NCBI GenBank assembly: GCA_036567785.1
Contig: DATCTV010000033.1
Location: forward strand, 1 to 64,000
Direction of reading: 5' to 3'
Length of the DNA stretch: 64,000 bases
DNA from: Desulfomonilia bacterium
GTDB taxonomy: Bacteria; Desulfobacterota; Desulfomonilia; UBA1062
The notes under the pieces are model-generated. The model was not told the DNA's origin. It did no database searches and was given only the letters and a program-made list of their open reading frames with translations. The translations under genes were made by a program, and so were the position numbers. Position 1 is the first letter of the stretch, and each line of letters begins with the position of its first letter. Below, piece after piece: positions 1 through 64,000 of this stretch.

Positions 1-746
1 TCTTCTTTGAATCGCCCCCACAGGTATTCACATTTTGCATTGTCATGACACCTACCACCTGCACTGTTCATACTTTGAATTATTCCATATCTTTCTATCG
101 CTTGACGATACTCCCCACTGGTATACTGGCTTCCTCTGTCAGAATGGATAATCGCTCCTCTTAATCCAGGATAAGCTATAATTGCACTTTTTTAAGTCTC
201 TGCACATAATCCTGTTTTCATGTTGTGTTCCATTGAAATCCCTAAAATTGCATTATCAAAGCAATCTTCAATTGCTGATATATAAAGCTTCCCATCGGCA
301 GTCTGAATTTCCGTAATATCAGTCCCGGCTTTTTCAAGCGGTCTTTCCGCTGTGAAATCTCTTTTGATCTTGTAGTCCGACTTCATGGCTTCCCTGTCTG
401 CTTTTGTTATCCCGTTGGGCTTGTGCTTAGGGGTGTGCACTATACCCAAACGTTCCATTATCATATACACTGTCCGTTCGCAAGGAATATGTGGAAATTC
501 GCCTTCTACGGTTTCTTTCTTTATTTCTAAGGCTTTATGCATCCGATATCGCCCATATGTATCATTACACTCGTCTTCATCTATTATTTCGTAAATTTCG
601 GCCGCCAGAGCTTCGTATTTCCAAGGCTTCTTCTGTGCTTCAAGGTGATTATAGAAGCCTTGTCGAGAACCCTTCAATATCCTGCAATAAAACGCAATAT
701 CGCCTGTCAGTTTACCATTTTCGGTCTTTATTGCGATGAGCTTCAT
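1..746 (-). pseudogene. IS3-family transposase OrfB, interrupted by an in-frame stop, runs off the window
   Basis: This is the catalytic DDE (rve-type) subunit of an IS3-family transposase. The first 184 codons (746 down to 195) give the HTH_21-type N-terminal region and the start of the integrase core. A TAA at 194-192 stops the frame, but the same frame reads on without a shift to the window edge and contains IIHSDRGSQYTSGEY, the conserved second-aspartate motif, and then GGRCHDNAKCEY. The gene is therefore intact apart from one nonsense codon, plus whatever lies beyond base 1. It overlaps orfA by 4 bases (ATGA), the usual IS3 arrangement. I infer the copy is inactive unless the stop is suppressed. 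Confidence 0.85.
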
Positions 747-1096
747 TCGCTCTTCTTTGCCAACCTCTGACGGCTCGCTGCGAAAAAAGCGGAAGCCTCT
801 TCCAAAAAGTCATTTTCTTTCTTCAATCGTGCATTGTCCTTCACCAAAGCCTTAATATCTGCCCGCAACTTCTGAATTTCCATTGCTTGAGTCATTGCAG
901 AATCTGGAGTTTGAGTGCCTGCACCAGTATCCAAATCACCTATTTCTGCATGCTTTACCCACTGGAATAAAGTAGTCTTGGGCACACCTAATTCTATAGC
1001 CGCCTTTGTGATTCCTATCTCTTTTACAAGTTTTACAGATTCCGCCTTGTAATCTTTTGTATACTGTCTTGTAGTTCTTTTTTCATTTCCTGACAT
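743..1096 (-). CDS. IS3-family transposase OrfA (HTH_Tnp_1)
   Basis: This 117-residue DNA-binding subunit has an N-terminal helix-turn-helix (about residues 8-50, with ITKAAIELGVPKTTLFQWVK) followed by a leucine-zipper-like helix (about 70-105, KLRADIKALVKDNARLKKEN). These are the two parts of IS3 OrfA, which recognises the terminal repeats and multimerises with OrfB. The stop overlaps the OrfB start by 4 bases. The reading frame is intact, but its partner is broken by a stop codon, so the element is probably dead. The outer end of the IS is not clear. The sequence just upstream of the start is C-rich, as in IS3 ends, but no partner repeat lies inside the window. Confidence 0.9.
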   Translation of the reverse strand: MSGNEKRTTRQYTKDYKAESVKLVKEIGITKAAIELGVPKTTLFQWVKHAEIGDLDTGAGTQTPDSAMTQAMEIQKLRADIKALVKDNARLKKENDFLEEASAFFAASRQRLAKKSE

Positions 1097-1144
1097 GATT
1101 GCCCCCCGTTTTTTCTTGCTTTTAGACTATTTGTTCGAGGCCTT

Positions 1145-1571
1145 CGTGTCAAGTATTATTATACAACATCATCATTGAACCAACCATTTCTAGGTATGAC
1201 AATTCTTTGGCACATCGAAATGGAAAAAGATAAAATTGAGGAAATTTTTTCTGCTTGAAGTCAAATTGTGCTACTTTCAAAGGCATCCAACAAACCCCAT
1301 GGGCAAAAATACCAAAAATTCATATTTTTATAGTTTAAATGTGAATTTTAGAGAATTTAAAAGTAATTTTCAGATAAACTATGTTAACTTGTTCTGTAAA
1401 TGTTTTTCCTTTTTGAAAATTTTGCTAATAAATGATATTGTTAGACATACAAAAACTAGTTTATTGTAAAATATGACGTAAAGGAGGGGGAGTAGTATCA
1501 AGTTTTATAATTGCAGAAGATAGTTTTTACAGTTTTATTACATTCTAACTTATGATATGGAGGATAATAAT
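1145..1571. other. AT-rich intergenic stretch, no gene seen
   Basis: These 427 bases are strongly AT-rich. The only open frame of any size (1236-1469, plus) has no ribosome binding site and no recognisable protein character. The right part (about 1440-1560) presumably holds the promoter of the secreted-protein gene at 1572, but I could not fix a convincing -35/-10 pair. Confidence 0.4.
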
Positions 1572-1991
1572 ATGTCAAAATTAAGGCTACGTATAGTAAC
1601 ATGTTTAATGGGTTTAGTCGTTCTTGCAAACTCAGTACCAACTTTTGCAGCAAGTACCACTTCAGGGCAGTCTTCTGGAGGATCAGCAGGATATGCCAAT
1701 TGTAACGGCAGTATAACCGTCCAGCAAGGTGGATTTTGGAGCAATGACTCAGCTACAGCCTATACAAGTGCAGATGCGACTGGTACATACGGAGTTGCAG
1801 CCGTCGTTTGGTATAACGATGGGTCAAGCGAAAAGACCCAATATGCTGACAAAATTGTCAATAATTCTACAGGGCAGATTTCTGTAACTAGTGAGGCTCC
1901 AAACGACTATGGTAATAAAGGTACAGGTGGACACACCTACTCTTCATCAATTCGCGGATCTTGGTCAGGGAGCACTTCACAATACTTCTAA
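1572..1991 (+). CDS. Small secreted Gly/Ser/Thr-rich protein, possibly bacteriocin-like
   Basis: The start is placed at ATG 1572 rather than the earlier in-frame ATG 1557, because GGAGG lies 8 bases before 1572. The 139-residue product opens with a Sec signal peptide: basic MSKLRLR, a hydrophobic core, and a likely cleavage after VPTFA. The mature part of about 110 residues is rich in Gly, Ser, Thr, Asn and Tyr, has one cysteine, and has no membrane segment. Its C-terminal stretch (VNNSTGQ then SSIRGSWSGS) weakly recalls lactococcin-972-type bacteriocins, but this is too weak to name it. A lipoprotein/ABC-transporter operon lies downstream on the same strand, separated by an IS200 element and an intron remnant. 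That arrangement would suit a secreted peptide with its own immunity or export system. Confidence 0.6.
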   Translation: MSKLRLRIVTCLMGLVVLANSVPTFAASTTSGQSSGGSAGYANCNGSITVQQGGFWSNDSATAYTSADATGTYGVAAVVWYNDGSSEKTQYADKIVNNSTGQISVTSEAPNDYGNKGTGGHTYSSSIRGSWSGSTSQYF

Positions 1992-2044
1992 CCATGTAAT
2001 GATCATCGGAGCATGGAATATTCGTGCTCCGGTCATTGTTGTAT

Positions 2045-2775
2045 ACAGAAAACCACCTGCTATGCAGGTGGTTCCAAAAAGCTTTCAGCTATGAGTAGAA
2101 AAAACTACCTCTGTTTGATAAGATAGTGCAGGTTTAGCCAGCCGCACTAAATATGAAGGAGGTAGTAATCCAAATGGATACAGAAAGTTTATCACATACA
2201 CAATGGAATTGTAAATACCACATAGTTTTTGCACCAAAATATAGAACACAGGTTATATATAGAAAAATAAAAATTGATATAGGAAAAATTTTGAGAAAGC
2301 TGTGTGAATATAAGAAAGTAGAAATAATTGAGGCCAATGCATGTCCAGACCACATACATATGTTAGTGTCTATACCGCCTAAAATGAGCGTATCAAGCTT
2401 TATGAGATACCTAAAAGGCAAAAGTTTGCTAATGATATTCGACAGGTACGCAAATTTAAAGTATAAATATGGTAATAGGCACTTTTGGTGTAGATGATAT
2501 TATGTGGATACAGTAGGCAGAAATAAAAAGGCAATAGAAGAATATATTAGAAAGCAATTACAAGAAGATATAGCATATGATCAGATTAGTTTGAAAGAAT
2601 ATATGGACCCGTTTACGGGTGAGCCAGGAGTCAAGAACAAAAAGAATAATCCCTTTAGGGATTGTTTGAGGAAAAGTGCTGCTGGCAGACTATTCAATGA
2701 GCCTTGAGGCTCTGCTTAGCACCATGCCCTTATAGGGCTAGAGCAAATCACCTGCTTAGCGGGTGGGCATGATTT
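2045..2775 (+). mobile_element. IS200/IS605-family element, decayed
   Basis: A single HUH-type transposase gene is flanked by subterminal hairpins, as expected for this family. The left hairpin has perfect 9-base arms (accacctgc, 2052-2060, and gcaggtggt, 2064-2072). The right side has a small stem around 2726-2738 and an imperfect copy of the left hairpin (cacctgc tta gcgggtg, 2749-2765). The family moves as single-stranded DNA, makes no target duplication and recognises such hairpins, so the exact ends cannot be fixed here. No TnpB/IscB-like gene is present. The transposase has an internal stop, so the copy is probably immobile unless helped in trans. Confidence 0.7.
2174..2707 (+). pseudogene. 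tnpA: IS200/IS605 TnpA (Y1 HUH transposase) with an in-frame TGA
   Basis: The likely start is ATG 2174, with AGGAGG 12 bases upstream. The protein begins MDTESLSHTQWNCKYHIVFA and has the HUH metal-binding motif (DHIHML). An in-frame TGA at 2495-2497 falls between HFWCR and YYVDTVGRN, where the family normally has a glycine codon. The same frame then continues to 2707 with the tyrosine region (AIEEYIRKQ). Glycine GGA to stop TGA is a one-base change, so this is a simple nonsense mutation. The truncated product would lack the catalytic tyrosine and be inactive. Confidence 0.85.
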
Positions 2776-2779
2776 TTGG

Positions 2780-2960
2780 AGTCATGCTAGCATAACTTGG
2801 AGGTGAAAGTCCCACTATGGAGGCTGGTAGTTGCCAACTATTAGAAAATTGCAAGGGAGTCCTCCATGTTGCTCCCTAGAATCCCGTGAGTAATAATTAA
2901 CCTGAAATAGTTACCATGACGAAGCCTAGCCAACAATCATGTGACGAGTATTGTATGATA
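2780..2960 (+). ncRNA. Group II intron remnant (5' part of domain I)
   Basis: The segment contains aacttggaggtgaaagtcc, then gttgccaact and gcaaggga, in the order found near the 5' end of bacterial group II introns of the common clostridial type. A later gtgacgag resembles the following conserved block. No reverse transcriptase/maturase gene follows and no domain V hairpin was found before the lipoprotein gene at 3207, so only a 5' piece survives. Assignment is by recalled consensus, not by a covariance search. It sits directly behind the right end of the IS200-type element. Confidence 0.5.
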
Positions 2961-3206
2961 TATAGCAATATGTTATATGTGTACTTCAAATCAATGTCAT
3001 GTGATTTTGGGATTAATTATCCTGTTCACTTTATTTGGGGCTATACTCTTCCTTCTACCTATCTCTGAAGTTTGTACTTTTGAAGCAAGGAAAACTTGAA
3101 GGAATACCAGAAAAAGCACTGAGTGAACCAAGATTATTTTTTGTATTATTAGACAACAAACACTCGGTTTTGACATTCTTATTGTTGTTATAGGGGTGAT
3201 AACAAA

Positions 3207-4139
3207 ATGAAATCTAGAACATTTAATCTTTTGGTGATTATAATAATTTTAATGTTTTTAACAAGTTGTGTCCATGAAGAAGTATTGGAATTAAATGAGT
3301 ATAAAAATAAGTACAATTATGGACTTCAAGTATTTGACATGTCCATGAAAATGCTCCCTAATGCCATTGATAAGTTTTCAAAAAATAAGGACCGAATTAT
3401 CAAGTTCTATAACTTGACAGATTATAAAACTGATTATACCTTTCTTGTGACATTAAACGGATATATGTGTCCTATTAAGGTTAACAACAAAGAAGTTGGA
3501 GTCTATTATAATGGCAGCACTGAAGCAAATTCTGTTACTGAGATGGAAGTCAATATTCAGTTGGATGAAGAACAGCTTCTTCCTGAAAAAAATTTTCTTG
3601 TCTTCACAGTTATTACAGAGAATCAGATCGTTACTGGTCAGGAGGATAACATGTTTTTTAACAAGGTATCCTTTGCTCATCAATTGATTGTTCCAGACAC
3701 TATTCAGGTCGAAACTAATACATTTACCACCAATGAAACTGATTATTGCTATAAGAGTGAAGAGATTAATGAGAGGTATAGCAATCATCAGTTTGCCACA
3801 TTACAAGGAATAGAAACAAAGAGATACGAGATGATAATTGATAGGAGTATTCAGTTTAACTATGATAAACGCAAAGAATTTAGAATAGAAGCGGTTGGAG
3901 ATAAAGGAGTGTACTCTCTTCTTATATTCTGCAACAACAAACCTATCTATCTTTCAAAAGATAAATACAATTACGTATTCACATTGAGTGGAGAAAACAT
4001 GCTTTCAAAAGAAATAGAATTAACAGGTGAAGATACCGAAGGAACTTTATATGCCTTAATATTTCCTTTGGAAAGTGATAATTACATGCCGTTTCTTACC
4101 AATAAATCTAAATTTGAACTGATTAGAGAGGAAAAATAA
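3207..4139 (+). CDS. Lipoprotein of unknown function, first gene of an ABC transporter operon
   Basis: The 310-residue product begins with a type II signal sequence: a basic MKSR, a long hydrophobic run, and the lipobox LTSC with the lipidated cysteine at about residue 21. It should be anchored on the outer face of the membrane. The rest is polar and beta-rich in appearance, with no domain I recognise. The stop codon directly abuts the start of the ABC ATPase, so the two are translationally linked. A lipoprotein, an ATPase and a permease together suggest an immunity or peptide-export system, possibly for the secreted protein at 1572. That link is inference from position only. Confidence 0.75.
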   Translation: MKSRTFNLLVIIIILMFLTSCVHEEVLELNEYKNKYNYGLQVFDMSMKMLPNAIDKFSKNKDRIIKFYNLTDYKTDYTFLVTLNGYMCPIKVNNKEVGVYYNGSTEANSVTEMEVNIQLDEEQLLPEKNFLVFTVITENQIVTGQEDNMFFNKVSFAHQLIVPDTIQVETNTFTTNETDYCYKSEEINERYSNHQFATLQGIETKRYEMIIDRSIQFNYDKRKEFRIEAVGDKGVYSLLIFCNNKPIYLSKDKYNYVFTLSGENMLSKEIELTGEDTEGTLYALIFPLESDNYMPFLTNKSKFELIREEK

Positions 4140-4862
4140 ATGCTAGAGATAAAAAACTTAACAAAAAAATACCGAGATAATCATGTTATAGTAAACTTGT
4201 CTACCATATTTGATATTGGAATAACATCAATACTGGGTGCAAACGGGATTGGTAAATCAACTTTGCTTAATATTATTGCCACTTCTCTTGATTATGATAA
4301 TGGTCAGATATTATACAATAATAATGATATAAATATATCAATATCCGAATACCGTAAATCTTTGGGATTTGTACCTCAATCTCCTCCATATTATCCGTTC
4401 TATACCGGATATGAGTTTCTTGAATACATATGCCTATTAAAACAAATACCAGTTAAACATATTCAAAGTGAAATAGAGAGAGTTATAAGCATCGTTAGAA
4501 TGACCGAATATGCAAAGAAGAAAATAAAAGCTTATTCAGGAGGTATGAAGCAACGAATTTCTATAGCCCAGGCATTACTAGGCAACCCAGAGATTCTCAT
4601 TCTTGATGAGCCAACAGTGGGACTTGATCCGAAAGAGCGAATGCTCTTCTTAGAATATATAAAAGAAGTTTCTAGTACTAAAGTAATATTATTCTCAACT
4701 CATGTCGTTTCCGATGTTGAGGATATATCAAACAAAATACTGTTATTAAAAGACCGCTCGATAATTTATGAGGGCACTGTTCCAGAAATAATTGAAGAGC
4801 ATAATAAAAAGTTTCCAAAGGTGAATAACCTATCAGAGGTCTTTCTCAACATATATGACTGA
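4140..4862 (+). CDS. ABC transporter ATP-binding protein (ABC-2 type)
   Basis: The 240-residue ATPase has a Walker A (GANGIGKST, about residues 34-42), a signature YSGGMKQR (about 138), a Walker B ILILDEPTVGLD (about 158) and a switch histidine in FSTHVVSD. It powers a membrane permease by ATP hydrolysis at the cytoplasmic face. Its size and motifs match the ATPases of ABC-2 exporters such as those giving bacteriocin self-protection. It starts on the base after the lipoprotein stop and ends 11 bases before the preferred permease start. Because the permease is truncated by an IS, this ATPase probably has no functional partner here. Confidence 0.93.
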   Translation: MLEIKNLTKKYRDNHVIVNLSTIFDIGITSILGANGIGKSTLLNIIATSLDYDNGQILYNNNDINISISEYRKSLGFVPQSPPYYPFYTGYEFLEYICLLKQIPVKHIQSEIERVISIVRMTEYAKKKIKAYSGGMKQRISIAQALLGNPEILILDEPTVGLDPKERMLFLEYIKEVSSTKVILFSTHVVSDVEDISNKILLLKDRSIIYEGTVPEIIEEHNKKFPKVNNLSEVFLNIYD

Positions 4863-4873
4863 GGTGAATGTAT

Positions 4874-5386
4874 ATGAACATATTGTTAGTACGTTATTAT
4901 TTCATAGATTTATTCAATAAATTCAAGTATATATTCGCTGGGGTTATAATAATTTCAGCACTAATAATCGCACTACAATACTCACCCGCTAGAGAATTTG
5001 GAGAGGCATATACTCGATTAAGTGAACAATTTTCAGGTCCCTTTACAAATGAAAAATACAGGGATATAGAAGAATTAATTAGTAAATACAACAAAATGAA
5101 CTCCATAGCTTATGATGATTTAGACAGCAGGTGGATGAAAAAATTTTATGAACATGAGGAAAATTATTCGGATTCCATTGAGGATTCAGAATTATGGGAA
5201 GAATCGCAAAAATTTTTAAAACAAAAGGGTGATTATGGCAACACAGTATATTATGATATGTTGATACTTTCAACTCTAATTAACTCTTATCGTGAATTGG
5301 GTCAGATAGAAGAGAGAAAAATACAAGCACGTGAAAGTATTAGGCGAAATATAGGTAAGCGTCAAAACGATAGTGTATTGACATAA
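4874..5386 (+). pseudogene. ABC-2-type permease, truncated by the IS66 insertion
   Basis: ATG 4874 is preferred over 4868 because gaggtg is too close to the first ATG. The product has one N-terminal membrane helix (about residues 15-35) followed by a long polar, probably extracytoplasmic region, as in the first part of ABC-2 permeases with a large loop. Such permeases normally have six or more helices and 350-700 residues. Here the native reading frame ends at the IS66 border (base 5354), and the last ten or so residues are encoded by the IS end. No continuation of the gene is seen on the other side of the IS at 7873, so the rest has been lost. Confidence 0.75.
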
Positions 5387-5387
5387 T

Positions 5388-5420
5388 AAAATAGAGCCCA
5401 GTTTATTCAGGCTCTATTTT
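5388..5420. terminator. Hairpin at the left end of IS66
   Basis: A perfect 11-base inverted repeat (aaaatagagcc and ggctctatttt) is separated by an 11-base loop and lies at the 3' end of tnpC. It can act as an intrinsic terminator and would also isolate the transposase genes from the truncated permease transcript. Confidence 0.6.
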
Positions 5421-7038
5421 AAATATTATTTTTCTTGGATTTGCATGTTTCAGGTATCTTATCAGACCACGGCAGCAAATCCTGCAAGAAATCCCTGCTT
5501 GTTCCCATGTAATGTTTAGGAATGGTTTCAAAAACATATACAAGATATTCATATGGTTTTAATCCATTGGCTTTTGCCGTTTCAGTAATGCTATATATTA
5601 TTGCACTAGCTTTTGCTCCGTTTGGAGTATTGCAGAATTCCCAGTTTTTTCTTCCTGTTGCAAAAATTCGGATAGACCTTTCAACAGCGTTATTATCAAT
5701 AGATATGCTTCCATCCAGCAAATAGTTCATAAGGTATTGTTGCTGCTTTAAAGAATAGTTAATTGCCTTGCCAATTAGAGAGCCGGAATCAATAGCTCCG
5801 GACATAGATTTTAGCCATTGAAAATAAGCATCAAGAACAGGTTTGCTTTGATTAAGCCGTCCTTCATACCTTTCCTCCGTAGATTTATCTTTTAATATGG
5901 CTTCAATCTTATATAATAGAGCAATACGTTTAATGGCTTCATCAGCTATAGTTCCTTTTCGTTCTTTTTCAGGAACACTTTTCAAACATTCATCATATCG
6001 ACGCCTTGCATGTGCGAAACATCCCGATACAACTATGTTTTCAGGCAGTTTATGATAAACATCATAGCCATCTGCGATCAGATATCCAGAGTATCCTTCC
6101 AAATATTGCTTGGGATGATAGCCACCTCGGGTAGTTTCGTAATTGAATAATATAATCGGCGGTCCGTTACATAGTTCCCCAGAACGATACACCCACATCC
6201 AACTATCTGTGGTTGCTTTACGGCCGTCCTCATGTAATACTTGAACTTTTGTTTCATCTGAATGGATTGTTTTATACGAAAGAAGCTGTTTTTTCATCTC
6301 ATCATATAAAAGGGATAAATATTCTTCGCTGCAACGTATCATCCAGTTAGCCATTGTCTGTCTGGATAAATTTACACCATAGCGTTGAAATTCACTTTCA
6401 TGCCGTGCCAGAGGCATAGAGTTTACATACTTTCCGTTCATTATAGCAGCAACTATCGAAGGAGTAGCTATACTACCACGAAGTAACGATTGTTCTTTAG
6501 GAGCACGTATGATATTGTCGCATTTGCTATCCGCACAGCCATATACATATACCTCATGTTCCTCCCTTTCAAAGTGTGCTGGAACAAACCTGAGATAACT
6601 GGTTTTTTCTGTTTTAATAACTTTAAGTAATTTACCGCATTCACTGCAGATTCTTTCTTCATCAGAAAGTTTATGTTCAATATGTATAACAGGAAAATCG
6701 GCAAGGTCGGTTTCACGCTTGCCTTTTTGCTTTTTACGTTTAAAAGGCTTAGGAACAACTACCTCGTATTCAGGTTCAGCAATGTTGGCATTCGAAATAG
6801 CTTCTACTTCATTAAAACAAAGAGATACCTGTTCGTAACCTTCCGGATATTTGTCTTTTTCGCTTGAAGAACCGAAACGACGGTGGTTATACAGACTTAT
6901 TTGTTGTATAAGACTATCCATCTTGGTACTAATTTCTTTATTCTGTTCCATAAGGAGCTTGCATATGGAAATAAGTTGTTCTTTAGAACAATCATTCAAT
7001 TGTTGGTCTGTTAAGATGTTATCGTTTAATGTTTTCAT
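5419..7038 (-). CDS. tnpC: IS66 transposase TnpC
   Basis: This is the 539-residue DDE transposase of IS66. The N-terminus has the coiled region and HRRFGSSSE block typical of the family. It is followed by a zinc-binding segment (CSECGKLL and a second Cys pair near CADSKCDN), then the DDE core: HSDETKVQV, ADGYDVYH, and VERSIR with GRKNWEF near the C-terminus. The length matches intact family members (about 500-540) and no stop interrupts it. The gene is last in the tnpA-tnpB-tnpC order on the minus strand. Confidence 0.95.
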   Translation of the reverse strand: MKTLNDNILTDQQLNDCSKEQLISICKLLMEQNKEISTKMDSLIQQISLYNHRRFGSSSEKDKYPEGYEQVSLCFNEVEAISNANIAEPEYEVVVPKPFKRKKQKGKRETDLADFPVIHIEHKLSDEERICSECGKLLKVIKTEKTSYLRFVPAHFEREEHEVYVYGCADSKCDNIIRAPKEQSLLRGSIATPSIVAAIMNGKYVNSMPLARHESEFQRYGVNLSRQTMANWMIRCSEEYLSLLYDEMKKQLLSYKTIHSDETKVQVLHEDGRKATTDSWMWVYRSGELCNGPPIILFNYETTRGGYHPKQYLEGYSGYLIADGYDVYHKLPENIVVSGCFAHARRRYDECLKSVPEKERKGTIADEAIKRIALLYKIEAILKDKSTEERYEGRLNQSKPVLDAYFQWLKSMSGAIDSGSLIGKAINYSLKQQQYLMNYLLDGSISIDNNAVERSIRIFATGRKNWEFCNTPNGAKASAIIYSITETAKANGLKPYEYLVYVFETIPKHYMGTSRDFLQDLLPWSDKIPETCKSKKNNI

Positions 7039-7123
7039 ATGTATATTATACCATATTTAGTGCGAAAAATCCAGCATTCATTTCGTTAAAACCTTGATAA
7101 TTCAACGTTTCGCAGAATTTTTA

Positions 7124-7486
7124 CTAAATTACAATGCCTGGATGACGTTCCTTAAACGCACTGCTTTGCTCAATGGATAATCCTTCGAGTAACCATCGAA
7201 GTTCTTTAATAGATACTTGCTTTACATCAGATGCAGTCATGGGCCATCGAAAATTTCCTTTATCCAGTCGCTTCATTAAAAGCCATAGACCTGTCCCATC
7301 CCACTGAATTATTTTTATAAGGTTATGATTTCTATTACAAAATACAAACAGACACTTTGAATATGGATCCAGTTTAAATCGAAGTTTCACAATAGCAGCA
7401 AGACCATTAATGCTTTTACGCAGATCAGTGGCACCACATGCAAGATATACTTGAGTTCCAGCACCAAAATCAAGCATACACTTCAA
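7124..7486 (-). CDS. tnpB: IS66 accessory protein TnpB
   Basis: The 120-residue product has the IS66 Orf2 signature near the N-terminus (VYLACGATDLRKSINGL) and the central KCLFVFCNR with KIIQWDGTGLWLLMKRL. IS66 TnpB is required together with TnpA for transposition, although its biochemical role is not well known. The start overlaps the 3' end of tnpA by 17 bases, which implies coupled translation. The frame appears intact. Confidence 0.95.
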   Translation of the reverse strand: MKCMLDFGAGTQVYLACGATDLRKSINGLAAIVKLRFKLDPYSKCLFVFCNRNHNLIKIIQWDGTGLWLLMKRLDKGNFRWPMTASDVKQVSIKELRWLLEGLSIEQSSAFKERHPGIVI

Positions 7487-7793
7487 GTGCCTTCAATACT
7501 TTGCGAATGGTATCTACATGACAGTTATCAGGTACATCTATTTCTATTTTTCCAAGTCGTATTACTATTGGAACTGAAGTGTTAATTATAATATCTTGTG
7601 TAGTTACTGGCACAAATTCATTCGGTGCATCGCTTGATGTTATGGTTTCCTTATTAAATCTTCTTATCCAATAGTAGAGTGTCTTAATTGATACATTATT
7701 TTTATTGCACCACTCTTGTGCTTTGAGTTTGCTGGAACGATAATCAGCTATTCTTTCCTTCCAAATATCGTGTTTTATATTACTTGACATCAA
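7470..7793 (-). CDS. tnpA: IS66 accessory protein TnpA
   Basis: The 107-residue protein has an N-terminal helix-turn-helix-like segment (KAQEWCNKNNVSIKTLYYWIRRF, quoted in part: EWCNKNNVSIKTLYYW), which is normal for IS66 Orf1. It probably recognises the terminal repeats. The start is about 80 bases inside the right IS66 end, so the promoter lies in the terminal region. Two consecutive ATG codons open the frame; either could be used. Confidence 0.9.
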   Translation of the reverse strand: MMSSNIKHDIWKERIADYRSSKLKAQEWCNKNNVSIKTLYYWIRRFNKETITSSDAPNEFVPVTTQDIIINTSVPIVIRLGKIEIDVPDNCHVDTIRKVLKALEVYA

Positions 7794-7872
7794 TACCTCC
7801 CAGAACTATTATTTTAAGGTATTATCTCAATAAATTACTCTTCACTCAAGATACAGTCGGTTTGACACTTAC

Positions 7873-7929
7873 AAACATCCTGTCTCTGCCTGGGTTAAGA
7901 CCAGAAAGCTGAATGAATATTTTATTTAG
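7873..7929 (+). pseudogene. Toxin C-terminal tail fragment 1 (orphan)
   Basis: Directly after the IS66 end an open frame reads KHPVSAWVKTRKLNEYFI and then stops, 16 bases before the immunity-type gene at 7946, which has its own ribosome binding site. It looks like the last residues of a polymorphic (Rhs/WapA/LXG-type) toxin, the rest having been lost when the IS66 flank was rearranged. The interpretation rests on position and on the same pattern being repeated downstream, not on recognised homology. Confidence 0.35.
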
Positions 7930-7945
7930 AAGAGGAGAAACGAAA

Positions 7946-8412
7946 ATGAATAAAGAAGAAGTCAAAATACTTTTAAAGAAGTTTGGCCTATCAAAAAATG
8001 CAGCAGAATACTATTCCAATTTTGAAGTGAATGATAAGAGAATCGGGCATGGTTAGCAGCATTTCGCTTTGTCAGGCCATTAAATAATAGTCTTGAATTT
8101 TATAAAACTGAATATGGTAATGTGCTGAAGCACAGAATCGAACAAGGTTTAGATATTTCTGAAGCAGAAACAGAACTTATAAATAAAGGAGCATCTCCAG
8201 AATTATTAGGGAAATTTGCATATGAAATAGCATTAACGGCATTAAATGAAGTTTTATATCGTTTATCAGACCCTGCGGGATCCGATTATGATTTGGAAAA
8301 TGAAGGAGAAGGTTTACCATCTTGGACTTTAATGGAAACAAATGCAAATTATGAGGTAACAGGAAGACATGTAACCGAACTTCATAACTTAATTCCATTT
8401 TCAAATTTATAA
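7946..8412 (+). pseudogene. Immunity-type protein, frameshifted
   Basis: The gene starts at ATG 7946 with agaggag upstream and reads 36 codons to a TAG at 8054-8056. A second frame, open from about 8033 through 8412, continues the protein smoothly (AWLAAFRFVRPLNNSLEFYK and onward), so there is one indel near 8035. The rebuilt product would be about 155 residues, acidic and helical, with no membrane segment. I do not recognise the family. Its place just after a toxin tail and before another suggests an immunity protein for a contact-dependent toxin. It is a relic in its present form. Confidence 0.6.
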
Positions 8413-8502
8413 TATGGTAATAACGAAAATAATCTAGTAATTTTTGCAGGACTTAGACACTATGCCCCCACAAAAGGCTTAATGCACGCAAATACAAGTT
8501 GA
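8413..8502 (+). pseudogene. Toxin C-terminal tail fragment 2 (orphan)
   Basis: Beginning on the base after the preceding gene's stop, a 29-codon frame reads YGNNENNLVIFAGLRHYAPT and ends at TGA 8500-8502, 29 bases before the next immunity-type start. It has no start codon or ribosome binding site. I read it as the 3' end of a displaced toxin cassette. The AGLRHYAP stretch has the look of a conserved protein rather than random sequence, but no family was identified. Confidence 0.35.
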
Positions 8503-8531
8503 CATATACGCCACATATAGGAGATATTAGA

Positions 8532-9131
8532 ATGAATTCTATTCACAATATAAAGAACATTAATAAAGAGAGGTTAATTTCAATTATCCAAAATTTTGAT
8601 CGCTCAAAAATCCAATCCATTTTCATTTGGACAATGCAGGAATATCAACAAACAGTGTCCCTATACAGTATACAAAAAGACAACCATATTAGTGAGATAG
8701 ATGCATTTGTACCACTATGGTTAGCAAGTGTGATTGATTACGAAAACTGGTGGCAATTAAACAAATGCATGGATGAAAATACAGCTTCAGATTTATACGA
8801 GTATCAGCTAAAAAAATATATTGAAGACATTGATTTTGTGATTCAAGAACCGTGCTTTATTTCTCAATATTCTAAAGGACAAATTGATGAAAAGTCAGGA
8901 TATGTAAAAAAATTCAGACCCAAATTTCCTTTTAGAAGTGATGATCTAGATGTTGCCTCAACATTAGATAATGGAATATACTTGAATTACAAATTCATTA
9001 ATGAAGAGACTTTTAGTTTTAAGGAAGTAAAAGTGGTTTCAGGTTATCAACTACGTTTTGATAAATCATATGCAGGGTATAGAGATTTGTTTTTTGAAAG
9101 TGAGAAAGAATACTTCTATTTTACTGAGTAA
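8532..9131 (+). CDS. Putative immunity protein of a polymorphic-toxin cassette
   Basis: The start is ATG 8532, with ataggag about 8 bases upstream; the longer frame from 8499 overlaps a toxin-tail fragment and lacks such a site. The product is about 199 residues, soluble, acidic, and rich in aromatic residues (NWWQLNKCMDE). It has no signal peptide or membrane helix, which is typical of cytoplasmic immunity proteins. I do not recognise a named family. It lies in a run of toxin tails and immunity-type genes, so its job would be to neutralise a toxin delivered by neighbouring cells. The frame is intact. Confidence 0.6.
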   Translation: MNSIHNIKNINKERLISIIQNFDRSKIQSIFIWTMQEYQQTVSLYSIQKDNHISEIDAFVPLWLASVIDYENWWQLNKCMDENTASDLYEYQLKKYIEDIDFVIQEPCFISQYSKGQIDEKSGYVKKFRPKFPFRSDDLDVASTLDNGIYLNYKFINEETFSFKEVKVVSGYQLRFDKSYAGYRDLFFESEKEYFYFTE

Positions 9132-9133
9132 CT

Positions 9134-9208
9134 TCTGGTTTGCTACATGATCTTGTCCATGAGTACACGTTAGAATGGTTTTACCCCAACCTGATAATTA
9201 TATATTAA
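9134..9208 (+). pseudogene. Toxin C-terminal tail fragment 3 (orphan)
   Basis: A frame opening just after the previous stop reads SGLLHDLVHEYTLEWFYPN and ends at TAA 9206-9208, 20 bases before the next immunity-type start. The HD-VHE pairing and the dense aromatic tail look like the end of a folded enzymatic toxin domain. It has no start signal, so it is not expressed as a gene. The call rests on the repeated toxin-tail/immunity layout. Confidence 0.35.
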
Positions 9209-9228
9209 TCAAAAAGGAGATACCTGCA

Positions 9229-9555
9229 ATGTGCATTGATTGTAGCAAAATGGAACAACTTGTTGCTGAGAATCAAATAAATTTGAATGTAGTTCAACAG
9301 TTATTAAGAGAGAATACAATAGAATTACATGCTGGAAATTGTTTGCCAGAGGAGATTGAGATGTATTTGGATAAAGGGAATCACTACACAATAAATACAT
9401 ATTATCAATGCAAAGTATGTAAAAAGTATTATTATATTGGATTTTGCTTATATGGGAGCCCAATTATAAAAGAAATTGATAAAATTGAGGTTGACCAAGG
9501 AATATCGCGACTAGAATGGGGATTTGTTGGTGTTCATTTTACAAATCACAAATAA
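9229..9555 (+). CDS. Small cysteine-containing putative immunity protein
   Basis: ATG 9229 is chosen because aaaaggaga precedes it by about 7 bases; the longer frame from 9175 overlaps a toxin-tail remnant in another frame. The 108-residue product has two cysteine pairs (CIDC at residues 2-5 and CKVCKKYYY in the middle) that could bind zinc. It ends in a hydrophobic and aromatic stretch. It has no signal peptide. I do not recognise the family. Like its neighbours, it follows a toxin tail closely and is probably an orphan immunity gene. Confidence 0.55.
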   Translation: MCIDCSKMEQLVAENQINLNVVQQLLRENTIELHAGNCLPEEIEMYLDKGNHYTINTYYQCKVCKKYYYIGFCLYGSPIIKEIDKIEVDQGISRLEWGFVGVHFTNHK

Positions 9556-9853
9556 AGGCTGTATTAGGCTTAGATTTTGAAGATAATTTAAATCTGAACT
9601 ATTGATTTAAGAAGCGGATATCTTATCTATTGCTGGGTTTCTATGGCTTTTATTTTAAGAAACAAGTTTATTTATGAATCACGGGGTGCTCAGCAAACCT
9701 TTTCAGGGACATAGAAGGTATATAACCCTCGAATGTTTGGTGTGTGCACGTTTACAAAACTTGACGTAGCTGCAAGCACACATTATTCGCGGCAAAGTTG
9801 ATGAAAGATTAATTAAATAATAAATTATAGCGATAAAATAAGGATGAAAAAAT
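9556..9853 (+). other. Intergenic stretch with further cassette debris
   Basis: No full gene is present. Near the right end, a short open frame just ahead of the DUF1877 stub reads QAHIIRGKVDERLIK followed by a stop, in the same relation to that stub as the other toxin tails have to their immunity genes. The rest (about 9560-9760) shows no recognisable coding or RNA signal. Confidence 0.35.
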
Positions 9854-9961
9854 ATGTCTTGTCTAGGAGTGCTCTTTGCAATTGAACAATCAGAATCCCA
9901 AAAGCTGAAAAAGTTAAAAGCAGAAGATGATTTAATATTTTTTGTTTATAAAAGGTTATAA
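9854..9961 (+). pseudogene. DUF1877 (YfbM-like) protein stub, truncated
   Basis: The frame encodes 35 residues starting MSCLGVLFAIEQSESQKLKK. This closely follows the opening of DUF1877/YfbM-family proteins (M-G-C-L-G-V-x-F-A-L, then a helix with E and K). Family members are about 150-170 residues and are often found as immunity-type genes near polymorphic toxins. Here the frame ends after 35 codons, 24 bases before the SUKH gene, so only the N-terminal piece remains. Confidence 0.55.
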
Positions 9962-9985
9962 ATTTATTATTATGGAGAGTGAAAA

Positions 9986-11119
9986 ATGGACTATAGAAGA
10001 TTTCTTTCCCCAATATCAAGCGATAAGAACTTAGAGGTTGTCCCTGAAGTTATTAAACAAAAGATTAATGATTTAGAAAAGGAATTTAATATAAAACTTC
10101 CTCCCGCATATATTGAAATGATACTATCTTGTGACGGTGGAAGAATTAAAGATACATATGCATTATTCAAGAATGATAAGGGAAAAACATGTCACACCTA
10201 TATTGATATTATGTATGGAGTTAATAGAGATTTTTGGAGCATTCAAAGAGCATTTAAACAAAACTGGGAATTACTCCTTGACAATGGTTTCTATGAATTT
10301 GTATATGATCTTATGTTTTATATTTTTAAATCAGGACAATTTGATAAATTCAGAGAAGAAGGTATAATACCAGAATACTTTGATAGTGAGGAACCTGATG
10401 ATGAACAAATTAACCAATTTTATCAAGAGTTCCATAATTATGCGAATAAGTTAGATGCTGCAATCAGAAAGATAGAGTATACGGACAATAGAAGTTTAAA
10501 CGCACGGGTAGTTGGGTATTATGAAATGGTTAAATTCTTTAGGTTATCTTTTGAATTTGCATCAGATGATGGACATGGTGCTTATTATTTCTTTTATGGA
10601 GATAAAAATGATTCGGAACCAAGCGTATGGTATGCTTATGATCTGGATTATTGGTATAAAATATCACCAAACTTTGAAGAATTTATCAAATCACTTGTTG
10701 TAAATAGAAAAGATCTATGTTTTGGTGTAGATAAAATTGATGATAATGTTTGTTCCTTTATTAATAAATTGTTAACTTCTGTCTTCGGATTTGATAGTGC
10801 TTTAACCATAGAAATTCTTCTTGATAGCATTGCAAACAAAATGTTCGGTTACGAAATAACATTGTATGATAAGTACGCAATATCGGTATCACGAAATATG
10901 TACAAAGATGGTAGCGGTTATAGGGAGACTCATTATAAGAACTATGAGTTTATAATTGAGGTTGGAGTTAAATGTTATGACGATAGTGATCAGACCTTAT
11001 TTAAGGAAGCATATGAGGACAAAATAATTTCGGTTTATAATGATTTTAAAAATATAAAGCTACTCTATACAGTAGGTTATCATAGCATGATAGATGAAAT
11101 CATTAAAGCTGACGAATAA
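9986..11119 (+). CDS. SUKH (SMI1/KNR4) superfamily immunity protein
   Basis: The 377-residue protein carries a SUKH-type opening: KINDLEKEFNIKLPPAYIEM around residues 26-45, followed by LSCDGG, matching the conserved family segment of a helix, LP-x-x-(Y/F), and a (D/N)GG turn. A second W/Y-rich acidic part follows (about 160-240), and a longer C-terminal region is not recognised. It is longer than a single SUKH domain (about 130-150), so it may be two modules. SUKH proteins are widespread immunity proteins against nuclease and other polymorphic toxins. The start has ggagag upstream. It is the last gene of the immunity cluster and is intact. Confidence 0.75.
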   Translation: MDYRRFLSPISSDKNLEVVPEVIKQKINDLEKEFNIKLPPAYIEMILSCDGGRIKDTYALFKNDKGKTCHTYIDIMYGVNRDFWSIQRAFKQNWELLLDNGFYEFVYDLMFYIFKSGQFDKFREEGIIPEYFDSEEPDDEQINQFYQEFHNYANKLDAAIRKIEYTDNRSLNARVVGYYEMVKFFRLSFEFASDDGHGAYYFFYGDKNDSEPSVWYAYDLDYWYKISPNFEEFIKSLVVNRKDLCFGVDKIDDNVCSFINKLLTSVFGFDSALTIEILLDSIANKMFGYEITLYDKYAISVSRNMYKDGSGYRETHYKNYEFIIEVGVKCYDDSDQTLFKEAYEDKIISVYNDFKNIKLLYTVGYHSMIDEIIKADE

Positions 11120-11439
11120 TTTTAATCAATCCCTTTTCGTTCCAAATATTCCAATTAGTTAGGGGGCATTTTCCCTAAACTCTGCTATACCTTTACGCAA
11201 AATCCCTAATAATTACGCGTATTTGTTTGAATTACGCGTTAAGGTTCACCCCCCCTTGTGTCATTTCCTGCCTCCACAGCACAAAAAAACACACAGGTAA
11301 AATCACCCAAAACCCGCTACACCTCACTCACCAAGCCCTTTACGCTCTATCAACGCCACCGATTCAACATGCCTTGATGCGTCAAAAAAGATGCCGCTTG
11401 AACCTGGTGGGCCCTTGGCGGCAGGGTATTTTATTCTTT
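11120..11439. other. Intergenic boundary between the immunity cluster and defence genes
   Basis: No gene is supported. The stretch has two close copies of aattacgcg (about 11211 and 11230) and then a C-rich block before the convergent end of the PIN-like gene. The base composition is uneven, which suggests a junction of DNA pieces of different origin. Confidence 0.35.
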
Positions 11440-13515
11440 TTACCGGCTGAATTTTACCGTTTTATGATACTTAATTGTCTTCCCAGTTATATCATCACAT
11501 GTAATATAAGTTCCTACTAAATTTCGTCCTTTTTGCCCAAATACAACTTTCACATTATCCGGCTGAACACTGGTTATAGGAACTATAATCTCTATCTCGT
11601 AATCTCCATCAGGAATGGAATTTGAGGATACATCACTACCATATTTGAATATTTCACTCTCGAATTTTCCATAATCTAATATTTGCGCTTTTGAGCTTGC
11701 TCTATATTTAATTTTTCTATTAATAAGTTCAATCATTAAATATGTATTTATTGGTAAATTAGTCGTACCTATAATCTGCACATATTTATTTTCTATATTT
11801 TTTGCCTCACATATAAAATACACTTCTAATTCTTTTCCTGCTTGAGGCGGCAAAATTTCCATTGTCTTTGGCAGTGGATATGCATTCCCCAGCGGAATTG
11901 CTTCTCCTTCGAAACTACAATCTTCACCATTAATAACAAAGCCAATATCCTTAAATCTTTTTATCGCTAATGCGTCAATTTCATTTAAACTCAAGTTAAT
12001 ATTTGTTGATTGATTTTGAACCAATGTAAAAGCTCTATTTATCTCAATTAGCGAACTCGCAAAGTTCTTTGCTGCATCTATGAACATCAATGCTTCAGCA
12101 CGATCGATTGAATTTTTACTCTCATACTGATCCCAATTTTTCATCATATAGTTGTATACTTGATAGTCATCTTCATTAGGTTTGATAAAAATTCCACGCT
12201 TTGATTCTAATGTTACACTCTCTAAAATACATCTTTCAAAAACCCCTGTCCTAATTTCTATGTTAGAAATATCTTTACCAAATATTTCCCCCGATGAAGC
12301 TCCAGTTATGAAACTACAATCAAAGGAAATGTTAAGTGTAAAATAAAACTCATCCCGTATATCACTTATTGTAATTCTCCCAATTTCTTTATCATTATAC
12401 GCACCAACAATTTCTGCACTACCATCTAATTCAACTAAATAGTGCACCCTTGTTTTTACATCAACAGAAACACTTTTTACGATTAATGTTAAATTATTTA
12501 TTTCTTTAATGCAATTAATTTCCTCAACAAATGGCAGCAAATATACATGTTCTTCAGAATTCATCCAATCAAGCATTTTCTGCTTAATATCTTCCTGGCT
12601 ATTCCTTACAGCTATATCAGCATAATCGTCTTTTTGCATTTCTGCTAAACTTAATACTGTATCAACATGCAAAATCTCACCTATGTACTCTACAAATTTA
12701 TCATCTGTTAAAATACAAATCTGATTTCCGTTTGATCGTTCCTCATACTCTTTCAATAATTCTTCACGGGGAGCCGTTGCTCTTTCATCTTTTTCCAAGA
12801 ACCAATCCTCTTTTGTATCTGCAGTGACAAAAACTATCGGCTTTCCTTTTTTCTTACCAAAAGATATAATCTCATACCATAAAACCAAGTCTCCAAAAAT
12901 GTCTACTCCGTCTTTAGTCGATTTTGAATTATTACGTGGATCATCCATATATCCTGGTGGAATTTTATATCTATAACGAATATCACCATCTTTATATATC
13001 TCAAACAAAGTTGATGGAGCTAGCTCATCCATTTCACTATGATTACAAATCAACCTAAAGAAATCTTCAACTTCCTGTTTGTCCATAAAACCGTCATTCT
13101 CTTGCTTTATACAGCTTTCACCATATCTCTCTAAAGATTTTTTGAGTATTTCTAAATCAGAAATGGACTTGCTAGAAATTTCTTGACTTTGCGCAAATTT
13201 ATATTTGATAAAAAATTGCATTTGCTTCATAACTGCACTACTGCAACTATTTATTGCATTTTTTATATCTGTTACAGTTTTTTTTGCATTACTAATACGC
13301 TGATTTTCTACTATTGGCAGATTTTTTTGAAATTCGTGTCTTACTTGTGATGGTACCCATATATTCTCCTGTATAAGTCTATAAATCAAAAGTAACTCCT
13401 GACTAGATTTTCTTGAATACCGAAGTAAATTCAAGTAAATATTTGTATCAAAAATATAAACAGGATCACTACTGTATAAACTTTTAAATGCATCCTTGCT
13501 GATAAAATTTCCCAC
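11440..13515 (-). CDS. Large PIN-like domain protein (PIN_8/DUF4935 type), probable defence ribonuclease
   Basis: The 691-residue protein starts with a PIN-like nuclease domain (about residues 15-290). The acidic metal-binding positions are visible: D23 in IFDTNIYL, E61 in VRHEFQKN, D205 and D209 in the DIFGD region, and D233 in FVTADTKEDW. These match the PIN_8 arrangement (VPxxVxxEF and VxxxTxDxKxDWW). PIN domains cut RNA. The remaining 400 residues are beta-rich and unrecognised; they may sense a trigger or bind a partner. Such proteins recur in defence islands. The gene is last in a minus-strand run downstream of the TIR gene, with a gap of about 100 bases. Confidence 0.8.
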   Translation of the reverse strand: MGNFISKDAFKSLYSSDPVYIFDTNIYLNLLRYSRKSSQELLLIYRLIQENIWVPSQVRHEFQKNLPIVENQRISNAKKTVTDIKNAINSCSSAVMKQMQFFIKYKFAQSQEISSKSISDLEILKKSLERYGESCIKQENDGFMDKQEVEDFFRLICNHSEMDELAPSTLFEIYKDGDIRYRYKIPPGYMDDPRNNSKSTKDGVDIFGDLVLWYEIISFGKKKGKPIVFVTADTKEDWFLEKDERATAPREELLKEYEERSNGNQICILTDDKFVEYIGEILHVDTVLSLAEMQKDDYADIAVRNSQEDIKQKMLDWMNSEEHVYLLPFVEEINCIKEINNLTLIVKSVSVDVKTRVHYLVELDGSAEIVGAYNDKEIGRITISDIRDEFYFTLNISFDCSFITGASSGEIFGKDISNIEIRTGVFERCILESVTLESKRGIFIKPNEDDYQVYNYMMKNWDQYESKNSIDRAEALMFIDAAKNFASSLIEINRAFTLVQNQSTNINLSLNEIDALAIKRFKDIGFVINGEDCSFEGEAIPLGNAYPLPKTMEILPPQAGKELEVYFICEAKNIENKYVQIIGTTNLPINTYLMIELINRKIKYRASSKAQILDYGKFESEIFKYGSDVSSNSIPDGDYEIEIIVPITSVQPDNVKVVFGQKGRNLVGTYITCDDITGKTIKYHKTVKFSR

Positions 13516-13616
13516 GAATTATCTCCTTCTCAAACGAATTTAAGCAAAAAACTGCTTATCCAGACATTACATCGAACCGCGTTTTTAAAAATTCTATACA
13601 AAATGAATAATGTAAA

Positions 13617-14483
13617 TTACTCAAATAGGCTCAAACGCTCATTAATGAAATTCGCTAATTGTAGTGGAGTGAATTTCATTCCATCTATGTAACCATCTGT
13701 ATTGAATACACCATCTACATGTCCTGTATCCAATCTTATATACATGATTTTATTTATTTCTTTTTCCATAATCATCTCTCGTATAGCTCTAAATTCAAGT
13801 CCACACCATTTTTTATCTTGATATTTCTCACATAAGAAAACAACAATTAATTTTGATCGATTTCTATATATGTCTTGTAAAAGAGTGTCCAATGATGGCC
13901 TTGCAAGTTGACTAATAAAATTGTTGTCATAAAAAATACGATTTTTATCTAATATTTTCTCAAGTTCTCTTACTACTTGCTCAACTATGTCTCGTGATTC
14001 CCCTGCAAATGTAAATGAAACATCAAAGAATTGCTTTATGATGTCTACAGGTCGATTTGTTTTTACAGCTTTAAGGTTAATACCTATGGATTGTAATTCC
14101 TTAAACAAATTCACTTTCTTAATTGCCCAATGCGTTCTATTAAATTCCCAATTCTTTATATCTAATTCGAATTGAAATTTATGTAATTTTTCTTTTGAAA
14201 GCACTTCTACTTTTTCAAAGGTTATTTTAATACCAACTTGTCTCACGACAATATCTGTTATATAACCAATACTAGCATCTTTATCGTAATAATCTTCATA
14301 AGCAAAAATACATAGGGAGTTTTTTATCTCATTAATTTCGTCCTTCCCAAGCTTAACAAATTTATCAACAAGATCTTTTTCCGTATATTCCACTATACAC
14401 CTATCTATATCAAATATTGTTGAATTTGAGTCCCAAGCATTTTCATCGCCTGAAATAAACAAATTGTATATTTCTTCACTCAT
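13617..14483 (-). CDS. TIR-domain protein with an N-terminal unknown domain
   Basis: The C-terminal half (about residues 152-288) is a TIR domain of the DVSFTFAG type: FDVSFTFAGESRD at 153-165, RIFYD at 182-186, and the helix-and-strand segment LIVVFLCEKYQDKKWCGLEF ending in E230, the expected catalytic glutamate of NAD-cleaving TIR proteins. The N-terminal 150 residues are not recognised and may bind a ligand or partner. Bacterial TIR proteins act in abortive anti-phage defence by consuming NAD or making signalling nucleotides. The gene sits between the CoiA-like and PIN-like genes in a defence cluster. Which molecule activates it cannot be read from sequence. Confidence 0.8.
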   Translation of the reverse strand: MSEEIYNLFISGDENAWDSNSTIFDIDRCIVEYTEKDLVDKFVKLGKDEINEIKNSLCIFAYEDYYDKDASIGYITDIVVRQVGIKITFEKVEVLSKEKLHKFQFELDIKNWEFNRTHWAIKKVNLFKELQSIGINLKAVKTNRPVDIIKQFFDVSFTFAGESRDIVEQVVRELEKILDKNRIFYDNNFISQLARPSLDTLLQDIYRNRSKLIVVFLCEKYQDKKWCGLEFRAIREMIMEKEINKIMYIRLDTGHVDGVFNTDGYIDGMKFTPLQLANFINERLSLFE

Positions 14484-14569
14484 CTACAATCGCTCCTTTG
14501 TTTTATTAATAGAAGGCAATGGAATAATTATAAAGCAATATCTTCAACCTAATGAAGCATTTAACTATT

Positions 14570-15592
14570 TTATTTGCCAAATAGCTTTTTTATAAAGCCT
14601 TTATTTTTCTCTTCCTTAAGCTCATTTTGAAGTTTATAAATACTATCTTGGTCTCTTTGATGTTGCTCAGTCAATTCAGAATTCTTTTGAAATACTTTAT
14701 TCACTGTACGTAATTTATTCTCATTTATAATAAGCTCATTTTCCAGCTTTTCATATTTTTTATTTAAAATATGTAATGAAGTCTCATTGCTTCTAATTTG
14801 TTCTTCTTGAGCTTCAATAATATTTTTATTGTTTAATATTTGTTCTTGTAGTTTTTGTTTTTCCTTTTCAAAATTTGCCAAGATTTTATACCTCTCCTCC
14901 ATGTTTGATCCCGCCTCAGGAAAAACATCATTTATATATTTTCCAATAACTTTATAATTGCTTTTTTCAACTTTTTTCCTAATTATCTGTTTATAATATT
15001 CATGCTGCTCTTCATTGCTAATATCTTCGGGCACTCTTTGATTATCATATATTTTAGCTTGAAATATTTGTATTCCATTTTCAGTTAAATCATTAATTTT
15101 AGATTTTTCAACTTTATGAGTAACAGCAATCTCCAAAGCTAATTTTCCATTCCATTTGTAATAATACAACAACGGTTCTGTTCTCTCTAGCTCAAGCATT
15201 ATATCAATATAATACAAATTGTAAGGTGTTCTATAAAAATACTCCATTTTAGCATTTTTGATAAAGATCATAACTTGAGTACCGAATTCATCTAAAAGCA
15301 ATCTATTAGCTTCAGAATATACTATTTCATAAAGTTTATGAGTCATTGTCATTTCACTACTAATACCAGCATGCGTAGAACCAGAATAATAGCTAAAATG
15401 TGCAGACTTACCATCTATACTTGATCGTTTGGGAAACACTTTTTCTGCATTTTTTAATTCAGGAGAGTCCCAAAAATCAATTATTTCATCTTTATTATTG
15501 ATTCTGGAATTTTTCATCTTTAATGCTTTATACACACTTACAGATTTCATTCCAGAATTAGATTTATAATATGCATAAAATTTCTTTACCAC
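14570..15592 (-). CDS. CoiA-like nuclease-fold protein with C-terminal coiled coil
   Basis: Residues about 70-190 resemble the competence protein CoiA-like PD-(D/E)XK fold: YYIDIMLELE, then LALEIAVTHKVEKSKINDL, and NGIQIFQAKI, the pattern of an active-site strand followed by E-x-x-VTH and a K-rich helix. Residues about 225-325 form a long heptad coiled coil, rich in Glu and Lys. The C-terminus (KGFIKKLFGK) is basic. CoiA-like proteins are thought to act on DNA. Here the protein probably belongs to the defence cluster, between the PD-(D/E)XK gene and the TIR gene. The nuclease call is moderate, since not every catalytic residue can be assigned. Confidence 0.6.
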   Translation of the reverse strand: MVKKFYAYYKSNSGMKSVSVYKALKMKNSRINNKDEIIDFWDSPELKNAEKVFPKRSSIDGKSAHFSYYSGSTHAGISSEMTMTHKLYEIVYSEANRLLLDEFGTQVMIFIKNAKMEYFYRTPYNLYYIDIMLELERTEPLLYYYKWNGKLALEIAVTHKVEKSKINDLTENGIQIFQAKIYDNQRVPEDISNEEQHEYYKQIIRKKVEKSNYKVIGKYINDVFPEAGSNMEERYKILANFEKEKQKLQEQILNNKNIIEAQEEQIRSNETSLHILNKKYEKLENELIINENKLRTVNKVFQKNSELTEQHQRDQDSIYKLQNELKEEKNKGFIKKLFGK

Positions 15593-15654
15593 ATTATCCC
15601 TCTCATTGTTTACTATAATGAATACTCAATTTGCTTGTGATTTTTAGCTGTCTA

Positions 15655-17046
15655 TTATATCTTATAATTACTTGCAGAAGCCTTAGGTTTTGCATCAATA
15701 ATTATAAGATGCGCTGGCTTCTCTCCTCTAGCCTTTCTTTGTTCATAGTTATCTTCTACCTGCTTAACCCTATAAGAATCCTTACCATTATCCACTAATA
15801 AAAAAATCTTACTATCGGTTTCCTCAGATTTTGCATATTCTTCGATCTGCACTTCAAATCCATGTAATGTTTCACTATTGGATGTTAGTTTTATCTCAAT
15901 AACGGTTTTATCAGTGCCTCTACTAATTTTAAAATCAACAGGTCCCCTCCCCGTATTTGATTCTGGACTAATATCTAATCCATTAGCTTTGCAGTAGTAC
16001 CCTGTACATCCGTGTAATGTCCTCTGAACAATTTTTTCTGCATTTCTGCTATCCGCCGTCTCTAGCACTGAATATCCTTTCTGATTTTCTACCCATTGTT
16101 TATATACGTTCAAAATCTCTATTGCTGATTCATATGAATTCTTTTGAGAAGCCACCATGAAGCTTTTTGCATTAGTAACGTTATGAATAATTTTTTCAAT
16201 CAGATAATCCAAATTTTTATATATATTATAGGGAGGAACAACAGTAGCATCATAGTCAGCTATAACCTGCCGTAATATCTCAGGTTTTTTAAATATAAAC
16301 TCTTTAATATAATGTTTCTTACTACTAACAGTAAGTTTCTTCCACTCTTTTCCTACCAATTCATTAATTTCAGCTCTAATTGTCTCATTTTCAATACAAA
16401 CTCTATCAATATCATCCCAATCCTTCGCAATAGGAAGTTCATGTAATATGTCAATTGGTAATAGTAAAAGTTCACAACCCTTATACGGATTAATAACAAT
16501 TCCGTTCTTAAATTGAATATCCGGATAATTCTCTTTATTTATCCCTATTAATTCATAAACGTGCTTAGTGTATAAAACGATATCATCATATATTAATCTA
16601 GCAACCATATCACTAAGCCGATCCGGTCCAACGTTCTCTTCAAAAAGACTAGTTAGATGGAATATTTCAGGCTGTTCTGAACCACTTTTTATGATATCAA
16701 ATGCATCTTTTATAATTTGCTCTCGTAATTTTTTTCCGAATCCAGCTCCATGCGTGCCTTTAGAAAATCCGAGATTTATTCCACTCACTTCCGAAAAATT
16801 AAATTTATTAATAGCAGTTCTATAACATTTATCTTGATTATTATTAGAAGCCTTAAGCAAGATACCAATACCTTTAAAATATTCATTGATTTTATTATAT
16901 GATTCAGCAAACTCAGGAACTTTTGTAAGTTTGAGTCTCTTAATATTGATAAAATAGTTGCTGTCTTCATCTAATAGCGAATCAAATACTCCCAAGTCTT
17001 CTAACTTAGTCCCTAATTCGAACTCTTCCGACACAAATACTGACAT
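15655..17046 (-). CDS. PD-(D/E)XK nuclease-domain protein linked to the ABC-3C module
   Basis: The start is ambiguous. The frame opens at 17118, but MSVFVSEEF at 17046 looks like the natural N-terminus, giving 463 residues. Counting from 17118, the C-terminal part has a PD-(D/E)XK core: E361, then GRGPVDFK with D395, and VIEIKLTS with E408 and K410. This gives the D-(x)n-E-x-K signature of restriction-like nucleases. The N-terminal 300 residues are unrecognised. The gene directly follows the SMC-like ATPase, with 8 bases between its stop and 17118, so it is very likely co-translated and acts with that system, perhaps as the DNA-cutting component. Confidence 0.7.
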   Translation of the reverse strand: MSVFVSEEFELGTKLEDLGVFDSLLDEDSNYFINIKRLKLTKVPEFAESYNKINEYFKGIGILLKASNNNQDKCYRTAINKFNFSEVSGINLGFSKGTHGAGFGKKLREQIIKDAFDIIKSGSEQPEIFHLTSLFEENVGPDRLSDMVARLIYDDIVLYTKHVYELIGINKENYPDIQFKNGIVINPYKGCELLLLPIDILHELPIAKDWDDIDRVCIENETIRAEINELVGKEWKKLTVSSKKHYIKEFIFKKPEILRQVIADYDATVVPPYNIYKNLDYLIEKIIHNVTNAKSFMVASQKNSYESAIEILNVYKQWVENQKGYSVLETADSRNAEKIVQRTLHGCTGYYCKANGLDISPESNTGRGPVDFKISRGTDKTVIEIKLTSNSETLHGFEVQIEEYAKSEETDSKIFLLVDNGKDSYRVKQVEDNYEQRKARGEKPAHLIIIDAKPKASASNYKI

Positions 17047-17125
17047 GACCCACCCACTTTCTCTAATCCTATTTGAACTTAAATAAGCTCCATAATTCAA
17101 TATAATACTGAGTACCATTCAAGCT

Positions 17126-18739
17126 TTATTTGCTACTCCATGACCTTCCAAATAGTTCATTGCCATTTGCAGATAGTTCTAATACTTTTGTCTCTTTCAA
17201 TATTTTTTGACTTTCCAAACTATAAGCTGATTTTTTATCAAATGAAATAAAAATCTGTTTACCAGCATCCTTATATTTAAACAGTATTTTTTCTATAGCT
17301 TCATCGGATATCTGCTTTAGTACAACAGAATCATGAATTAAGATAGGCAATGCTGTCATCTCCAAAACGCTTAAATCATATACTACCATGCTCTTGTAAG
17401 AGGTACCTGTACCGGTATCATCAATAGTTTCAAAGGTATATTGATTTTTATCAAAAGAAATAATTGGTGGTTTCTTTTTCCCAGAATATATGTAGTCATT
17501 TATTGTCAACATTTTAGTGTTAATCGTATTCTGAAGTTGGTGCAGTTGTTCTAGCTTCATATTATCTCTTCTTAGTTTTGCATCATCTCTGGAAGTCGTG
17601 AGGCTATCCAATTTTAGGAATGCATTATTTTCATTCTCTAGCGTTTCCATTCTTTTTTGTAAATTTGAGTATTTTGCTAATATTGCCTTTGACAGATTAG
17701 GTATCTGAATAATTTCTTTTATATTCTTTTCGATTCCATCTACTTCAGCTTGAGAAATGGAAATAAGCCTGTTTAGTTCATCTTTCTTATCCTTTAATTC
17801 AGACTTTAAAACAGTTCTAATTTCTTGATGGAACTTTTCTACTTCCGAAATGCCTTTTATGTTTGCATTAGGAAAAAAACTTAATAAATCATCAAATTGT
17901 TCTGACTTTAAGTTGGCCGTTTCTTTGATATTATTATCTATAATTGTAAGTTGCGAATAATATCTACTTCTTTGCCTTTTAGCAAGTGATAAACGCTGCT
18001 TTAATTTCATTACCTCATCAGCTTTAACTGAATCCAGATCCAATAGGCCGTTATCCAAATCTTGAGAAATTCTTTCTTTTTCTTTACTTATTGCATCTAT
18101 CTCTTTCAAATTCGCATTATATTGTCGTTTTCCAATAGATGCAACAAACTTGTATTTTTGCGCATTTTTTAAGGCACTTAGTTCAGATTCTTTTTGCTTT
18201 ACTAATAATTCCAACTCAGAAATTACATTGTACATATCAAACAATTTTAGTAAAGCATTAATTGGTGCTCCGGCAGATTCATTATGAACAATGTCTAATG
18301 GACGTTTTTCATTAAGATTGTCCTTTCCATATATTCTGGCAAACCTACCAACAATATCTCTAAAGCTAATATCAGAAAGTGTTATGTCATACTTGACCTT
18401 TAAAAAATTACAGTAATCTGTAAGTGACATATTGGAGATAATATTATATTTATTATCACATTTACTTACATTCTCTAAATCATCAGTATTTCTTAAGAAA
18501 TAATATCTCTCATTGTCAAAAATGAAACAGAATTTAATTATATGCTGTCCTACATTTCTTTGAATATCTGTAGATTTTAATATATAATCTTTTCCGCCAA
18601 ACACAAAATCTATAATCATAAGAAATGTAGACTTTCCTATAGAATTGCTTCCTATATCATCACCTAAGACAGTATTTAAATTGGCACGAAATTCAATTCT
18701 TTTCTGTTTAAATTGCTCACAAATAATTTCAAATAGCAT
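17126..18739 (-). CDS. SMC/Rad50-like ABC ATPase (DUF2326 type) of an ABC-3C system
   Basis: The 537-residue protein has a split ABC head. An N-terminal Walker A lies at residues 26-38 (GDDIGSNSIGKST), and a C-terminal Walker B-like LPILIHDS lies at 464-471, as in DUF2326 proteins. A coiled-coil arm runs from about 175 to 415. These ATPases form the core of ABC three-component conflict systems, in which they are predicted to sense aberrant nucleoprotein and license an effector. Upstream are the small middle component (overlapping by 11 bases) and the HNH effector, which matches that three-gene layout. Confidence 0.85.
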   Translation of the reverse strand: MLFEIICEQFKQKRIEFRANLNTVLGDDIGSNSIGKSTFLMIIDFVFGGKDYILKSTDIQRNVGQHIIKFCFIFDNERYYFLRNTDDLENVSKCDNKYNIISNMSLTDYCNFLKVKYDITLSDISFRDIVGRFARIYGKDNLNEKRPLDIVHNESAGAPINALLKLFDMYNVISELELLVKQKESELSALKNAQKYKFVASIGKRQYNANLKEIDAISKEKERISQDLDNGLLDLDSVKADEVMKLKQRLSLAKRQRSRYYSQLTIIDNNIKETANLKSEQFDDLLSFFPNANIKGISEVEKFHQEIRTVLKSELKDKKDELNRLISISQAEVDGIEKNIKEIIQIPNLSKAILAKYSNLQKRMETLENENNAFLKLDSLTTSRDDAKLRRDNMKLEQLHQLQNTINTKMLTINDYIYSGKKKPPIISFDKNQYTFETIDDTGTGTSYKSMVVYDLSVLEMTALPILIHDSVVLKQISDEAIEKILFKYKDAGKQIFISFDKKSAYSLESQKILKETKVLELSANGNELFGRSWSSK

Positions 18740-18959
18740 AGTAAACTCTCCTCATCTCATAACTATATTCTATTTTTCCTAATGCATATAAACATTCTAC
18801 TGCCTCTAAAAATTCTGCAATATCCTCGAATTTGTTAATTACATTTATATATAGTTCATAAATAGTTAAATGCTTTTCTTGCTCTAACGCATTTAATATT
18901 ATTGGGAATTTACTAATTATGCTTTCTCTATAACTAAATAGTTTATTTGGTAATTTCAT
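18729..18959 (-). CDS. ABC-3C middle component (small wHTH-like protein)
   Basis: ATG 18959 is preferred over 18983, because gaggtg lies at the right distance before MKLPNKLF. The 76-residue protein reads KLPNKLFSYRESIISKFPII at the start, then ALGKIEYS near the end, the usual look of the small winged-helix-like middle component of ABC-three-component systems. It would bridge the SMC-like ATPase and the effector. It overlaps the HNH gene by 17 bases and the ATPase by 11 bases, so all three are translated as a unit. Confidence 0.75.
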   Translation of the reverse strand: MKLPNKLFSYRESIISKFPIILNALEQEKHLTIYELYINVINKFEDIAEFLEAVECLYALGKIEYSYEMRRVYYAI

Positions 18960-19743
18960 GGAACACCTCACAACTCTGCACAAAATACGAAATTACTGCT
19001 TCGCAAGCTTCATTTGATGAGCCTATTGATTTGGACTTTAACCACTTTACCAAGGAATCAAATATTTCACTCTTACTAATCATTTCTTTTTCGCATTTTA
19101 AAAAGCTTGTCTTTATTTCTGATGCAACTAAATTAAAGTTTAATTGTCCAGCTTGATCCAAATTTTGAAATGTTTCTTTTATAAAATTGAAATAAATGCA
19201 GACATACGTCTCAATCTTGACTTTTAAAATCGCATATGTATTTTCAATTTTATTTGAAATCTTCAATGCTTGGTAATCCAGTTTCATTTCTTCCAAAGTA
19301 TTTTGATCAATTTTGGAAAGTGCATTAATAACAATAATTATTTCTTGCTCCAAATCCTGGTGAGAAGTTACTATTTTAGTTTTAGACGCACTCAGCAACC
19401 CCTTCTTGATCGTGAGTAAATTCAAATACTCATCTTTAGTTTTATGATCATCATAATACCCATGGCAATCCTTGCATAATGCGATTTTATTTTCAAACTC
19501 TTCACAGTTAGCGCCAAGTCTTTCAAGTCCTTTAAGTTCCAGCACTTCATTAGGGGTAGGGCTGTTAGGATAGATATGTGCAATCTGATACTGTTTATTC
19601 ATACGCTTTCCCTTTGCGGCTAGCATGTATTTACCACATAAAGGACACAAACCACCAACTTCCAGTAAATATGCGTTATCCATGTTATCTGTAATCGCAA
19701 TACGTGCCATTAAATATGTATCTGTTGATTCTACTTTCCCCAA
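18943..19743 (-). CDS. HNH nuclease effector of an ABC-3C system
   Basis: The 266-residue protein has an N-terminal HNH-type zinc-binding nuclease: C33-P-L-C36, H56 in IAHIYPN, and C90-K-D-C93-H94 followed by YYDDH. The C-terminal part (about 140-266) is helical and probably the ABC-3C C-terminal domain that docks onto the middle component and ATPase. HNH domains cut DNA. Its place as first gene ahead of the middle component and the SMC-like ATPase matches the described three-component conflict systems, where the effector is the lead gene. Confidence 0.8.
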   Translation of the reverse strand: MGKVESTDTYLMARIAITDNMDNAYLLEVGGLCPLCGKYMLAAKGKRMNKQYQIAHIYPNSPTPNEVLELKGLERLGANCEEFENKIALCKDCHGYYDDHKTKDEYLNLLTIKKGLLSASKTKIVTSHQDLEQEIIIVINALSKIDQNTLEEMKLDYQALKISNKIENTYAILKVKIETYVCIYFNFIKETFQNLDQAGQLNFNLVASEIKTSFLKCEKEMISKSEIFDSLVKWLKSKSIGSSNEACEAVISYFVQSCEVFHEITK

Positions 19744-19826
19744 TATAGACCCTCCTAACTAATATAAAAATATGTGATATCAACTTGTTACTGCTAACGG
19801 GTTCTTTTGTGTAATTAATAATTATC

Positions 19827-20057
19827 TTATTTCATGTATCTTTGCTGACCAGAAGAAGTCTTTTCTATTGGGGTCACCACATTATTTATTGAATTGATGT
19901 AATTTAGGAATAATGTACCTAGCAATAGCCGATCACTTCTTGATATTCTATTCCATTCATAACCCTTGAATAGATCTCTTAGCAAAAAGATTTCGCCAGG
20001 ATTGACGCTAGATATTTCATATATTGCAGTTTCTAACAGTTCATTAACATTTGGCAT
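19827..20057 (-). CDS. DUF1413-family protein
   Basis: The 76-residue product matches the DUF1413 pattern closely: an N-terminal helix, then NPGEIFLLRDLFKGYEWNRI, a basic S-R-S-D-R-L-L-L-G helix, and a C-terminal KTSSGQQRY. Members are small proteins found in mobile and defence regions, with a fold suggestive of DNA binding. Their function is unknown to me. The gene is about 83 bases upstream of the HNH effector gene, on the same strand. It is preceded by an inverted repeat (20078-20106) that may be an operator, so it could be a regulator of the cluster. Confidence 0.75.
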   Translation of the reverse strand: MPNVNELLETAIYEISSVNPGEIFLLRDLFKGYEWNRISRSDRLLLGTLFLNYINSINNVVTPIEKTSSGQQRYMK

Positions 20058-20077
20058 TTATTAACCCCCATAAAGAC

Positions 20078-20106
20078 AATAACAATATGAACAACATTGT
20101 TATTGC
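20078..20106. promoter_or_regulatory. Inverted repeat upstream of the DUF1413 gene
   Basis: Perfect 10-base arms (caataacaat and attgttattg) flank a 9-base spacer, 20 bases upstream of the DUF1413 start. The position fits an operator in the promoter of the DUF1413/ABC-3C operon. Confidence 0.4.
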
Positions 20107-20201
20107 AATTGTATAACTTTGGGATATTTATTTCAACAAGAAACGCTCAAATTTACCAAATTTTATTAAATTTCTATTTATAATCTTAAGCTACCAACAC
20201 T

Positions 20202-20230
20202 AAAACCCTCAGTATTAAACTGAGGATTTT
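20202..20230 (-). terminator. Terminator at the end of the recombinase operon
   Basis: A near-perfect stem (aaaaccctcagt with actgaggatttt) reads as a hairpin followed by TTTTAG on the minus strand, downstream of the last serine recombinase. A second hairpin with perfect 10-base arms (20250-20259 and 20271-20280) lies between it and the gene. The ICE end probably falls in this neighbourhood. Confidence 0.55.
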
Positions 20231-20287
20231 AGTCTTAACAGCTTTTTTAGCAGGAACAGTAATGCTATAACTGTTCCTGCCTATATC

Positions 20288-21937
20288 TCACTCATAATAA
20301 GAAACTCTCTGTTTCATCACGATGCCGGATTTGAACTGTATTTCAATCGTATCTTCACTTATAACCTTGATACTCTGTAGCAGCCGCCGTACCAGATCAT
20401 TGTCAAAGTCCCTCACCTCACAGGATGCTTTTTTCAGGCATGTATCCATGTCGTTGACCCTCTGCTGAAAATTCGCAGCCTGCTTTTGTTCCTTTATAAT
20501 ATCCAGCTTCTTTTGCTTAAGCTCTTTGATCTGCTCAGCAATTTTCTGATACTGCTCGTCAAAATCATCGGTAACCGAACCCTTTTTAGCATTTTCTTCA
20601 ATCAGCGCCAGCATATCCCCTTGAAGTTTTGCGATCTGTTCATCATGCTCAGTGGGCACTTTTTTTGTGGAGTAACTTCCGATGACCTGAATCACATTTT
20701 CTCGGAAAGCACCTACAAAATCGCCCCTATTTTCGACGACACTGTTGATGGCAGTCATGACCGCTTCATTTAGAATTTCCTCTTTGAGAGTAGGGGAGTG
20801 CTGGCAGTGCTTGGTTCCATTCTTCAGGCGGTTTTCGCATCTCCATACGGCACTTTTCTGACCATTCTTCGACCAAACCTGTCTGCGGTAGGGCTGTCCG
20901 CATTCCCTGCAGATCATGATGTCGGAAAGAGCGTACTTGGAGCTGTACTTACTCTGCTCTTTCTTCGCCCTCCTGGTTGCCGCGGATTTGCATAAGCTCG
21001 CCCTTCTGGCCTTTTCCTCCTGCACCCGGTAATAAAGCTCTTTTGGAATAATGGCTTCATGATTATCCTGTACGTAATACTGCGGGACAATGCCCTGATT
21101 CTTTACCCGCTTTTTGGTGAGGAAGTCCACCGTATAGGTCTTTTGCAGAAGAGCATCACCCATATATTTTTCGTTGCTCAGCATATGGTCAATCACACTG
21201 GGGTGCCAGTCTGTCTTGCCGGTTACTGTGAATATACCTTCACTCTCCAAAATCTTGGCAATCTGGACATAGCTGCTTCCTTCAAGGAAGAGCCGGAAAA
21301 TTCGCCTGACGATTTCGGCTTCCTCCGGCACGATGATCAGCTCACCGTTTTCATCCTTGGTGTAGCCCATAAACTTGTTATGGTTCACCGAGATGATTCC
21401 GTTTTCAAAGCGTCTGACCAGTCCCCATCGGGTGTTTTCACTCAGGTTCCGGCTTTCCTCCTGTGCCTGGCTGCTTAAGATGGTAATCAACAGCTCTCCG
21501 CCGCTCTCCATGGTGTTTATGCCTTCCTTTTCGAAGAAAATGGGGATATTCCTTTCCTTGAGCTTTCGGATATTTTGTAGGCTGTCTACCGTATTTCTGG
21601 CAAACCGGCTGACGGATTTGGTGATGACCATGTCGATTTTTCCTGCCATGCAGTCCCCGATCATGGCGTTAAAATCATCACGCTTTTTGGTGTTGGTCGC
21701 GGACTTACCATCGTCGGCATAGATACCGACCAGCTTCCAGTTTGGATTGCTTTTGATTTTTTCGGTGTAATAGGATATCTGGGCTTCATAGCTGCCTTCC
21801 TGCTGTTCCAGTGTTGTGCTGACGCGGCAGTATGCAGCTACCCGCAGAGCCTTGTACTGAACCTTAACACTCCGGTCGTATTCCGGTTGAGAAGGTATAA
21901 ACGATATGTTTTTCTTTTTTGCAGTCGCTGTCTGCAT
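20288..21937 (-). CDS. Large serine recombinase (site-specific integrase)
   Basis: The 549-residue protein has the full large-serine-recombinase layout. The N-terminal resolvase domain has the nucleophile S40 in AYCRVST and the downstream SRFARNT block. A Recombinase domain lies at about 190-300, a zinc ribbon follows (CRECGQPYRRQ), and a C-terminal coiled region lies at about 430-500. Such enzymes integrate and excise elements between attP and attB without high-energy cofactors. It is the last of three in-line recombinase genes on the ICE border and is a likely catalytic partner in ICE excision. Confidence 0.93.
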   Translation of the reverse strand: MQTATAKKKNISFIPSQPEYDRSVKVQYKALRVAAYCRVSTTLEQQEGSYEAQISYYTEKIKSNPNWKLVGIYADDGKSATNTKKRDDFNAMIGDCMAGKIDMVITKSVSRFARNTVDSLQNIRKLKERNIPIFFEKEGINTMESGGELLITILSSQAQEESRNLSENTRWGLVRRFENGIISVNHNKFMGYTKDENGELIIVPEEAEIVRRIFRLFLEGSSYVQIAKILESEGIFTVTGKTDWHPSVIDHMLSNEKYMGDALLQKTYTVDFLTKKRVKNQGIVPQYYVQDNHEAIIPKELYYRVQEEKARRASLCKSAATRRAKKEQSKYSSKYALSDIMICRECGQPYRRQVWSKNGQKSAVWRCENRLKNGTKHCQHSPTLKEEILNEAVMTAINSVVENRGDFVGAFRENVIQVIGSYSTKKVPTEHDEQIAKLQGDMLALIEENAKKGSVTDDFDEQYQKIAEQIKELKQKKLDIIKEQKQAANFQQRVNDMDTCLKKASCEVRDFDNDLVRRLLQSIKVISEDTIEIQFKSGIVMKQRVSYYE

Positions 21938-21963
21938 AAAATCGCATCCTTTCTTTTTGTTCT

Positions 21964-22866
21964 TTAATGGGGAATCTCAACCTTCATGGAGAGACTGTTG
22001 ATAAATTCAAAGGTCAGTTTGCCATCATGAACTATGACCTGACGAATAACCGTGCGAAACAACTCAGCATCAAATTGGGATAAGGTATTCCTGTTTAAAA
22101 ATGACTGCTTCATTTTTTCAGTGTTGTACTCACGGTCATCTATCTGAGCCGTCCTATAAAAGGCTTTTGCCCTTTCAAAAATAAGAGCCGGAAGCTCATT
22201 GGACGAATACCGTCCTTCTGCCTCCAGCTCTTTTATTTTCTTGTCCAGTTTTACAAATTCAAAATCATTCACGACTGGTTCTTTTTTTGAGGTTCGATCA
22301 AGGCATTGCTTTCTTGCCAGAATTCGATTGGCTGCTAACTGGAAAGCCGATCCTATTTGTTCATCCGTAAGAAAGCTATTACAGCAGCAAACCTTATTTT
22401 TATCGATATATCTCTTGCATTTCCAGAAGGTCCGTTTTGTCGGTCTGTCACCATGCTCCACATATTTCCGATAAACATCACCGCATTCACCGCATCGCAG
22501 GATACCTGAAAAAACGGACTGTCGGCTCATGCTGTTATACTGCAGATTTCGTCCCAGCTTTTCACATTGCTCATTTCGACGTTTCTGTACCATGCTGAAC
22601 AGTTCTTTGTCGATTAACTGCGGATAAAACTCATCGCCCTGATATTTCACATTATCCAGAATCCTACTTACCGTTCCGTGGTACCAGTATGGCTGATTGT
22701 TAGCATTCAGAAAACCTTCTGCTGACAGCTCCTTTGCAATGACCAGCAGGGAAGCACCTGTTGCATAATCCCGAAATATCCTTTTTACTGCATCAGCTTT
22801 GGGATCATCTATCTGAATTTTACCATCCACCAGCTTATAGCCGATGGGCATATGTCTCTGTGCCAT
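21964..22866 (-). CDS. Serine-recombinase-like protein lacking the catalytic domain
   Basis: ATG 22866 is favoured by aaaggag upstream; 22875 is also possible. The roughly 300-residue protein starts straight into the Recombinase domain (MPIGYKLVDGKIQIDDPKAD), followed by a zinc ribbon (CGECGDVYRKY and WKCKR) and a C-terminal helix. The N-terminal resolvase domain with its serine is entirely absent. The gene lies between two full-length recombinases and overlaps or abuts the upstream one, so all three are co-expressed. It may act as a DNA-binding accessory subunit, similar to a directionality factor. The protein is not simply a broken copy, since start, ribosome binding site and frame are intact. 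Confidence 0.85.
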   Translation of the reverse strand: MAQRHMPIGYKLVDGKIQIDDPKADAVKRIFRDYATGASLLVIAKELSAEGFLNANNQPYWYHGTVSRILDNVKYQGDEFYPQLIDKELFSMVQKRRNEQCEKLGRNLQYNSMSRQSVFSGILRCGECGDVYRKYVEHGDRPTKRTFWKCKRYIDKNKVCCCNSFLTDEQIGSAFQLAANRILARKQCLDRTSKKEPVVNDFEFVKLDKKIKELEAEGRYSSNELPALIFERAKAFYRTAQIDDREYNTEKMKQSFLNRNTLSQFDAELFRTVIRQVIVHDGKLTFEFINSLSMKVEIPH

Positions 22867-22867
22867 A

Positions 22868-24460
22868 TCAATCATTCTCCTTTCCGGTAACCTCTGTCAG
22901 CTCCAGCTTGTTAATCAGCCGGAAGGTAATCCGGTCACTTTGTATGATCACATTCTCGACAGCCTGTGAAAACAGTTCTTCGTTGTATTTCTCAATGATG
23001 CCAGGGTAATTTTTGATAATCCCCAAAAGAAGCTCCGTTCCGGTGATTTCCTGCTCAAAGCCGTTGCTGTCCAGCAGCTGGTTCCTTTTCTTTTTAGCCG
23101 CCGCAAGCTCAAGCGTAAGGGTATTCTGGCGCCCTATAAAAACAGCAGGGTCCATGTACCCCTTCGATATCAATCGGCTCAGGATATGTCCCTGCTCTGT
23201 CAATTCCATTATCTTGTTATTACAGTCCTCAATTTCCTGTTCCTGCTGCTCATCCATCCGAAGCTTTTTCAGGACATCCAGCAGAGGGAGAAGGATTTCT
23301 TCATAGTTGCTGATCAGCTTATTCCACATAAGGATGAACACCTGCTGGAGAACATCCTCGCGTACAGCCTTCTGACTACATTTTGTTTTATCCTCGATAT
23401 GCTGGTGGCAGCACCATTGTATTTTCTCATAGGGCTGGTCGATGTAGATTTTCTGCCGACGGAAGGTACTGCCGCACTCGCCGCAAAGGATCTTTCCGCT
23501 GAAGCCATAGCGGCTCTGGCACTTTTTAGAATCAAGACCATGCTGTTTTCTGCGATATTCCATGATTTCCTTGACTGCCTCTGCCTGTTCGGGCGATATG
23601 ATCGGTTCGTGATTGTCCTCAATAAAATACCGAGGCATCTGCCCTCTGTTGTGCTTCCGCTTAAAGGGAAGTACCTCGGTCGTATAAGTTTTCTGTAACA
23701 GCAGATTACCGGAATAAATAGGATTATGCAGAATTTCCTTGATTACACTGTCATTCCACTTTTCAGCGGTACGGATGGTAGGGAAGTGTTCGTCCGTCAG
23801 TTCCTTTGCAATCACATAGGTACCTTTCCCGTTTAAATAGTCCCGGAAAATCCGGCGTACTATAGTTGCTTCTTCCTCCTGAATGACCAACTCACCCTTC
23901 TCATCCTTAGTGTAGCCATAAGCAGGACAGCTTAAAATGAACGTCCCATCCTGAAAGCGTTTTACTGCCGCCCATTTGTTGTTGGTGGAGGTGTTCTCCG
24001 CTTCTCCCTGCGCGATGGAGCTTAAAATGGACAGCATCTGCTCACTTTTTTCCGACAGGCTGTTTATGTGCTCCTTTTCAAAATAGACGGCAATTCCAAG
24101 CTCCTTCAGCCTACGGATCGCTTGTATGCTGTCCACGGTGTTTCTTGCGAAGCGGGTAACGGATTTAGTAATGATCATGTCGATCCGCCCGTCCTCACAG
24201 TCCTTCATCATCCGTAGAAAGTCATCTCTCTTCTGCAGCTTTGTTCCGCTTCGCGCTTCATCGGCATAAATTCCGACAAACTCCCAATCTTCCTGTTTCT
24301 CGATGAAGGTTTTGTAATATTCCATCTGTACAGAGAAGGAATTATGCTGCTCGCGGGAATCAGTACTGACTCTGCAATAGGCACAAACCAGCTTTTTAGG
24401 CTGTAATTGTCTGATGACCTGCTGCTTAACAGGATTAATAATTTGTACATTCTTTGCCAT
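22868..24460 (-). CDS. Large serine recombinase
   Basis: ATG 24460 is chosen because aaaggagag precedes it. The 530-residue product has the resolvase domain with S32 in AYCRVSTDS and the SVTRFARNTVDS block. It also has the Recombinase domain (YGYTKDEKGELVIQEEE onward), a zinc ribbon (CGECGSTFRRQ) and a C-terminal coiled region. It is related to but clearly distinct from the recombinase at 20288. Its stop lies next to the start of the catalytic-domain-less protein. ICEs with such recombinase trios may need more than one enzyme for excision. Confidence 0.93.
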   Translation of the reverse strand: MAKNVQIINPVKQQVIRQLQPKKLVCAYCRVSTDSREQHNSFSVQMEYYKTFIEKQEDWEFVGIYADEARSGTKLQKRDDFLRMMKDCEDGRIDMIITKSVTRFARNTVDSIQAIRRLKELGIAVYFEKEHINSLSEKSEQMLSILSSIAQGEAENTSTNNKWAAVKRFQDGTFILSCPAYGYTKDEKGELVIQEEEATIVRRIFRDYLNGKGTYVIAKELTDEHFPTIRTAEKWNDSVIKEILHNPIYSGNLLLQKTYTTEVLPFKRKHNRGQMPRYFIEDNHEPIISPEQAEAVKEIMEYRRKQHGLDSKKCQSRYGFSGKILCGECGSTFRRQKIYIDQPYEKIQWCCHQHIEDKTKCSQKAVREDVLQQVFILMWNKLISNYEEILLPLLDVLKKLRMDEQQEQEIEDCNNKIMELTEQGHILSRLISKGYMDPAVFIGRQNTLTLELAAAKKKRNQLLDSNGFEQEITGTELLLGIIKNYPGIIEKYNEELFSQAVENVIIQSDRITFRLINKLELTEVTGKEND

Positions 24461-24536
24461 AGAATTCTCTCCTTTCTTTTTGGTGGTTCTCCTGTTAGCA
24501 ACACACATTACCACACCATTTTCAGGAAAGCTAGTG

Positions 24537-24701
24537 TTATTTCACATATACCTGAGAAAGTTCAGGTGTGAAGGTTTGACGGTTCAAATTATCAATTTTT
24601 TTATATTCATCCGTGGTGATTATTCCGTTTCGAAGCAGGATATTTAACAGCTTTATGGCAATTTTATACTGTACTTCATTGGCTTCCTGAGTTTTTGACA
24701 T
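24537..24701 (-). CDS. Small recombinase-module protein, SHOCT-like
   Basis: A 54-residue frame starts MSKTQEANEVQYKIAIKLLN and includes the segment NGIITTDEYKKID, which resembles the short SHOCT motif (a helix, then G-x-I-T-x-E-E-Y/F). A Shine-Dalgarno-like aaggagg precedes the start. It lies between the third recombinase and the small resolvase-like gene on the same strand, with short gaps, so it belongs to the recombination module. SHOCT motifs are thought to mediate oligomerisation. Its role here is unknown. Confidence 0.65.
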   Translation of the reverse strand: MSKTQEANEVQYKIAIKLLNILLRNGIITTDEYKKIDNLNRQTFTPELSQVYVK

Positions 24702-24716
24702 GCCAATGCCTCCTTC

Positions 24717-25088
24717 CTATCGCAGAAAGAGACTCAGTCTCTGCTGTTCCAGTCGGATTTCTCCTTCCAGAGGAGAATAAACCGTGATACCTAACTGCTT
24801 TAAATTCTGCAGGAGCTCTATTGTTTTCAGAGTATCCCGGCTTATCCGATCAAGCCTTTTCACCAGCAGGACATCTATTTTTCCATTTTCCGCAGCCTGC
24901 AGGGCCTCCAGAAGGCCAGAGTGATTCATCTTCAGACCGCTTCCGGTGTCCTGAGAGCTTCCGGTCACGATAAAGTCCATCTGTTCCGCATAATTATAGA
25001 GTTCTTCTTTCTGGCTTTTCAGACTGCCGTGCTCATCTTCTGGTGCGTCAATCCGGCAGTAAATCCATGCGCGTAGTTGTTCCTTCAT
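24717..25088 (-). CDS. Resolvase N-terminal-domain protein without the catalytic serine
   Basis: The 123-residue product is only the N-terminal domain of a serine recombinase. The position normally filled by Y-x-R-V-S-T reads IYCRIDAPEDE, so the nucleophilic serine is replaced by aspartate. Other parts are kept, including SLKSQKEEL, DTGSG, and the KRLDRISRDT block. It therefore cannot perform the strand exchange alone. It may be an accessory subunit. It sits upstream of the small SHOCT-like gene in the recombination operon. Confidence 0.8.
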   Translation of the reverse strand: MKEQLRAWIYCRIDAPEDEHGSLKSQKEELYNYAEQMDFIVTGSSQDTGSGLKMNHSGLLEALQAAENGKIDVLLVKRLDRISRDTLKTIELLQNLKQLGITVYSPLEGEIRLEQQRLSLFLR

Positions 25089-25130
25089 AGGTAACCCTCC
25101 AATTCATAATAATTGTCAAAAGTGCCAGAG

Positions 25131-25511
25131 CTACAGCATGCGCAACTCGGTTTCTGTTACTCTCTGATCTTCCTCATACAAAAGCTTTTGAAATTCTTCC
25201 TCACTGGCTGCTACAATCTCGGTCGGTTCTTTTTCGCCCATCTGCAGGGGAAGAAGCTCTTTCAGTACTTCCTGCAGGAACGTCTGATCAGGACAACAGT
25301 TGATGAACTCTCCAAAGGTGTTCAAAATGAGCCTGTCCGCCAGATCTGTCAGAATCATATGGTCGGCATGCTCCTTGTGCAGCATAATGAAATTTGCAGT
25401 ATTTGCCGGGGACTTCTCGAAATAAAACACTTGGCGTTCTCCATCGTAACCGTAGACATAACCGATGACCAGGTCTTTTTCCAACAATTCATTTAATGAT
25501 TTTTTATTCAT
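25131..25511 (-). CDS. Conserved ICE-type hypothetical protein
   Basis: The 126-residue acidic, soluble protein has no signal peptide or membrane helix and no domain I can name. Its leading part (VIGYVYGYDGERQVFYFEKS) is beta-rich, and its C-terminal part is a Glu-rich helix. It lies between the 53-residue protein and the resolvase-like gene, all on the minus strand, and aggaggt precedes its start. I infer that it belongs to the recombination module. Confidence 0.6.
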   Translation of the reverse strand: MNKKSLNELLEKDLVIGYVYGYDGERQVFYFEKSPANTANFIMLHKEHADHMILTDLADRLILNTFGEFINCCPDQTFLQEVLKELLPLQMGEKEPTEIVAASEEEFQKLLYEEDQRVTETELRML

Positions 25512-25542
25512 AGATGTAACCTCCTAATTTCAATGTTTAATC

Positions 25543-25704
25543 TCACAAGGACGCGGCAGGACGAGAGCGAAAAAAATTCAAATCCTGCCGCGTAGTTTCT
25601 AAGATCAAACGATCTTGCTTGTTCTTCATTTTATAGCTTCTATTCGGCACTGCTTCCCGAAGCCAGGGCGACAGCATAAACGGCTTGTAGTCAGCAAGCC
25701 TCAT
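25543..25704 (-). CDS. Small basic ICE protein of 53 residues
   Basis: ATG 25704 is chosen over 25746, because gagaggtg precedes MRLADYKPFM and the longer frame has no such site. The product has a compact conserved look (MLSPWLREAVP then KMKNKQDRLI) and a basic charge. No function is known to me. It is the first gene of the recombination operon, followed at 25511 by the 126-residue protein. Confidence 0.5.
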   Translation of the reverse strand: MRLADYKPFMLSPWLREAVPNRSYKMKNKQDRLILETTRQDLNFFRSRPAASL

Positions 25705-26020
25705 AGGAATTTCACCTCTCCCAGGTTCTCTGCGAGCCGCCCCCATTGCGATGTCTGTGGCTGGGCGGAAGTAGCATTATCACTGTCCGTTTCATGGCAA
25801 AGCAGTCCACCATGGACTGTTTTATGACCAGGCTTTACCGCTCGTCGCCTTCGATACCATCGGTTCGACGAATGTCTAAGGCGGCATATATGCCGCCTTA
25901 CGCATCCGCAGGTAGTCTTAGCGTGCCCGTCAATGTCGCTGCCGCTCATCACGGCCGGACAGATCATGTATTTAAGCTGCCGGATATGAAATTTTCAAGG
26001 AGCAAAAGGGAGAATAGAAA
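25705..26020. other. Non-coding stretch upstream of the recombination module
   Basis: No gene is supported; frames here lack ribosome binding sites and look like chance. The stretch holds a 24-base perfect palindrome (25877-25900) and another smaller dyad around 25806-25824. It must contain the promoter for the recombination operon at 25704. Confidence 0.4.
25877..25900. repeat. Perfect 24-base palindrome
   Basis: The half-site taaggcggcata is followed immediately by its reverse complement, with no spacer. It lies about 175 bases upstream of the first gene of the recombination operon. It could be a protein-binding dyad (regulator or recombinase) or a short hairpin. Neither flank extends the symmetry. 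Confidence 0.7.
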
Positions 26021-26057
26021 AACCCCCTCACTTACTTCCACGTTGAGTGAGGGGGTT
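26021..26057 (-). terminator. Strong terminator after the sigma-like gene
   Basis: Perfect 12-base arms (aaccccctcact and agtgagggggtt) are followed by a T-rich run on the minus strand, 14 bases past the sigma-like stop. It separates that gene from the recombination operon. Confidence 0.8.
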
Positions 26058-26071
26058 GCACGGAAAATTTT

Positions 26072-26521
26072 TTACTTTTCCATAAGTTTTTTTAATTTAT
26101 AAAGAATTTTGACCTTTCTGTCATGGATGGTCATATAGGGAATGCCTGATTCTGCTGACAGCTGACGCTCACTTTTGCCGTTAAAAAACAGTTCAGCGAT
26201 TATCTCCTGTTCTTCCGGTGTAAGCAGCTTGAGGTAGGTCAGCATTTTCTCAATCATCACGGCCTTCACAGCGGCGTCCTCAACGCCTTCAGCATCGGCG
26301 GCGAACTGCCTGTTTTCCTCCAGAAGCCGATCAAAGGAGTCTTCCCGGCTAGGGAGGTATGTAACGGTTCCTTTGGCGTAGTCAATCCGGTATCTCTCTA
26401 TCTTCAGGTCGTATTGCTGGTAATCCATCTTTCGGTCGCTTTTTTCCAGCACCTCAATAATTTCATCGCTTAAATCGGGATATTTCTCCCGATAATTCGT
26501 CTTTTTATTAAAATTAGCCAT
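26072..26521 (-). CDS. Sigma-70 region 4-like regulatory protein
   Basis: ATG 26521 is chosen because ggagg lies about 8 bases upstream. The 149-residue product ends with a sigma-region-4-type helix-turn-helix (LTPEEQEIIAELFFNGKSER, then a recognition helix in GIPYMTIHDRKVKILYKLKK). The N-terminal half has no recognisable sigma region 2, so it is more likely a transcription regulator or partial sigma factor like those in other conjugative elements. The gene is monocistronic, framed by terminators on both sides. Confidence 0.75.
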   Translation of the reverse strand: MANFNKKTNYREKYPDLSDEIIEVLEKSDRKMDYQQYDLKIERYRIDYAKGTVTYLPSREDSFDRLLEENRQFAADAEGVEDAAVKAVMIEKMLTYLKLLTPEEQEIIAELFFNGKSERQLSAESGIPYMTIHDRKVKILYKLKKLMEK

Positions 26522-26611
26522 AGGCTTGTCCTCCATTTCGTGATTTTTAAAATCCGGAAATGAAGAACAAGTGGAGGGGAACGGCATCCGACGCAGTTTC
26601 CCTTTTTACGA

Positions 26612-26653
26612 CAAAAAAAGCCCACTTGGATACAATCCAAATGAGCTTTTTCT
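26612..26653. terminator. Bidirectional terminator upstream of the sigma-like gene
   Basis: The stem agcccacttgga (26619-26630) pairs with tccaaatgagct (26636-26647), allowing two G-U pairs. T-runs follow the stem on both strands. It blocks minus-strand transcripts that come from the XRE/riboswitch region. Confidence 0.65.
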
Positions 26654-26846
26654 AATTTTACGATTTTGTATATCCTACTTATACGTTCTGACAGTTCTAA
26701 TTGATGGCCGCATTTGCCCTCTGACCAAAACAGGCTATTTTTTAGCAGTTTACTGTTTACGATGCGGCATAAAATGAAGTCCGCTTCATCACGCCCGGCC
26801 GCTATTCAATAGCGGTCGCTGAATTTTTGTGGCATACTGAATAAGC

Positions 26847-26881
26847 ATAAAAAGACCCTCCAAGCTTGTAAGCTTGGAGGG
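26847..26881 (-). terminator. Minus-strand terminator-like hairpin
   Basis: Perfect 12-base arms (ccctccaagctt, 26856-26867, and aagcttggaggg, 26870-26881) have almost no loop and are followed on the minus strand by tcTTTTTA. The plus-strand exit has no T-run, so it acts on minus-strand RNA. Confidence 0.65.
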
Positions 26882-26897
26882 GTAGCGTTTAGGCATG

Positions 26898-26937
26898 GAA
26901 AAAGTCCCGCCAAACTCACGTTTTTTTTGTTGGCGGG
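26898..26937 (-). terminator. Minus-strand terminator-like hairpin following the 22-codon ORF
   Basis: The stem cccgccaa (26906-26913) and ttggcggg (26930-26937) is followed on the minus strand by acTTTTTCC. It begins about 28 bases after the stop of the 22-codon frame at 26965. Confidence 0.6.
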
Positions 26938-26964
26938 TTCGCCTTGTCCTGTTTCGACTTCTAT

Positions 26965-27033
26965 TTAAGCCGCATAAATACGGTCTTTTACATTAATACG
27001 TGCTAATAATTCCTGTTTATATGGTTCTGTCAT
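26965..27033 (-). CDS. Possible 22-residue leader-type peptide
   Basis: The frame encodes MTEPYKQELLARINVKDRIY followed by AA and stop, preceded by a weak ggatggtg-type site. It is followed closely by two minus-strand terminator hairpins. A short peptide followed by terminators is the layout of an attenuator, as for resistance genes in other conjugative elements. The amino-acid pattern is protein-like but unrecognised. It lies upstream of the XRE gene on the opposite strand. Confidence 0.35.
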   Translation of the reverse strand: MTEPYKQELLARINVKDRIYAA

Positions 27034-27084
27034 ATCGTTTCACCATCCAAGTAGGAACTGTAGACTGTTATTGGAGGTGAACTA

Positions 27085-27411
27085 ATGAAACTTAATAACT
27101 TTGACAGGCTTGGCATTATCCTGAAGACTGCCCGAAAAGCCAAAGGTCTTGCACGGGAGCAGCTAGCTGAAATCATAAACATAACGCCTCGCTATCTGAT
27201 GTCCATTGAAAACGAGAACAAGAAGCCAAGTTACGATGTCCTGTTCCGGCTTATCCGAGAGTTGGGCATATCTGCGGATACAATCTTTTATCCTGAAAAT
27301 CAGCATGTCGATACCAAGGTTGAGCAACTCGTGCGATCATTATATCTGTGCGATGATCGGGAACTGAAGATTGCAACTGCAACAATACAAGCACTGCTAG
27401 ACAATAAATAG
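27085..27411 (+). CDS. XRE-family regulator (HTH_3), probable ICE repressor
   Basis: The 108-residue protein has an N-terminal XRE helix-turn-helix (about residues 10-65: ILKTARKAKGLAREQLAEI, then ITPRYLMSIENENKKPSYD). The C-terminal helices may dimerise. A TTGGAGGTG ribosome binding site precedes the start. It is a paralogue of the XRE protein at 41659, and both end in the same two-helix tail. It is divergent from the sigma-like gene and directly convergent with a c-di-GMP riboswitch on the other strand, so it may be regulated by antisense RNA. Confidence 0.85.
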   Translation: MKLNNFDRLGIILKTARKAKGLAREQLAEIINITPRYLMSIENENKKPSYDVLFRLIRELGISADTIFYPENQHVDTKVEQLVRSLYLCDDRELKIATATIQALLDNK

Positions 27412-27436
27412 CTACTGTCGAAATACAACCATTCTT

Positions 27437-27476
27437 AAAAAAAGATAAACCTGCCGCGAAATAATCGGGCAGGTTT
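27437..27476 (-). terminator. Riboswitch expression-platform terminator
   Basis: Perfect 9-base arms (aaacctgcc, 27447-27455, and ggcaggttt, 27468-27476) are followed on the minus strand by ATCTTTTTTT. The hairpin begins about 15 bases after the 3' end of the c-di-GMP aptamer. The aptamer's own AAACCUG segment can pair with CAGGUUU of the terminator, so aptamer folding and termination could be coupled. The T-run ends 26 bases past the XRE stop. Confidence 0.8.
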
Positions 27477-27489
27477 CGTACAAATAATC

Positions 27490-27577
27490 ACTCAAGCAAC
27501 CAGGCTATCATAGTGTATTTCTACACACCTTAGACCCTATGGCTTTGCGTCCCTGTCTTTAGACAGGTTTGCCCTTA
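27490..27577 (-). ncRNA. c-di-GMP-I (GEMM) riboswitch
   Basis: The minus strand reads AAGGGCAAACC, a 6-base stem with a TAAA loop (CCTGTC/GACAGG), then GGGACGCAAAGCC, ATAGGGTCTAAGG, a short stem capped by GAAA, and finally ATAGCCTGGTTGC. These are the conserved blocks of the GEMM-I aptamer in the right order: GGGCAAACC, GGGACGCAAAGCC, and the AGCC-GGTT closing strand. The ligand is the second messenger c-di-GMP. A terminator follows at 27437-27476, and a promoter lies just upstream. No gene follows on the minus strand; the transcript would run antisense through the XRE gene. Confidence 0.88.
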
Positions 27578-27579
27578 AC

Positions 27580-27607
27580 ACTATAATTCAGTTTTAATTT
27601 ATAGCAA
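27580..27607 (-). promoter_or_regulatory. Sigma-A-type promoter of the riboswitch
   Basis: On the minus strand TTGCTA (27607-27602) and TATAGT (27585-27580) are separated by 16 bases, placing the transcript start about 7 bases before the aptamer. It gives the riboswitch its own promoter, independent of the MarR gene upstream. Confidence 0.65.
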
Positions 27608-27623
27608 CAACATATGTTGTTGC
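27604..27623. promoter_or_regulatory. Perfect 20-base palindrome over the -35 box of the riboswitch promoter
   Basis: The half-site gcaacaacat is followed directly by its reverse complement. It overlaps four bases of the TTGCTA -35 box, so a bound dimeric regulator would block this promoter. The XRE protein encoded nearby is a candidate, but nothing in the sequence proves it. Confidence 0.6.
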
Positions 27624-27743
27624 ATAGTCATTTCCTATATTTACAGCATCCAAACATGATTTTATATGGCGCTTTTACGCCAGTAATAAAATTTCGACAT
27701 TCAAACATATTTGGGCAATTTTATATCTTAACCGCTGATATCA

Positions 27744-28190
27744 TTATTTTAAAAGAGATTTATCTAAGGAGCCAGCGAGTAAAGAAAACGTTTCGGATAT
27801 AGCCATACGTTGTTCCTGTGGGATACTGGCAAAGGCTTCTATTTCCATTGATCTGAGTTCTTCAAGTATGCAGTTTGCATATTGCGCTCCTTCTTCTGTA
27901 AGCTTTACAATCTTATTTCTACGGTCTTTGGGATTCGATTCCCTAAAAATAAAGCCCTTTTTCTCAAGTCCAGAAAGAACTAATGAAACCGTTTGCTTGG
28001 GTAAAAGTAATTTATTCCCGATTTCGATCTGAGTACAATAAGGTGTACTTGTGTTTATTACATATAATACAAACACAGTTGTTTCATTCGTGTTGTGATT
28101 CTGCGCCCAAACACGATATACATCATTAACCCGAAACCAAAACTCATAATAAATATTAATTTGTTCTATTATTTTATCTTTCTCATTCAT
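27744..28190 (-). CDS. MarR-family transcriptional regulator
   Basis: ATG 28190 is preferred over 28229, because gaaggga lies at the right distance. The 148-residue product has the MarR winged helix: an N-terminal dimer helix, the recognition part LLPKQTVSLVLSGLEKKGFI, and the wing SNPKDRRNKIVKLTEEG. It sits just downstream of the SMR transporter gene on the same strand (54 bases between). The dyad at 28597-28624 in front of the pair is the likely operator, making an autoregulated, drug-induced efflux unit. Confidence 0.88.
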   Translation of the reverse strand: MNEKDKIIEQINIYYEFWFRVNDVYRVWAQNHNTNETTVFVLYVINTSTPYCTQIEIGNKLLLPKQTVSLVLSGLEKKGFIFRESNPKDRRNKIVKLTEEGAQYANCILEELRSMEIEAFASIPQEQRMAISETFSLLAGSLDKSLLK

Positions 28191-28244
28191 ACAAATAATC
28201 CCTTCATGAATCATTGAATAACTCTGCAAATATTTATTGGCTAA

Positions 28245-28568
28245 TTAATGAGCAACACCACCTAAGTTCAGGCCTACAACCCCTGCTACAATGAGAAGTA
28301 TAGATACTACTTTTATTGCGTTGACATTTTCTTTAAAAAATAAAACTCCAATCACCGCTATAGCAACTATTCCAACTCCAGACCATATAGCATATGCTGC
28401 ACTAACCGGTATTTTTTTTAATGCTAATGCTAAAGAACCGAAACATAGGATAAATGCTATGAACATCCCTGCACTTGGTAATAGCTTTGTAAGTCCATCA
28501 GACATTTTCATCAATGTTGTTCCAGCAAGCTCAAGTACGATAGCGACTGCTAAAAAAATCCATTCCAT
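28245..28568 (-). CDS. Small multidrug resistance (SMR) family transporter
   Basis: ATG 28568 follows aggaggtatata. The 107-residue product has four membrane helices. The conserved membrane-embedded glutamate is E13 in AIVLELAGTT, and the family block PVSAAYAIWSGVG lies in the middle. SMR proteins are dimers that exchange protons for cationic drugs, guanidinium or quaternary amines. Which subtype cannot be told with confidence. The gene is followed by its MarR regulator and is cargo of the ICE. Confidence 0.9.
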   Translation of the reverse strand: MEWIFLAVAIVLELAGTTLMKMSDGLTKLLPSAGMFIAFILCFGSLALALKKIPVSAAYAIWSGVGIVAIAVIGVLFFKENVNAIKVVSILLIVAGVVGLNLGGVAH

Positions 28569-28596
28569 TATATACCTCCTAGTAATATTTATTTTC

Positions 28597-28624
28597 AATA
28601 TTAGTCCATATCTGGACTAATATT
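28597..28624. promoter_or_regulatory. Operator palindrome of the SMR/MarR pair
   Basis: Perfect 12-base arms (aatattagtcca and tggactaatatt) flank a 4-base centre, 28 bases before the SMR start. Spacing and symmetry match MarR-type operators. Confidence 0.75.
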
Positions 28625-28798
28625 AGTATAAGGTTTATTTTTTGATTTGTCAACAATAAGCATGCTTTCACGGATGGAACTCTGTAAAAGATTCTCCTAT
28701 AATACTCTTTGTCTTTTCTCTGTAGTTAAATATTCATAGAGTGGGAGGTTCTCATTCATGGTTCACCATGAACTCTCCCATAGTCCACTGAATAGTCA

Positions 28799-28829
28799 GA
28801 CCTTCCCCTTGGCGGGAAGGTCCTTTTTT
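28799..28829 (+). terminator. Plus-strand terminator before the HTH gene
   Basis: Perfect 9-base arms (gaccttccc and gggaaggtc) are followed by CTTTTTTTG on the plus strand. A second long dyad (about 28741-28789) lies just to the left. Both separate the efflux cargo from the transfer operon. Confidence 0.65.
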
Positions 28830-28835
28830 GTCCGC

Positions 28836-29105
28836 TCAACTGGAATCCAACCGATCCAAATAATACAGGTTGCTGCTCTTGCCGCCGTTTTCACGCCATC
28901 GCTGTTCCCGGCGGAGATGACCGTCTTTTTCAAGGTCGGCAATGGCGCGCTTGACCGTACTGCGGGACAGCTTCAATTCTCTGGCGATGGTACCAATCGC
29001 CGGGTAGCATTTGCCGTCCTTGTTGGAGCGGTCAGAAAGATACATATAGACAGCTCTTGCGCGGTGTGGCAGCTCTGAGGAATAAAGTGAGGTAAAGTGC
29101 CCCAT
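28836..29105 (-). CDS. Helix-turn-helix protein (HTH_36 type)
   Basis: ATG 29105 follows aggaggtgactca. The 89-residue product is one winged helix-turn-helix: RARAVYMYLSDRSNKDGKCY, then PAIGTIARELKLSRSTVKRA, and a wing. This matches HTH_36 proteins related to plasmid replication and conjugation regulators. The start follows the VirD4 stop by 4 bases, so the two are co-translated. The last gene of this transfer operon segment, it may regulate transfer. Confidence 0.8.
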   Translation of the reverse strand: MGHFTSLYSSELPHRARAVYMYLSDRSNKDGKCYPAIGTIARELKLSRSTVKRAIADLEKDGHLRREQRWRENGGKSSNLYYLDRLDSS

Positions 29106-29109
29106 TGAG

Positions 29110-30930
29110 TCACCTCCTAATGCTTTCCTGTTTTTGAACAAATGGATCTAGATTAATTGCTGTTCCCTGTGTATGAAGCATGCCGCCTGATGCAGGTTCA
29201 GGCACGTTTGGTTCCTCAGGCACTTCCTCACAGGCAGAATGGCGCCGGATTATTTCTTCCTCCAGGGTGAATCGGTCAGCGTACTCCACGCTTCTAGCAG
29301 ACTGCTCTTCTATTTCGTATGGCTTCCCGAAGACAATACCCCATTCCAGAAACAGCTTTAACCGCGTCTTCATCGGATATGCCCCTGTCTTTGTCACAAT
29401 AAAATGCCCCTTGGGCATGGATTTCAATTCGTCAGGGGTCATCAACGGCCGCTCGATCATCTGCAGGGATTGGCTGGGATCGTTTTTGCCGCGGCTGACG
29501 GAGCCGCTCATAACTGTTTTGTTGCCGAGAGCCTTTGACAATATCTGTGCAGATTCACTGTTGGGGGCAAAACCGCCGAACACCGTACCCTGACAATTAT
29601 CGATGATGATGGCGGAACCCTCCCGCCCGTAGTTTTTCTCCAGCTGAGCGAATGATTGTATAATCGCTACAATGGACACACGGCGGGAACGACTGGCGCT
29701 GAACATCATTTCGGCAGATTCGATCTTTGGTATGGTGCCGATCTCATCAAGAAACATCATCACACGGTTCGGCAGCTTGCCGCCATGCTCGTCAGCCACA
29801 GATAGGATTTCCCGGTAGAGCTGCTGAACGATCAGGCTGATGATGAAATACTTCGTGTTATCTTCCTCCGGCATGACCAAAAAAACGGCGCTTTTCTCAG
29901 TGCAAAACTTCTCTGCATCGATGGCCGTATCAAAGCACAGCACCTGCTCAAGCTCGGAGTCCAGAAAAGCGTTGAGCCTTGAAAGGGCAGTGGAAAGGAC
30001 ACTCTGCATGGCCTGCTCCGCAGAGTTGAGGGCCGCACCCGCAAACCATTTCGTCTTGTGCTCATCCGGCAGGTGTGCCAGAAGGAGCTGGAACAGGGTG
30101 CGTCCCTTGACGCCGCTGGGCGCCAGCAGATCCTGAATCAGCTTGAACACGGACACAATATGTCGCTGCTTCGGTTCGCAGTATTCTGCAATGAGCAGGA
30201 TAACAGAGGTCAACAGCCCTTCGGCAGCATCATAGAAAAAGGCATTCTGGCCTGCAGAGGCCACATCAAACCCTCCAGAATTGATGATGGTTTTAGCAGT
30301 AATCTTAGCATATTTCTCAGCTCTAGCCTTATATGCCAGGTTTTGTGGATTGGCTGTGTGTAAATCCATATATCGGTTAACCAAGTGAAGCAGGTTATTA
30401 CCGTCCGAGCGGGTGGGGTTTCTCAGATCGATGACGGCTACATGGTAGCCGTAGTATTCCTTGGCGATGCTGGCATAATTACGGTAAAGGTCGCCTTTGG
30501 TGTCTGTGGTGATAAAGCTCATGCCGCAGGCACAGGTATATTCCAGGTTTGGATAGAGGAAATTGGCAGTCTTTCCAACACCAGCCGCACCGATCATCAG
30601 GCAATGGATGTCATCGTCATCCACCAGCGCGTAGCCATGGGGCGCCGACTTGTCAAACAGGGAAGCCCTTCGCCAGCCGGCAACCAACCCTTGGGCATCA
30701 GGAAGCTTTTCTCCCTTGCGCCACAGTTCCGGTTCGAATCGGACTTCCGTATAGGTATTTCTGATCTCCTGTTTTGATGCCCAACGTGCCGTCCCATGTT
30801 GTCCATCACCCACGGTCTTTGACTTGATACCGTTAAGTGTATAGTAATGGGCCAGCAAGGATAAAAGGCCGATGACGCCGAACATGGTAAGCCCTACAGC
30901 GATCAGGGTTATGATTTGGGATGCTTGCAC
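29110..30930 (-). CDS. Type IV coupling protein, VirD4/TraG family
   Basis: The 606-residue protein has two N-terminal membrane helices (about residues 5-30), a Walker A GAAGVGKT (114-121) and a Walker B region MMFLDEIGTIPKI near residue 395. It also has the conserved SRSRRVS and IIQSFAQLEK motifs of this family. It is the ATPase that links the relaxosome to the secretion channel at the membrane. The gene follows the primase-like gene by 13 bases, in the same operon as the relaxase. The N-terminal start is the first in-frame one, with ggagggatcaaag upstream. Confidence 0.93.
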   Translation of the reverse strand: MQASQIITLIAVGLTMFGVIGLLSLLAHYYTLNGIKSKTVGDGQHGTARWASKQEIRNTYTEVRFEPELWRKGEKLPDAQGLVAGWRRASLFDKSAPHGYALVDDDDIHCLMIGAAGVGKTANFLYPNLEYTCACGMSFITTDTKGDLYRNYASIAKEYYGYHVAVIDLRNPTRSDGNNLLHLVNRYMDLHTANPQNLAYKARAEKYAKITAKTIINSGGFDVASAGQNAFFYDAAEGLLTSVILLIAEYCEPKQRHIVSVFKLIQDLLAPSGVKGRTLFQLLLAHLPDEHKTKWFAGAALNSAEQAMQSVLSTALSRLNAFLDSELEQVLCFDTAIDAEKFCTEKSAVFLVMPEEDNTKYFIISLIVQQLYREILSVADEHGGKLPNRVMMFLDEIGTIPKIESAEMMFSASRSRRVSIVAIIQSFAQLEKNYGREGSAIIIDNCQGTVFGGFAPNSESAQILSKALGNKTVMSGSVSRGKNDPSQSLQMIERPLMTPDELKSMPKGHFIVTKTGAYPMKTRLKLFLEWGIVFGKPYEIEEQSARSVEYADRFTLEEEIIRRHSACEEVPEEPNVPEPASGGMLHTQGTAINLDPFVQKQESIRR

Positions 30931-30943
30931 TTTGATCCCTCCT

Positions 30944-32377
30944 TTACATCGTCATTATTATATTTTTTGGTTGCTCCTGTTTTGACAGCATTACCTGCGG
31001 TTCCAGCTCAATGAACATCCTCGCCCTGATACAGTCAAGAGCCAGGCGAAGATATGAGCTGCCAAGGCGCCGCTGATCTTCTATTCTGCAGATACCGGGC
31101 GTATTCACCATGTGGTTGATTTCCTCCAGCACGCTCCGGATATCCTCCATCCGGGTACGGAGCCAGCCTCTGTCCTCATGTGGGCGGTAACTGAACTGTA
31201 GCCTTTGAACAAGCTGCTCTGTGGTCACGGGACGCTCCAGCTGTCGGCACAGCTCCTTCGCCAAAAGCAGCGAACCCGCCGTAATGCACTCCAGACATTC
31301 TCTAACGGCGGTGGCGTTCTCCGGTGTGACCTTCCCGGAATTCACAAGAGGCTCCAGAGCTTGAAAGCAATCCGTCAGGAATGTACGGATATCCCTGTTT
31401 GCCTTGAGAGCTTCACACAGATCGGGCAGCACAGCGCATACCTGCGGAAGAAGCATCATCTTCGGATGTTCTTCAGAGGGAATCGGCTCCACGCCGTGTT
31501 TGGCTTTTAGATCCTCGTTCCAGTCCTTGTAGCTGGATTGCATGATTGCTGTGTTTGTGTATCCGTTTTCTACAAGAATGCCCTTCAGACGTCCAACGGC
31601 TTCGATCCCAGCCTCGTCATGGTCCAGGCAGAGAACAACCTCATACAGATGCGGATTTTGTCGAAGCTGCTGGAGTAGGGCGTGTTCCGACACTCCGTCC
31701 AACGTGACATAGCTGTGTTCTTTCCAGTCCTTTAGGTGAAGTGTGATGAAGGACAGCATATCCACGGGAGCCTCAAAAACGTACAGTTTACCGCTCTTTC
31801 CAATCCAGTGAAAGCTGTATCTCGGGTCGCTGCCCTCCACGTTGCCCTTGTATGGTGCGCCTTGGGTATAAGTTCCCCGCTTATGGGCATGCCGGGCGAT
31901 TCCTTTTTCGTCCAGCCCAACAAACACAGCGTTGTGATATTCCTTGTCCTCGTAGATGAGCTTCTCATGGGCGAAGTGCGCGAGCACATCCCGGTCAATG
32001 AACCGCTGTTTGATAAGATAGGCGAACACCCGGCGCATGTCGGAATTGACCTCCGGCAGTGCGAAGTCTTTTTTAGGCGTCGGTGCGCTTTTAGAGGTCT
32101 GGTTCCACTCCACGCCAGCGTCACCACCGAGCAGCCATTGCACTGCTTCGGGAAAGCTCACGTTATAAAACTCCTGAACAAAATCAATAGCGTGACCGCC
32201 CTCCTTACGGCTGTGCCGGAACCACTCGTTCCCGCGGACGGTCACGCTGTCATGCCGTTTCCATCGCCACTCAGGACCAGACCTCGTGAGCTTCTCTCCC
32301 TGGCGCTCAAGAAAGTCCACCAGGTCGACGGAGTTGGCGCGCTGTTTTTCGTCATCTGTAAAGTGAATATATGACAT
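30944..32377 (-). CDS. Primase-like protein (CHC2/DUF3991 and TOPRIM)
   Basis: ATG 32377 is chosen because aaggagg precedes it; the longer frame from 32482 lacks a site. The 477-residue product starts with an element resembling a CHC2-like/DUF3991 DNA-binding domain (WRWKRHDSVTVRGNEWFRH and EGGHAIDFVQEF). It is followed by a TOPRIM domain around residues 200-300 (LYVFEAPVDMLSFI, LCLDHDEAG). It probably primes or processes the transferred strand. It overlaps a small upstream frame and precedes the VirD4 gene. Confidence 0.85.
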   Translation of the reverse strand: MSYIHFTDDEKQRANSVDLVDFLERQGEKLTRSGPEWRWKRHDSVTVRGNEWFRHSRKEGGHAIDFVQEFYNVSFPEAVQWLLGGDAGVEWNQTSKSAPTPKKDFALPEVNSDMRRVFAYLIKQRFIDRDVLAHFAHEKLIYEDKEYHNAVFVGLDEKGIARHAHKRGTYTQGAPYKGNVEGSDPRYSFHWIGKSGKLYVFEAPVDMLSFITLHLKDWKEHSYVTLDGVSEHALLQQLRQNPHLYEVVLCLDHDEAGIEAVGRLKGILVENGYTNTAIMQSSYKDWNEDLKAKHGVEPIPSEEHPKMMLLPQVCAVLPDLCEALKANRDIRTFLTDCFQALEPLVNSGKVTPENATAVRECLECITAGSLLLAKELCRQLERPVTTEQLVQRLQFSYRPHEDRGWLRTRMEDIRSVLEEINHMVNTPGICRIEDQRRLGSSYLRLALDCIRARMFIELEPQVMLSKQEQPKNIIMTM

Positions 32378-32528
32378 CCATTGGCACCTCCTTATCAATG
32401 TACCTGCGCTTTCCGCAGCGGCGAAAAAAAGCCACCCGCTGTCTGGCAGGTGGTGTAAATGTGAAACGGTTGGGTTTTGCATCAGGCAGCACTTTTTTCT
32501 CCTGCCTGATAGGGTATTTTTTTTTCAT
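32352..32528 (-). CDS. Small basic protein between relaxase and primase-like genes
   Basis: A 58-codon frame starts MKKKYPIRQEKKVLPDAKPN and continues FTFTPPARQRVAFFRRCGKR. It has a clear AAGGAG about 8 bases upstream of ATG 32528. It overlaps the primase-like start by 26 bases in another frame, which suggests coupling. The product is strongly basic and may bind nucleic acid. No family is known to me. Confidence 0.55.
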   Translation of the reverse strand: MKKKYPIRQEKKVLPDAKPNRFTFTPPARQRVAFFRRCGKRRYIDKEVPMDVIYSLYR

Positions 32529-32545
32529 AAGAGCACTCCTTTGCT

Positions 32546-35449
32546 TTAATAAGTGGTAAGCCTTTGTTCGTGGTCATCCGGGGCATGGCCCTGGGCAATC
32601 TTTTTCTCCCTGATCTTCCGCCGCAGTTTACTTTCTGTCTGCATGCCCGGTCCCCTGGGAAACCTTTGTTCTTCCTCCCGGAAAATTCGACTCATATGGT
32701 GCAGGAGCTTCGTTGCTGAAAGGAAGAGGGAGGGATCACGGAAAGAATCCAGATGATCGAGAAAAAATTGTGCATAGATATTCCCTTGCTCTGCGGAAAG
32801 GGTTAACCAGCGTACCGCAGTTTCTCTGTCACGTGGAATATCCTTACCCATCAAATAAAGCTTGCCAAGAGCATATTGGGCATATTGATTGCCTTGCTCC
32901 GCAGATGAAGACAGCCATTTCATAGCAGCTTCCACATTCTTCGGAACATCTTCACCTTGCAGATAGAGCTTTCCAAGTTGATATGCAGCGAATGAATTGT
33001 TCTGTTCCGCCGCTTTCGTGAACAGTTCTATCGCTTTGGAAACATCCCTTGGTACATCCTCTCCGGTAAGATATAGCTTAGCGAGTGTATATTGGGCAAA
33101 CTGGTTTCCAAGATCAACGGACAGCATTAGCCATTTCAGGGCGGAATCCATATTTTTTGGTATCTCGGTCCCGACAAGAAACAGCTTACCGAGGGCATAG
33201 GCTGCATAGTGGTTGTTCTGCTCCGCCGAGAGGGTAAAGATAAGAGTAGCTTTTTCTATATTCTTCTCTATATGGTTTCCGTCCCTGAAAAGCTTTCCAA
33301 GAGCGTATTGCGCCAAATCATTGCCATTATCTGCGGCCTTTGTAAGCCACAGGATGGCCTGTTCAACATTTTCATGACCGCTATCTGCATCCATGTATAT
33401 TTTGCCGAGCATGTACTCTGCATGAACATTTCCCAGACGGGCCGCTTTTTCAAAATAAATGATGGCAGCTTCTACATCTTTTTCCGTCCCGGTGCCGGTG
33501 TATAGCATCTGACCCAGTCGGTATTGGAGCTTATCGTCATGGCTCTGTTCCTCCAGTCTCTGAAACCCAAAGAAGGCTTCCTCAAAATGTAGTTCAGCTT
33601 CCTCGGTATTTCGCGCGGTACCTATACCGTCCCGGTACATTTTTGCCAGTTCATAATGGGCATACGGAACATTCTGTCTTGCAGATCGGCGGTATAGTTC
33701 GAAGGCGGTCTGGTAATCCTGCTCAACACCCTGCCCCCGGTAGTACAGATCGGCAAGCGAATACTGCGCGTACTTATGATTTTTCGAAACAGCTGTATCA
33801 AACCAGCCGGCCGCTTCCTCATAGTCCTGTGCCGTGCCGAGTCCTGCCGCGTGCATTTTTCCGATGCGGTACTCTGTGTACCGGTTTTCTTTTTCTGCTT
33901 CAATATCCATAAACGCAAAGAGAGCTTTCTCATACCAATAAAAAGCGGTATCTGTATCAATCTCCATGCCAAGCCCATCCGCATACAACCTGCCGAGGTC
34001 GTGCATGGCGAGAGCGTTGCCATCCTCGGCTTCCTCCAGAAACAGCCGGAGGGCCTGTTCAAAGTCCGGCTCCTTATCATCGCTGCCATAGAGAAAGGTT
34101 CGGGCTTCTTTATATCGGTCGCTCCATGCAATATGCGGTTTGCCGGGTTCTATTCCATCGGAATCCGATGAAGATGCGCAGCCTTGAGTGTCAGAAAAGT
34201 TGTAATCCTGACCTTCCACTGCTTCTTGAAACACGGCTCCCGACTCTGCCAAGAGCTGCTCCGGCTCATCATCCAAGACAGCGGTTTCTTCCTCGTAGGT
34301 TGGTTCAGCGTTTTCATCGCCTTCAAAGGTGAGATGATTATTACCGAGGTCTACCGCCTCGGCAATCACCATGTTCTTCATCTGCTTGAATTCCTTCTGC
34401 TGTGAGAGCGGAAGAGGTTCGGGCAGTTTGTCCTTATAGGTATGCAGAACCTCATTGCGCAGCTCACACCATTTGGCATAGGCTGCCGCGACGCGCTCAT
34501 CCTTTGCCAGCTCATCCAGAATTTGATTGACCAGCTCCTTCAGCGGGACCTGCAGATAACCATATTGCTTTTTTCCCGTGGTATGCTTCAGTTTCTCCGC
34601 CAGTCTGGACATCAGATCCTCGATCACCGGGTTCTCGCAGGTTCCTGTACGCATCTGTTCCAGAAGCTCCCGCAAGCTATTCCGACTCTGCTCTGTCAGG
34701 GCGCTTCGCTGGGTGGTCTGCTCCGAGTAAATTTGTAGCAGATCCTGGTGAAAGATCTCCCGCGCCAGGCTGCTCCGCATCTTTTCAATGGCTTGCTTGG
34801 TGACATATCCCTCTCGGGGATTAATCGAGTAAACAACCATATGGCAGTGCGGATGATGACCCTCATTATGAAAGGCGGCATACCAGCTGAGGTTTTCCGG
34901 TGCAATTTTCATCTGTTCCGCAAAGATGTTGCGCTGCTGACGAAGAAGGGCGATCCATGCGGAGGCGTTATCGTATCCCAGCCGGGCCGCGTCCTCTCGC
35001 TTCATGGAAATGATGGGCGTCCAGATGTTACCGATATGCTCCGCCACTTTTTCGGCTACCTGAGACAGAACCAGCGGCTCATCCTCATCAGTGAACAGGC
35101 CGTGGCTGCCCAGCTTTTCGGCGCGGGGACGGGTGGCAATGTAGTTGACGTAGACCTCCTGATGAGTCAGCTGATCCAGATTATACTCAATGGTTGCGGT
35201 AATAAATGCTGATGCATTTTCGAGAGTCGGCTTATTTTTATAGTCCTCATATTCAAACAGGCTTTTAGAATCGGGAAACTGGGTGAGAATATCCTTAATA
35301 CGCTCGATCTGCTTTGAGGTGGCAGGTTGGCTTCGTCGGTACTGAGGGAGCTTTTCCACGCCTTCCCGCGTCCCCACATACTCAATCAGGTTCTTTATAT
35401 GCTCCGGATCATTTTTAATATAACCGCATTTTAAGATAATCCTTGGCAT
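32546..35449 (-). CDS. MobP-type relaxase fused to Sel1-like repeats
   Basis: The 967-residue protein has an N-terminal MOBP relaxase domain. The metal-binding histidines are in FHNEGHHPHCH (residues 193-203, H194, H201 and H203), with upstream tyrosines as candidates for the nicking residue. Residues about 455-900 are roughly eleven Sel1-type repeats of about 36 residues each, with the pattern A-x-x-x-L-G-x-L-Y. Sel1 repeats form curved helical scaffolds for protein binding. It nicks oriT and pilots the strand. The RHH accessory protein is encoded 2 bases upstream, which supports a shared relaxosome role. Confidence 0.9.
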   Translation of the reverse strand: MPRIILKCGYIKNDPEHIKNLIEYVGTREGVEKLPQYRRSQPATSKQIERIKDILTQFPDSKSLFEYEDYKNKPTLENASAFITATIEYNLDQLTHQEVYVNYIATRPRAEKLGSHGLFTDEDEPLVLSQVAEKVAEHIGNIWTPIISMKREDAARLGYDNASAWIALLRQQRNIFAEQMKIAPENLSWYAAFHNEGHHPHCHMVVYSINPREGYVTKQAIEKMRSSLAREIFHQDLLQIYSEQTTQRSALTEQSRNSLRELLEQMRTGTCENPVIEDLMSRLAEKLKHTTGKKQYGYLQVPLKELVNQILDELAKDERVAAAYAKWCELRNEVLHTYKDKLPEPLPLSQQKEFKQMKNMVIAEAVDLGNNHLTFEGDENAEPTYEEETAVLDDEPEQLLAESGAVFQEAVEGQDYNFSDTQGCASSSDSDGIEPGKPHIAWSDRYKEARTFLYGSDDKEPDFEQALRLFLEEAEDGNALAMHDLGRLYADGLGMEIDTDTAFYWYEKALFAFMDIEAEKENRYTEYRIGKMHAAGLGTAQDYEEAAGWFDTAVSKNHKYAQYSLADLYYRGQGVEQDYQTAFELYRRSARQNVPYAHYELAKMYRDGIGTARNTEEAELHFEEAFFGFQRLEEQSHDDKLQYRLGQMLYTGTGTEKDVEAAIIYFEKAARLGNVHAEYMLGKIYMDADSGHENVEQAILWLTKAADNGNDLAQYALGKLFRDGNHIEKNIEKATLIFTLSAEQNNHYAAYALGKLFLVGTEIPKNMDSALKWLMLSVDLGNQFAQYTLAKLYLTGEDVPRDVSKAIELFTKAAEQNNSFAAYQLGKLYLQGEDVPKNVEAAMKWLSSSAEQGNQYAQYALGKLYLMGKDIPRDRETAVRWLTLSAEQGNIYAQFFLDHLDSFRDPSLFLSATKLLHHMSRIFREEEQRFPRGPGMQTESKLRRKIREKKIAQGHAPDDHEQRLTTY

Positions 35450-35451
35450 GA

Positions 35452-35859
35452 TTAATCACCCTTTTGGAATTTTACGACATCCTCAAAAGTCACGGAGCCA
35501 ACCGATTTTTTCACGTCATTCACGCATTTGCCCCGCAGTCGACGCAGGGTGTTTTCATCAATGTCCGCAGTGGTGGCGAGGATATTCATCATCATGGACA
35601 TTTCGACCGCCAGCTTGAACATCAGCCGGGCCATACGGTTTTCCGATGAGCTGACAATGCCCGACATAGCGGAGGTGATTGCGGTCGGCAAATATTTCAT
35701 ACCATCCTCTGCGGAAATATATCCGCTGTAAAAACGGATTGCTTTTTCAATAAATTCACTGCGGCTTTTACAGTTATCCTTTTCCAGGATCGCATCCATA
35801 CCCTCTATGGTGCTGGGATAGAGCCAGAGCGGGATTCGGGTTTTGATTTCTTCACTCAT
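35452..35859 (-). CDS. Ribbon-helix-helix relaxosome accessory protein
   Basis: ATG 35859 is chosen because aaggaggctaatt precedes it. The 135-residue product opens with a ribbon-helix-helix: strand KTRIPLWLY, then helices SRSEFIEKAIRFYSGY. It should bind the oriT region and recruit the relaxase. It ends 2 bases before the relaxase start, so translation is coupled. The presumed oriT lies immediately upstream (35860-36255). Confidence 0.8.
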   Translation of the reverse strand: MSEEIKTRIPLWLYPSTIEGMDAILEKDNCKSRSEFIEKAIRFYSGYISAEDGMKYLPTAITSAMSGIVSSSENRMARLMFKLAVEMSMMMNILATTADIDENTLRRLRGKCVNDVKKSVGSVTFEDVVKFQKGD

Positions 35860-36255
35860 AATTAGCCTCCTTGTCTGAAAAGCTCCCGGAACCACCTGAC
35901 GGGTGTACCCCGGAAAAGCTTTGTTTTCTAGGTCAAGCGGCAGGTTGGAGAGAGTTCTGACCACCCAGGAGGTGACCAACACCCTATTTAGGTGTACCCG
36001 CCGGAACATCCCCGACCCGCGTTGCGGGGCGGTGTTTATCGGTAGGTGGGCGCAAAGCGACCACCTGCCTTTAACCAGCATCGTTTTCATGCCCATGGTT
36101 CACCCCCGGAAGCCAGAATGATGGCTTCCCTCAACCCGTCGCACAAAGCCCCAACACGGGGCCTTACTTTCTCAAAGGTGTTACTGTGCCATCCCTGCCG
36201 GGAAAACGCGACACAGGGGCACACAGGCGACAACACGGGCGATGCTGTCATTGCG
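35860..36255. other. GC-rich non-coding region, candidate oriT
   Basis: The 396-base gap between two minus-strand genes has no supported gene. It contains repeats and dyads: ggtgtaccc occurs twice (about 35903 and 35991), and a hairpin of aggtgg-g-cgc / gcg-a-ccacct (36044-36066) has a three-base loop. The region directly precedes the RHH/relaxase pair, the normal place for an origin of transfer. The exact nic site was not identified. Confidence 0.45.
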
Positions 36256-36918
36256 CTACTGCATGGTCATCATCTGAGGGTCTTGCTCCGGCGTCAGCTC
36301 TCTGCCGTCGAGGTGCTCGCAGAAGCGATTCCAGCGCTGATCCACCGGAAGGTAATCGGCGCGATAAGCGTGATAGGCCGCGGTGCTGGCATCCTTCATG
36401 GAGTAGGTTTTCCAGCCGTCCATGATATGGACACCGGAGATTTCCTGCCTGTCAAAGTCCATGTCGAATACCCCGGTGATTTTTTCGGTATTGTCCATGC
36501 GTGTCCTGACATGTTCCTCGAATTTCTGAGCATCGATGGGAATGGTATCCCGAAAGGAAGCGGCGAAGCATTCGGGTTTCTGTTCGATCTCTCCGCGCTG
36601 GTATCTGCGCAGAAGCCATGAGGTCTGCATCAGCTCCATGGGGAGATCGCACTCGAAGTAATGCTCGGCGCCATTTTCCGTGATGTGATACACCGAAAAG
36701 GTGCGCATTTCTCGGGCGCGCTGCTCGTCCGCAAGGCGATCAGCCTCGATCCGGCTGCTGATCTCCGCTTGTTCCTGTTCCGGTACCGTCTGGAGATATA
36801 ACTCCGATAGCTTTTCCTGCATCACCGCTTCAATATCTGTTCCGTTTTGGGTGAGAATGCGCTCCAGCGCATCGTGCTGATATTTGTTAAGCCACAGTTC
36901 AATAGACGTATCGCTCAT
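36256..36918 (-). CDS. ICE conserved hypothetical with N-terminal DUF6103-like segment
   Basis: The 220-residue protein begins with a short segment resembling the small DUF6103 proteins nearby (ELWLNKYQHDALERILTQNG, then LYLQTVPEQEQ). The later part (about residues 75-200) is beta-rich, with FSVYHITENGAEHYFECDL. It has no signal sequence. Proteins of this kind recur in Tn1549-like ICEs, but I know of no function. It lies upstream of the candidate oriT, and gaggatgac precedes its start. Confidence 0.65.
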   Translation of the reverse strand: MSDTSIELWLNKYQHDALERILTQNGTDIEAVMQEKLSELYLQTVPEQEQAEISSRIEADRLADEQRAREMRTFSVYHITENGAEHYFECDLPMELMQTSWLLRRYQRGEIEQKPECFAASFRDTIPIDAQKFEEHVRTRMDNTEKITGVFDMDFDRQEISGVHIMDGWKTYSMKDASTAAYHAYRADYLPVDQRWNRFCEHLDGRELTPEQDPQMMTMQ

Positions 36919-36984
36919 ATGTCATCCTCCTGTTTCATGTCCCTCTGGAGCCCGCAGCGCGAACAGCAGAGAGAAAAAAATGAG

Positions 36985-37263
36985 CTACATGCCGATGGTC
37001 TGCGTCGGGCAGTCCAGTGAGGGTTCTGCCGTAAGCAGATACCAGTTTCCATCGGCCTCATTAAAATTGCAGCTTTCAACGGTCTGGTCTTTGAGTTCCT
37101 CCCAGGAGACCGGAATTTCCGTACCTCTCACACCTGCGTGAGCGTATAACTGATCCAGCGGTCTGTCGGGAGAGATGGTGACATAGCCTCCGGGCGACAT
37201 GATTACGATCACATCGTTCGGATGCTCCAGCCGGAACTGCTCCAGCGTCATCGGTTCTTTCAT
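36985..37263 (-). CDS. Small ICE hypothetical protein
   Basis: The 92-residue product starts MKEPMTLEQFRLEHPND and has a beta-rich middle (MSPGGYVTISPDRPLDQLY) and a Gly/Asp-rich tail. It overlaps the preceding DUF6103-like gene by 4 bases (ATGA), so the two are coupled. It has no recognised domain or membrane segment. Its neighbours are all ICE accessory genes. The function is unknown. Confidence 0.6.
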   Translation of the reverse strand: MKEPMTLEQFRLEHPNDVIVIMSPGGYVTISPDRPLDQLYAHAGVRGTEIPVSWEELKDQTVESCNFNEADGNWYLLTAEPSLDCPTQTIGM

Positions 37264-37442
37264 AAGCCGGTGCCTCCTTCCTGACTGTCAATACCAGCCC
37301 TGATTTCAGCTGGTACATGCTTTTCATAAAGAGTCTGCAGCTGGGTTTGCAGCTCGGCCTGCAGTGCTGTGTCATCCATATACTGCCGAATGATGCACAG
37401 CTTTTCAGTGTTATACCGGATTTGAATGGTATCCAGCTTCAT
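37260..37442 (-). CDS. DUF6103-family small protein
   Basis: ATG 37442 is chosen because aaaggag precedes MKLDTIQIRYNTEK; the longer frame lacks such a site. The 60-residue product shows the DUF6103 pattern: a beta strand, a helix ending in EKL-x-x-I-R-x-Y, and the closing LYEKHVPAEIRAGI. It is a paralogue of the protein at 38741. The fold looks ribbon-helix-helix-like, so DNA binding is possible. Confidence 0.65.
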   Translation of the reverse strand: MKLDTIQIRYNTEKLCIIRQYMDDTALQAELQTQLQTLYEKHVPAEIRAGIDSQEGGTGL

Positions 37443-37532
37443 GAGCTTCGCGCTCCTTTCCATGTGTTTTTGAGAAAAAATTGCCATGATGGTATACTTT
37501 CACGACGAATGCCGGGAAGTATACCATCATGG

Positions 37533-37823
37533 TTACAATTCATCCAGTGCGTTGATCAGGCTGCTGGGAAGATCGCTCAGTTGAACAGCCCCATCCGGTT
37601 CCTCATGTGCGTCTGTTGGAGTCAGTCGTAGCTTTCTTATTTCATCCCTGATTGCTTTTCGAACAGATCTTTCCAGATGCTCTGCCTGATTTGCTGAAAG
37701 GATGCAGGTGATTACAAAATCGGAACGCTGTCTGGCAGCCTGCTTTAAGTAGAGTGCTTCGGCTTCCCGGTGTCTTGGATTGTCCCTGTCGAAGGATAAA
37801 AAGTAGCGTTTTCGTTCTGCCAT
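37533..37823 (-). CDS. ParR-like partition adaptor protein
   Basis: The 96-residue basic protein (MAERKRYFLSFDRDNPRHRE opening) lies 4 bases downstream of the actin-like ATPase gene, on the same strand. This is the order and size expected of ParR, the adaptor that binds a centromere and caps ParM filaments. A ribbon-helix-helix with a C-terminal acidic tail (LSSLPSSLINALDEL-like end) also fits. The call leans on context, since ParR proteins diverge widely. Confidence 0.65.
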   Translation of the reverse strand: MAERKRYFLSFDRDNPRHREAEALYLKQAARQRSDFVITCILSANQAEHLERSVRKAIRDEIRKLRLTPTDAHEEPDGAVQLSDLPSSLINALDEL

Positions 37824-37827
37824 ATCA

Positions 37828-38709
37828 TCACCCCATCAGGAGCTTATACCCGTCTGCGTTGGCAAACCGGTTCAGCACTGCTACCGTATTCAGGCTGTCA
37901 TTGTACAGCCGGGATTCCAGCAGCTCCGCGCCGCCGCCCGCGAACACCGTGGGGAGCTTTAGGTCCAGACCCCTTTCTCGCAGAGCATTGAACAGCTCCT
38001 TACAATAAGCCGCCACCGTCTGATCTACCACAACCGCAATCTGCTTGCTGTCGGTGTGCTGGATTTCGCCGCGGATGGCGTCTGTGATGAGTTCATCGGA
38101 CAACAGGATATCACTTTTCTGGAGCGCATCCTGTATGCGGCTATACAGAGTGATGGTCCCCATGCGCAGGCTGGCGCAGCTCGACCTGTCCAGCTTGAAA
38201 TTGTGGACTGTGAGCACATCCACGGTATATCCTCCGATGTCTACCAGCGTTATGCCCCGGTATTCTGACAGCCGCGGATAATACCGGCACAGTGCGGCAT
38301 GCCCCTGGGCGAACACCTTACATTCCGTGATGTGGCAACGGTAGGAGGTGCCCTCGAACATAAACGAGACATTGCTCCGCAGAAAGTACCTGCGGAACGC
38401 TTCCTTTTGGGTTCCATAACTGTCGATGGGCAGCCCCACGCCCAAGGCTATTTCCGTGTTGGTCGCGCCGGCTTTTTTCATGGCGTCCGCGATGGCCGGC
38501 AGCGTCAGAAGAAACGTATCCGGTTCCTTGGTTTTGTCCTGCTGGAAACGCAGGCGGCGTTCCCCGATGGCGTAGTATTTTCCCTCATAAAAGAGCTGCA
38601 TCTCCGGCGTAATGAATTCCTTGTCGCTCACTGCGTAGCCAGAGGCATAGAGCATCCCCTCTGAGGATTTAACGTTGTAGTTTCCATTGTCCACTCCGAG
38701 CTTGATCAT
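37828..38709 (-). CDS. ParM/StbA-like actin-fold ATPase
   Basis: ATG 38709 is preferred over GTG 38718, because ggggg lies 8 bases upstream. The product has actin-fold motifs: phosphate 1 GVDNGNYNVK at the start, phosphate 2 VDIGGYTVDVL near residue 165, and the adenosine motif VFAGGGAELL near 258. ParM forms filaments that push DNA copies apart. In an ICE it would stabilise the excised circular form. It forms a pair with the ParR-like gene downstream. Confidence 0.88.
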   Translation of the reverse strand: MIKLGVDNGNYNVKSSEGMLYASGYAVSDKEFITPEMQLFYEGKYYAIGERRLRFQQDKTKEPDTFLLTLPAIADAMKKAGATNTEIALGVGLPIDSYGTQKEAFRRYFLRSNVSFMFEGTSYRCHITECKVFAQGHAALCRYYPRLSEYRGITLVDIGGYTVDVLTVHNFKLDRSSCASLRMGTITLYSRIQDALQKSDILLSDELITDAIRGEIQHTDSKQIAVVVDQTVAAYCKELFNALRERGLDLKLPTVFAGGGAELLESRLYNDSLNTVAVLNRFANADGYKLLMG

Positions 38710-38740
38710 GATTGACACCCCCTTTTTCTTTTTCTGCAGA

Positions 38741-39100
38741 TCACATGTTCATGGTCATGCCCTGATTTTCCTGCTCGGCGGGACCTTCGGACTCGGAAGG
38801 AGCTTCCGGGACAGAGGCCGGTCCAGGCGCGGCCTGTTCCCTCTGGCGGCGGGTCTGCCGTGCGGGTCGCTCCCTCGAAGCGGCAGATTGTTCCGGTTCC
38901 TGCGTCTGCTGCTGTGCGGGTATCTGCTCCATGCGACTCTCCACAAACTCCCGCACCTGTGCGGGTACCATCCTTTCATAGGTCTTGTCCAGGTAATCCT
39001 GCAGCTCCTGTTCGATTGTCTGGTCCTTTTTGCCGATAAAAAAACGGAGTGCCTCCAGCTTCTCCGTAGGGAAGGATACCTTTAATTCAGTCATACTCAT
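38741..39100 (-). CDS. DUF6103-family protein with a disordered tail
   Basis: ATG 39100 follows taaggaggaaataatc. The 119-residue product has the DUF6103 core in residues 1-60 (LKVSFPTEKLEALRFFIGKK, then YERMVPAQVREFVE). It continues with a Gln/Glu/Pro/Ala-rich tail that looks disordered and ends MTMNM. Several neighbouring ICE proteins share such M/T-rich ends. It is upstream of the ParM-like gene and possibly regulates the operon. Confidence 0.7.
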   Translation of the reverse strand: MSMTELKVSFPTEKLEALRFFIGKKDQTIEQELQDYLDKTYERMVPAQVREFVESRMEQIPAQQQTQEPEQSAASRERPARQTRRQREQAAPGPASVPEAPSESEGPAEQENQGMTMNM

Positions 39101-39113
39101 GATTATTTCCTCC

Positions 39114-39710
39114 TTAAAATTTCATTGTCATGCTGGATTCCTCCGGCCCCTGCTCAGTCGCGCCCTCCTGAATGTTGGGACAGTAAGCCGAGAACATGAC
39201 CATATCGAACCCATACTCCATGGGTTCGACCACCGCCATTTCACGTCTTGCTTCTAAAACATTCAACAACATGGAAGTAATGTTGCTGGTAGGGTCAAGG
39301 GTAACATGATACTTGTCTCTGATTTCTCCAAAGTGAACGGCCCAGACGCCGCTTCTGGTGTTTTGCGTCCCCTCCCGGACGAGTTGATCAGCCAGCTCAT
39401 TCAGCCGGGCGGTTACAAAGTCTCTCGCTCCCGGCAGGAGGCTGGCATACCTGGCATAGTCATAACCTTCGCTTTGAACAAGAACGCCTTCCGTGCTGTT
39501 TTCACCCAGCACTAAAAGGCAGTGCTGGATGCCGTTTTCATCCTGATACATTCTGTTTTTATTCTCTGCGATGAAATCGGCGTCCCGGATCAGGTTGGAG
39601 CGAAAACGGGCATATTCTGTTGCCGGAAGCTCCACGATGTTTTCGATGACACAGTCTCTCACAGGAAATTCGTTGGTCTTTCTCTCAAAGACCGCCTTCA
39701 AATGCAGCAT
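39114..39710 (-). CDS. DUF6329-type ICE protein
   Basis: ATG 39710 is chosen because aaaggag precedes it; the frame opens earlier without a site. The 198-residue product resembles DUF6329-type proteins of Tn1549-like elements: VRDCVIENIVELPATEYARF, then HCLLVLGENSTEGVLV, SEGYDYARY and ARDFVTARLNELA. It ends with the same Met/Thr-rich tail as the neighbours (SSMTMKF). It has no membrane segment. Function unknown. Confidence 0.65.
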   Translation of the reverse strand: MLHLKAVFERKTNEFPVRDCVIENIVELPATEYARFRSNLIRDADFIAENKNRMYQDENGIQHCLLVLGENSTEGVLVQSEGYDYARYASLLPGARDFVTARLNELADQLVREGTQNTRSGVWAVHFGEIRDKYHVTLDPTSNITSMLLNVLEARREMAVVEPMEYGFDMVMFSAYCPNIQEGATEQGPEESSMTMKF

Positions 39711-39756
39711 GGTTTTCTCCTTTCCACCTGTCCATCCGACAGGCCGTGGGTTGATG

Positions 39757-40914
39757 TTATTTGGTTTCATAGCTGATGTACGGAACCTCCAGCCACGCTT
39801 TCCAACCGCGGCCTTCGAGCTTTGTTTTGACGACGCCGTATTTTGTTCCCATCGCTTCGATCACTTCTCCATTGCCGATGTATACACCGATGTGCCCCGA
39901 TTTCCAAACGGCCAAGCCCGGTGTGTCAGGCATGGTATCCATGGAGCCTTTGACGGTAGCGGCATTGTACATACCGTCCGCACCCACATCCGGCATGCCG
40001 TTGGTTCCATACTCAATTGTCTTGGTGTCCGGGTTATACCAGCCATAGCCTTTGATGAGGCCGACACAGTCCGTTGTCCTGCCGCCCAGCCAGTTCTCGC
40101 GGATGAAATCTTCATAGTCACCCACGCCGTCCGGGTACTGCTTCAGCTTGTATTCGAACAGCAAGTCTGTCAGAACATCGCCGTAGGTTCCCCATACATA
40201 CCCCCAGCCACAGTTAAAGGCATTTTCGGCATAGGTCACCAGATCCAGGTTGTTTTTGGTTTCCGGATGGAGCAGGGTTAACCCGTCTAATGCTGTGCCG
40301 CCTTTGCCGCCGTATTCTATCTCCCCGGTGTATGATCCGGCACCTCCATAGACAATCCTTTGATAGATCTGCAGGGCATTGGCCTTTGACTCCTTCGAGA
40401 CCGGAATCCCTGACGCTTCGAGATTTGCGTATGCCGTGTCCAGACTGGCTGGGACAGCAACCGTGTGATTCTCGGAATCCTTTTCATAAGTCACAAAGCA
40501 GTTCACGAAGGCACTGGCCTCGGCGTCGGACAGGGAGAGATTTTTCGCGCCGAAATACAGAGAATAAAAAATGGATTTGATGCGGACATTGTCCAAAGCG
40601 CCGCCGTTCATTCCGGCCTCCGTATCAGCGATTGCCTGATCCAGAACAGAAAAGCAACTGCTCATGTCCTTAATGTAGACCGTGTAATCGGCAGGGACAG
40701 CGGAACCAGCAACGCCGCCATTGAAACACAGGTCAATGGCGGCGTTGTTGTGCTGTGATGTGCCGGAGAGCAGGCTGAGTATCATGACGATCACGAGGAT
40801 AAAGGGCGTCAAAATGGCGGCGATCAGGACGCCTACCGCCTTCCACGTTCGCTTGTCAGTAGCGGCAGCGATGGCGGCTTTCACCGCAAGGGTAATGGTT
40901 GCAGGGTCTGCCAC
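39757..40914 (-). CDS. NlpC/P60-type conjugation cell-wall hydrolase
   Basis: GTG 40914 is used as start, with aaaggagg upstream. The 385-residue protein has one N-terminal membrane helix (about residues 26-50). A middle region may be lysozyme-like or a scaffold, and a C-terminal NlpC/P60 domain has catalytic C283 in TTDCVGLIKG and H341 in SGHIGVYIG. It opens the peptidoglycan locally for the transfer channel and acts outside the membrane. Homologues accompany VirB4 in Gram-positive ICEs. Confidence 0.9.
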   Translation of the reverse strand: MADPATITLAVKAAIAAATDKRTWKAVGVLIAAILTPFILVIVMILSLLSGTSQHNNAAIDLCFNGGVAGSAVPADYTVYIKDMSSCFSVLDQAIADTEAGMNGGALDNVRIKSIFYSLYFGAKNLSLSDAEASAFVNCFVTYEKDSENHTVAVPASLDTAYANLEASGIPVSKESKANALQIYQRIVYGGAGSYTGEIEYGGKGGTALDGLTLLHPETKNNLDLVTYAENAFNCGWGYVWGTYGDVLTDLLFEYKLKQYPDGVGDYEDFIRENWLGGRTTDCVGLIKGYGWYNPDTKTIEYGTNGMPDVGADGMYNAATVKGSMDTMPDTPGLAVWKSGHIGVYIGNGEVIEAMGTKYGVVKTKLEGRGWKAWLEVPYISYETK

Positions 40915-40998
40915 TTAGTTTCCTCCTTTCAAAACGAAACAGGGTGCCTCCGACTCAGCGGAAAGCACCCTGTTTTATGTACTTAGTATTTTGTTGTT

Positions 40999-41535
40999 TT
41001 ACAGCTTCATGGGATCAATCATCTGAATTTCTTTACCTCGGTGCCGGGCAAACCGCACCGTATTGGACGTGCTGCCCAGCGATCCATCCCACACAGCGAT
41101 GACAAAGCGGCTCTTGTTGACCATATAACCGTTTCGCTTCTGCATGCAGTCACTGGTATAGTGCTTTTGCAGAAGGGTTTCCTTCGAGCATCTTTCCAGA
41201 ATGGAAAAATATCGTTCACGCTGCTCCACCGTCCAGGCTTCCGCCTGGGTTTCGTAGGGGAGCGCACATTCCAGGGTTATTTGCGGAAACCGCTCCTGCA
41301 GTGACAGGACGGCTTCTGCAGCCCATTGGTCAACACCGAGGGCCATCCCGCAAATAAAATGGGTTACCTGCTGCTCGGTGATCATGTGAATGATCTCCTG
41401 CTCCAGATGATTCTTGATCCGCTTGCAGAACTCGTTGCTCTCATCAAAGCCGAAGGGCATTTTCTGCGGACGAAGGCCGGTAAAACAGCAGGTATGATTG
41501 ATGTCCAGTTCCGTTTTCTCCAGTTGATCGTTCAT
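40999..41535 (-). CDS. SLOG-family protein (DUF1273/YpsA-like)
   Basis: The 178-residue protein has the YpsA-like SLOG pattern: CCFTGLRPQKMPF at the start, THFICGMALGVDQWAAEAVL in the middle, and SRFVIAVWDG near the end. This Rossmann-like fold binds nucleotides or nucleotide-derived ligands, and members often appear in conflict systems. The gene is divergent from the XRE gene at 41659, so one regulatory region controls both. The real function in an ICE is unknown. Confidence 0.8.
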   Translation of the reverse strand: MNDQLEKTELDINHTCCFTGLRPQKMPFGFDESNEFCKRIKNHLEQEIIHMITEQQVTHFICGMALGVDQWAAEAVLSLQERFPQITLECALPYETQAEAWTVEQRERYFSILERCSKETLLQKHYTSDCMQKRNGYMVNKSRFVIAVWDGSLGSTSNTVRFARHRGKEIQMIDPMKL

Positions 41536-41658
41536 ACTTCACACTCCTTAGTAAATTCTCTTTATGATGTTAGCTCATAGGGACATTATAAATCTCTATT
41601 TGCTTATTTTCAATTCCCAATAGACCCTCTAAGCTAATATCGTAAGGAGCTGATAGCT
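41536..41658. promoter_or_regulatory. Divergent promoter region of the SLOG and XRE genes
   Basis: The 123-base AT-rich gap separates the SLOG gene (minus) from the XRE gene (plus). It has an imperfect dyad, ttagctcatagggac and gaccctctaagctaa, spanning about 41569 to 41636, a possible XRE operator. Promoter boxes could not be fixed. Confidence 0.4.
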
Positions 41659-41985
41659 ATGAGTACCATATTGGATAAGGGTGAGCTGGGTTCAGCTATC
41701 CGCGCCGCGCGATTGGAGAAACACTTATCGCAGGAAGAACTGGCGGAGCTGGTCGGAATTACACCGACACACATCAAACACATCGAAAGCGAACACCGTA
41801 AGCCGTCCCTTGAACTTTTATACCGGCTGGTCCGGACATTGAACCTGTCACTGGATACGCTGTTCTTTCCCAAGCGGGAGGATGTAGCCTTTAGCAAGAC
41901 CGAGCGGCTGATGCGCCGGTGCAGTGACAAACAGCTTAGAATCCTTCACGCAACCATTGAGGCAATGTTGAAGGAAGGCGACTAA
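41659..41985 (+). CDS. XRE-family regulator (HTH_3), paralogue of the gene at 27085
   Basis: The 108-residue protein has the XRE helix-turn-helix at about residues 12-65 (AIRAARLEKHLSQEELAELV and ITPTHIKHIESEHRKPSLE). It matches the 27085 protein throughout, including the two-helix C-terminal tail (RRCSDKQLRILHATIEAMLK). A aaggagct site precedes the start. It is the only plus-strand gene in this part of the transfer region and probably controls it from the divergent promoter. Confidence 0.88.
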   Translation: MSTILDKGELGSAIRAARLEKHLSQEELAELVGITPTHIKHIESEHRKPSLELLYRLVRTLNLSLDTLFFPKREDVAFSKTERLMRRCSDKQLRILHATIEAMLKEGD

Positions 41986-42019
41986 GAGATAGGTCGTACC
42001 GAAGGGTACGGCTTGTTTT

Positions 42020-42529
42020 TTACCACCATTTCAGATTTGGATCAAACAAGGTACCTTGTTCCGGCTCTGCTTCCTGCTGCTCCTGCGCCAGCCGGATGGA
42101 TTTCTCCACAGCCTGTTCCAGAAATTCTGTGTTAAAGCCGGATGAGCAATAGCCTTCCATGATGGTATTCAGGTAATAATCGGACGGAGCTCCGAAGGGA
42201 TGCCCATCGTTCATGATATAGATCATGGCGGAGGTTGTTTTTCCTTTAAGTTCCACCGGAAGGATTTCCTTGCGGTAAAAGGAGGGGTATCCCTCATAAT
42301 GGTCGAGGGCCTGCAGGTCACGTTCCTTTAGCTTCCACAAAAGCACAGGAACACTGGAGCCCTTCAGCGGCTCTACCGTCGCTACGGCACTTCTTGGGCT
42401 GCCGCGGAACAGCAGCTCATAATCCTTGATTTCGCTGGTGCCGACCACCCTGGCGGTGGGGCAGCGGAAGGACATCTGCGGCAGGTTCAGATTACTGCCG
42501 TAAGCAATGTACAGCGTTTCTTGTTTCAT
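42020..42529 (-). CDS. Gamma-glutamylcyclotransferase-like (GGCT/AIG2) protein
   Basis: The 169-residue protein has the GGCT opening YIAYGSNLN, followed by LLFRG, WKLKERDLQALDHYEGYPSFYRK, with the conserved glutamate in HYEGYP. GGCT enzymes release 5-oxoproline from gamma-glutamyl amides. The start overlaps no gene, but it lies 24 bases downstream of the amidoligase, so both are likely made together. A GGCT next to an amidoligase suggests a system that forms and removes isopeptide-type bonds. Confidence 0.88.
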   Translation of the reverse strand: MKQETLYIAYGSNLNLPQMSFRCPTARVVGTSEIKDYELLFRGSPRSAVATVEPLKGSSVPVLLWKLKERDLQALDHYEGYPSFYRKEILPVELKGKTTSAMIYIMNDGHPFGAPSDYYLNTIMEGYCSSGFNTEFLEQAVEKSIRLAQEQQEAEPEQGTLFDPNLKWW

Positions 42530-42553
42530 ATTGGTTCGTTCCTCCTTTAAACA

Positions 42554-43606
42554 TTACATGGACATAGAAAGACCGAGGCTTTGTTCTTCCGCCTCGGTCC
42601 GTTCCTGTCCACTTTCAATTGTCGGCACCGGCTGCCCCGATGCCCTCTGCGCAGCCTCGGCCAGCTCTTTTTCTTTTTTCTGTTTTAACCTTTGCTTTTG
42701 CTGTTCGGCCTGCGCCGGGTCTTTCCAGGCGATGCAGCCATCCAGGTGCTCCAGCAGGTGGAGCCGCGCCGTTTTGAATTCATCCCCGATCAGCCCCAGC
42801 CGCAGGAGCCAAGTGCGAAAGGTGTACTTTTCGTTGGTACTGCGGGTCTTTTGCCGGCTGGCACATTTTTGATTGAGGGCCTGCGCGGAGATGGCAAGGC
42901 AAAGTTGGATATAAGCCTTGACCTTGCCGGCGTGGGTGGTGCTGTTGAAGAGCCGAAATTCTATGGTGCCCTTTTGAAACACGCTGTGCAGATTGAGGCA
43001 ATGGTAGCGGCTGTCGTGATAGTGTTCATTTCGCCCATCCACACCCTCGTACCAAATGCGGCTGACCGCGTCTAAAGTTTTTGGCTTTTTCCGGTTGAGT
43101 TCATCCAGAAAACTCTGTTCAACCTTCTTACAATAACGCTGTTCTCTTACCACTTCCACTTGCATTGCTTTATAGATCAGATCCTCCTTGGAGGCCATGA
43201 TATTAGTAATGTTCCGAAGGGTCTTTGCATCGTGCGGGGAGGCATCTACATGAATGTGAATGCCGCATTTGTTGTTAACGATGGCACCTGCGCTACGCAG
43301 CTTACGAACAAGCTCCTGAATGGTTTCAATATCACCATACCGACAAATGGGACTTACCATTTCAGTTTTATATTCGTCATCAGCTTCAACAACTGATCTT
43401 CCTACCTTTTGTTGGGCGGTTATGCTGCTGTCATATACGAATTTCCATTTTCGCCCTTGTTGATCCAGCGCCGAATAGGTTCTGTATGTATACCCATCAT
43501 AATTTGCTGCGGTGCCAAAATATAAGGCAGCAACATTGGCTGCCTCCTGCCTCGTTATGCCGGTCATTTCAATTTCAATACCAAAGCGCTGCTCCTTCAT
43601 CTCCAT
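42554..43606 (-). CDS. Amidoligase (COOH-NH2 ligase, Amidoligase_2)
   Basis: The 350-residue protein has the glutamine-synthetase-like amidoligase motifs: FGIEIEMTG at residues 8-16, then CGIHIHVDAS near 115, and GTIEFRLFNSTTHAGK near 215. The metal- and ATP-binding acids are therefore present. These enzymes join a carboxyl and an amino group with ATP. The family is found with GGCT and membrane proteins in mobile elements and is predicted to modify peptides or the cell wall. The C-terminal tail (about 310-350) is Gln/Glu-rich. Confidence 0.88.
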   Translation of the reverse strand: MEMKEQRFGIEIEMTGITRQEAANVAALYFGTAANYDGYTYRTYSALDQQGRKWKFVYDSSITAQQKVGRSVVEADDEYKTEMVSPICRYGDIETIQELVRKLRSAGAIVNNKCGIHIHVDASPHDAKTLRNITNIMASKEDLIYKAMQVEVVREQRYCKKVEQSFLDELNRKKPKTLDAVSRIWYEGVDGRNEHYHDSRYHCLNLHSVFQKGTIEFRLFNSTTHAGKVKAYIQLCLAISAQALNQKCASRQKTRSTNEKYTFRTWLLRLGLIGDEFKTARLHLLEHLDGCIAWKDPAQAEQQKQRLKQKKEKELAEAAQRASGQPVPTIESGQERTEAEEQSLGLSMSM

Positions 43607-43625
43607 GGTTTATCACGACCTTTCA

Positions 43626-45455
43626 TTATCGTCCACCTGCCTTTCCAAACAGCTCCGACTTGTATTCCGGCGCCTGGACCATGAGGTTGTACCGCTCATT
43701 GCCGCATTTGTACAAACACACGCCACGCTGCGGGTATTTGATCAGGTCGTATTCTGACTTCTCCAGTTGGAGTGTATCCATGTAGAAGCGGGCGTCAACG
43801 GAACCGGCGTTGAACAGGAATTGATGAGTCGGAATGGAGAACAGGGGCTTCGTCAGTTCCTTGATATGTTCCACGTTGAAATCCTCCAGATTCTGCGACG
43901 CGAGGATGACCGCGCTTTCCTTTTTGCGGACGCGCTTCATAAAATTTCGGATATACTCAATGGCTGTCAGATTGGTCAGGAACAGATACAACTCGTCAAT
44001 GCTGGCCGCGGTGTTCCCGGTGGTGAGCAGTTCGTTTGACATGTACGACAAAATGTTGAACAGCAGGGCATTGCGCAGGTTTTTGCTGGCCTGCAAAAGC
44101 CCTTTGACGCCGAATGTCACAAATTCATTGCTGATGATATTGGTGTGCCCGTTAAAAAATTTAGACTCCGCGCCCTTGCACAGGGAGTGGAGCCCAAGGC
44201 AGATTTCCCGCAGGATATCGGCGGTATAGAGCTGACGCTTACCCTCATCGAAGGTCTTGTATTCCTGCTCGATCAGGTCATACAGGTCAGACAGAATCGG
44301 ATAGTCCGTGGGCTTTAAACGGTCAAAGTTGCTGTGATCCGTGATACCCCATTTATCGTAGAGCTTACCCAGCATGATTTCGATGGTATCGATCTGGCGG
44401 TCATTAAAATCCTTATAGGCACGGAAGAAATCTTTCAGGAAGCTGATGTGCTGACTGAGCTTGCTGGTCTGACGGAACGCCTGGGGCGCTTCCGTGTCCT
44501 TGGGATCGCCACTTTCATCCCATGACTTCGGCTCCAGAACATTGATGATAAATTCACCGCTCATCAGGTCAATGAAACATCCGCCAAGGTTTAAGGTCAG
44601 TTCCTCGTACTCCATCTCAGGATCAAGAGCCAGGATATGCATACCTGTTTCACGCAGGTTGGTCAGGATGAGTTTTAGCAGATAGCTCTTACCCTGGCCG
44701 CTGTTTCCGAGGATGAGGATATTGGCGTTGGTCTTGTCATCAGCACGGCGGTTGAAATCCACGAGGATGTTGCTGCCGAACTTATCTCGCCCGATGCAGA
44801 AACCATTGGGATCGGTTTTCCCGCTGTAGTTGAAAGGATAAAGGTTTGCAACAGAGCTGGCAGGCAGCACCCGTTCAAACTGATCCCCGAACACGTTCCA
44901 GCCAGAAGGCATGACCGAAAGAAATCCCTGCTGTTGACGGAGCAGGAGTCTGTCCACATTGAGCTTGCTCCTGACGAGCTCGGTCAGCACCTCTGTTTGC
45001 AGGAGTTTGAGTTGGTCGAGGTCATGGGAGAACAGCTCGATATATACTGCTGTGTGCAGGAGCGGCTCTTTGCTCCGGTGCATCTGCGCTACGATATTGG
45101 CAACATCCTGCAGATTGCTTTCGGCCGTGACCGTCTGCTGGAGATCCTGGGTGCTGCTTCTTTGCATCCGGTTTTTATTGGCAGCATTGCTAATGATCTT
45201 CTTTTCCTCCACGGGGGACACATGCCGGGTGTAAATGTGCAAGGTTACGCCGTCCTTTTCCCCCAGGTGCCGCAGGATGGCCTGCTCACTCGTTTCTGTT
45301 GGATATTCGCGCAAAGCCCATACGCATCGGTATGTGTTGCCGCAGATAAAATGATCTGTGTTGAATTTGACTACTGAGGGCGCGATCATGTCGAGGAATT
45401 CCTGAATTCGGATATCCTCCTGCGGGATACTCTGTGGTTTGATTTTTCTTGACAT
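43626..45455 (-). CDS. VirB4-family conjugation ATPase (CD1110-like)
   Basis: ATG 45455 is chosen because ggaaaggatgg precedes MSRKIKPQSIPQ; the longer frame from 45575 has no such site. The 609-residue product has Walker A LGNSGQGKSYLLK, Walker B-like IDELYLFLTNL and SAVILASQNLED. It powers the type IV secretion channel at the inner membrane. In related ICEs it follows PrgI and the TraC-like gene directly. Here 5.6 kb of other genes intervene, so it needs its own promoter. Confidence 0.93.
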   Translation of the reverse strand: MSRKIKPQSIPQEDIRIQEFLDMIAPSVVKFNTDHFICGNTYRCVWALREYPTETSEQAILRHLGEKDGVTLHIYTRHVSPVEEKKIISNAANKNRMQRSSTQDLQQTVTAESNLQDVANIVAQMHRSKEPLLHTAVYIELFSHDLDQLKLLQTEVLTELVRSKLNVDRLLLRQQQGFLSVMPSGWNVFGDQFERVLPASSVANLYPFNYSGKTDPNGFCIGRDKFGSNILVDFNRRADDKTNANILILGNSGQGKSYLLKLILTNLRETGMHILALDPEMEYEELTLNLGGCFIDLMSGEFIINVLEPKSWDESGDPKDTEAPQAFRQTSKLSQHISFLKDFFRAYKDFNDRQIDTIEIMLGKLYDKWGITDHSNFDRLKPTDYPILSDLYDLIEQEYKTFDEGKRQLYTADILREICLGLHSLCKGAESKFFNGHTNIISNEFVTFGVKGLLQASKNLRNALLFNILSYMSNELLTTGNTAASIDELYLFLTNLTAIEYIRNFMKRVRKKESAVILASQNLEDFNVEHIKELTKPLFSIPTHQFLFNAGSVDARFYMDTLQLEKSEYDLIKYPQRGVCLYKCGNERYNLMVQAPEYKSELFGKAGGR

Positions 45456-45907
45456 TGGCTTACCATCCTTTCCGATTTTGTTTGAAAATAAAAAACTACC
45501 ACATTGCGGCAGCTCAAGGATAAATGATTCATTTATAAAGTGTTCTACGATACAATAATATGGCATTTCCGACAATAACAGGTATTGTCATTTGCTTTGT
45601 TATGGCAAACGCAGTCCGCTTATTCGAACTCGTATAACTGTGAGGAATGTGTGATTTATATATAAGAAAAGCCACTACGATTAGAACGGTTTGGGTCTGT
45701 TCGTTTGGGAGACATGCACATGATTTCTACCTTTTTAATAATATACAATGTGGCAAACTGAAACTGGCTGAGATAATTGAATGTTTAGCATAATGAACCT
45801 GAACTGACAGGTTGTTTTTGTACCATGAAAGCTACTAGTTAAGGATGGTACATAATGTTATTTCTTAATGTCTAGGTATTATATCTTATATCTCTTAAAA
45901 GACTGAG
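45456..45907. other. Gap between VirB4 and the cargo block
   Basis: No gene is supported. A 7-base inverted repeat (gacaata and tattgtc, 45571-45589) lies upstream of VirB4 and may mark its promoter or operator. The AT-rich right half contains the promoter for the P1 peptidase gene on the plus strand. Confidence 0.35.
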
Positions 45908-46873
45908 GTGATGAAATTGAGTGATGGAAAATATCAAAATATAAAAACCATGGGAGGACTGACTGATGTTCCCGGTATCCTGGTGGGACACGCTGAGGAC
46001 AGAAGCGGCCGTACGGGATGCACAGTGATTCTTTGCCCGGCTGGGGCAGTCCCCGGCGTAGACGCAAGCGGAGGTAACCCCGGTACCCAGCAGACCGACA
46101 GCATCCGTCCCGGTACTGCGGAGTATCCTGTATACGGCGTTCTCCTCACAGGTGGCAGTTTCTTCGGACTGCCGGCGACAGGCGGTGTGATGCGCTGGAT
46201 TGTTGAACATGGGCTCGACGATGTACCTCTGGTACCTGCAGCGGTCATTTATGACCTCCCTTACGCCAAGGGTTCATCCCCACCGGATGCCGCCCTGGCT
46301 TACACCGCCTGTAAGGCTGCAAATGCGGGTCCAGTGCCGGAAGGAAATGTAGGTGCTGGGGCGGGAGCAACAGCTGGTAAAATCTACGGGACGCCCATGA
46401 AGAGCGGACTGGGCACTGCCTCTCTTCACATTCCCGGTGGCCCCGTGGTGGCGGCCTTAGCAGTAGTCAATCCTGTCGGAGACGTATGGGATCGGGGACG
46501 TATCGTCGTAGGAGCGCTGCGCCCTGATGGAACTTTCGTCAATCAGACAAGGGCGATGCTAGACGGAGTGCCATCACCTCTTTTAAAATTGAATACTACA
46601 ATCGCCGTAGTGGCTACCACAGCGAGGCTAACAAAGGCTGAGGCAAACCGGGTGGCAAAACTTGCCGACGATGGAATGGCCCGGGCCATATCTCCAAATC
46701 ATACTCAGTGGGACGGGGACACGGTCTTCTGCCTTGCTCTGGGTTCATACGCCAGTAACCTGTCGAGTGATGGCCTCGTTACACAGGTGGGCACTGCCGC
46801 TGCGGTGGTCCTTGAGCAGGCTATAATAAGAGGAGCGCTGGCAGCGCAATCAGGTACCTATTATGAAAAATGA
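45908..46873 (+). CDS. P1-family peptidase (DmpA/beta-peptidyl aminopeptidase type)
   Basis: The start is uncertain: GTG 45908, ATG 45911 or TTG 45917, the last having gaggtg at the best distance. The roughly 320-residue protein has the P1 pattern: DVPGILVGHAED, GNVGAGAGATAGK, and MKSGLGTASLHI, in which T170 would become the N-terminal nucleophile after self-cleavage. The enzymes cut N-terminal amino acids from peptides. It overlaps the FAD oxidase gene by 11 bases, so they form an operon. This pair is metabolic cargo, on the opposite strand from the transfer genes. Confidence 0.88.
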   Translation: MMKLSDGKYQNIKTMGGLTDVPGILVGHAEDRSGRTGCTVILCPAGAVPGVDASGGNPGTQQTDSIRPGTAEYPVYGVLLTGGSFFGLPATGGVMRWIVEHGLDDVPLVPAAVIYDLPYAKGSSPPDAALAYTACKAANAGPVPEGNVGAGAGATAGKIYGTPMKSGLGTASLHIPGGPVVAALAVVNPVGDVWDRGRIVVGALRPDGTFVNQTRAMLDGVPSPLLKLNTTIAVVATTARLTKAEANRVAKLADDGMARAISPNHTQWDGDTVFCLALGSYASNLSSDGLVTQVGTAAAVVLEQAIIRGALAAQSGTYYEK

Positions 46874-48200
46874 TATAGAACTTACAGGACGTATTGTGAT
46901 CCCCGGGGATCGTAAATACAGTTCGGCACGTAAGGAATTTAACACGTTCTTCAACAGATATCCGTGTGTCATCGTCTTCGCCCAAAACACGCAGGATGTT
47001 GTCAACGCCGTGCTTTGGGCGCGCGAAAAAGACAGACCGTTCCGCATACGCTCCGGCCGCCACAACTATGAGGGGCTTTCGGTCGTCGATAACGGGCTCG
47101 TTATTGACGTCAGCGATATGAAACGTGTGGAGGTGGACAGTCAAAGCGGCACTGTAACGGTTCAGACCGGACTGCGTGATTTCCAGTTGGCCGAGGCACT
47201 GGGAGCCAAAGGGCTGGTCGTTCCGCCCGGCCTTTGCCCGACCACAGGCATCGCTGGTTTTACTCTCGGCGGCGGTCAGAGCAGTCTGTCCCGTCCGTGG
47301 GGCTTGGCGACTGACAACCTGATCGAGGCGGAGATGGTTGACGCCAACGGCCGCGTGCTTCGCGCAAATGCCAACCACAACGACGATTTGTTCTGGGCCC
47401 TGCGAGGGGGCGGCAACGGAAATTTCGGAGTCTGCACCTCCTTTAAATTCCGTACGCACCAAATCGACACAGTTGCCTACGTCGCAATAAACTGGGATCT
47501 GTGCGATTTGAAGCCGGTGCTGAAAACCTGGCAGGAGTATACGGTCCCCGATTCCGATAATCGGCTTACCCCGCTGCTCACAATCGCTTCAGGGCAGCAG
47601 TCCCTTCTGATGATGCAGGGGGTCTTCCTCGGCTCTGCCGAAGACCTGCGCCGCCTGCTGCAGCCTTTACTCCAGGCTGGTACACCGCAACAGGTAACAA
47701 TTGAAGAAATACCTTGGCTTGAGGCCGCGGCCCGTATTGGAGCCACTCAGCCGGATACTCCCGAGCCGTTCAAGAGCGTAGGACCTTTCGTTAATAAGCT
47801 GCTGCCGGATGAAGGTATAGACATCATTCAACGTTTCATCAGCGAGCCGCCTACTTCTTCGGTCAGCGTCTTTTTCCACGGCCTTGGCGGAGCGGTTGCT
47901 GAAGTTCCGAATGATGCAACGGCATACTTTTACCGCAAGGCTCTGTCGAACATGTCCTTTTTTGCAACTTGGAGTACACCGGAAGGGGCTACTCCGGGCA
48001 TCCGCTGGGTGGAGGACTTCCGAAGGGCGATGCGCCCGTTTACCCAAGGCGTATACGTTAATACGCAGGACCTCTCGATCAAGAACTGGCCTGAGGCGTA
48101 TTATGGCAGCAATTTCAAACGATTGACTAAGGTTAAAGCCAAATACGATCCTGAGAATGTATTTCACTTTCCGCAGAGTATACCGCCTGCATGCAAATAA
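46863..48200 (+). CDS. FAD-linked oxidase (PCMH/BBE-type)
   Basis: The 445-residue protein has an FAD-binding PCMH domain at about residues 30-200, with H67 in IRSGRHNYEG, the residue that carries covalent FAD in this family. The region GLCPTTGIAGFTLGGGQ is the second FAD-contact block. A BBE domain lies at the C-terminus (SNFKRLTKVKAKYDPENVF). Members oxidise alcohols, sugars or alkaloid-like substrates; the substrate here is unknown. It overlaps the peptidase gene, hence a shared function such as peptide or antibiotic processing is possible. Confidence 0.9.
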   Translation: MKNDIELTGRIVIPGDRKYSSARKEFNTFFNRYPCVIVFAQNTQDVVNAVLWAREKDRPFRIRSGRHNYEGLSVVDNGLVIDVSDMKRVEVDSQSGTVTVQTGLRDFQLAEALGAKGLVVPPGLCPTTGIAGFTLGGGQSSLSRPWGLATDNLIEAEMVDANGRVLRANANHNDDLFWALRGGGNGNFGVCTSFKFRTHQIDTVAYVAINWDLCDLKPVLKTWQEYTVPDSDNRLTPLLTIASGQQSLLMMQGVFLGSAEDLRRLLQPLLQAGTPQQVTIEEIPWLEAAARIGATQPDTPEPFKSVGPFVNKLLPDEGIDIIQRFISEPPTSSVSVFFHGLGGAVAEVPNDATAYFYRKALSNMSFFATWSTPEGATPGIRWVEDFRRAMRPFTQGVYVNTQDLSIKNWPEAYYGSNFKRLTKVKAKYDPENVFHFPQSIPPACK

Positions 48201-48205
48201 AAAAT

Positions 48206-48241
48206 TGAAAGCAGTAGTCCATTCTTCGACCACTGCTTTCA
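48206..48241. terminator. Bidirectional terminator between the FAD oxidase and AbiE genes
   Basis: Perfect 10-base arms (tgaaagcagt and actgctttca) separated by 16 bases lie between the convergent genes. The right arm overlaps the abiEii stop. Confidence 0.6.
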
Positions 48242-49246
48242 GAACATTTGCTGTTGCGGGCCTTCACTGGTGGTCTGTGTCATTTGTAGACCTTCATCCA
48301 GTTTAAGCAAGGATTGATTCAGTGCGCTCATGGACACAGACAATTGTGTGGGCGAAAGGATATCCCTCTGTGAAAATACATAAATCTCCTGCATCTTTGA
48401 AAAGGCTGCAGAAAGTTCTGCATCAACATCAATTGCCTGAAACAGCTGAAATTCGGAAAACGGTTTTTCCGTAAGATCGCTTCCAATTCTTTCTTTTTCT
48501 TCTCTGCGCTTGTAGGCAAGCATTTTTATCAAGTCCTCCGGTGCAGAAAGTAGAGTCTGTATTCTGTCCTGCTCCATCATCGTGGTCAGATCGTAAAGAT
48601 GCTTTGCGGTGTCAAACAGCATACGGCGCTGGTAGTAAAACTCTGCAGCCAGTATTTTGTCTGCAAAAATCCGTTCCATCTTAATGGTCCCGATCACAAA
48701 CGGTCTGACCTCATAACTGCTTTCCAGGACTTGACGTTGTAATTGGGTAGCTTCCGAATAGAGCAGAGGCGAGATCTCAAGGGTTTCAACAGGCTCACTG
48801 ATGGTGAAGGATGTCGCCTCAACTTTCACATATCCAAACCGTTGAAGCGCATCATCAGCATCAATGTTGGTAACAGGATCATATTCATATACACTGGTGA
48901 TGCTGCCCCTTTGATTGCTTTCCTTTGTTTTGTCTGCTGTTCTCAAAAGGGTGATGTAGCCGTTCGCCGCTACCTCCAGACGCTTTTTCCCTTGACTTTT
49001 TGAGCAGTTCTGTATCTCAACTGTAAGATCGATATCTTCGGAAAAGCGCTTCATACGGCCTATTGCTTTATACAAGGCGGTACCGCCCTTAAAGTATGCC
49101 GGAAGCGTACCCTGCTTTTCCGCCAACTCCCATAGAAGCAGAGTAAGATAATAATCTTTCTCTATGATGTCGCTTCGAATGCCGGTTCTCCGGCTGATAT
49201 CGGAAAGCAAATCTCCAAACGCTTCTCTATCTTGATGTAGCTTCAT
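48239..49246 (-). CDS. abiEii: AbiEii nucleotidyltransferase toxin
   Basis: The 335-residue protein has the AbiEii motifs: IEKDYYLTLLLWELA (K30 and D31), FKGGTALYK at 53-60, and FSEDIDLTV with D71 and D73. The nucleotidyltransferase fold is predicted to modify tRNA or another acceptor with nucleotides and stop growth. With AbiEi it forms a toxin-antitoxin pair that gives phage resistance by abortive infection. It overlaps the antitoxin gene by 20 bases (49227-49246). Confidence 0.92.
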   Translation of the reverse strand: MKLHQDREAFGDLLSDISRRTGIRSDIIEKDYYLTLLLWELAEKQGTLPAYFKGGTALYKAIGRMKRFSEDIDLTVEIQNCSKSQGKKRLEVAANGYITLLRTADKTKESNQRGSITSVYEYDPVTNIDADDALQRFGYVKVEATSFTISEPVETLEISPLLYSEATQLQRQVLESSYEVRPFVIGTIKMERIFADKILAAEFYYQRRMLFDTAKHLYDLTTMMEQDRIQTLLSAPEDLIKMLAYKRREEKERIGSDLTEKPFSEFQLFQAIDVDAELSAAFSKMQEIYVFSQRDILSPTQLSVSMSALNQSLLKLDEGLQMTQTTSEGPQQQMF

Positions 49247-49895
49247 TTTTCACCTCCATGAGTAAATCAATGAGCGGCAGCACTATTTTCTGTGAGTAGT
49301 ATCTGCGCGCTGTGAAGATCAGTGTAAGGCTGTCTAATTGTTGCCTTTTTGCATACTGCAACAGCAACTGCTTCGGGTTTTCCGCATCTGTATGCGCATC
49401 TGGCAGTTCGTCAAATATATCGATGAACTGAAGGTATTTCCAATTCTCGTCCGTCACAACCGCAGGCGGCTTTCGCACTTTGATATGGCAGCCTTCCGGC
49501 AGCTTAGCTCCATAACGGTTTGTAGTGATTTCTATGTCACGGGGAATCAGGGTTGTCAGCCCCAGCTTGTTGAACAGGGAAGCCCCGGATTCATAACCTA
49601 TTTTTACACCATTTTGTATCGTTAGTGTTTTTAACAGCACCTGGTCGATGCTGGGCGTGACCTTCCCAAAAACGGTTTGTTTTACATGGCAGTAGACACC
49701 TTTTTGCAGTCGCTCAATCTCGCCCTTGTCCGCCATCCGTTTCAGCTTGACGTTGGTTAAGGTCTTGGCCTGATCGTATGGAAGTGCGAACTTCTCAGCC
49801 AACTGCTCCGCAATGTCCTCGGTTTGGATTGCTGCTTCGTAAGGCATATCTTTGACGGTTTGGGCAATGTGTTCTCCATATCCGGTCTGTTCCAT
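49227..49895 (-). CDS. abiEi: AbiEi antitoxin and autoregulator
   Basis: The 222-residue product has an N-terminal winged helix (about residues 18-75: LAEKFALPYDQAKTLTNVKL then KGVYCHVK) and a larger C-terminal AbiEi domain (TPSIDQVLLKTLT, SGASLFNKLGLT, IEITTNRYGAKLP). AbiEi represses its own operon by binding inverted repeats, and it neutralises the toxin. A perfect 13-base inverted repeat lies just upstream (49909-49966). The toxin gene follows with overlap. Confidence 0.92.
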   Translation of the reverse strand: MEQTGYGEHIAQTVKDMPYEAAIQTEDIAEQLAEKFALPYDQAKTLTNVKLKRMADKGEIERLQKGVYCHVKQTVFGKVTPSIDQVLLKTLTIQNGVKIGYESGASLFNKLGLTTLIPRDIEITTNRYGAKLPEGCHIKVRKPPAVVTDENWKYLQFIDIFDELPDAHTDAENPKQLLLQYAKRQQLDSLTLIFTARRYYSQKIVLPLIDLLMEVKNEATSR

Positions 49896-49908
49896 ATTTT
49901 CACCCCCT

Positions 49909-49966
49909 AAAGTGATATTATAACCATGATTTTTATCTCATATTCTTGCCATCATAATATCACTTT
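49909..49966. promoter_or_regulatory. AbiEi operator: 13-base inverted repeat
   Basis: aaagtgatattat (49909-49921) and ataatatcacttt (49954-49966) are exact reverse complements, starting 14 bases before the abiEi start codon. A TATAAT box for the minus strand (49922-49917) overlaps the first arm, so binding would block transcription. This fits the known autoregulation by AbiEi. Confidence 0.8.
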
Positions 49967-50351
49967 ATGCACCGAAAGTCAATTTGCTGTGCCATTTATA
50001 AATAATAAATCTAAAATAAAATTTCAACATTGCCATTGGATAATAGCGTTTATCTCTTGACTTTTCTCTCTGTCAGAGCTCATATAGACATCAACGGGGA
50101 TTTCTCGGAAAAATAAAAGCATCATGGCAGGCGAATATGTTACGAGCATATCCGCCCTGCACAAGGTGAGACAAGCACCCTGCACAACCGTTAAACGGCA
50201 CCATGACAAGGTTATTTTACCTCGTTTTTTATGGCTGCACAAGGATAAACTTTCGCGCGTGCAAGGGGAACGGGCGTGAACCGCCCTCACCTTTGCATGT
50301 GTTTTTATACACAGGGAAATTTCCGACCATATTATGAAAGGTCGGGATCAT
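49967..50351. other. Non-coding stretch between AbiE and a plus-strand gene
   Basis: No gene is supported. The motif ctgcacaa occurs three times (about 50156, 50180 and 50233), and a GC-rich hairpin (acgggcg and ccgccct, about 50269-50285) lies near the right end. Their meaning is unknown. Confidence 0.35.
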
Positions 50352-51014
50352 ATGAACATCTTTGAAAACAGGAACAGCTTTATTGGCACTTTTGAACCAG
50401 AGCGTATAAAATGCTCTGTTCAAAATCTCTTTAAGCTTGCAAAAGAAATCCGTGAAAAGCTCGGCAAGCAGGGCTATCTGCTTGACAGCTATCTATCCTA
50501 CGTGCTGGAAGCCGCCAACAACACCTTGCTCTACGAAGCCGCAGAAAAAGGCTTTGAGGCAGGTTCTGAGCTTCAAAATCTCTGCTATGCCGTGATGGAT
50601 GGCAGCGGGGCACTGGAAGAACACCCTTTTTATCAAACTGTAAAACAGTCCTTCGATTTACAGCAGGACACCTATCAGGAAAGAACAACAATTATGAGCC
50701 TGCACAGCGCTTTATTGGCCGATGCGTTTATGGAATATGCCACTCAGTCTTATGTGCGAGAACAGGTTGGTATGTTGAATATCCTGGATGATGTAAAGCT
50801 GTGCGAGCTTTATAAAAAAATCATTCTCCTTGTTGATGAAAACTTGATGGAACAATTAAATCTCGCGCTTAAGGAACGGTTTTTTATTGTGCCTGTGGTT
50901 GCAGGGTTCATGCAGGGACTCACCAACGATCTTTTATACAGCTTGACCTATCGTGACAGTGAAACAAGCAGACAAATATTTCAGTTGATTATGGATGCCA
51001 TGTCTATAGAATAA
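50352..51014 (+). CDS. Unknown helical cytoplasmic protein
   Basis: The frame opens at ATG 50334, but ATG 50352 (MNIFENRNSFIG) has aaagg at a usable distance and looks more natural. The roughly 220-residue product is alpha-helical and acidic, with no signal peptide or membrane helix. I recognise no family. It is on the plus strand, between AbiE (minus) and the TraC-like gene (minus), so it is part of the cargo block. A T-rich hairpin follows (51036-51077), likely its terminator. Confidence 0.55.
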   Translation: MNIFENRNSFIGTFEPERIKCSVQNLFKLAKEIREKLGKQGYLLDSYLSYVLEAANNTLLYEAAEKGFEAGSELQNLCYAVMDGSGALEEHPFYQTVKQSFDLQQDTYQERTTIMSLHSALLADAFMEYATQSYVREQVGMLNILDDVKLCELYKKIILLVDENLMEQLNLALKERFFIVPVVAGFMQGLTNDLLYSLTYRDSETSRQIFQLIMDAMSIE

Positions 51015-51107
51015 TTCATATATGAAAAGGCAACCGGCAAGCCTATGACAGGAGCATTTGCCGGTTGCTTTCTAATGCTGTTTTTTCTCTCTGTAAAAGC
51101 GGGAAAA

Positions 51108-51698
51108 TCAATCATTTAAAATCATCCATCTTTCACCGTCATATTCTTCAAACTTTTCAGTAGTCACGTTCTGCTCAAAATAGATCGCCAGCAAGCGTTT
51201 GATGTCCTCCTTGCCGGCGCGCTTAGTAGAAAAGCCCTGCTCACGCAGAGTTTTTTCTATGCGGTTTAAGTAGGGGAACACCTCGCTTTCCTTCTCATTT
51301 CGGAGCCGGATCACCACCAGGAATTCTCTGGCCGTCGCCATCTGCACCTGTATCCGGTCAAGCTGAGTCAGATCCTGCTCCAGCATCCTTCTCACTGCCG
51401 GGTTACCTTCCTGTTCCAACCGGGTTCTGAGAAACTGCTTGTTGTCCTCAAAGTTCTCCCGGCTGTTCAAGCATAAAAACTCCAGCTCGGCCATACCCTT
51501 GAGCACTGTCATCAATGCGTAGATCCTGGCGGAGATGCTTTCCTCGGAAAGGACGGAAATATTGGTCGGCTTGACGCAGAAGTATACTAACTCGTCGCCC
51601 CGGTTCGTCGCCAGGCTGTAGTCGGTGACGGCCCTGGTATTGATGAGCTGTCTTGTAAACTGCTTTTGCTTGACTTTTTTCTTTTCTGTTTTATTCAT
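51108..51698 (-). CDS. TraC-like conjugation protein (VirB4 partner)
   Basis: ATG 51698 (MNKTEKKKVKQKQFTRQLIN) overlaps the PrgI stop by 8 bases; the longer frame from 51788 lies inside PrgI. The 196-residue protein resembles the N-terminal region of VirB4-family proteins (GDELVYFCVKPTNISVLSEE and TAREFLVVIRLRNEKE). In related ICEs such a protein lies between PrgI and VirB4. Here VirB4 begins 5.6 kb further on, past the cargo block. It has no Walker motif. Confidence 0.7.
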   Translation of the reverse strand: MNKTEKKKVKQKQFTRQLINTRAVTDYSLATNRGDELVYFCVKPTNISVLSEESISARIYALMTVLKGMAELEFLCLNSRENFEDNKQFLRTRLEQEGNPAVRRMLEQDLTQLDRIQVQMATAREFLVVIRLRNEKESEVFPYLNRIEKTLREQGFSTKRAGKEDIKRLLAIYFEQNVTTEKFEEYDGERWMILND

Positions 51699-51960
51699 AC
51701 TTGGTGTACCCCCATTCGTAGACCTGCTGTTTCGTAAAGAAAAAGGCGCAGGCATATTTGATAAAGTCGAGGATGCTGGTATCGTCAAACCGTATGGTCA
51801 GAAACGCATACAGGGCGGTGATGACGATGGGCGGCAGGAAACGGAGCTGAGCCAGCGCAAACACAGAGAGTAAAAGACCGATGCCGATCACGCCGATGTC
51901 GCGGAGCTGCCACAGCCACAGCACCGCCTTGGATTTCAGGTTGTCAGGGTAAATGTACAT
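51691..51960 (-). CDS. prgI: PrgI-family channel protein
   Basis: ATG 51960 follows aaaggaggcttcctgat. The 89-residue product has two membrane helices (about residues 18-36 and 40-56: VIGIGLLLSVFALAQL and PPIVITALYAFLTI). Its size and the YIYPDNLKSK opening match PrgI proteins of Gram-positive type IV systems, thought to be VirB3-like. It overlaps the TraC-like gene by 8 bases and follows the methyltransferase by 1 base, so all are in one operon. Confidence 0.85.
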   Translation of the reverse strand: MYIYPDNLKSKAVLWLWQLRDIGVIGIGLLLSVFALAQLRFLPPIVITALYAFLTIRFDDTSILDFIKYACAFFFTKQQVYEWGYTKYE

Positions 51961-51961
51961 A

Positions 51962-54043
51962 TCAGGAAGCCTCCTTTTCTTGCTTGAATTTCTGTAAAAA
52001 ATAGGCGATCCCCCGGAGCACATGCTCCACACAGGGAATCGCCACACTATTGCCGAGTGCTTTGTACCGGGCGCTGTCCGATGCATCGGGGATGTCCGTC
52101 CAATAATCCGGAAACCCTTGAAGCCGTTCGCATTCCAGCGGCGTCAGTCTCCGGATCAGCTTACCGACGCGAACAGGATGCACGTTGTTGAGGGAGTACC
52201 CACCATCCGTTTTAGACTGGAGGGTTCCACACAGATCGCCGTTTTCCACACCGTTCCGGCAGTCCAGCCCGGCGACGTCAGATTCGCACACTAGGTCGGT
52301 TGCATCCTTGTACTGTCTTGCGCTTTGGGTGCTGACCACCTCGTTTTGTGCATATTCGTCACTTCGCTGCTGGGAAAAGACACAATGCCGATCAGTGGCC
52401 GTTACGGTATAGCTGATGTCAGGCTGTACGCCGATGCCGTTCCCGCCGTTATGATCCTGCCGGTCGATAATATTACCGGCGATACAGTAGGTTTCGTCAG
52501 GTGACAGATCGGCACATTCTTCATCTGGAAGAACAGCCGGCTGGGAAATCAGCGGCACGTTGTTACCCCCCGTGCCATATCGGGCGGACATCGTTGAGAC
52601 TATCTCATGGGGGCCAGTATAGCGCGAGTCAATGCCATGGTTCTCGAACAGTTCCGGTTGGTTCCCCAATACAAGAGGGGGATGTCCGTCCATCTGCGCC
52701 CGCAGCGTAGCTGTGATATTTTCAGTGATATCCATACGGTTGCCGCCCTGGTCATTCAGGCACAGCACCGATGGTACCATGTTTGTACCGCTTTCCGAAG
52801 CCTTTAGCGTTGGCGCGCATTCTTCCTGATAACCTATGCCTCCGGCTTTCGAACCCTGCCCGGCAGAAAAAGAAGCCGCAAACAGGAGTCCACCCGGATT
52901 TCTTCCACCGCCGCCGTCTGCGCCGGCCAAGGTTGGAGCAATACTTTCTGGCGTAAAAATTCTATCCTGTTGAGTATCCCAGGGTGTTAAACAATTTGAG
53001 CAGTCCTGATTCGGTGTTTCGGCAATAAAGGTCTGCTGCTTCATGCCGGGCTGAGCTTGTATCGTACCAGCCACGTCATTCAGTTCCCGCACTTCATCCC
53101 GCTGGTTACAGGCGAAGGCTACCGGCAGATTATCCGAGCAGGACAGGTTTTCTTTTTCTGTTGTTACATAACCATGTCCGCCGCCACCACCACCGCCGCT
53201 GTAAAGGGAGGGCCAAACACCGCCGCTTTCATAAATACGGCGGCTCTGCACATCCCACGGTGTCAGACATTCTCTGCCGTTATCTCCGTGATTGGACGGA
53301 TTCCCGCCTGTATTTCCAGTGCCTTTTTCAGGACAGGCGGCAGCTCCTTGCCGCGTTTCTTCGCTCTCCGCAGAATCCCCAAACAAGCGGTCTTGCTCAA
53401 ATAATATTTGGGGTGCGGTTCGGCCTGCAAAATCTGCAACAAGGTAGATACGTTTCCTCCGTTGCGGGGTGCGGGGCCAGTATTGAGCATCCAATACTCT
53501 CCAAGCAACGGAGAATTGATCTCCCAATATGGCCCCAGCAGATTGCCATACCCCTCCCGGAGGTCGAGGTATAGATACGGTACTGTCAGCAATTCTGCAG
53601 GTTTCTTCGAGTACCGCCCTGAAATCCTCGGAGTCTGAGGAACTGAAGGCTCCGGGAACATTTTCCCAGCACATATACCGAGGTCGAACAGCGTCAGCTG
53701 TCCTTCCGTTTGCTTTGTCATACGCTCTCATCTCCTTGATGACACGAACCTGCTCCATGAACAGCCCGGAACGTTCGCCTTGAAGGCCGGCGCGTTTTCC
53801 TGCCACACTAAGATCCTGACATGGACTCCCCCCGCAGACCACATCCACGGGAGTCAGTTCGGCACCTTTCAGCTGTGTGATGTCGCCAACATGGAGCATA
53901 TCCGGAAACCGTAATTTCGTGACTTTAATTGGAAACGGTTCGATTTCGCTGGCCCATACAGGGGTAAAGCCCTGCCGGACGCCTGCCAGCGGAAATCCAC
54001 CGATCCCGTCGAACAGGCTTCCGAGGGTCAGCAGTGAAGTCAC
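51962..54043 (-). CDS. C5-cytosine DNA methyltransferase
   Basis: The GTG at 54043 overlaps the upstream stop (GTGA) and gives VTSLLTLGSLFDGIGG, the normal Dcm N-terminus, with 693 residues. Motifs: FDGIGG (I), CGGSPCQDLS with the catalytic cysteine (IV), WENVPGAF (VI), QRRKRIYLVADF (VIII) and ECERLQGFPDYW (IX/X). The middle is a long target-recognition segment rich in repeats of short L-T-P-W-D blocks. It probably protects the incoming ICE DNA from restriction. A second frame is open inside it (53263-53721). Confidence 0.9.
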   Translation of the reverse strand: MTSLLTLGSLFDGIGGFPLAGVRQGFTPVWASEIEPFPIKVTKLRFPDMLHVGDITQLKGAELTPVDVVCGGSPCQDLSVAGKRAGLQGERSGLFMEQVRVIKEMRAYDKANGRTADAVRPRYMCWENVPGAFSSSDSEDFRAVLEETCRIADSTVSIPRPPGGVWQSAGAILGDQFSVAWRVLDAQYWPRTPQRRKRIYLVADFAGRTAPQILFEQDRLFGDSAESEETRQGAAACPEKGTGNTGGNPSNHGDNGRECLTPWDVQSRRIYESGGVWPSLYSGGGGGGGHGYVTTEKENLSCSDNLPVAFACNQRDEVRELNDVAGTIQAQPGMKQQTFIAETPNQDCSNCLTPWDTQQDRIFTPESIAPTLAGADGGGGRNPGGLLFAASFSAGQGSKAGGIGYQEECAPTLKASESGTNMVPSVLCLNDQGGNRMDITENITATLRAQMDGHPPLVLGNQPELFENHGIDSRYTGPHEIVSTMSARYGTGGNNVPLISQPAVLPDEECADLSPDETYCIAGNIIDRQDHNGGNGIGVQPDISYTVTATDRHCVFSQQRSDEYAQNEVVSTQSARQYKDATDLVCESDVAGLDCRNGVENGDLCGTLQSKTDGGYSLNNVHPVRVGKLIRRLTPLECERLQGFPDYWTDIPDASDSARYKALGNSVAIPCVEHVLRGIAYFLQKFKQEKEAS
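53263..53721 (-). CDS. Second reading frame inside the methyltransferase gene
   Basis: This 152-codon frame lies fully within the methyltransferase gene, in another minus-strand frame. It has its own start, ATG 53721, with AAGGAG 10 bases upstream. The product looks like a real protein: MTKQTEGQLTLFDLGICAGK, then FLDL-type stretch YLYLDLREGYGNLLG, and PKYYLSKTACLGILRRAKKR. From memory, proteins of this pattern (…YYLSxTACLGILRRAxxRGKxLP…) are annotated next to or within methyltransferases in other phages and elements. Function unknown. Confidence 0.55.
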   Translation of the reverse strand: MTKQTEGQLTLFDLGICAGKMFPEPSVPQTPRISGRYSKKPAELLTVPYLYLDLREGYGNLLGPYWEINSPLLGEYWMLNTGPAPRNGGNVSTLLQILQAEPHPKYYLSKTACLGILRRAKKRGKELPPVLKKALEIQAGIRPITEITAENV

Positions 54044-54477
54044 AGCTGCAGCTTCATGCCGGAGGAGGGCGCTTCCTCCAGCTCGATCTCCCTTTCTTTT
54101 CCGCAGATTGAGCCGGCGCTCTGCCGTGCCCAAATACCGTACTGCTTCATAGCGATTCCTCCTTTTATTTGTTCTGTTGATATGTTCCGTATTGGAATGC
54201 CGAGCCGCTCGGCCTCCGCGATCTCACAGCCCATTCCGTGGCTGATCCGCTCACCGCAAATCCATACCTCATCGCAGGAGGCCAGTACTCGCAAGCCCAT
54301 CTGAATGCCGGCCTCTCTTTCAGCGGGGACTGAGTCATCCAAGATTTGCGGGTACAGCATATGGACAGCTATGGGCGCACACCCTTGATCCGCGGCATAG
54401 CGGCAGGCGGCTCTGGCAAACCGAAGATTGTTTTCGATATCTCCCGCGAAGGGAGAACAGATATATACCAGCTTCAT
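54040..54477 (-). CDS. DUF4406-like nucleoside-deoxyribosyltransferase-fold protein
   Basis: ATG 54477 overlaps the VirB6-like stop (ATGA); the longer frame lies inside that gene. The 145-residue protein opens MKLVYICSPFAGDIENNLRF and has AHMLYPQILDD-type and SCDEVWICGERISHGM blocks, typical of DUF4406/DUF7768 proteins, which share the nucleoside 2-deoxyribosyltransferase fold. It may act on nucleotides or be a ligand binder. The methyltransferase start (GTGA) overlaps its stop. Confidence 0.75.
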   Translation of the reverse strand: MKLVYICSPFAGDIENNLRFARAACRYAADQGCAPIAVHMLYPQILDDSVPAEREAGIQMGLRVLASCDEVWICGERISHGMGCEIAEAERLGIPIRNISTEQIKGGIAMKQYGIWARQSAGSICGKEREIELEEAPSSGMKLQL

Positions 54478-55388
54478 TTCGCAGCCACCGCCTTTACCAC
54501 AGTGCGTGTCATATTGACGGCGGTCTGAGCGGTATATACCGCACTCATGAGGTTGGCCTTGGTGCTGGTATCCAGTCCAAAGGCTCCGGCGATGCGGGGG
54601 ATTTCTCCGGCTGCCAACATCAACCCCAGCCCCAGCAGAACGTGGTCTTTGATTACCATCAGACCTGCTATGAGGATTGTGGACTGGAGGAAGGCCGTAA
54701 GGCACAGGCCGATGATCTGCTTGCACCAGCTGACAAAACCGTCCAGATAGCCTCTCGGAACACTAAACATATAAAGGCTGCCTACAGCTATTTGGATGAG
54801 CAGGATACCGCCACGCTTGAGGTTGGCGAAAAAAACCTTGATCACTGCATAGCCCATCATAATAAGAATAAACAGCATCATGATCGGGTTGATTGTGCTT
54901 CCGGCGCCTCCAAACACGCCGGCTGTCCCTGCGCTGTCCAGGCTTCCAGCCGAGGACAGCTGGCTGATGATGTTACCCGCGAGAGTATCAACGCCGGAGC
55001 CATATCCGGTAATGCCGGCTGTGAAACTGCTCTGCAGGGAAACGGAGAGCTTATACAGCTCCACCGGTACCGTGGAAAACAACCCCACCGCCAGAAAGCC
55101 CTTGAGAATGTTGAGCGCTGTGTCCTTAATGCTTCCTCGGCCGGACTGATACTCGATGCCGCACTCAAAGACGGATACCACCAACCCTGTGCCGTATAGC
55201 GCCCAAGCCAGATAGAAAAAGAACAGGACAATGGAGTTCACCCAGGTCATTTCGAACAGATCGGCGCCCATATTACCCATAGCAGAAAAAAAGTTGCCGA
55301 GAAAGCCAATGATCTGACCATAGACCCAATCCAGAATCTGTTTCAGCACGGTATCGGCTGCAAAGTCCCATATAAACATGGGCATCAC
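54474..55388 (-). CDS. VirB6/TrbL-like conjugation membrane protein (DUF6045-type)
   Basis: The 304-residue protein has about six membrane helices. The family look is clear: WDFAADTVLKQILDWVYGQI at the start, EYQSGRGSIKDTALNILKG in the middle, and VPRGYLDGFVSWCKQIIGLC later. It forms part of the inner-membrane channel of the type IV machine. It starts with aggaggtgat upstream and overlaps the next gene by 4 bases. It ends with the KAVAAK tail. Confidence 0.85.
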   Translation of the reverse strand: MMPMFIWDFAADTVLKQILDWVYGQIIGFLGNFFSAMGNMGADLFEMTWVNSIVLFFFYLAWALYGTGLVVSVFECGIEYQSGRGSIKDTALNILKGFLAVGLFSTVPVELYKLSVSLQSSFTAGITGYGSGVDTLAGNIISQLSSAGSLDSAGTAGVFGGAGSTINPIMMLFILIMMGYAVIKVFFANLKRGGILLIQIAVGSLYMFSVPRGYLDGFVSWCKQIIGLCLTAFLQSTILIAGLMVIKDHVLLGLGLMLAAGEIPRIAGAFGLDTSTKANLMSAVYTAQTAVNMTRTVVKAVAAK

Positions 55389-55444
55389 CTCCTTGACAAA
55401 AAAATAAGGAGCCTGTCATTTTACAAGCTCCCGAAAAGGTTGTT

Positions 55445-55897
55445 TTAGATACCTTGCATTGTCAGGCCGTTTTTGCTCTGTCCGGACTGCTCCATCTCCT
55501 GCGAAGGTTCCTTGAACACGTCAAGGTAATTGTTGATGGCCTCGGATATCTGATCATAGTCCGCTTTATTCGGCTTGTAGACATACCAATCGATTTCCTC
55601 CCCATACTTCCATATGTACGGGGTTACACCATTTCTGAAGTTCGGGTTGCTGACCGCTTTCCTGCCAAACAGGTCGGAAAAGCGCAGAGTTACAGCGTCT
55701 ACCGGTCCGTCATTTCGGTTGATGACGGTTGCCTTGATCGCCTCGTAATGGTCCGCTGTACCCATCGTGACGAATTCAATTTTCACGCGGAGGTTGTCGG
55801 TGAGCTTCCCGAAGAAAGCCCTTCCGACAAACTTTTTATCAGAGATGGTTGTGTCATTTCCGAACAGCCTGCGAAGCTCCTGTTCAAAGTAATTCAT
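55445..55897 (-). CDS. ICE hypothetical protein upstream of the VirB6-like gene
   Basis: ATG 55897 is preferred over 55903, because aggagg is then 7 bases away. The 150-residue soluble protein starts MNYFEQELRRLFG and has a beta-rich body (KIEFVTMGTADHYEAIKATV, then WKYGEEIDWYVYKP). The tail (SQEMEQSGQSKNGLTMQGI) resembles the Met-rich ends of other ICE proteins. It has no known function. It lies 11 bases downstream of the DUF3852 gene. Confidence 0.65.
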   Translation of the reverse strand: MNYFEQELRRLFGNDTTISDKKFVGRAFFGKLTDNLRVKIEFVTMGTADHYEAIKATVINRNDGPVDAVTLRFSDLFGRKAVSNPNFRNGVTPYIWKYGEEIDWYVYKPNKADYDQISEAINNYLDVFKEPSQEMEQSGQSKNGLTMQGI

Positions 55898-55908
55898 TTT
55901 CATACCTC

Positions 55909-56247
55909 CTACATTCCAAGGATAGTCCAGATGTAAAGCGGAGCCGTTAACGTGAATACTAAACAGGCGAACAAGATCGCCGGCGCGGCCCATTCAAATT
56001 GACCATGCTTCCGATAATCGAAATAAGCGGTCCCAAGTTTGGCGAAGAAAAACACCGCCAGAACCAGGTCTATCGCAGGGAATACAACTTTATTGACCAC
56101 TGTTTTAATCTGGCTGGAGGCATCGTTCCATGTGTTCTCTATCGCACCAGCCACATCACCGGAGGGTGCAGCATAGGCGGTTGTTGCAAAGAGGCAGGCC
56201 AGAAGAAGAACGATACAGAAAACCGAGAGAATACGTTTCATTTTCAT
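55909..56247 (-). CDS. DUF3852 membrane protein (VirB2-like position)
   Basis: ATG 56247 is chosen for the upstream aaaggtgg site. The 112-residue protein has a signal-type N-terminal helix (LSVFCIVLLLACLFATTAYA) and two later membrane helices (about 54-70 and 88-108). PSGDVAGAIENTWNDASSQI, KTVVNKVVFPAIDLVLAVFF and GTAYFDYRKHGQFEWAAP match DUF3852. Proteins of this size and topology hold the VirB2-like or Maff2-like position in conjugative clusters. Confidence 0.85.
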   Translation of the reverse strand: MKMKRILSVFCIVLLLACLFATTAYAAPSGDVAGAIENTWNDASSQIKTVVNKVVFPAIDLVLAVFFFAKLGTAYFDYRKHGQFEWAAPAILFACLVFTLTAPLYIWTILGM

Positions 56248-56333
56248 AGAATACTTCCACCTTTCCATATAATTTTTTACATGAAAAAGGATCGCAAAGT
56301 CGTTTACTCTGTGATCCTTTTTCTTTCCTGAAG

Positions 56334-58031
56334 TTAGGGTTTTACAGGGGCGATATGCCAGTCCGACCACAGGTTGCCCTGTATGTTGACCGAGTCTGTG
56401 AGGTTGGCTGACAACATTCCGGCTGGCGTCCAGCAGTCAATGAGCCATGTATACGCCGTGTAGCTTCCGTCCGGGAACCAGATGGGCGTAAAGTGTGTCC
56501 GGCGCTTATAGGTCGAGTATTTGTTGGATGCGAACTCAAATTTAGCGTTGTATCCGGATTGCGTCTGCTCTAGCAGCCGCCAGTATGTCTTATATTGAAA
56601 TTCGGGGAAATAGGTTACGGCAGTCTGTGCATCTGTCACTGCCGAGGACTGGTTGGTACTGACATTTGCCGTGGTGGTCTGGTTGATGCCATAGCCCGAT
56701 TTCATAGTCTCGCCCGAAGCGGTGGGGTCTTTGGCATCGGGAACAATGCTCATTGCGGCGGAAAGGCTTGCCCTATAGGAAATCCAGTCGAACTCCCACC
56801 AACCTTCGTCTACCCAATATCCTGTATCTTCACCCGTAGAAATCCATACCCAATTGGCATGCCACCAGGGATGCCAGATTCCCCACGATGCAGAGGTATT
56901 CTGCGCTTTGCTTGGTACGGACGGCGTGGTGTAGGAGTCGTTGCGATCATCCGCCACCGGATTGGGGGGATCATTCCCTGAGAGATCGACGATCTTTGCC
57001 GTTATGGTCCCCTGGCTTGCCGAACCGCTGCCAGTCACTGATACTCGAATAGTCATCGTCTGCGGAGTGGACGGTGTTGTCCATCGCACCCACACCAGCT
57101 GGCTGTCACCCTCTGGATAATACACACCGCTTACCGTGTAGATATGGCCGCCGATAGTAAATTTAACCGTGACAGGATTATCCGGATCGGCCTGTCCGCC
57201 CCGCACAGTTACAGAGGTAATTACCTCTGTGTTGACGCGGTATTCGTAGTCAACCGTGCTGACTTCGGCAGGGTCCGCTTCAGCGCCATTGAACCGCACG
57301 ATACCAAGCCCAAGTGATGAGATGATATCCGTATCCGAGGCGGCAGTAGTTGTGGAGCCGCTCCATGCTGGATAGCCGAGATCCGCGGTTTCAAGAAACA
57401 TCGCCAGCGGGAGGTTTTTGTGACTGAGAGACACCATTTTGCTTCGTAGACCGCCATCCAACTGCTGATCGAAAAGCGCGGCTTCCGTGGCAGTCATAGC
57501 ATACTTTGTACCCCCAAAGGTCATATAGGCAATTGGTTCTAAGAGAAGTTTATATTGACCATTAATTAAGACATCATAACTCATGCCTGTAACTTGAGCT
57601 ATATAACGAATAACCAATTCATCTGTAAAATAGCTCTTGATTTGTTCTAGGCTGGCTTGCCCGCTGCCTGAGCTGATAATGCGGGGCATGGCTTTAGATG
57701 GATTAACATATGTGTATGTGTGTGTGTTTGGTGTTAATGATTGACCGTTTGAATAAGACAGTTTGCAATATATTCCAAAGTGAACTTGTATGTTGTTTGG
57801 GGTCTTGTTTGTAAAGTCTATAGGTGTGGTCACGATAGCTCTATCGCTTGCTCTCACAACAGTAACACGGACTCCTTCATCTCCAACATTCCAGTAATTT
57901 TCGCTGGTACCGCTGCCCATCCCTCCACCCCCATTATCTATATTGCCTTCGCCTTCGGCATAGGCTGTAATGGGGAAGATGCTAAACAGCAGAAGCACCA
58001 ATATAAGAAAAATAGTTAATCGTTGTTTCAT
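56334..58031 (-). CDS. Large secreted ICE protein of unknown function
   Basis: ATG 58031 is chosen because aggagg precedes it. The 565-residue product has a signal peptide (MKQRLTIFLILVLLLFSIFP, cut near AYAEG). The mature part is beta-rich, with several Trp-rich strands near the end (WGIWHPWWHANWVWISTGED) and Thr/Ser-rich linkers. No membrane anchor or sorting signal is seen. It could be a surface or extracellular part of the conjugation machine. It is in the ICE operon downstream of the inserted recombinase element. Confidence 0.75.
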   Translation of the reverse strand: MKQRLTIFLILVLLLFSIFPITAYAEGEGNIDNGGGGMGSGTSENYWNVGDEGVRVTVVRASDRAIVTTPIDFTNKTPNNIQVHFGIYCKLSYSNGQSLTPNTHTYTYVNPSKAMPRIISSGSGQASLEQIKSYFTDELVIRYIAQVTGMSYDVLINGQYKLLLEPIAYMTFGGTKYAMTATEAALFDQQLDGGLRSKMVSLSHKNLPLAMFLETADLGYPAWSGSTTTAASDTDIISSLGLGIVRFNGAEADPAEVSTVDYEYRVNTEVITSVTVRGGQADPDNPVTVKFTIGGHIYTVSGVYYPEGDSQLVWVRWTTPSTPQTMTIRVSVTGSGSASQGTITAKIVDLSGNDPPNPVADDRNDSYTTPSVPSKAQNTSASWGIWHPWWHANWVWISTGEDTGYWVDEGWWEFDWISYRASLSAAMSIVPDAKDPTASGETMKSGYGINQTTTANVSTNQSSAVTDAQTAVTYFPEFQYKTYWRLLEQTQSGYNAKFEFASNKYSTYKRRTHFTPIWFPDGSYTAYTWLIDCWTPAGMLSANLTDSVNIQGNLWSDWHIAPVKP

Positions 58032-58050
58032 ATAGATGCCTCCTAAGCAC

Positions 58051-58082
58051 AAAAAAAGTACCGCAAAAACGGTACTTTTTTA
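58051..58082. terminator. Bidirectional terminator between the inserted element and the ICE operon
   Basis: A short stem (aaagtaccg and cggtacttt) with a caaaa loop is flanked by an A-run and a T-run. It stops minus-strand transcripts from the tyrosine recombinases before the secreted-protein gene. Confidence 0.75.
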
Positions 58083-58111
58083 TGGCTGTTAAATTTTAAT
58101 CCATCGATTAT

Positions 58112-58158
58112 CTTTAGTTGCAGAGTGTCTAACACGAGTTAAAGCCCTGCAACTAAAG
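58112..58158. repeat. Inverted repeat at the left end of the tyrosine recombinase element
   Basis: Perfect 12-base arms (ctttagttgcag, 58112-58123, and ctgcaactaaag, 58147-58158) enclose one copy of CTAACACG (58129-58136). A second copy lies at 58190-58197, and an inverted copy at 62862-62869 at the other end. These may be recombinase-binding sites. Confidence 0.5.
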
Positions 58159-58189
58159 GTTTTGTCTGTTGTTAGATACTTTTAAACGT

Positions 58190-58633
58190 CTAACACGTTA
58201 CCTTTTGAGAAGATAATCTCTTAATCTGTTCCCGGAGTTTCCGGTTTTCATCTTTCAATTCTTCCATCAGCACCAATTGAACAATCAATTTTTTCTTATC
58301 TTCCCGCAAATTGCTGATTTCCTTGTACAATTGCTTTATCTTCTCTGCCTGCAATTGCATTTGATCATTTGAAGCAGCAGCAACTCCTTGAGTCCGTATA
58401 CCTTTTTTCATCGCTCTGAGGCTTAATATTCTTTCTTTCAATATATCGTTGTTGTACAGTGTAGCCTTTGACACGCCGGCTGCCTCTGCAACCGTTTTAA
58501 AGTTGATTGGCCTGCTGCTTGATCGTTTCAGCCTATCAATAGCCTCATTCACTCTGTCGATAGTTTCCTGGTTCTTTTTTTCTGCGTAGGCTTTCAATCC
58601 ATCTGTATTTTTAGATTGCTTTTGTTTAACCAT
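58190..58633 (-). CDS. TnpC-like protein (DUF6262)
   Basis: The 147-residue basic protein has an N-terminal helix-turn-helix segment (NFKTVAEAAGVSKATLYNND) and a C-terminal coiled coil (QLQAEKIKQLYKEISNLRED). It matches DUF6262 proteins next to Tn554-type recombinases; TnpC of Tn554 is similarly small and affects orientation and efficiency of transposition. It overlaps the upstream recombinase by 8 bases. The CTAACACG repeat covers its stop codon. Confidence 0.85.
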   Translation of the reverse strand: MVKQKQSKNTDGLKAYAEKKNQETIDRVNEAIDRLKRSSSRPINFKTVAEAAGVSKATLYNNDILKERILSLRAMKKGIRTQGVAAASNDQMQLQAEKIKQLYKEISNLREDKKKLIVQLVLMEELKDENRKLREQIKRLSSQKVTC

Positions 58634-60155
58634 TGACTTGCACCTCCAAACTATCGACTAAAGGTTTCAGATATTTGTATTTAACATATTGCCGCTGCCA
58701 GTCTCTTTCATGACCTAATTCCCTAAATCGCATCATCTCCTTTTCCATTAATTCTAATTCCTTCTGCAATACCGGATAAAAGCTTGCTTCGGTTACATAG
58801 TTCGGGCAGTTGTAAAAGAAGCATCCGTCACCATCTGAGCAATTGCCCCTCCTGAAATCGTAAAGGCACACGCCATTGGGCAGGGGATTGAAACTCATTG
58901 ATTTCGACAGTTCCGAGATAATATTATCAATTTCGGTTTCTGTCCTGCCTTTGAACTGCTGATCCAACTTGCTACGTATTTCAGCGGCTCTCATTCCTGC
59001 AAGCTTTGCCTTGGGATTCAATATCACCTCCAAATAAATTTCTTTGATTTCTTCCTCTTGAAGCGTAAGGTAATGTGAAGTCATCTCAATGGAAACATGG
59101 GCAAACTGCTTCATCACATAGGCTATTGGCATTTTCCGCTTGACCAATTCTCTGACGTAAGTGGCCCGGAACTGATGACTCATTAATGGGTAAAGATTTC
59201 CTTTGCTATCTCGGATATCCCATCTCTGAATGAATTGGGATATCTTAATAGTTGTGAAAAGATCAACCTTGTATACCACAACTTTGTTGTGAAATGGCTG
59301 CGATCTGGTTAGAAACAGTTCATGCAGGCCGCTTTCCCGTCTTAAAGGTTCTGTTGAATCACTTAATTCTTTGACTGCATCTTTTACCAATTGATTGATA
59401 AAAACTTTGTGGACTATCGCCTCACCCTTGACGGTTTTACTTAAACTGACTTCCATATAATCATGGCCGCCATCTTTGCGATGGATGCAGCCCTCCTTGA
59501 TGGATAACACCTCATTGAGCCTCAACCCTGTCTGGCTTTGAATGATGATTCCGGCTTTTGTCAGGATATCCTTTTCATCATGAACAGCGTGGAAGAGTAT
59601 CTTGTCAAAAACGTCCTCTGGAATGGGTTTGAATTTGTTCTTTTTCTTATCCTCTCGCGGATTCCACAAATCACTTGAAGCGATTTGCAGAAAAAGGTTG
59701 TCCGAAGGTACCGCCCAGCCTTTAATTTGTCCGACCCGTATGATTTCTTCCAAAATCCTTGAACGTTTGAATCCGGTGCTTTCCCTGTATTTTTTGACTT
59801 CTTTCAGCCAGTAGGTATAATCCAGAAATATTTCTTTTGTGATCTGCTCAAAGCTGGTGATGGAATTGTTTTTACAGTATTCAAAGAAAACGGGAAGAAC
59901 TCCATTAATTTCGTGGTGAACGGAGAATGGCGTAATCCGGCTCAATCGGTGGTAGGCATATAATTTTACCGTCCATTTCATTTCCTCATTTTCAATATAA
60001 CCAAAGCGTATGTGCTTGTGCGTACTTGCCAGCGTTTTTCGAGGTATGAAGGGTGCCATATCCCACATATCGTCTGTAAATTTGGAATTGCCTACTAAAA
60101 TGTTTTCGTAATCTGTGTTATCACTCAGAACTTCTAATTTCATAGCTTTAGTCAT
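58626..60155 (-). CDS. Tyrosine recombinase (third of the trio)
   Basis: ATG 60155 is chosen for the upstream ggagg; it overlaps the preceding gene by 8 bases. The 509-residue protein has the catalytic pattern: QTGLRLNEVLSIK with the first Arg, HQFRATYVRELVKRKM (H-x-x-R), and a tyrosine in MTSHYLTLQEEE. A cysteine-rich C-terminal segment (CLYDFRRGNCSDGDGCFFYN) probably binds zinc. It likely acts together with the other two recombinases. Confidence 0.88.
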   Translation of the reverse strand: MTKAMKLEVLSDNTDYENILVGNSKFTDDMWDMAPFIPRKTLASTHKHIRFGYIENEEMKWTVKLYAYHRLSRITPFSVHHEINGVLPVFFEYCKNNSITSFEQITKEIFLDYTYWLKEVKKYRESTGFKRSRILEEIIRVGQIKGWAVPSDNLFLQIASSDLWNPREDKKKNKFKPIPEDVFDKILFHAVHDEKDILTKAGIIIQSQTGLRLNEVLSIKEGCIHRKDGGHDYMEVSLSKTVKGEAIVHKVFINQLVKDAVKELSDSTEPLRRESGLHELFLTRSQPFHNKVVVYKVDLFTTIKISQFIQRWDIRDSKGNLYPLMSHQFRATYVRELVKRKMPIAYVMKQFAHVSIEMTSHYLTLQEEEIKEIYLEVILNPKAKLAGMRAAEIRSKLDQQFKGRTETEIDNIISELSKSMSFNPLPNGVCLYDFRRGNCSDGDGCFFYNCPNYVTEASFYPVLQKELELMEKEMMRFRELGHERDWQRQYVKYKYLKPLVDSLEVQVNG

Positions 60156-61581
60156 GTCTGATTTCCTCCAACCGTACAATGATCTCTCTTAAAATTTGGA
60201 TGGTTGCCTGAAAATGCTCTGCGTAGTGGTGCCCATACACATTGTTCTCCAATTGCTCTTCCATGGTTTTAAGATGATTTTTGTGAAACTCCAGATATTC
60301 CGGTGTTGTAATGTACCGGCTGCAGGAATAACATTTCTGCCTCTTTAGCAGTCTGTCGCATACAATCCCATTCTTAAACGGCTTTGTACAGTATCCATCG
60401 CACATCTTTGCGCCTGTTTCCCTGTTTTCCCGGAACCACTTTAACTCATCCGCATCTGGAATAACAGACTTATCCACTTGATTCACATGACCGATAATAC
60501 CAATTTTGCCAAACTGTTCTGCCCGCTCTTTGTCTTTTACATCCGAATAATGCATTTTGGTTGTAGAAACTGCTGTGTGCCCCAGCACTTCCTGTATCAC
60601 TTTAATATTCGTCCCCTTGGAAAGCATGTCGGTTGCAAGTGTTCTCCGGAATTGGTGTGGTTTAATTCTAAAAATGTCATCGTTTCCATCTTTTATGTCA
60701 TGCCGGGCAGCAAAATCCAGCAATAAATTTCTGTACTCCAACTGCTGTATGGGCCGAACCATCCCTTTTTGGAAACCGGCTTTCATCTGATGGATAAAAA
60801 TATACTGCTTAACATCATTTTTAGCCTGTTCTCTTAAGGGTTCTGTAAACCGAATGAGCGTCTTAACCGCCTCCGCACATCTGTCAGGGATAGGCAGGGG
60901 AGGCCTTTCCTTTCGGTTTTTATGATCATACCAGGTGAGGGTATATCCATTAATTACATGCGGTTCAACACAATCCGTAGTCAGCAGGAGCATGTCTCCG
61001 ATACGAACACCGGAGGATTGCAGAAGAATGATGCCACATTTAACATAAGGGTTTTCTTCATTTTTCAGAGCTTCCTCTATCTGAAGGACAATGTCATCCG
61101 GAATAAATTCTATCCTAAGCTTGTCGTTCACTCCAGGGTATTCATTTCCGATAAAAATTTCTGTTTCAGGCACATAATCCGGCATATGCAATTGTCCCCA
61201 ACGAATAATTGTTTTCACCACATCAAAGCACTTTTTCTGTCTCTGATATGCCAGTGGCTTTTTTGTTACCTTTGATAATTTTGTCCTCAAACTGGATATA
61301 TACAAAGAAATATGATCGTTATCCAGATTCTTCAGACTCCTTAAATTCCGGCTGTCGGCAAATTCGTTGAAGTGCTTAAAGTCCGACACATCACAGTAAA
61401 GCTTCCATAAGGTTTTGCTTCGTGTTCTGTAATTGTGCCATACATAATGTTGTAATAGTTCCTTGATTTCATCAGAAGCGGCATAGGAAAAATCAAACCT
61501 TAGCTCCCGGCCGTAGAATTGCGATTGATCGTCTTTATCCGTCAACTGCCATACATTTTCCCGCGGAAGGCTATTTGTCAC
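60148..61581 (-). CDS. Tyrosine recombinase (second of the trio)
   Basis: The frame begins at 61590 (GTG), but that codon lies inside the Shine-Dalgarno ggaggtg, so GTG 61581 (VTNSLPREN) is the better start. The roughly 477-residue enzyme has the Arg in QSSGVRIGDMLLL, HQFRRTLATDMLSKG (H-x-x-R), GHTAVSTTKMHY with the nucleophilic tyrosine, and a Cys-rich C-terminal end (CDRLLKRQKCYSCSRY). It overlaps the first and third recombinases, so they are translated as a unit. Confidence 0.9.
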   Translation of the reverse strand: MTNSLPRENVWQLTDKDDQSQFYGRELRFDFSYAASDEIKELLQHYVWHNYRTRSKTLWKLYCDVSDFKHFNEFADSRNLRSLKNLDNDHISLYISSLRTKLSKVTKKPLAYQRQKKCFDVVKTIIRWGQLHMPDYVPETEIFIGNEYPGVNDKLRIEFIPDDIVLQIEEALKNEENPYVKCGIILLQSSGVRIGDMLLLTTDCVEPHVINGYTLTWYDHKNRKERPPLPIPDRCAEAVKTLIRFTEPLREQAKNDVKQYIFIHQMKAGFQKGMVRPIQQLEYRNLLLDFAARHDIKDGNDDIFRIKPHQFRRTLATDMLSKGTNIKVIQEVLGHTAVSTTKMHYSDVKDKERAEQFGKIGIIGHVNQVDKSVIPDADELKWFRENRETGAKMCDGYCTKPFKNGIVCDRLLKRQKCYSCSRYITTPEYLEFHKNHLKTMEEQLENNVYGHHYAEHFQATIQILREIIVRLEEIRHD

Positions 61582-62659
61582 GGAAAACACCTCCCGACAA
61601 AGAGCTGCTTTCCCAATATTTATTCAGGCTCTCTCTTAAATATTGATTGGAAATATGGGTATATTGCTGTGTTGTCGTTATCTGTTCGTGCCCGGCAATA
61701 ATTTTTACCACACTGAAATCCATGCCGCTTTCAACCAGACGGCTTATGAAGGTATGGCGCAGGTCGTGAAAATTAAAAAATATGCCCGTCCTTTTCTTCA
61801 CTGTATTGAATACTTCATAAGCAGCTCTGTATGTCAGAGGCTTTCCGTAATGATTCTTTTTTAAGGATACAAAAATATAACCGTGTTCCACTTCAATAAG
61901 GCTTCTTTCTTCAATAACAAACCGGTCAATCTCCTCCAGCAGAAACATCGGCAGATACAAATTTCTGCGTTTCCCCTTGGATTTGATATCGGTCAGTACG
62001 CCCATTTGCATTGTTGAATCGGGATAGGGAATATCCTCTATCTGAAGGTCCAAAACCTCACCAATTCTCGCACCGGTCAGGTATAGAATTTTTAATATCA
62101 GTCTATCTCTTGTTGCCGACAGCACTTTGGAAAAGGCTTCAACCTCCGTATCCCTTACAAGGCGGACGGTATGGGTACTTTGTTTCACCTTAAAGATGGA
62201 CTGCTTTGTCTGGTTATCGTGGCGCGCATGATGCAGAAAGCTTTTAAACATGTTAAATGGCCTGTTTATGTCTTTCATCAGGATCGGATTCTCTATTTCC
62301 TTCATCATCCCACAGTACCTGTAAAAGCTGTGTACCGTGCCTAAAATCCGGTTTATTGTTTGTGGTGTCCTGCTGCTTGACTTGAAAAGCGCCAGCCCGT
62401 CAGGACAATCTGAGTTTCTGAGATATTCCAAAAACTCACTCATCTTGGTTATAGTTATCTCATCATAACTATAGAGATTGTGATTCAGAAAATCCCAATA
62501 GATCTTCAAATCCCTCCCGTTTGCCTTAATTGTGTTATCCGCTCTGCCCTTTAGCCTCTGATATCTCAGAAAGTCCTGCACAGGCTTTACAATCTTCATA
62601 GAATCATCTAATAAAACGATGATATCTACTCCCTGGTCCTTGATAATGCTTAATTCCAT
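61571..62659 (-). CDS. Tyrosine recombinase (first of the trio, TnpA-like)
   Basis: The 362-residue length equals that of Tn554 TnpA. Catalytic residues are visible: LTGARIGEVLDL (R), HDLRHTFISRLVES (H-x-L-R-H), AGHEQITTTQQYTHI (H and the nucleophile Y). The N-terminal SAM-like DNA-binding part (FLRYQRLKGRADNTIKANGR) is normal for the family. A gggggtg site precedes its start, and a perfect 14-base inverted repeat lies 18 bases upstream (62677-62728). Confidence 0.92.
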   Translation of the reverse strand: MELSIIKDQGVDIIVLLDDSMKIVKPVQDFLRYQRLKGRADNTIKANGRDLKIYWDFLNHNLYSYDEITITKMSEFLEYLRNSDCPDGLALFKSSSRTPQTINRILGTVHSFYRYCGMMKEIENPILMKDINRPFNMFKSFLHHARHDNQTKQSIFKVKQSTHTVRLVRDTEVEAFSKVLSATRDRLILKILYLTGARIGEVLDLQIEDIPYPDSTMQMGVLTDIKSKGKRRNLYLPMFLLEEIDRFVIEERSLIEVEHGYIFVSLKKNHYGKPLTYRAAYEVFNTVKKRTGIFFNFHDLRHTFISRLVESGMDFSVVKIIAGHEQITTTQQYTHISNQYLRESLNKYWESSSLSGGVFRDK

Positions 62660-62676
62660 AAATAAAGCACCCCCTA

Positions 62677-62728
62677 CGTTTTTTATATGTCTAAAAAGAC
62701 CAAGTCCAATAGTAACATATAAAAAACG
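62677..62728. promoter_or_regulatory. Inverted repeat upstream of the recombinase trio
   Basis: cgttttttatatgt (62677-62690) and acatataaaaaacg (62715-62728) are exact reverse complements, 24 bases apart, within the promoter region of the tnpA-like gene. It may be an operator or a long hairpin in the leader RNA. Confidence 0.55.
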
Positions 62729-62874
62729 CTTGAGGTGCCACTTACATATATCTTATGAATAACCTTGAAGTTGCTGCTCCATCTGCCTTCCGCCTATATG
62801 ACGGTCTACAAGGGAAAATCCTTTGTTATCAAGTATTTATAGTTTCTTTTATTAACATTTACGTGTTAGTCACT

Positions 62875-63420
62875 TCAATCTAAAGAGTTCATTGAACCGA
62901 CCTTGTTTCCTGTCAGTTCATCGCCGGGATTTCCGACCGTTGTTCCAGATCCGCCTCCGCCATTATCTTCAATCCATCCAAATCCGGGCACATAGATTTT
63001 TCCGTCTTTCTTATCTCCGGATTTCGGCGTTGCCGGTGTTGAGGATGAGGATGTACTGCTGTCTGGCTTTTGAGAGGGATTCGTTTTTGCTTCCTCCGAA
63101 GGCTCAGCGGGTTTCGTCACTTCTGCCTGAATGCTCTGATCAGTTCCAGTGGAATCTCCGGTATCTGTCACCTGAGAAGCCGATTCGGTCGGGGTTATGG
63201 GTTGTACGCTGACTTCCGGTGTGGGAGTCGGGGTTTCCGTAGCCGCAGGAGTTGAGACAGAGGGGGTCACAGTGTTTGTTGCCGTAGTTGAAGGCTGCAC
63301 ATCTGCTTCTTTGGGTGCCGCTGCTTTGAACTGCGAGGCTATCGCTATGACAAGGACGACACACACGACACCGAGTCCGGCAAGCGTGAGCCGCTTTTTT
63401 GCTTTTTCTGTCAGTTTCAT
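62875..63420 (-). CDS. DUF6550-type membrane-anchored ICE protein
   Basis: The 181-residue protein has an N-terminal membrane helix (about residues 11-28: LAGLGVVCVVLVIAIASQF) and a long Pro/Ser/Thr/Glu-rich stalk. A conserved end YVPGFGWIEDNGGG and TVGNPGDELTGNKVG matches DUF6550 proteins of related ICEs. It faces the outside. Its stop lies a few bases from the inserted element, so the last residues could have been altered by insertion. It follows the TadE-like gene. Confidence 0.75.
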   Translation of the reverse strand: MKLTEKAKKRLTLAGLGVVCVVLVIAIASQFKAAAPKEADVQPSTTATNTVTPSVSTPAATETPTPTPEVSVQPITPTESASQVTDTGDSTGTDQSIQAEVTKPAEPSEEAKTNPSQKPDSSTSSSSTPATPKSGDKKDGKIYVPGFGWIEDNGGGGSGTTVGNPGDELTGNKVGSMNSLD

Positions 63421-63521
63421 GGTATGTTACCTCCTTTTTCATGTTGGTTGTCAATTTCCTTTTTTCAGTATCACACATTACCACAGACTTTTCCATAAGT
63501 CTATGGACCACGCTTCAGAAC

Positions 63522-64000
63522 CTAAAATAAAGGCATATATTTTGCCTGAACCTTGAGATTGATTATCATCGGCGGCAGAAGGTTCCCGGCAAAGGATACC
63601 GGAACCTCCAGCCGTATCATTGTATCAGCCAGGAAGCCGTTCGTATTGTCAGGATTCGACGGGGCCAGCGGCATGTTCCGTAGGCTGACGGACAGTCCGG
63701 ATAGCTTGAATTCCACGTTACTTCCGGTATATTTTACTTGGTAGCCGTTCTCCTGCGTAAGCCCCAGCACCTTGTCCAGCCGGCTGTAAATGTCGCCGTA
63801 ATTGAGACTTTGCTCGAACTCGGCCGCCGAGGGCTGGTATGCTCCGCTATAGCCCTCCCTCACGCCGTGATACACGTTTTCATAATTATCGTTTACCGTC
63901 GAAATCACAGCGGATTGTACCGCATCCCGGACACCCTGCGCGATGATCATCAGCCGAATGCCTTCGGAAGCGGCGCAAAGGAACAGCAGCAGAGCCAGGG
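63522..64000 (-). CDS. TadE-like pilus protein, 5' end outside the window
   Basis: The frame is open from the right edge: LALLLFLCAASEGIRLMIIA is a membrane helix at the N-terminal part, as in TadE/TadG-like minor pilins. The rest (about 140 residues) is soluble and beta-rich with NDNYENVYHGVREGYSGAYQ. The protein is typical of Flp-pilus genes carried by such ICEs. The true start lies beyond base 64000. Neighbouring pilus genes probably continue to the right. Confidence 0.65.
   Translation of the reverse strand, partial: LALLLFLCAASEGIRLMIIAQGVRDAVQSAVISTVNDNYENVYHGVREGYSGAYQPSAAEFEQSLNYGDIYSRLDKVLGLTQENGYQVKYTGSNVEFKLSGLSVSLRNMPLAPSNPDNTNGFLADTMIRLEVPVSFAGNLLPPMIINLKVQAKYMPLF

Follow-up and report, generated by a model that had tools for sequence, protein, structure and literature searches.

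A c-di-GMP-I riboswitch convergent with an XRE gene

In the window, by which we mean the whole 64,000-nucleotide stretch of Desulfomonilia bacterium DNA analyzed here, a riboswitch on the minus strand separates the cargo genes of an ICE from the convergent gene of an XRE-family regulator. The cargo, read in the direction of the riboswitch, consists of a small multidrug resistance (SMR) exporter gene (28245..28598, minus strand; Pfam Multi_Drug_Res, 9.1e-30) and a gene for a MarR-family regulator (27744..28229, minus strand; Pfam MarR), which is the last cargo gene before the riboswitch. A candidate promoter for the pair, TTGACA-17-TATACT (28625..28653, minus strand), matches the consensus at 11 of 12 positions and points toward the riboswitch, and a perfect 12-bp inverted repeat at 28597..28624 lies where the cargo transcript is expected to begin and is, from this position, a candidate MarR operator. 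The XRE gene lies on the plus strand at 27085..27411 (Pfam HTH_3, 1.5e-11), encoded opposite the riboswitch as the first-pass annotation had stated. The end of the aptamer is 81 nt from the XRE stop codon, inside the 500 nt used to define an antisense-acting riboswitch for a convergent gene.

The first-pass annotation had read a good GEMM-I aptamer on the minus strand and had proposed a covariance search with the c-di-GMP-I model. That search gave a full-length match to RF01051 at 27583-27492 (minus strand; E = 1.2e-13) whose score, 78.1 bits, is above the gathering score of 35. It was the one c-di-GMP-I match in the window, and no second match was found in the 3.96-Mb genome among the 150 of 297 first-look candidates that were scored. 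The ligand-contact positions are kept, as could be read directly from AAGGGC, CAAAG, and GGTTGC, which contain what we take to be the equivalents of G20, A47, and C92 in Vc2 numbering. By covariance score and contact positions the RNA belongs to the c-di-GMP-I class, and it would be expected to bind c-di-GMP. The host genome encodes five GGDEF proteins, and so the host can make the ligand.

The aptamer is followed after 15 bases by the intrinsic terminator that the earlier reading had placed there. The hairpin, formed by AAACCTGCC and GGCAGGTTT (27447-27476), is a perfect 9-bp stem and has a T-rich tail (whole element 27438..27476, minus strand). A perfect 20-bp palindrome, GCAACAACATATGTTGTTGC, lies just upstream of the riboswitch at 27604-27623 and is a possible operator.

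Beyond the 5′ end of the XRE gene, the riboswitch strand carries three hairpins that were conserved in an alignment of the XRE-sigma region: CCCGCC...GGCGGG with a T-rich tail (26906..26937), a terminator-like hairpin formed by CCCTCCAAGCTT and AAGCTTGGAGGG and followed by TCTTTTT (26856..26881), and a further terminator-like hairpin just before the sigma gene (26616..26650). The sigma gene itself (26072..26521, minus strand) is divergent from XRE and encodes a sigma-70 region 4-like protein whose Pfam Sigma70_r4 score, 23.7 bits, is just below the cut-off; the protein is conserved at 77% in two related loci, L006 and L009. Farther along the same strand are a pemK RNA (RF02913, 70.6 bits; 25701..25780), which is also present in most relatives, and three large serine recombinases of the ICE (20288..24514), one of which (22868-24514) was identified by the Pfam Resolvase and Recombinase families and two of which (ORFs 20288-21937 and 21964-22875) were assigned by sequence. 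The earlier descriptions of the riboswitch as an orphan with no gene following it on its strand therefore need qualification at both ends: upstream, the same strand carries the SMR-MarR cargo, whose MarR ORF stops 160 nt before the aptamer, and the interval contains no detectable terminator; downstream, the sigma-factor gene follows about 1 kb on, behind the conserved hairpins.

Two further features of the window were noted. The noncoding stretch between XRE and the sigma gene (26522-27084, about 560 nt) is conserved in many ICEs, contains several hairpins, and is a candidate structured leader that has no Rfam match. A second XRE paralogue (41659-41985, plus strand), 45% identical by BLAST, has no riboswitch.

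Conservation across related elements

We searched 84,980 species genomes for similarity to the XRE protein alone. Because XRE was the sole bait, the sample of loci was not selected for riboswitches. A c-di-GMP-I aptamer adjoins XRE in 15 of the 17 loci whose XRE is at least 64% identical to that of the window; the two loci in this range that differ from the others in having no such aptamer are L008 and L021, the latter an XRE fragment. In L022 XRE has decayed to a pseudogene and the riboswitch is present. The riboswitch loci compared below also number 17, namely those 15 relatives, L022, and the window.

In 14 of these 17 loci (the window, L004-L007, L009, L011-L014, L016-L018, and L022) the riboswitch and XRE lie on opposite strands, with the riboswitch directed at the 3′ end of the gene, and in 12 of the 14 XRE is intact; L018 and L022 have kept the riboswitch despite a broken XRE. 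Two of the exceptions, L015 and L019, form one well-supported clade in which XRE is inverted, so that the riboswitch reads into it in sense; the gene is intact in L015 and broken in L019. In the third, L010, the riboswitch lies between XRE and the sigma gene, and XRE is off the path of the transcript. The first-pass annotation had considered that in related ICEs the riboswitch might usually be followed by a gene in sense. The convergent XRE of the 14 loci is the usual partner, but L010, L015, and L019 depart from it, and the antisense geometry is thus conserved but not universal. Finding the same convergent XRE in 14 of 17 loci indicates that the antisense layout has been inherited and maintained; as the 17 loci are related, they represent one maintained arrangement and not 14 independent origins.

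The surroundings of the unit are more variable. Upstream cargo includes SMR/MarR, FtsX, MFS, ABC, agrBD, and ECF/anti-sigma types, and recombinases differ between related elements, which indicates that the riboswitch-XRE unit is kept while its neighbors change. One near-invariant terminator is found across these different hosts, cargoes, and recombinases, and the ligand-contact positions are likewise near-invariant across the 17 loci. In an alignment of the 17 sequences, 97.5% of the cells in aptamer and terminator helices were paired (98% for the terminator alone). Changes on both sides of a pair occurred at 13 pairs, two of them compensatory changes in the terminator, a level that was reached in none of 500 shuffles. 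The XRE gene had dN/dS ratios of 0.05-0.23 between pairs of related loci, and by this measure it is under purifying selection.

A search for XRE relatives in the order, class, and phylum of the host recovered only the window's own two copies, a result to be expected if the gene is mobile and rare. Viral contigs contained no XRE relative, plasmid DNA gave only a 46-bp match, and phage DNA gave none. When an RNA model built from the 17 loci was run against 395 genomes of the phylum, it picked up numerous ordinary c-di-GMP-I riboswitches; with the genome of the window itself set aside, no relative of XRE or of the sigma gene accompanied any of the 29 best loci.

Source of the transcript and switching

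The first-pass annotation had proposed a sigma-A promoter, TTGCTA-16-TATAGT, directly at the riboswitch. These letters are present and match the consensus at 9 of 12 positions, but they occur at chance level: the region contains nine such sites, compared with 8.0 ± 2.9 in shuffled sequence, and in the window no candidate promoter upstream of the aptamer did better than p = 0.80. The start that this −10 element would specify, 27573, is base 11 of the aptamer, so that the 5′ strand of P1 would be missing from the RNA. Upstream promoter-like sites were better than chance in L014 (p = 0.003) and L006 (p = 0.017), and the combined score over the 17 loci (p = 0.045) was driven by these two.

Read-through from the MarR/SMR cargo operon is, from the sequence, the likelier source of the RNA. 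A search of the interval from cargo to aptamer revealed no terminator in 14 of the 15 loci checked (the window and 13 of 14 others), and so the riboswitch looks like a 3′-UTR gate on cargo read-through. In some loci the nearest cargo ORF ends very close to the aptamer (39 nt away in L004 and 18 nt in L018). In four relatives (L006, L009, L013, and L016) the cargo directly upstream is agrB with a gene for an AgrD-like peptide (MLKFI...YQPEPP), so that a quorum-sensing operon is pointed at the c-di-GMP riboswitch and, beyond it, at the antisense strand of XRE.

Three candidate pairings could oppose the terminator. The pairing of aptamer AAACCUG with terminator CAGGUUU, suggested earlier as the means by which ligand sets termination, is broken in several relatives in which the terminator is intact, and it shows no compensating changes, so we discarded it. 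Pairing of the 3′ strand of P1 with the terminator 3′ arm was also rejected; 87% of its cells were paired, with no covariation, and it is degraded in the window. The 5′ arm of the terminator, UGCCC, is predicted in most loci to pair with aptamer GGGCA before the 3′ arm emerges. GGGCA is the segment that contains the ligand-contacting G20, and the pairing can form in 15 of the 17 loci; alignment column 123 is an invariant C, though it is unpaired in the terminator. Of the three, the GGGCA-UGCCC pairing probably fits better in these predictions. Covariation was absent from every antiterminator pairing examined in the 17-locus alignment. As this includes GGGCA-UGCCC, we base the OFF direction, in which high c-di-GMP would lead to termination, on the architecture and on precedents in C. 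difficile (PMC6200980).

A proposed gate on cargo read-through and its alternatives

On balance, we favor by a little the view that the riboswitch is a conserved gate in a clostridial ICE family, controlling read-through from the cargo into the antisense strand of XRE. Riboswitch and terminator would form part of the 3′ UTR of the cargo operon, at its junction with the convergent, Orf9-like XRE gene. When c-di-GMP is high, the aptamer would fold, the terminator would form, and cargo transcription would stop before XRE. When c-di-GMP is low, the terminator would be opposed, probably through the pairing of its UGCCC with GGGCA, and polymerase coming from the cargo operon would run through XRE on the antisense strand. 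The antisense RNA, collision, or both would lower XRE, which, if it acts as the ICE repressor, should in turn relieve repression of the divergent sigma gene and of the genes for recombination. The hairpins between XRE and the sigma gene would either end the antisense RNA before it reached that gene or act as sigma attenuators. Such a device would be an AND gate, opened by induction of the cargo operon (here SMR-MarR) together with low c-di-GMP.

The antisense layout and the core idea of the first-pass annotation have thus gained support from the conservation in 14 of 17 loci, the purifying selection on XRE, and the homology of XRE to Orf9 of Tn916-type regions, for which an antisense model has been proposed; its promoter and its switch pairing are not supported. 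The shared layout suggests that c-di-GMP helps to decide when the element moves. We also advance, tentatively and with less confidence than the gate itself, a broader formulation: that this ICE family has placed its mobility under c-di-GMP by means of a 3′-UTR riboswitch that gates read-through from exchangeable cargo into the antisense strand of a repressor, the whole acting as an AND gate in which the cargo can itself be a sensor, as agrBD might be in four relatives.

The loci without antisense geometry count against the gate: in L015, whose XRE is intact and in sense, an OFF switch of this kind would have the opposite sign and increase XRE when c-di-GMP is low, and L010, L015, and L019 all keep the direction toward the sigma gene. 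They point to the main rival, in which the riboswitch chiefly controls the sigma/recombinase operon in sense through a long leader and its passage through XRE is incidental. Wherever the contig is long enough to show it, the riboswitch in each of the 17 loci is directed at the sigma/pemK/recombinase side, and no other direction is common to them all. Whatever the arrangement, the effect on sigma would have one sign, and read-through of a similar sort has also been proposed for Tn916. Yet a divergent XRE-sigma pair was inherited by 14 of the loci, so the shared direction says little by itself. Moreover, the sigma gene is about 1 kb from the riboswitch, and up to three conserved T-tailed hairpins in between should stop a sense transcript unless they are themselves regulated. 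Because those hairpins could be sigma attenuators, we keep sense control as the principal competitor, although we consider it unlikely.

A slightly less probable explanation is that the riboswitch is simply the regulated end of the cargo operon, acting in 3′-end formation, mRNA stability, or production of a short RNA, and that it shields the ICE core from cargo transcription with no specific effect on XRE. The closeness of cargo ORFs to the aptamer in several loci (within about 40 nt in L004 and L018) and the persistence of the riboswitch beside a broken XRE (L018 and L022) fit this explanation, but a plain terminator would insulate just as well, unrelated cargoes offer no reason for a ligand switch, and the riboswitch tracks XRE and not any cargo. 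We doubt strongly that the riboswitch is a relic carried along with the element, orphaned or nonfunctional. C. difficile has five class I riboswitches for which no downstream gene could be detected and which were called possibly nonfunctional (PMC6200980), and the 3′ end of the window aptamer, GGTTGCTTGA, is the most diverged of the 17; against this, the helices and terminator have covaried over XRE dS values of about 0.5-1.5, and contact positions and terminator have scarcely changed. The original proposal, in which a sigma-A promoter right at the riboswitch gives rise to a short antisense transcript, seems to us the least probable of all: the hexamers and the sites in L014 and L006 speak for it, and the chance-level score in the window and the truncated aptamer speak against it.

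The closest parallel to the gate is the regulation module of Tn916, ordered orf12 attenuator, tet(M), orf6, antisense orf9, orf7, and orf8. There, read-through from tet(M) would yield RNA antisense to orf9, relieve the repression of orf7, and set off excision; this model is published but putative, and the repressor role of Orf9 is itself only proposed (PMC7288454). The XRE protein is 39% identical over 93 aa to Orf9 of a Tn916-type region that contains tet(M), its leader, orf6, and a sigma-like gene, and it is also homologous to the Orf9 equivalent adjoining tet(S); its gene takes the place that orf9 occupies in these tet(M) and tet(S) regions. In both systems the homologous XRE/Orf9 gene converges with the cargo on one side and diverges from a sigma-like gene on the other, and a transcription attenuator would decide whether cargo transcription reaches it. 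In Tn916, however, a tetracycline-responsive leader lies upstream of the cargo, whereas the window has a c-di-GMP riboswitch downstream of it, and the ICE of the window has serine recombinases. BLASTP found no significant similarity between the sigma-like proteins of the window and of the Tn916-type region. The element may therefore work like a Tn916 module, but we do not class it as one.

Antisense-acting riboswitches are known from the SAM riboswitch at ubiG-mccBA in C. acetobutylicum and the cobalamin riboswitch at pocR in L. monocytogenes. The window riboswitch resembles these in its position at the 3′ end of a convergent gene and in the antisense RNA predicted when transcription is not terminated; it differs in that its target is an ICE regulator, its layout is kept across many elements, and its RNA probably comes from a cargo operon. 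In a computed set of antisense riboswitches, c-di-GMP was the most antisense-prone family (152 antisense versus 2,554 sense), and one c-di-GMP-I case in Paenibacillus lies opposite an XRE gene that was read as a biofilm regulator; conjugative elements were not mentioned in that set (PMC9943018). The c-di-GMP-I riboswitches of C. difficile, which include prophage ones that drive antitoxin RNAs (PMC11477304, PMC6200980), share the combination of class I aptamer and terminator; most of them are OFF switches, and a noncoding product on a mobile element is known there. The literature searched, the coverage of which was partial, contained no description of an ICE under riboswitch control of this type. 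If the gate operates as proposed, transfer of a group of clostridial ICEs would be tied by a riboswitch to the motile/sessile decision of the host, and at least some antisense c-di-GMP riboswitches would be explained as parts of mobile elements. The riboswitch-XRE loci also provide a conserved comparative test case for the long-standing, unproven antisense-orf9 model of Tn916.

Two variations on the aptamer were seen among the relatives. The aptamers of L013 (5520-5609) and L016 (4095-4184) have an A at the Vc2 G20 position (AATAGC), presumably the change known from cGAMP-preferring GEMM-Ib riboswitches, and ligand preference may differ in this branch. The element at L009 has an additional c-di-GMP-I aptamer at 9171-9262 (minus strand), the terminator of which is different.
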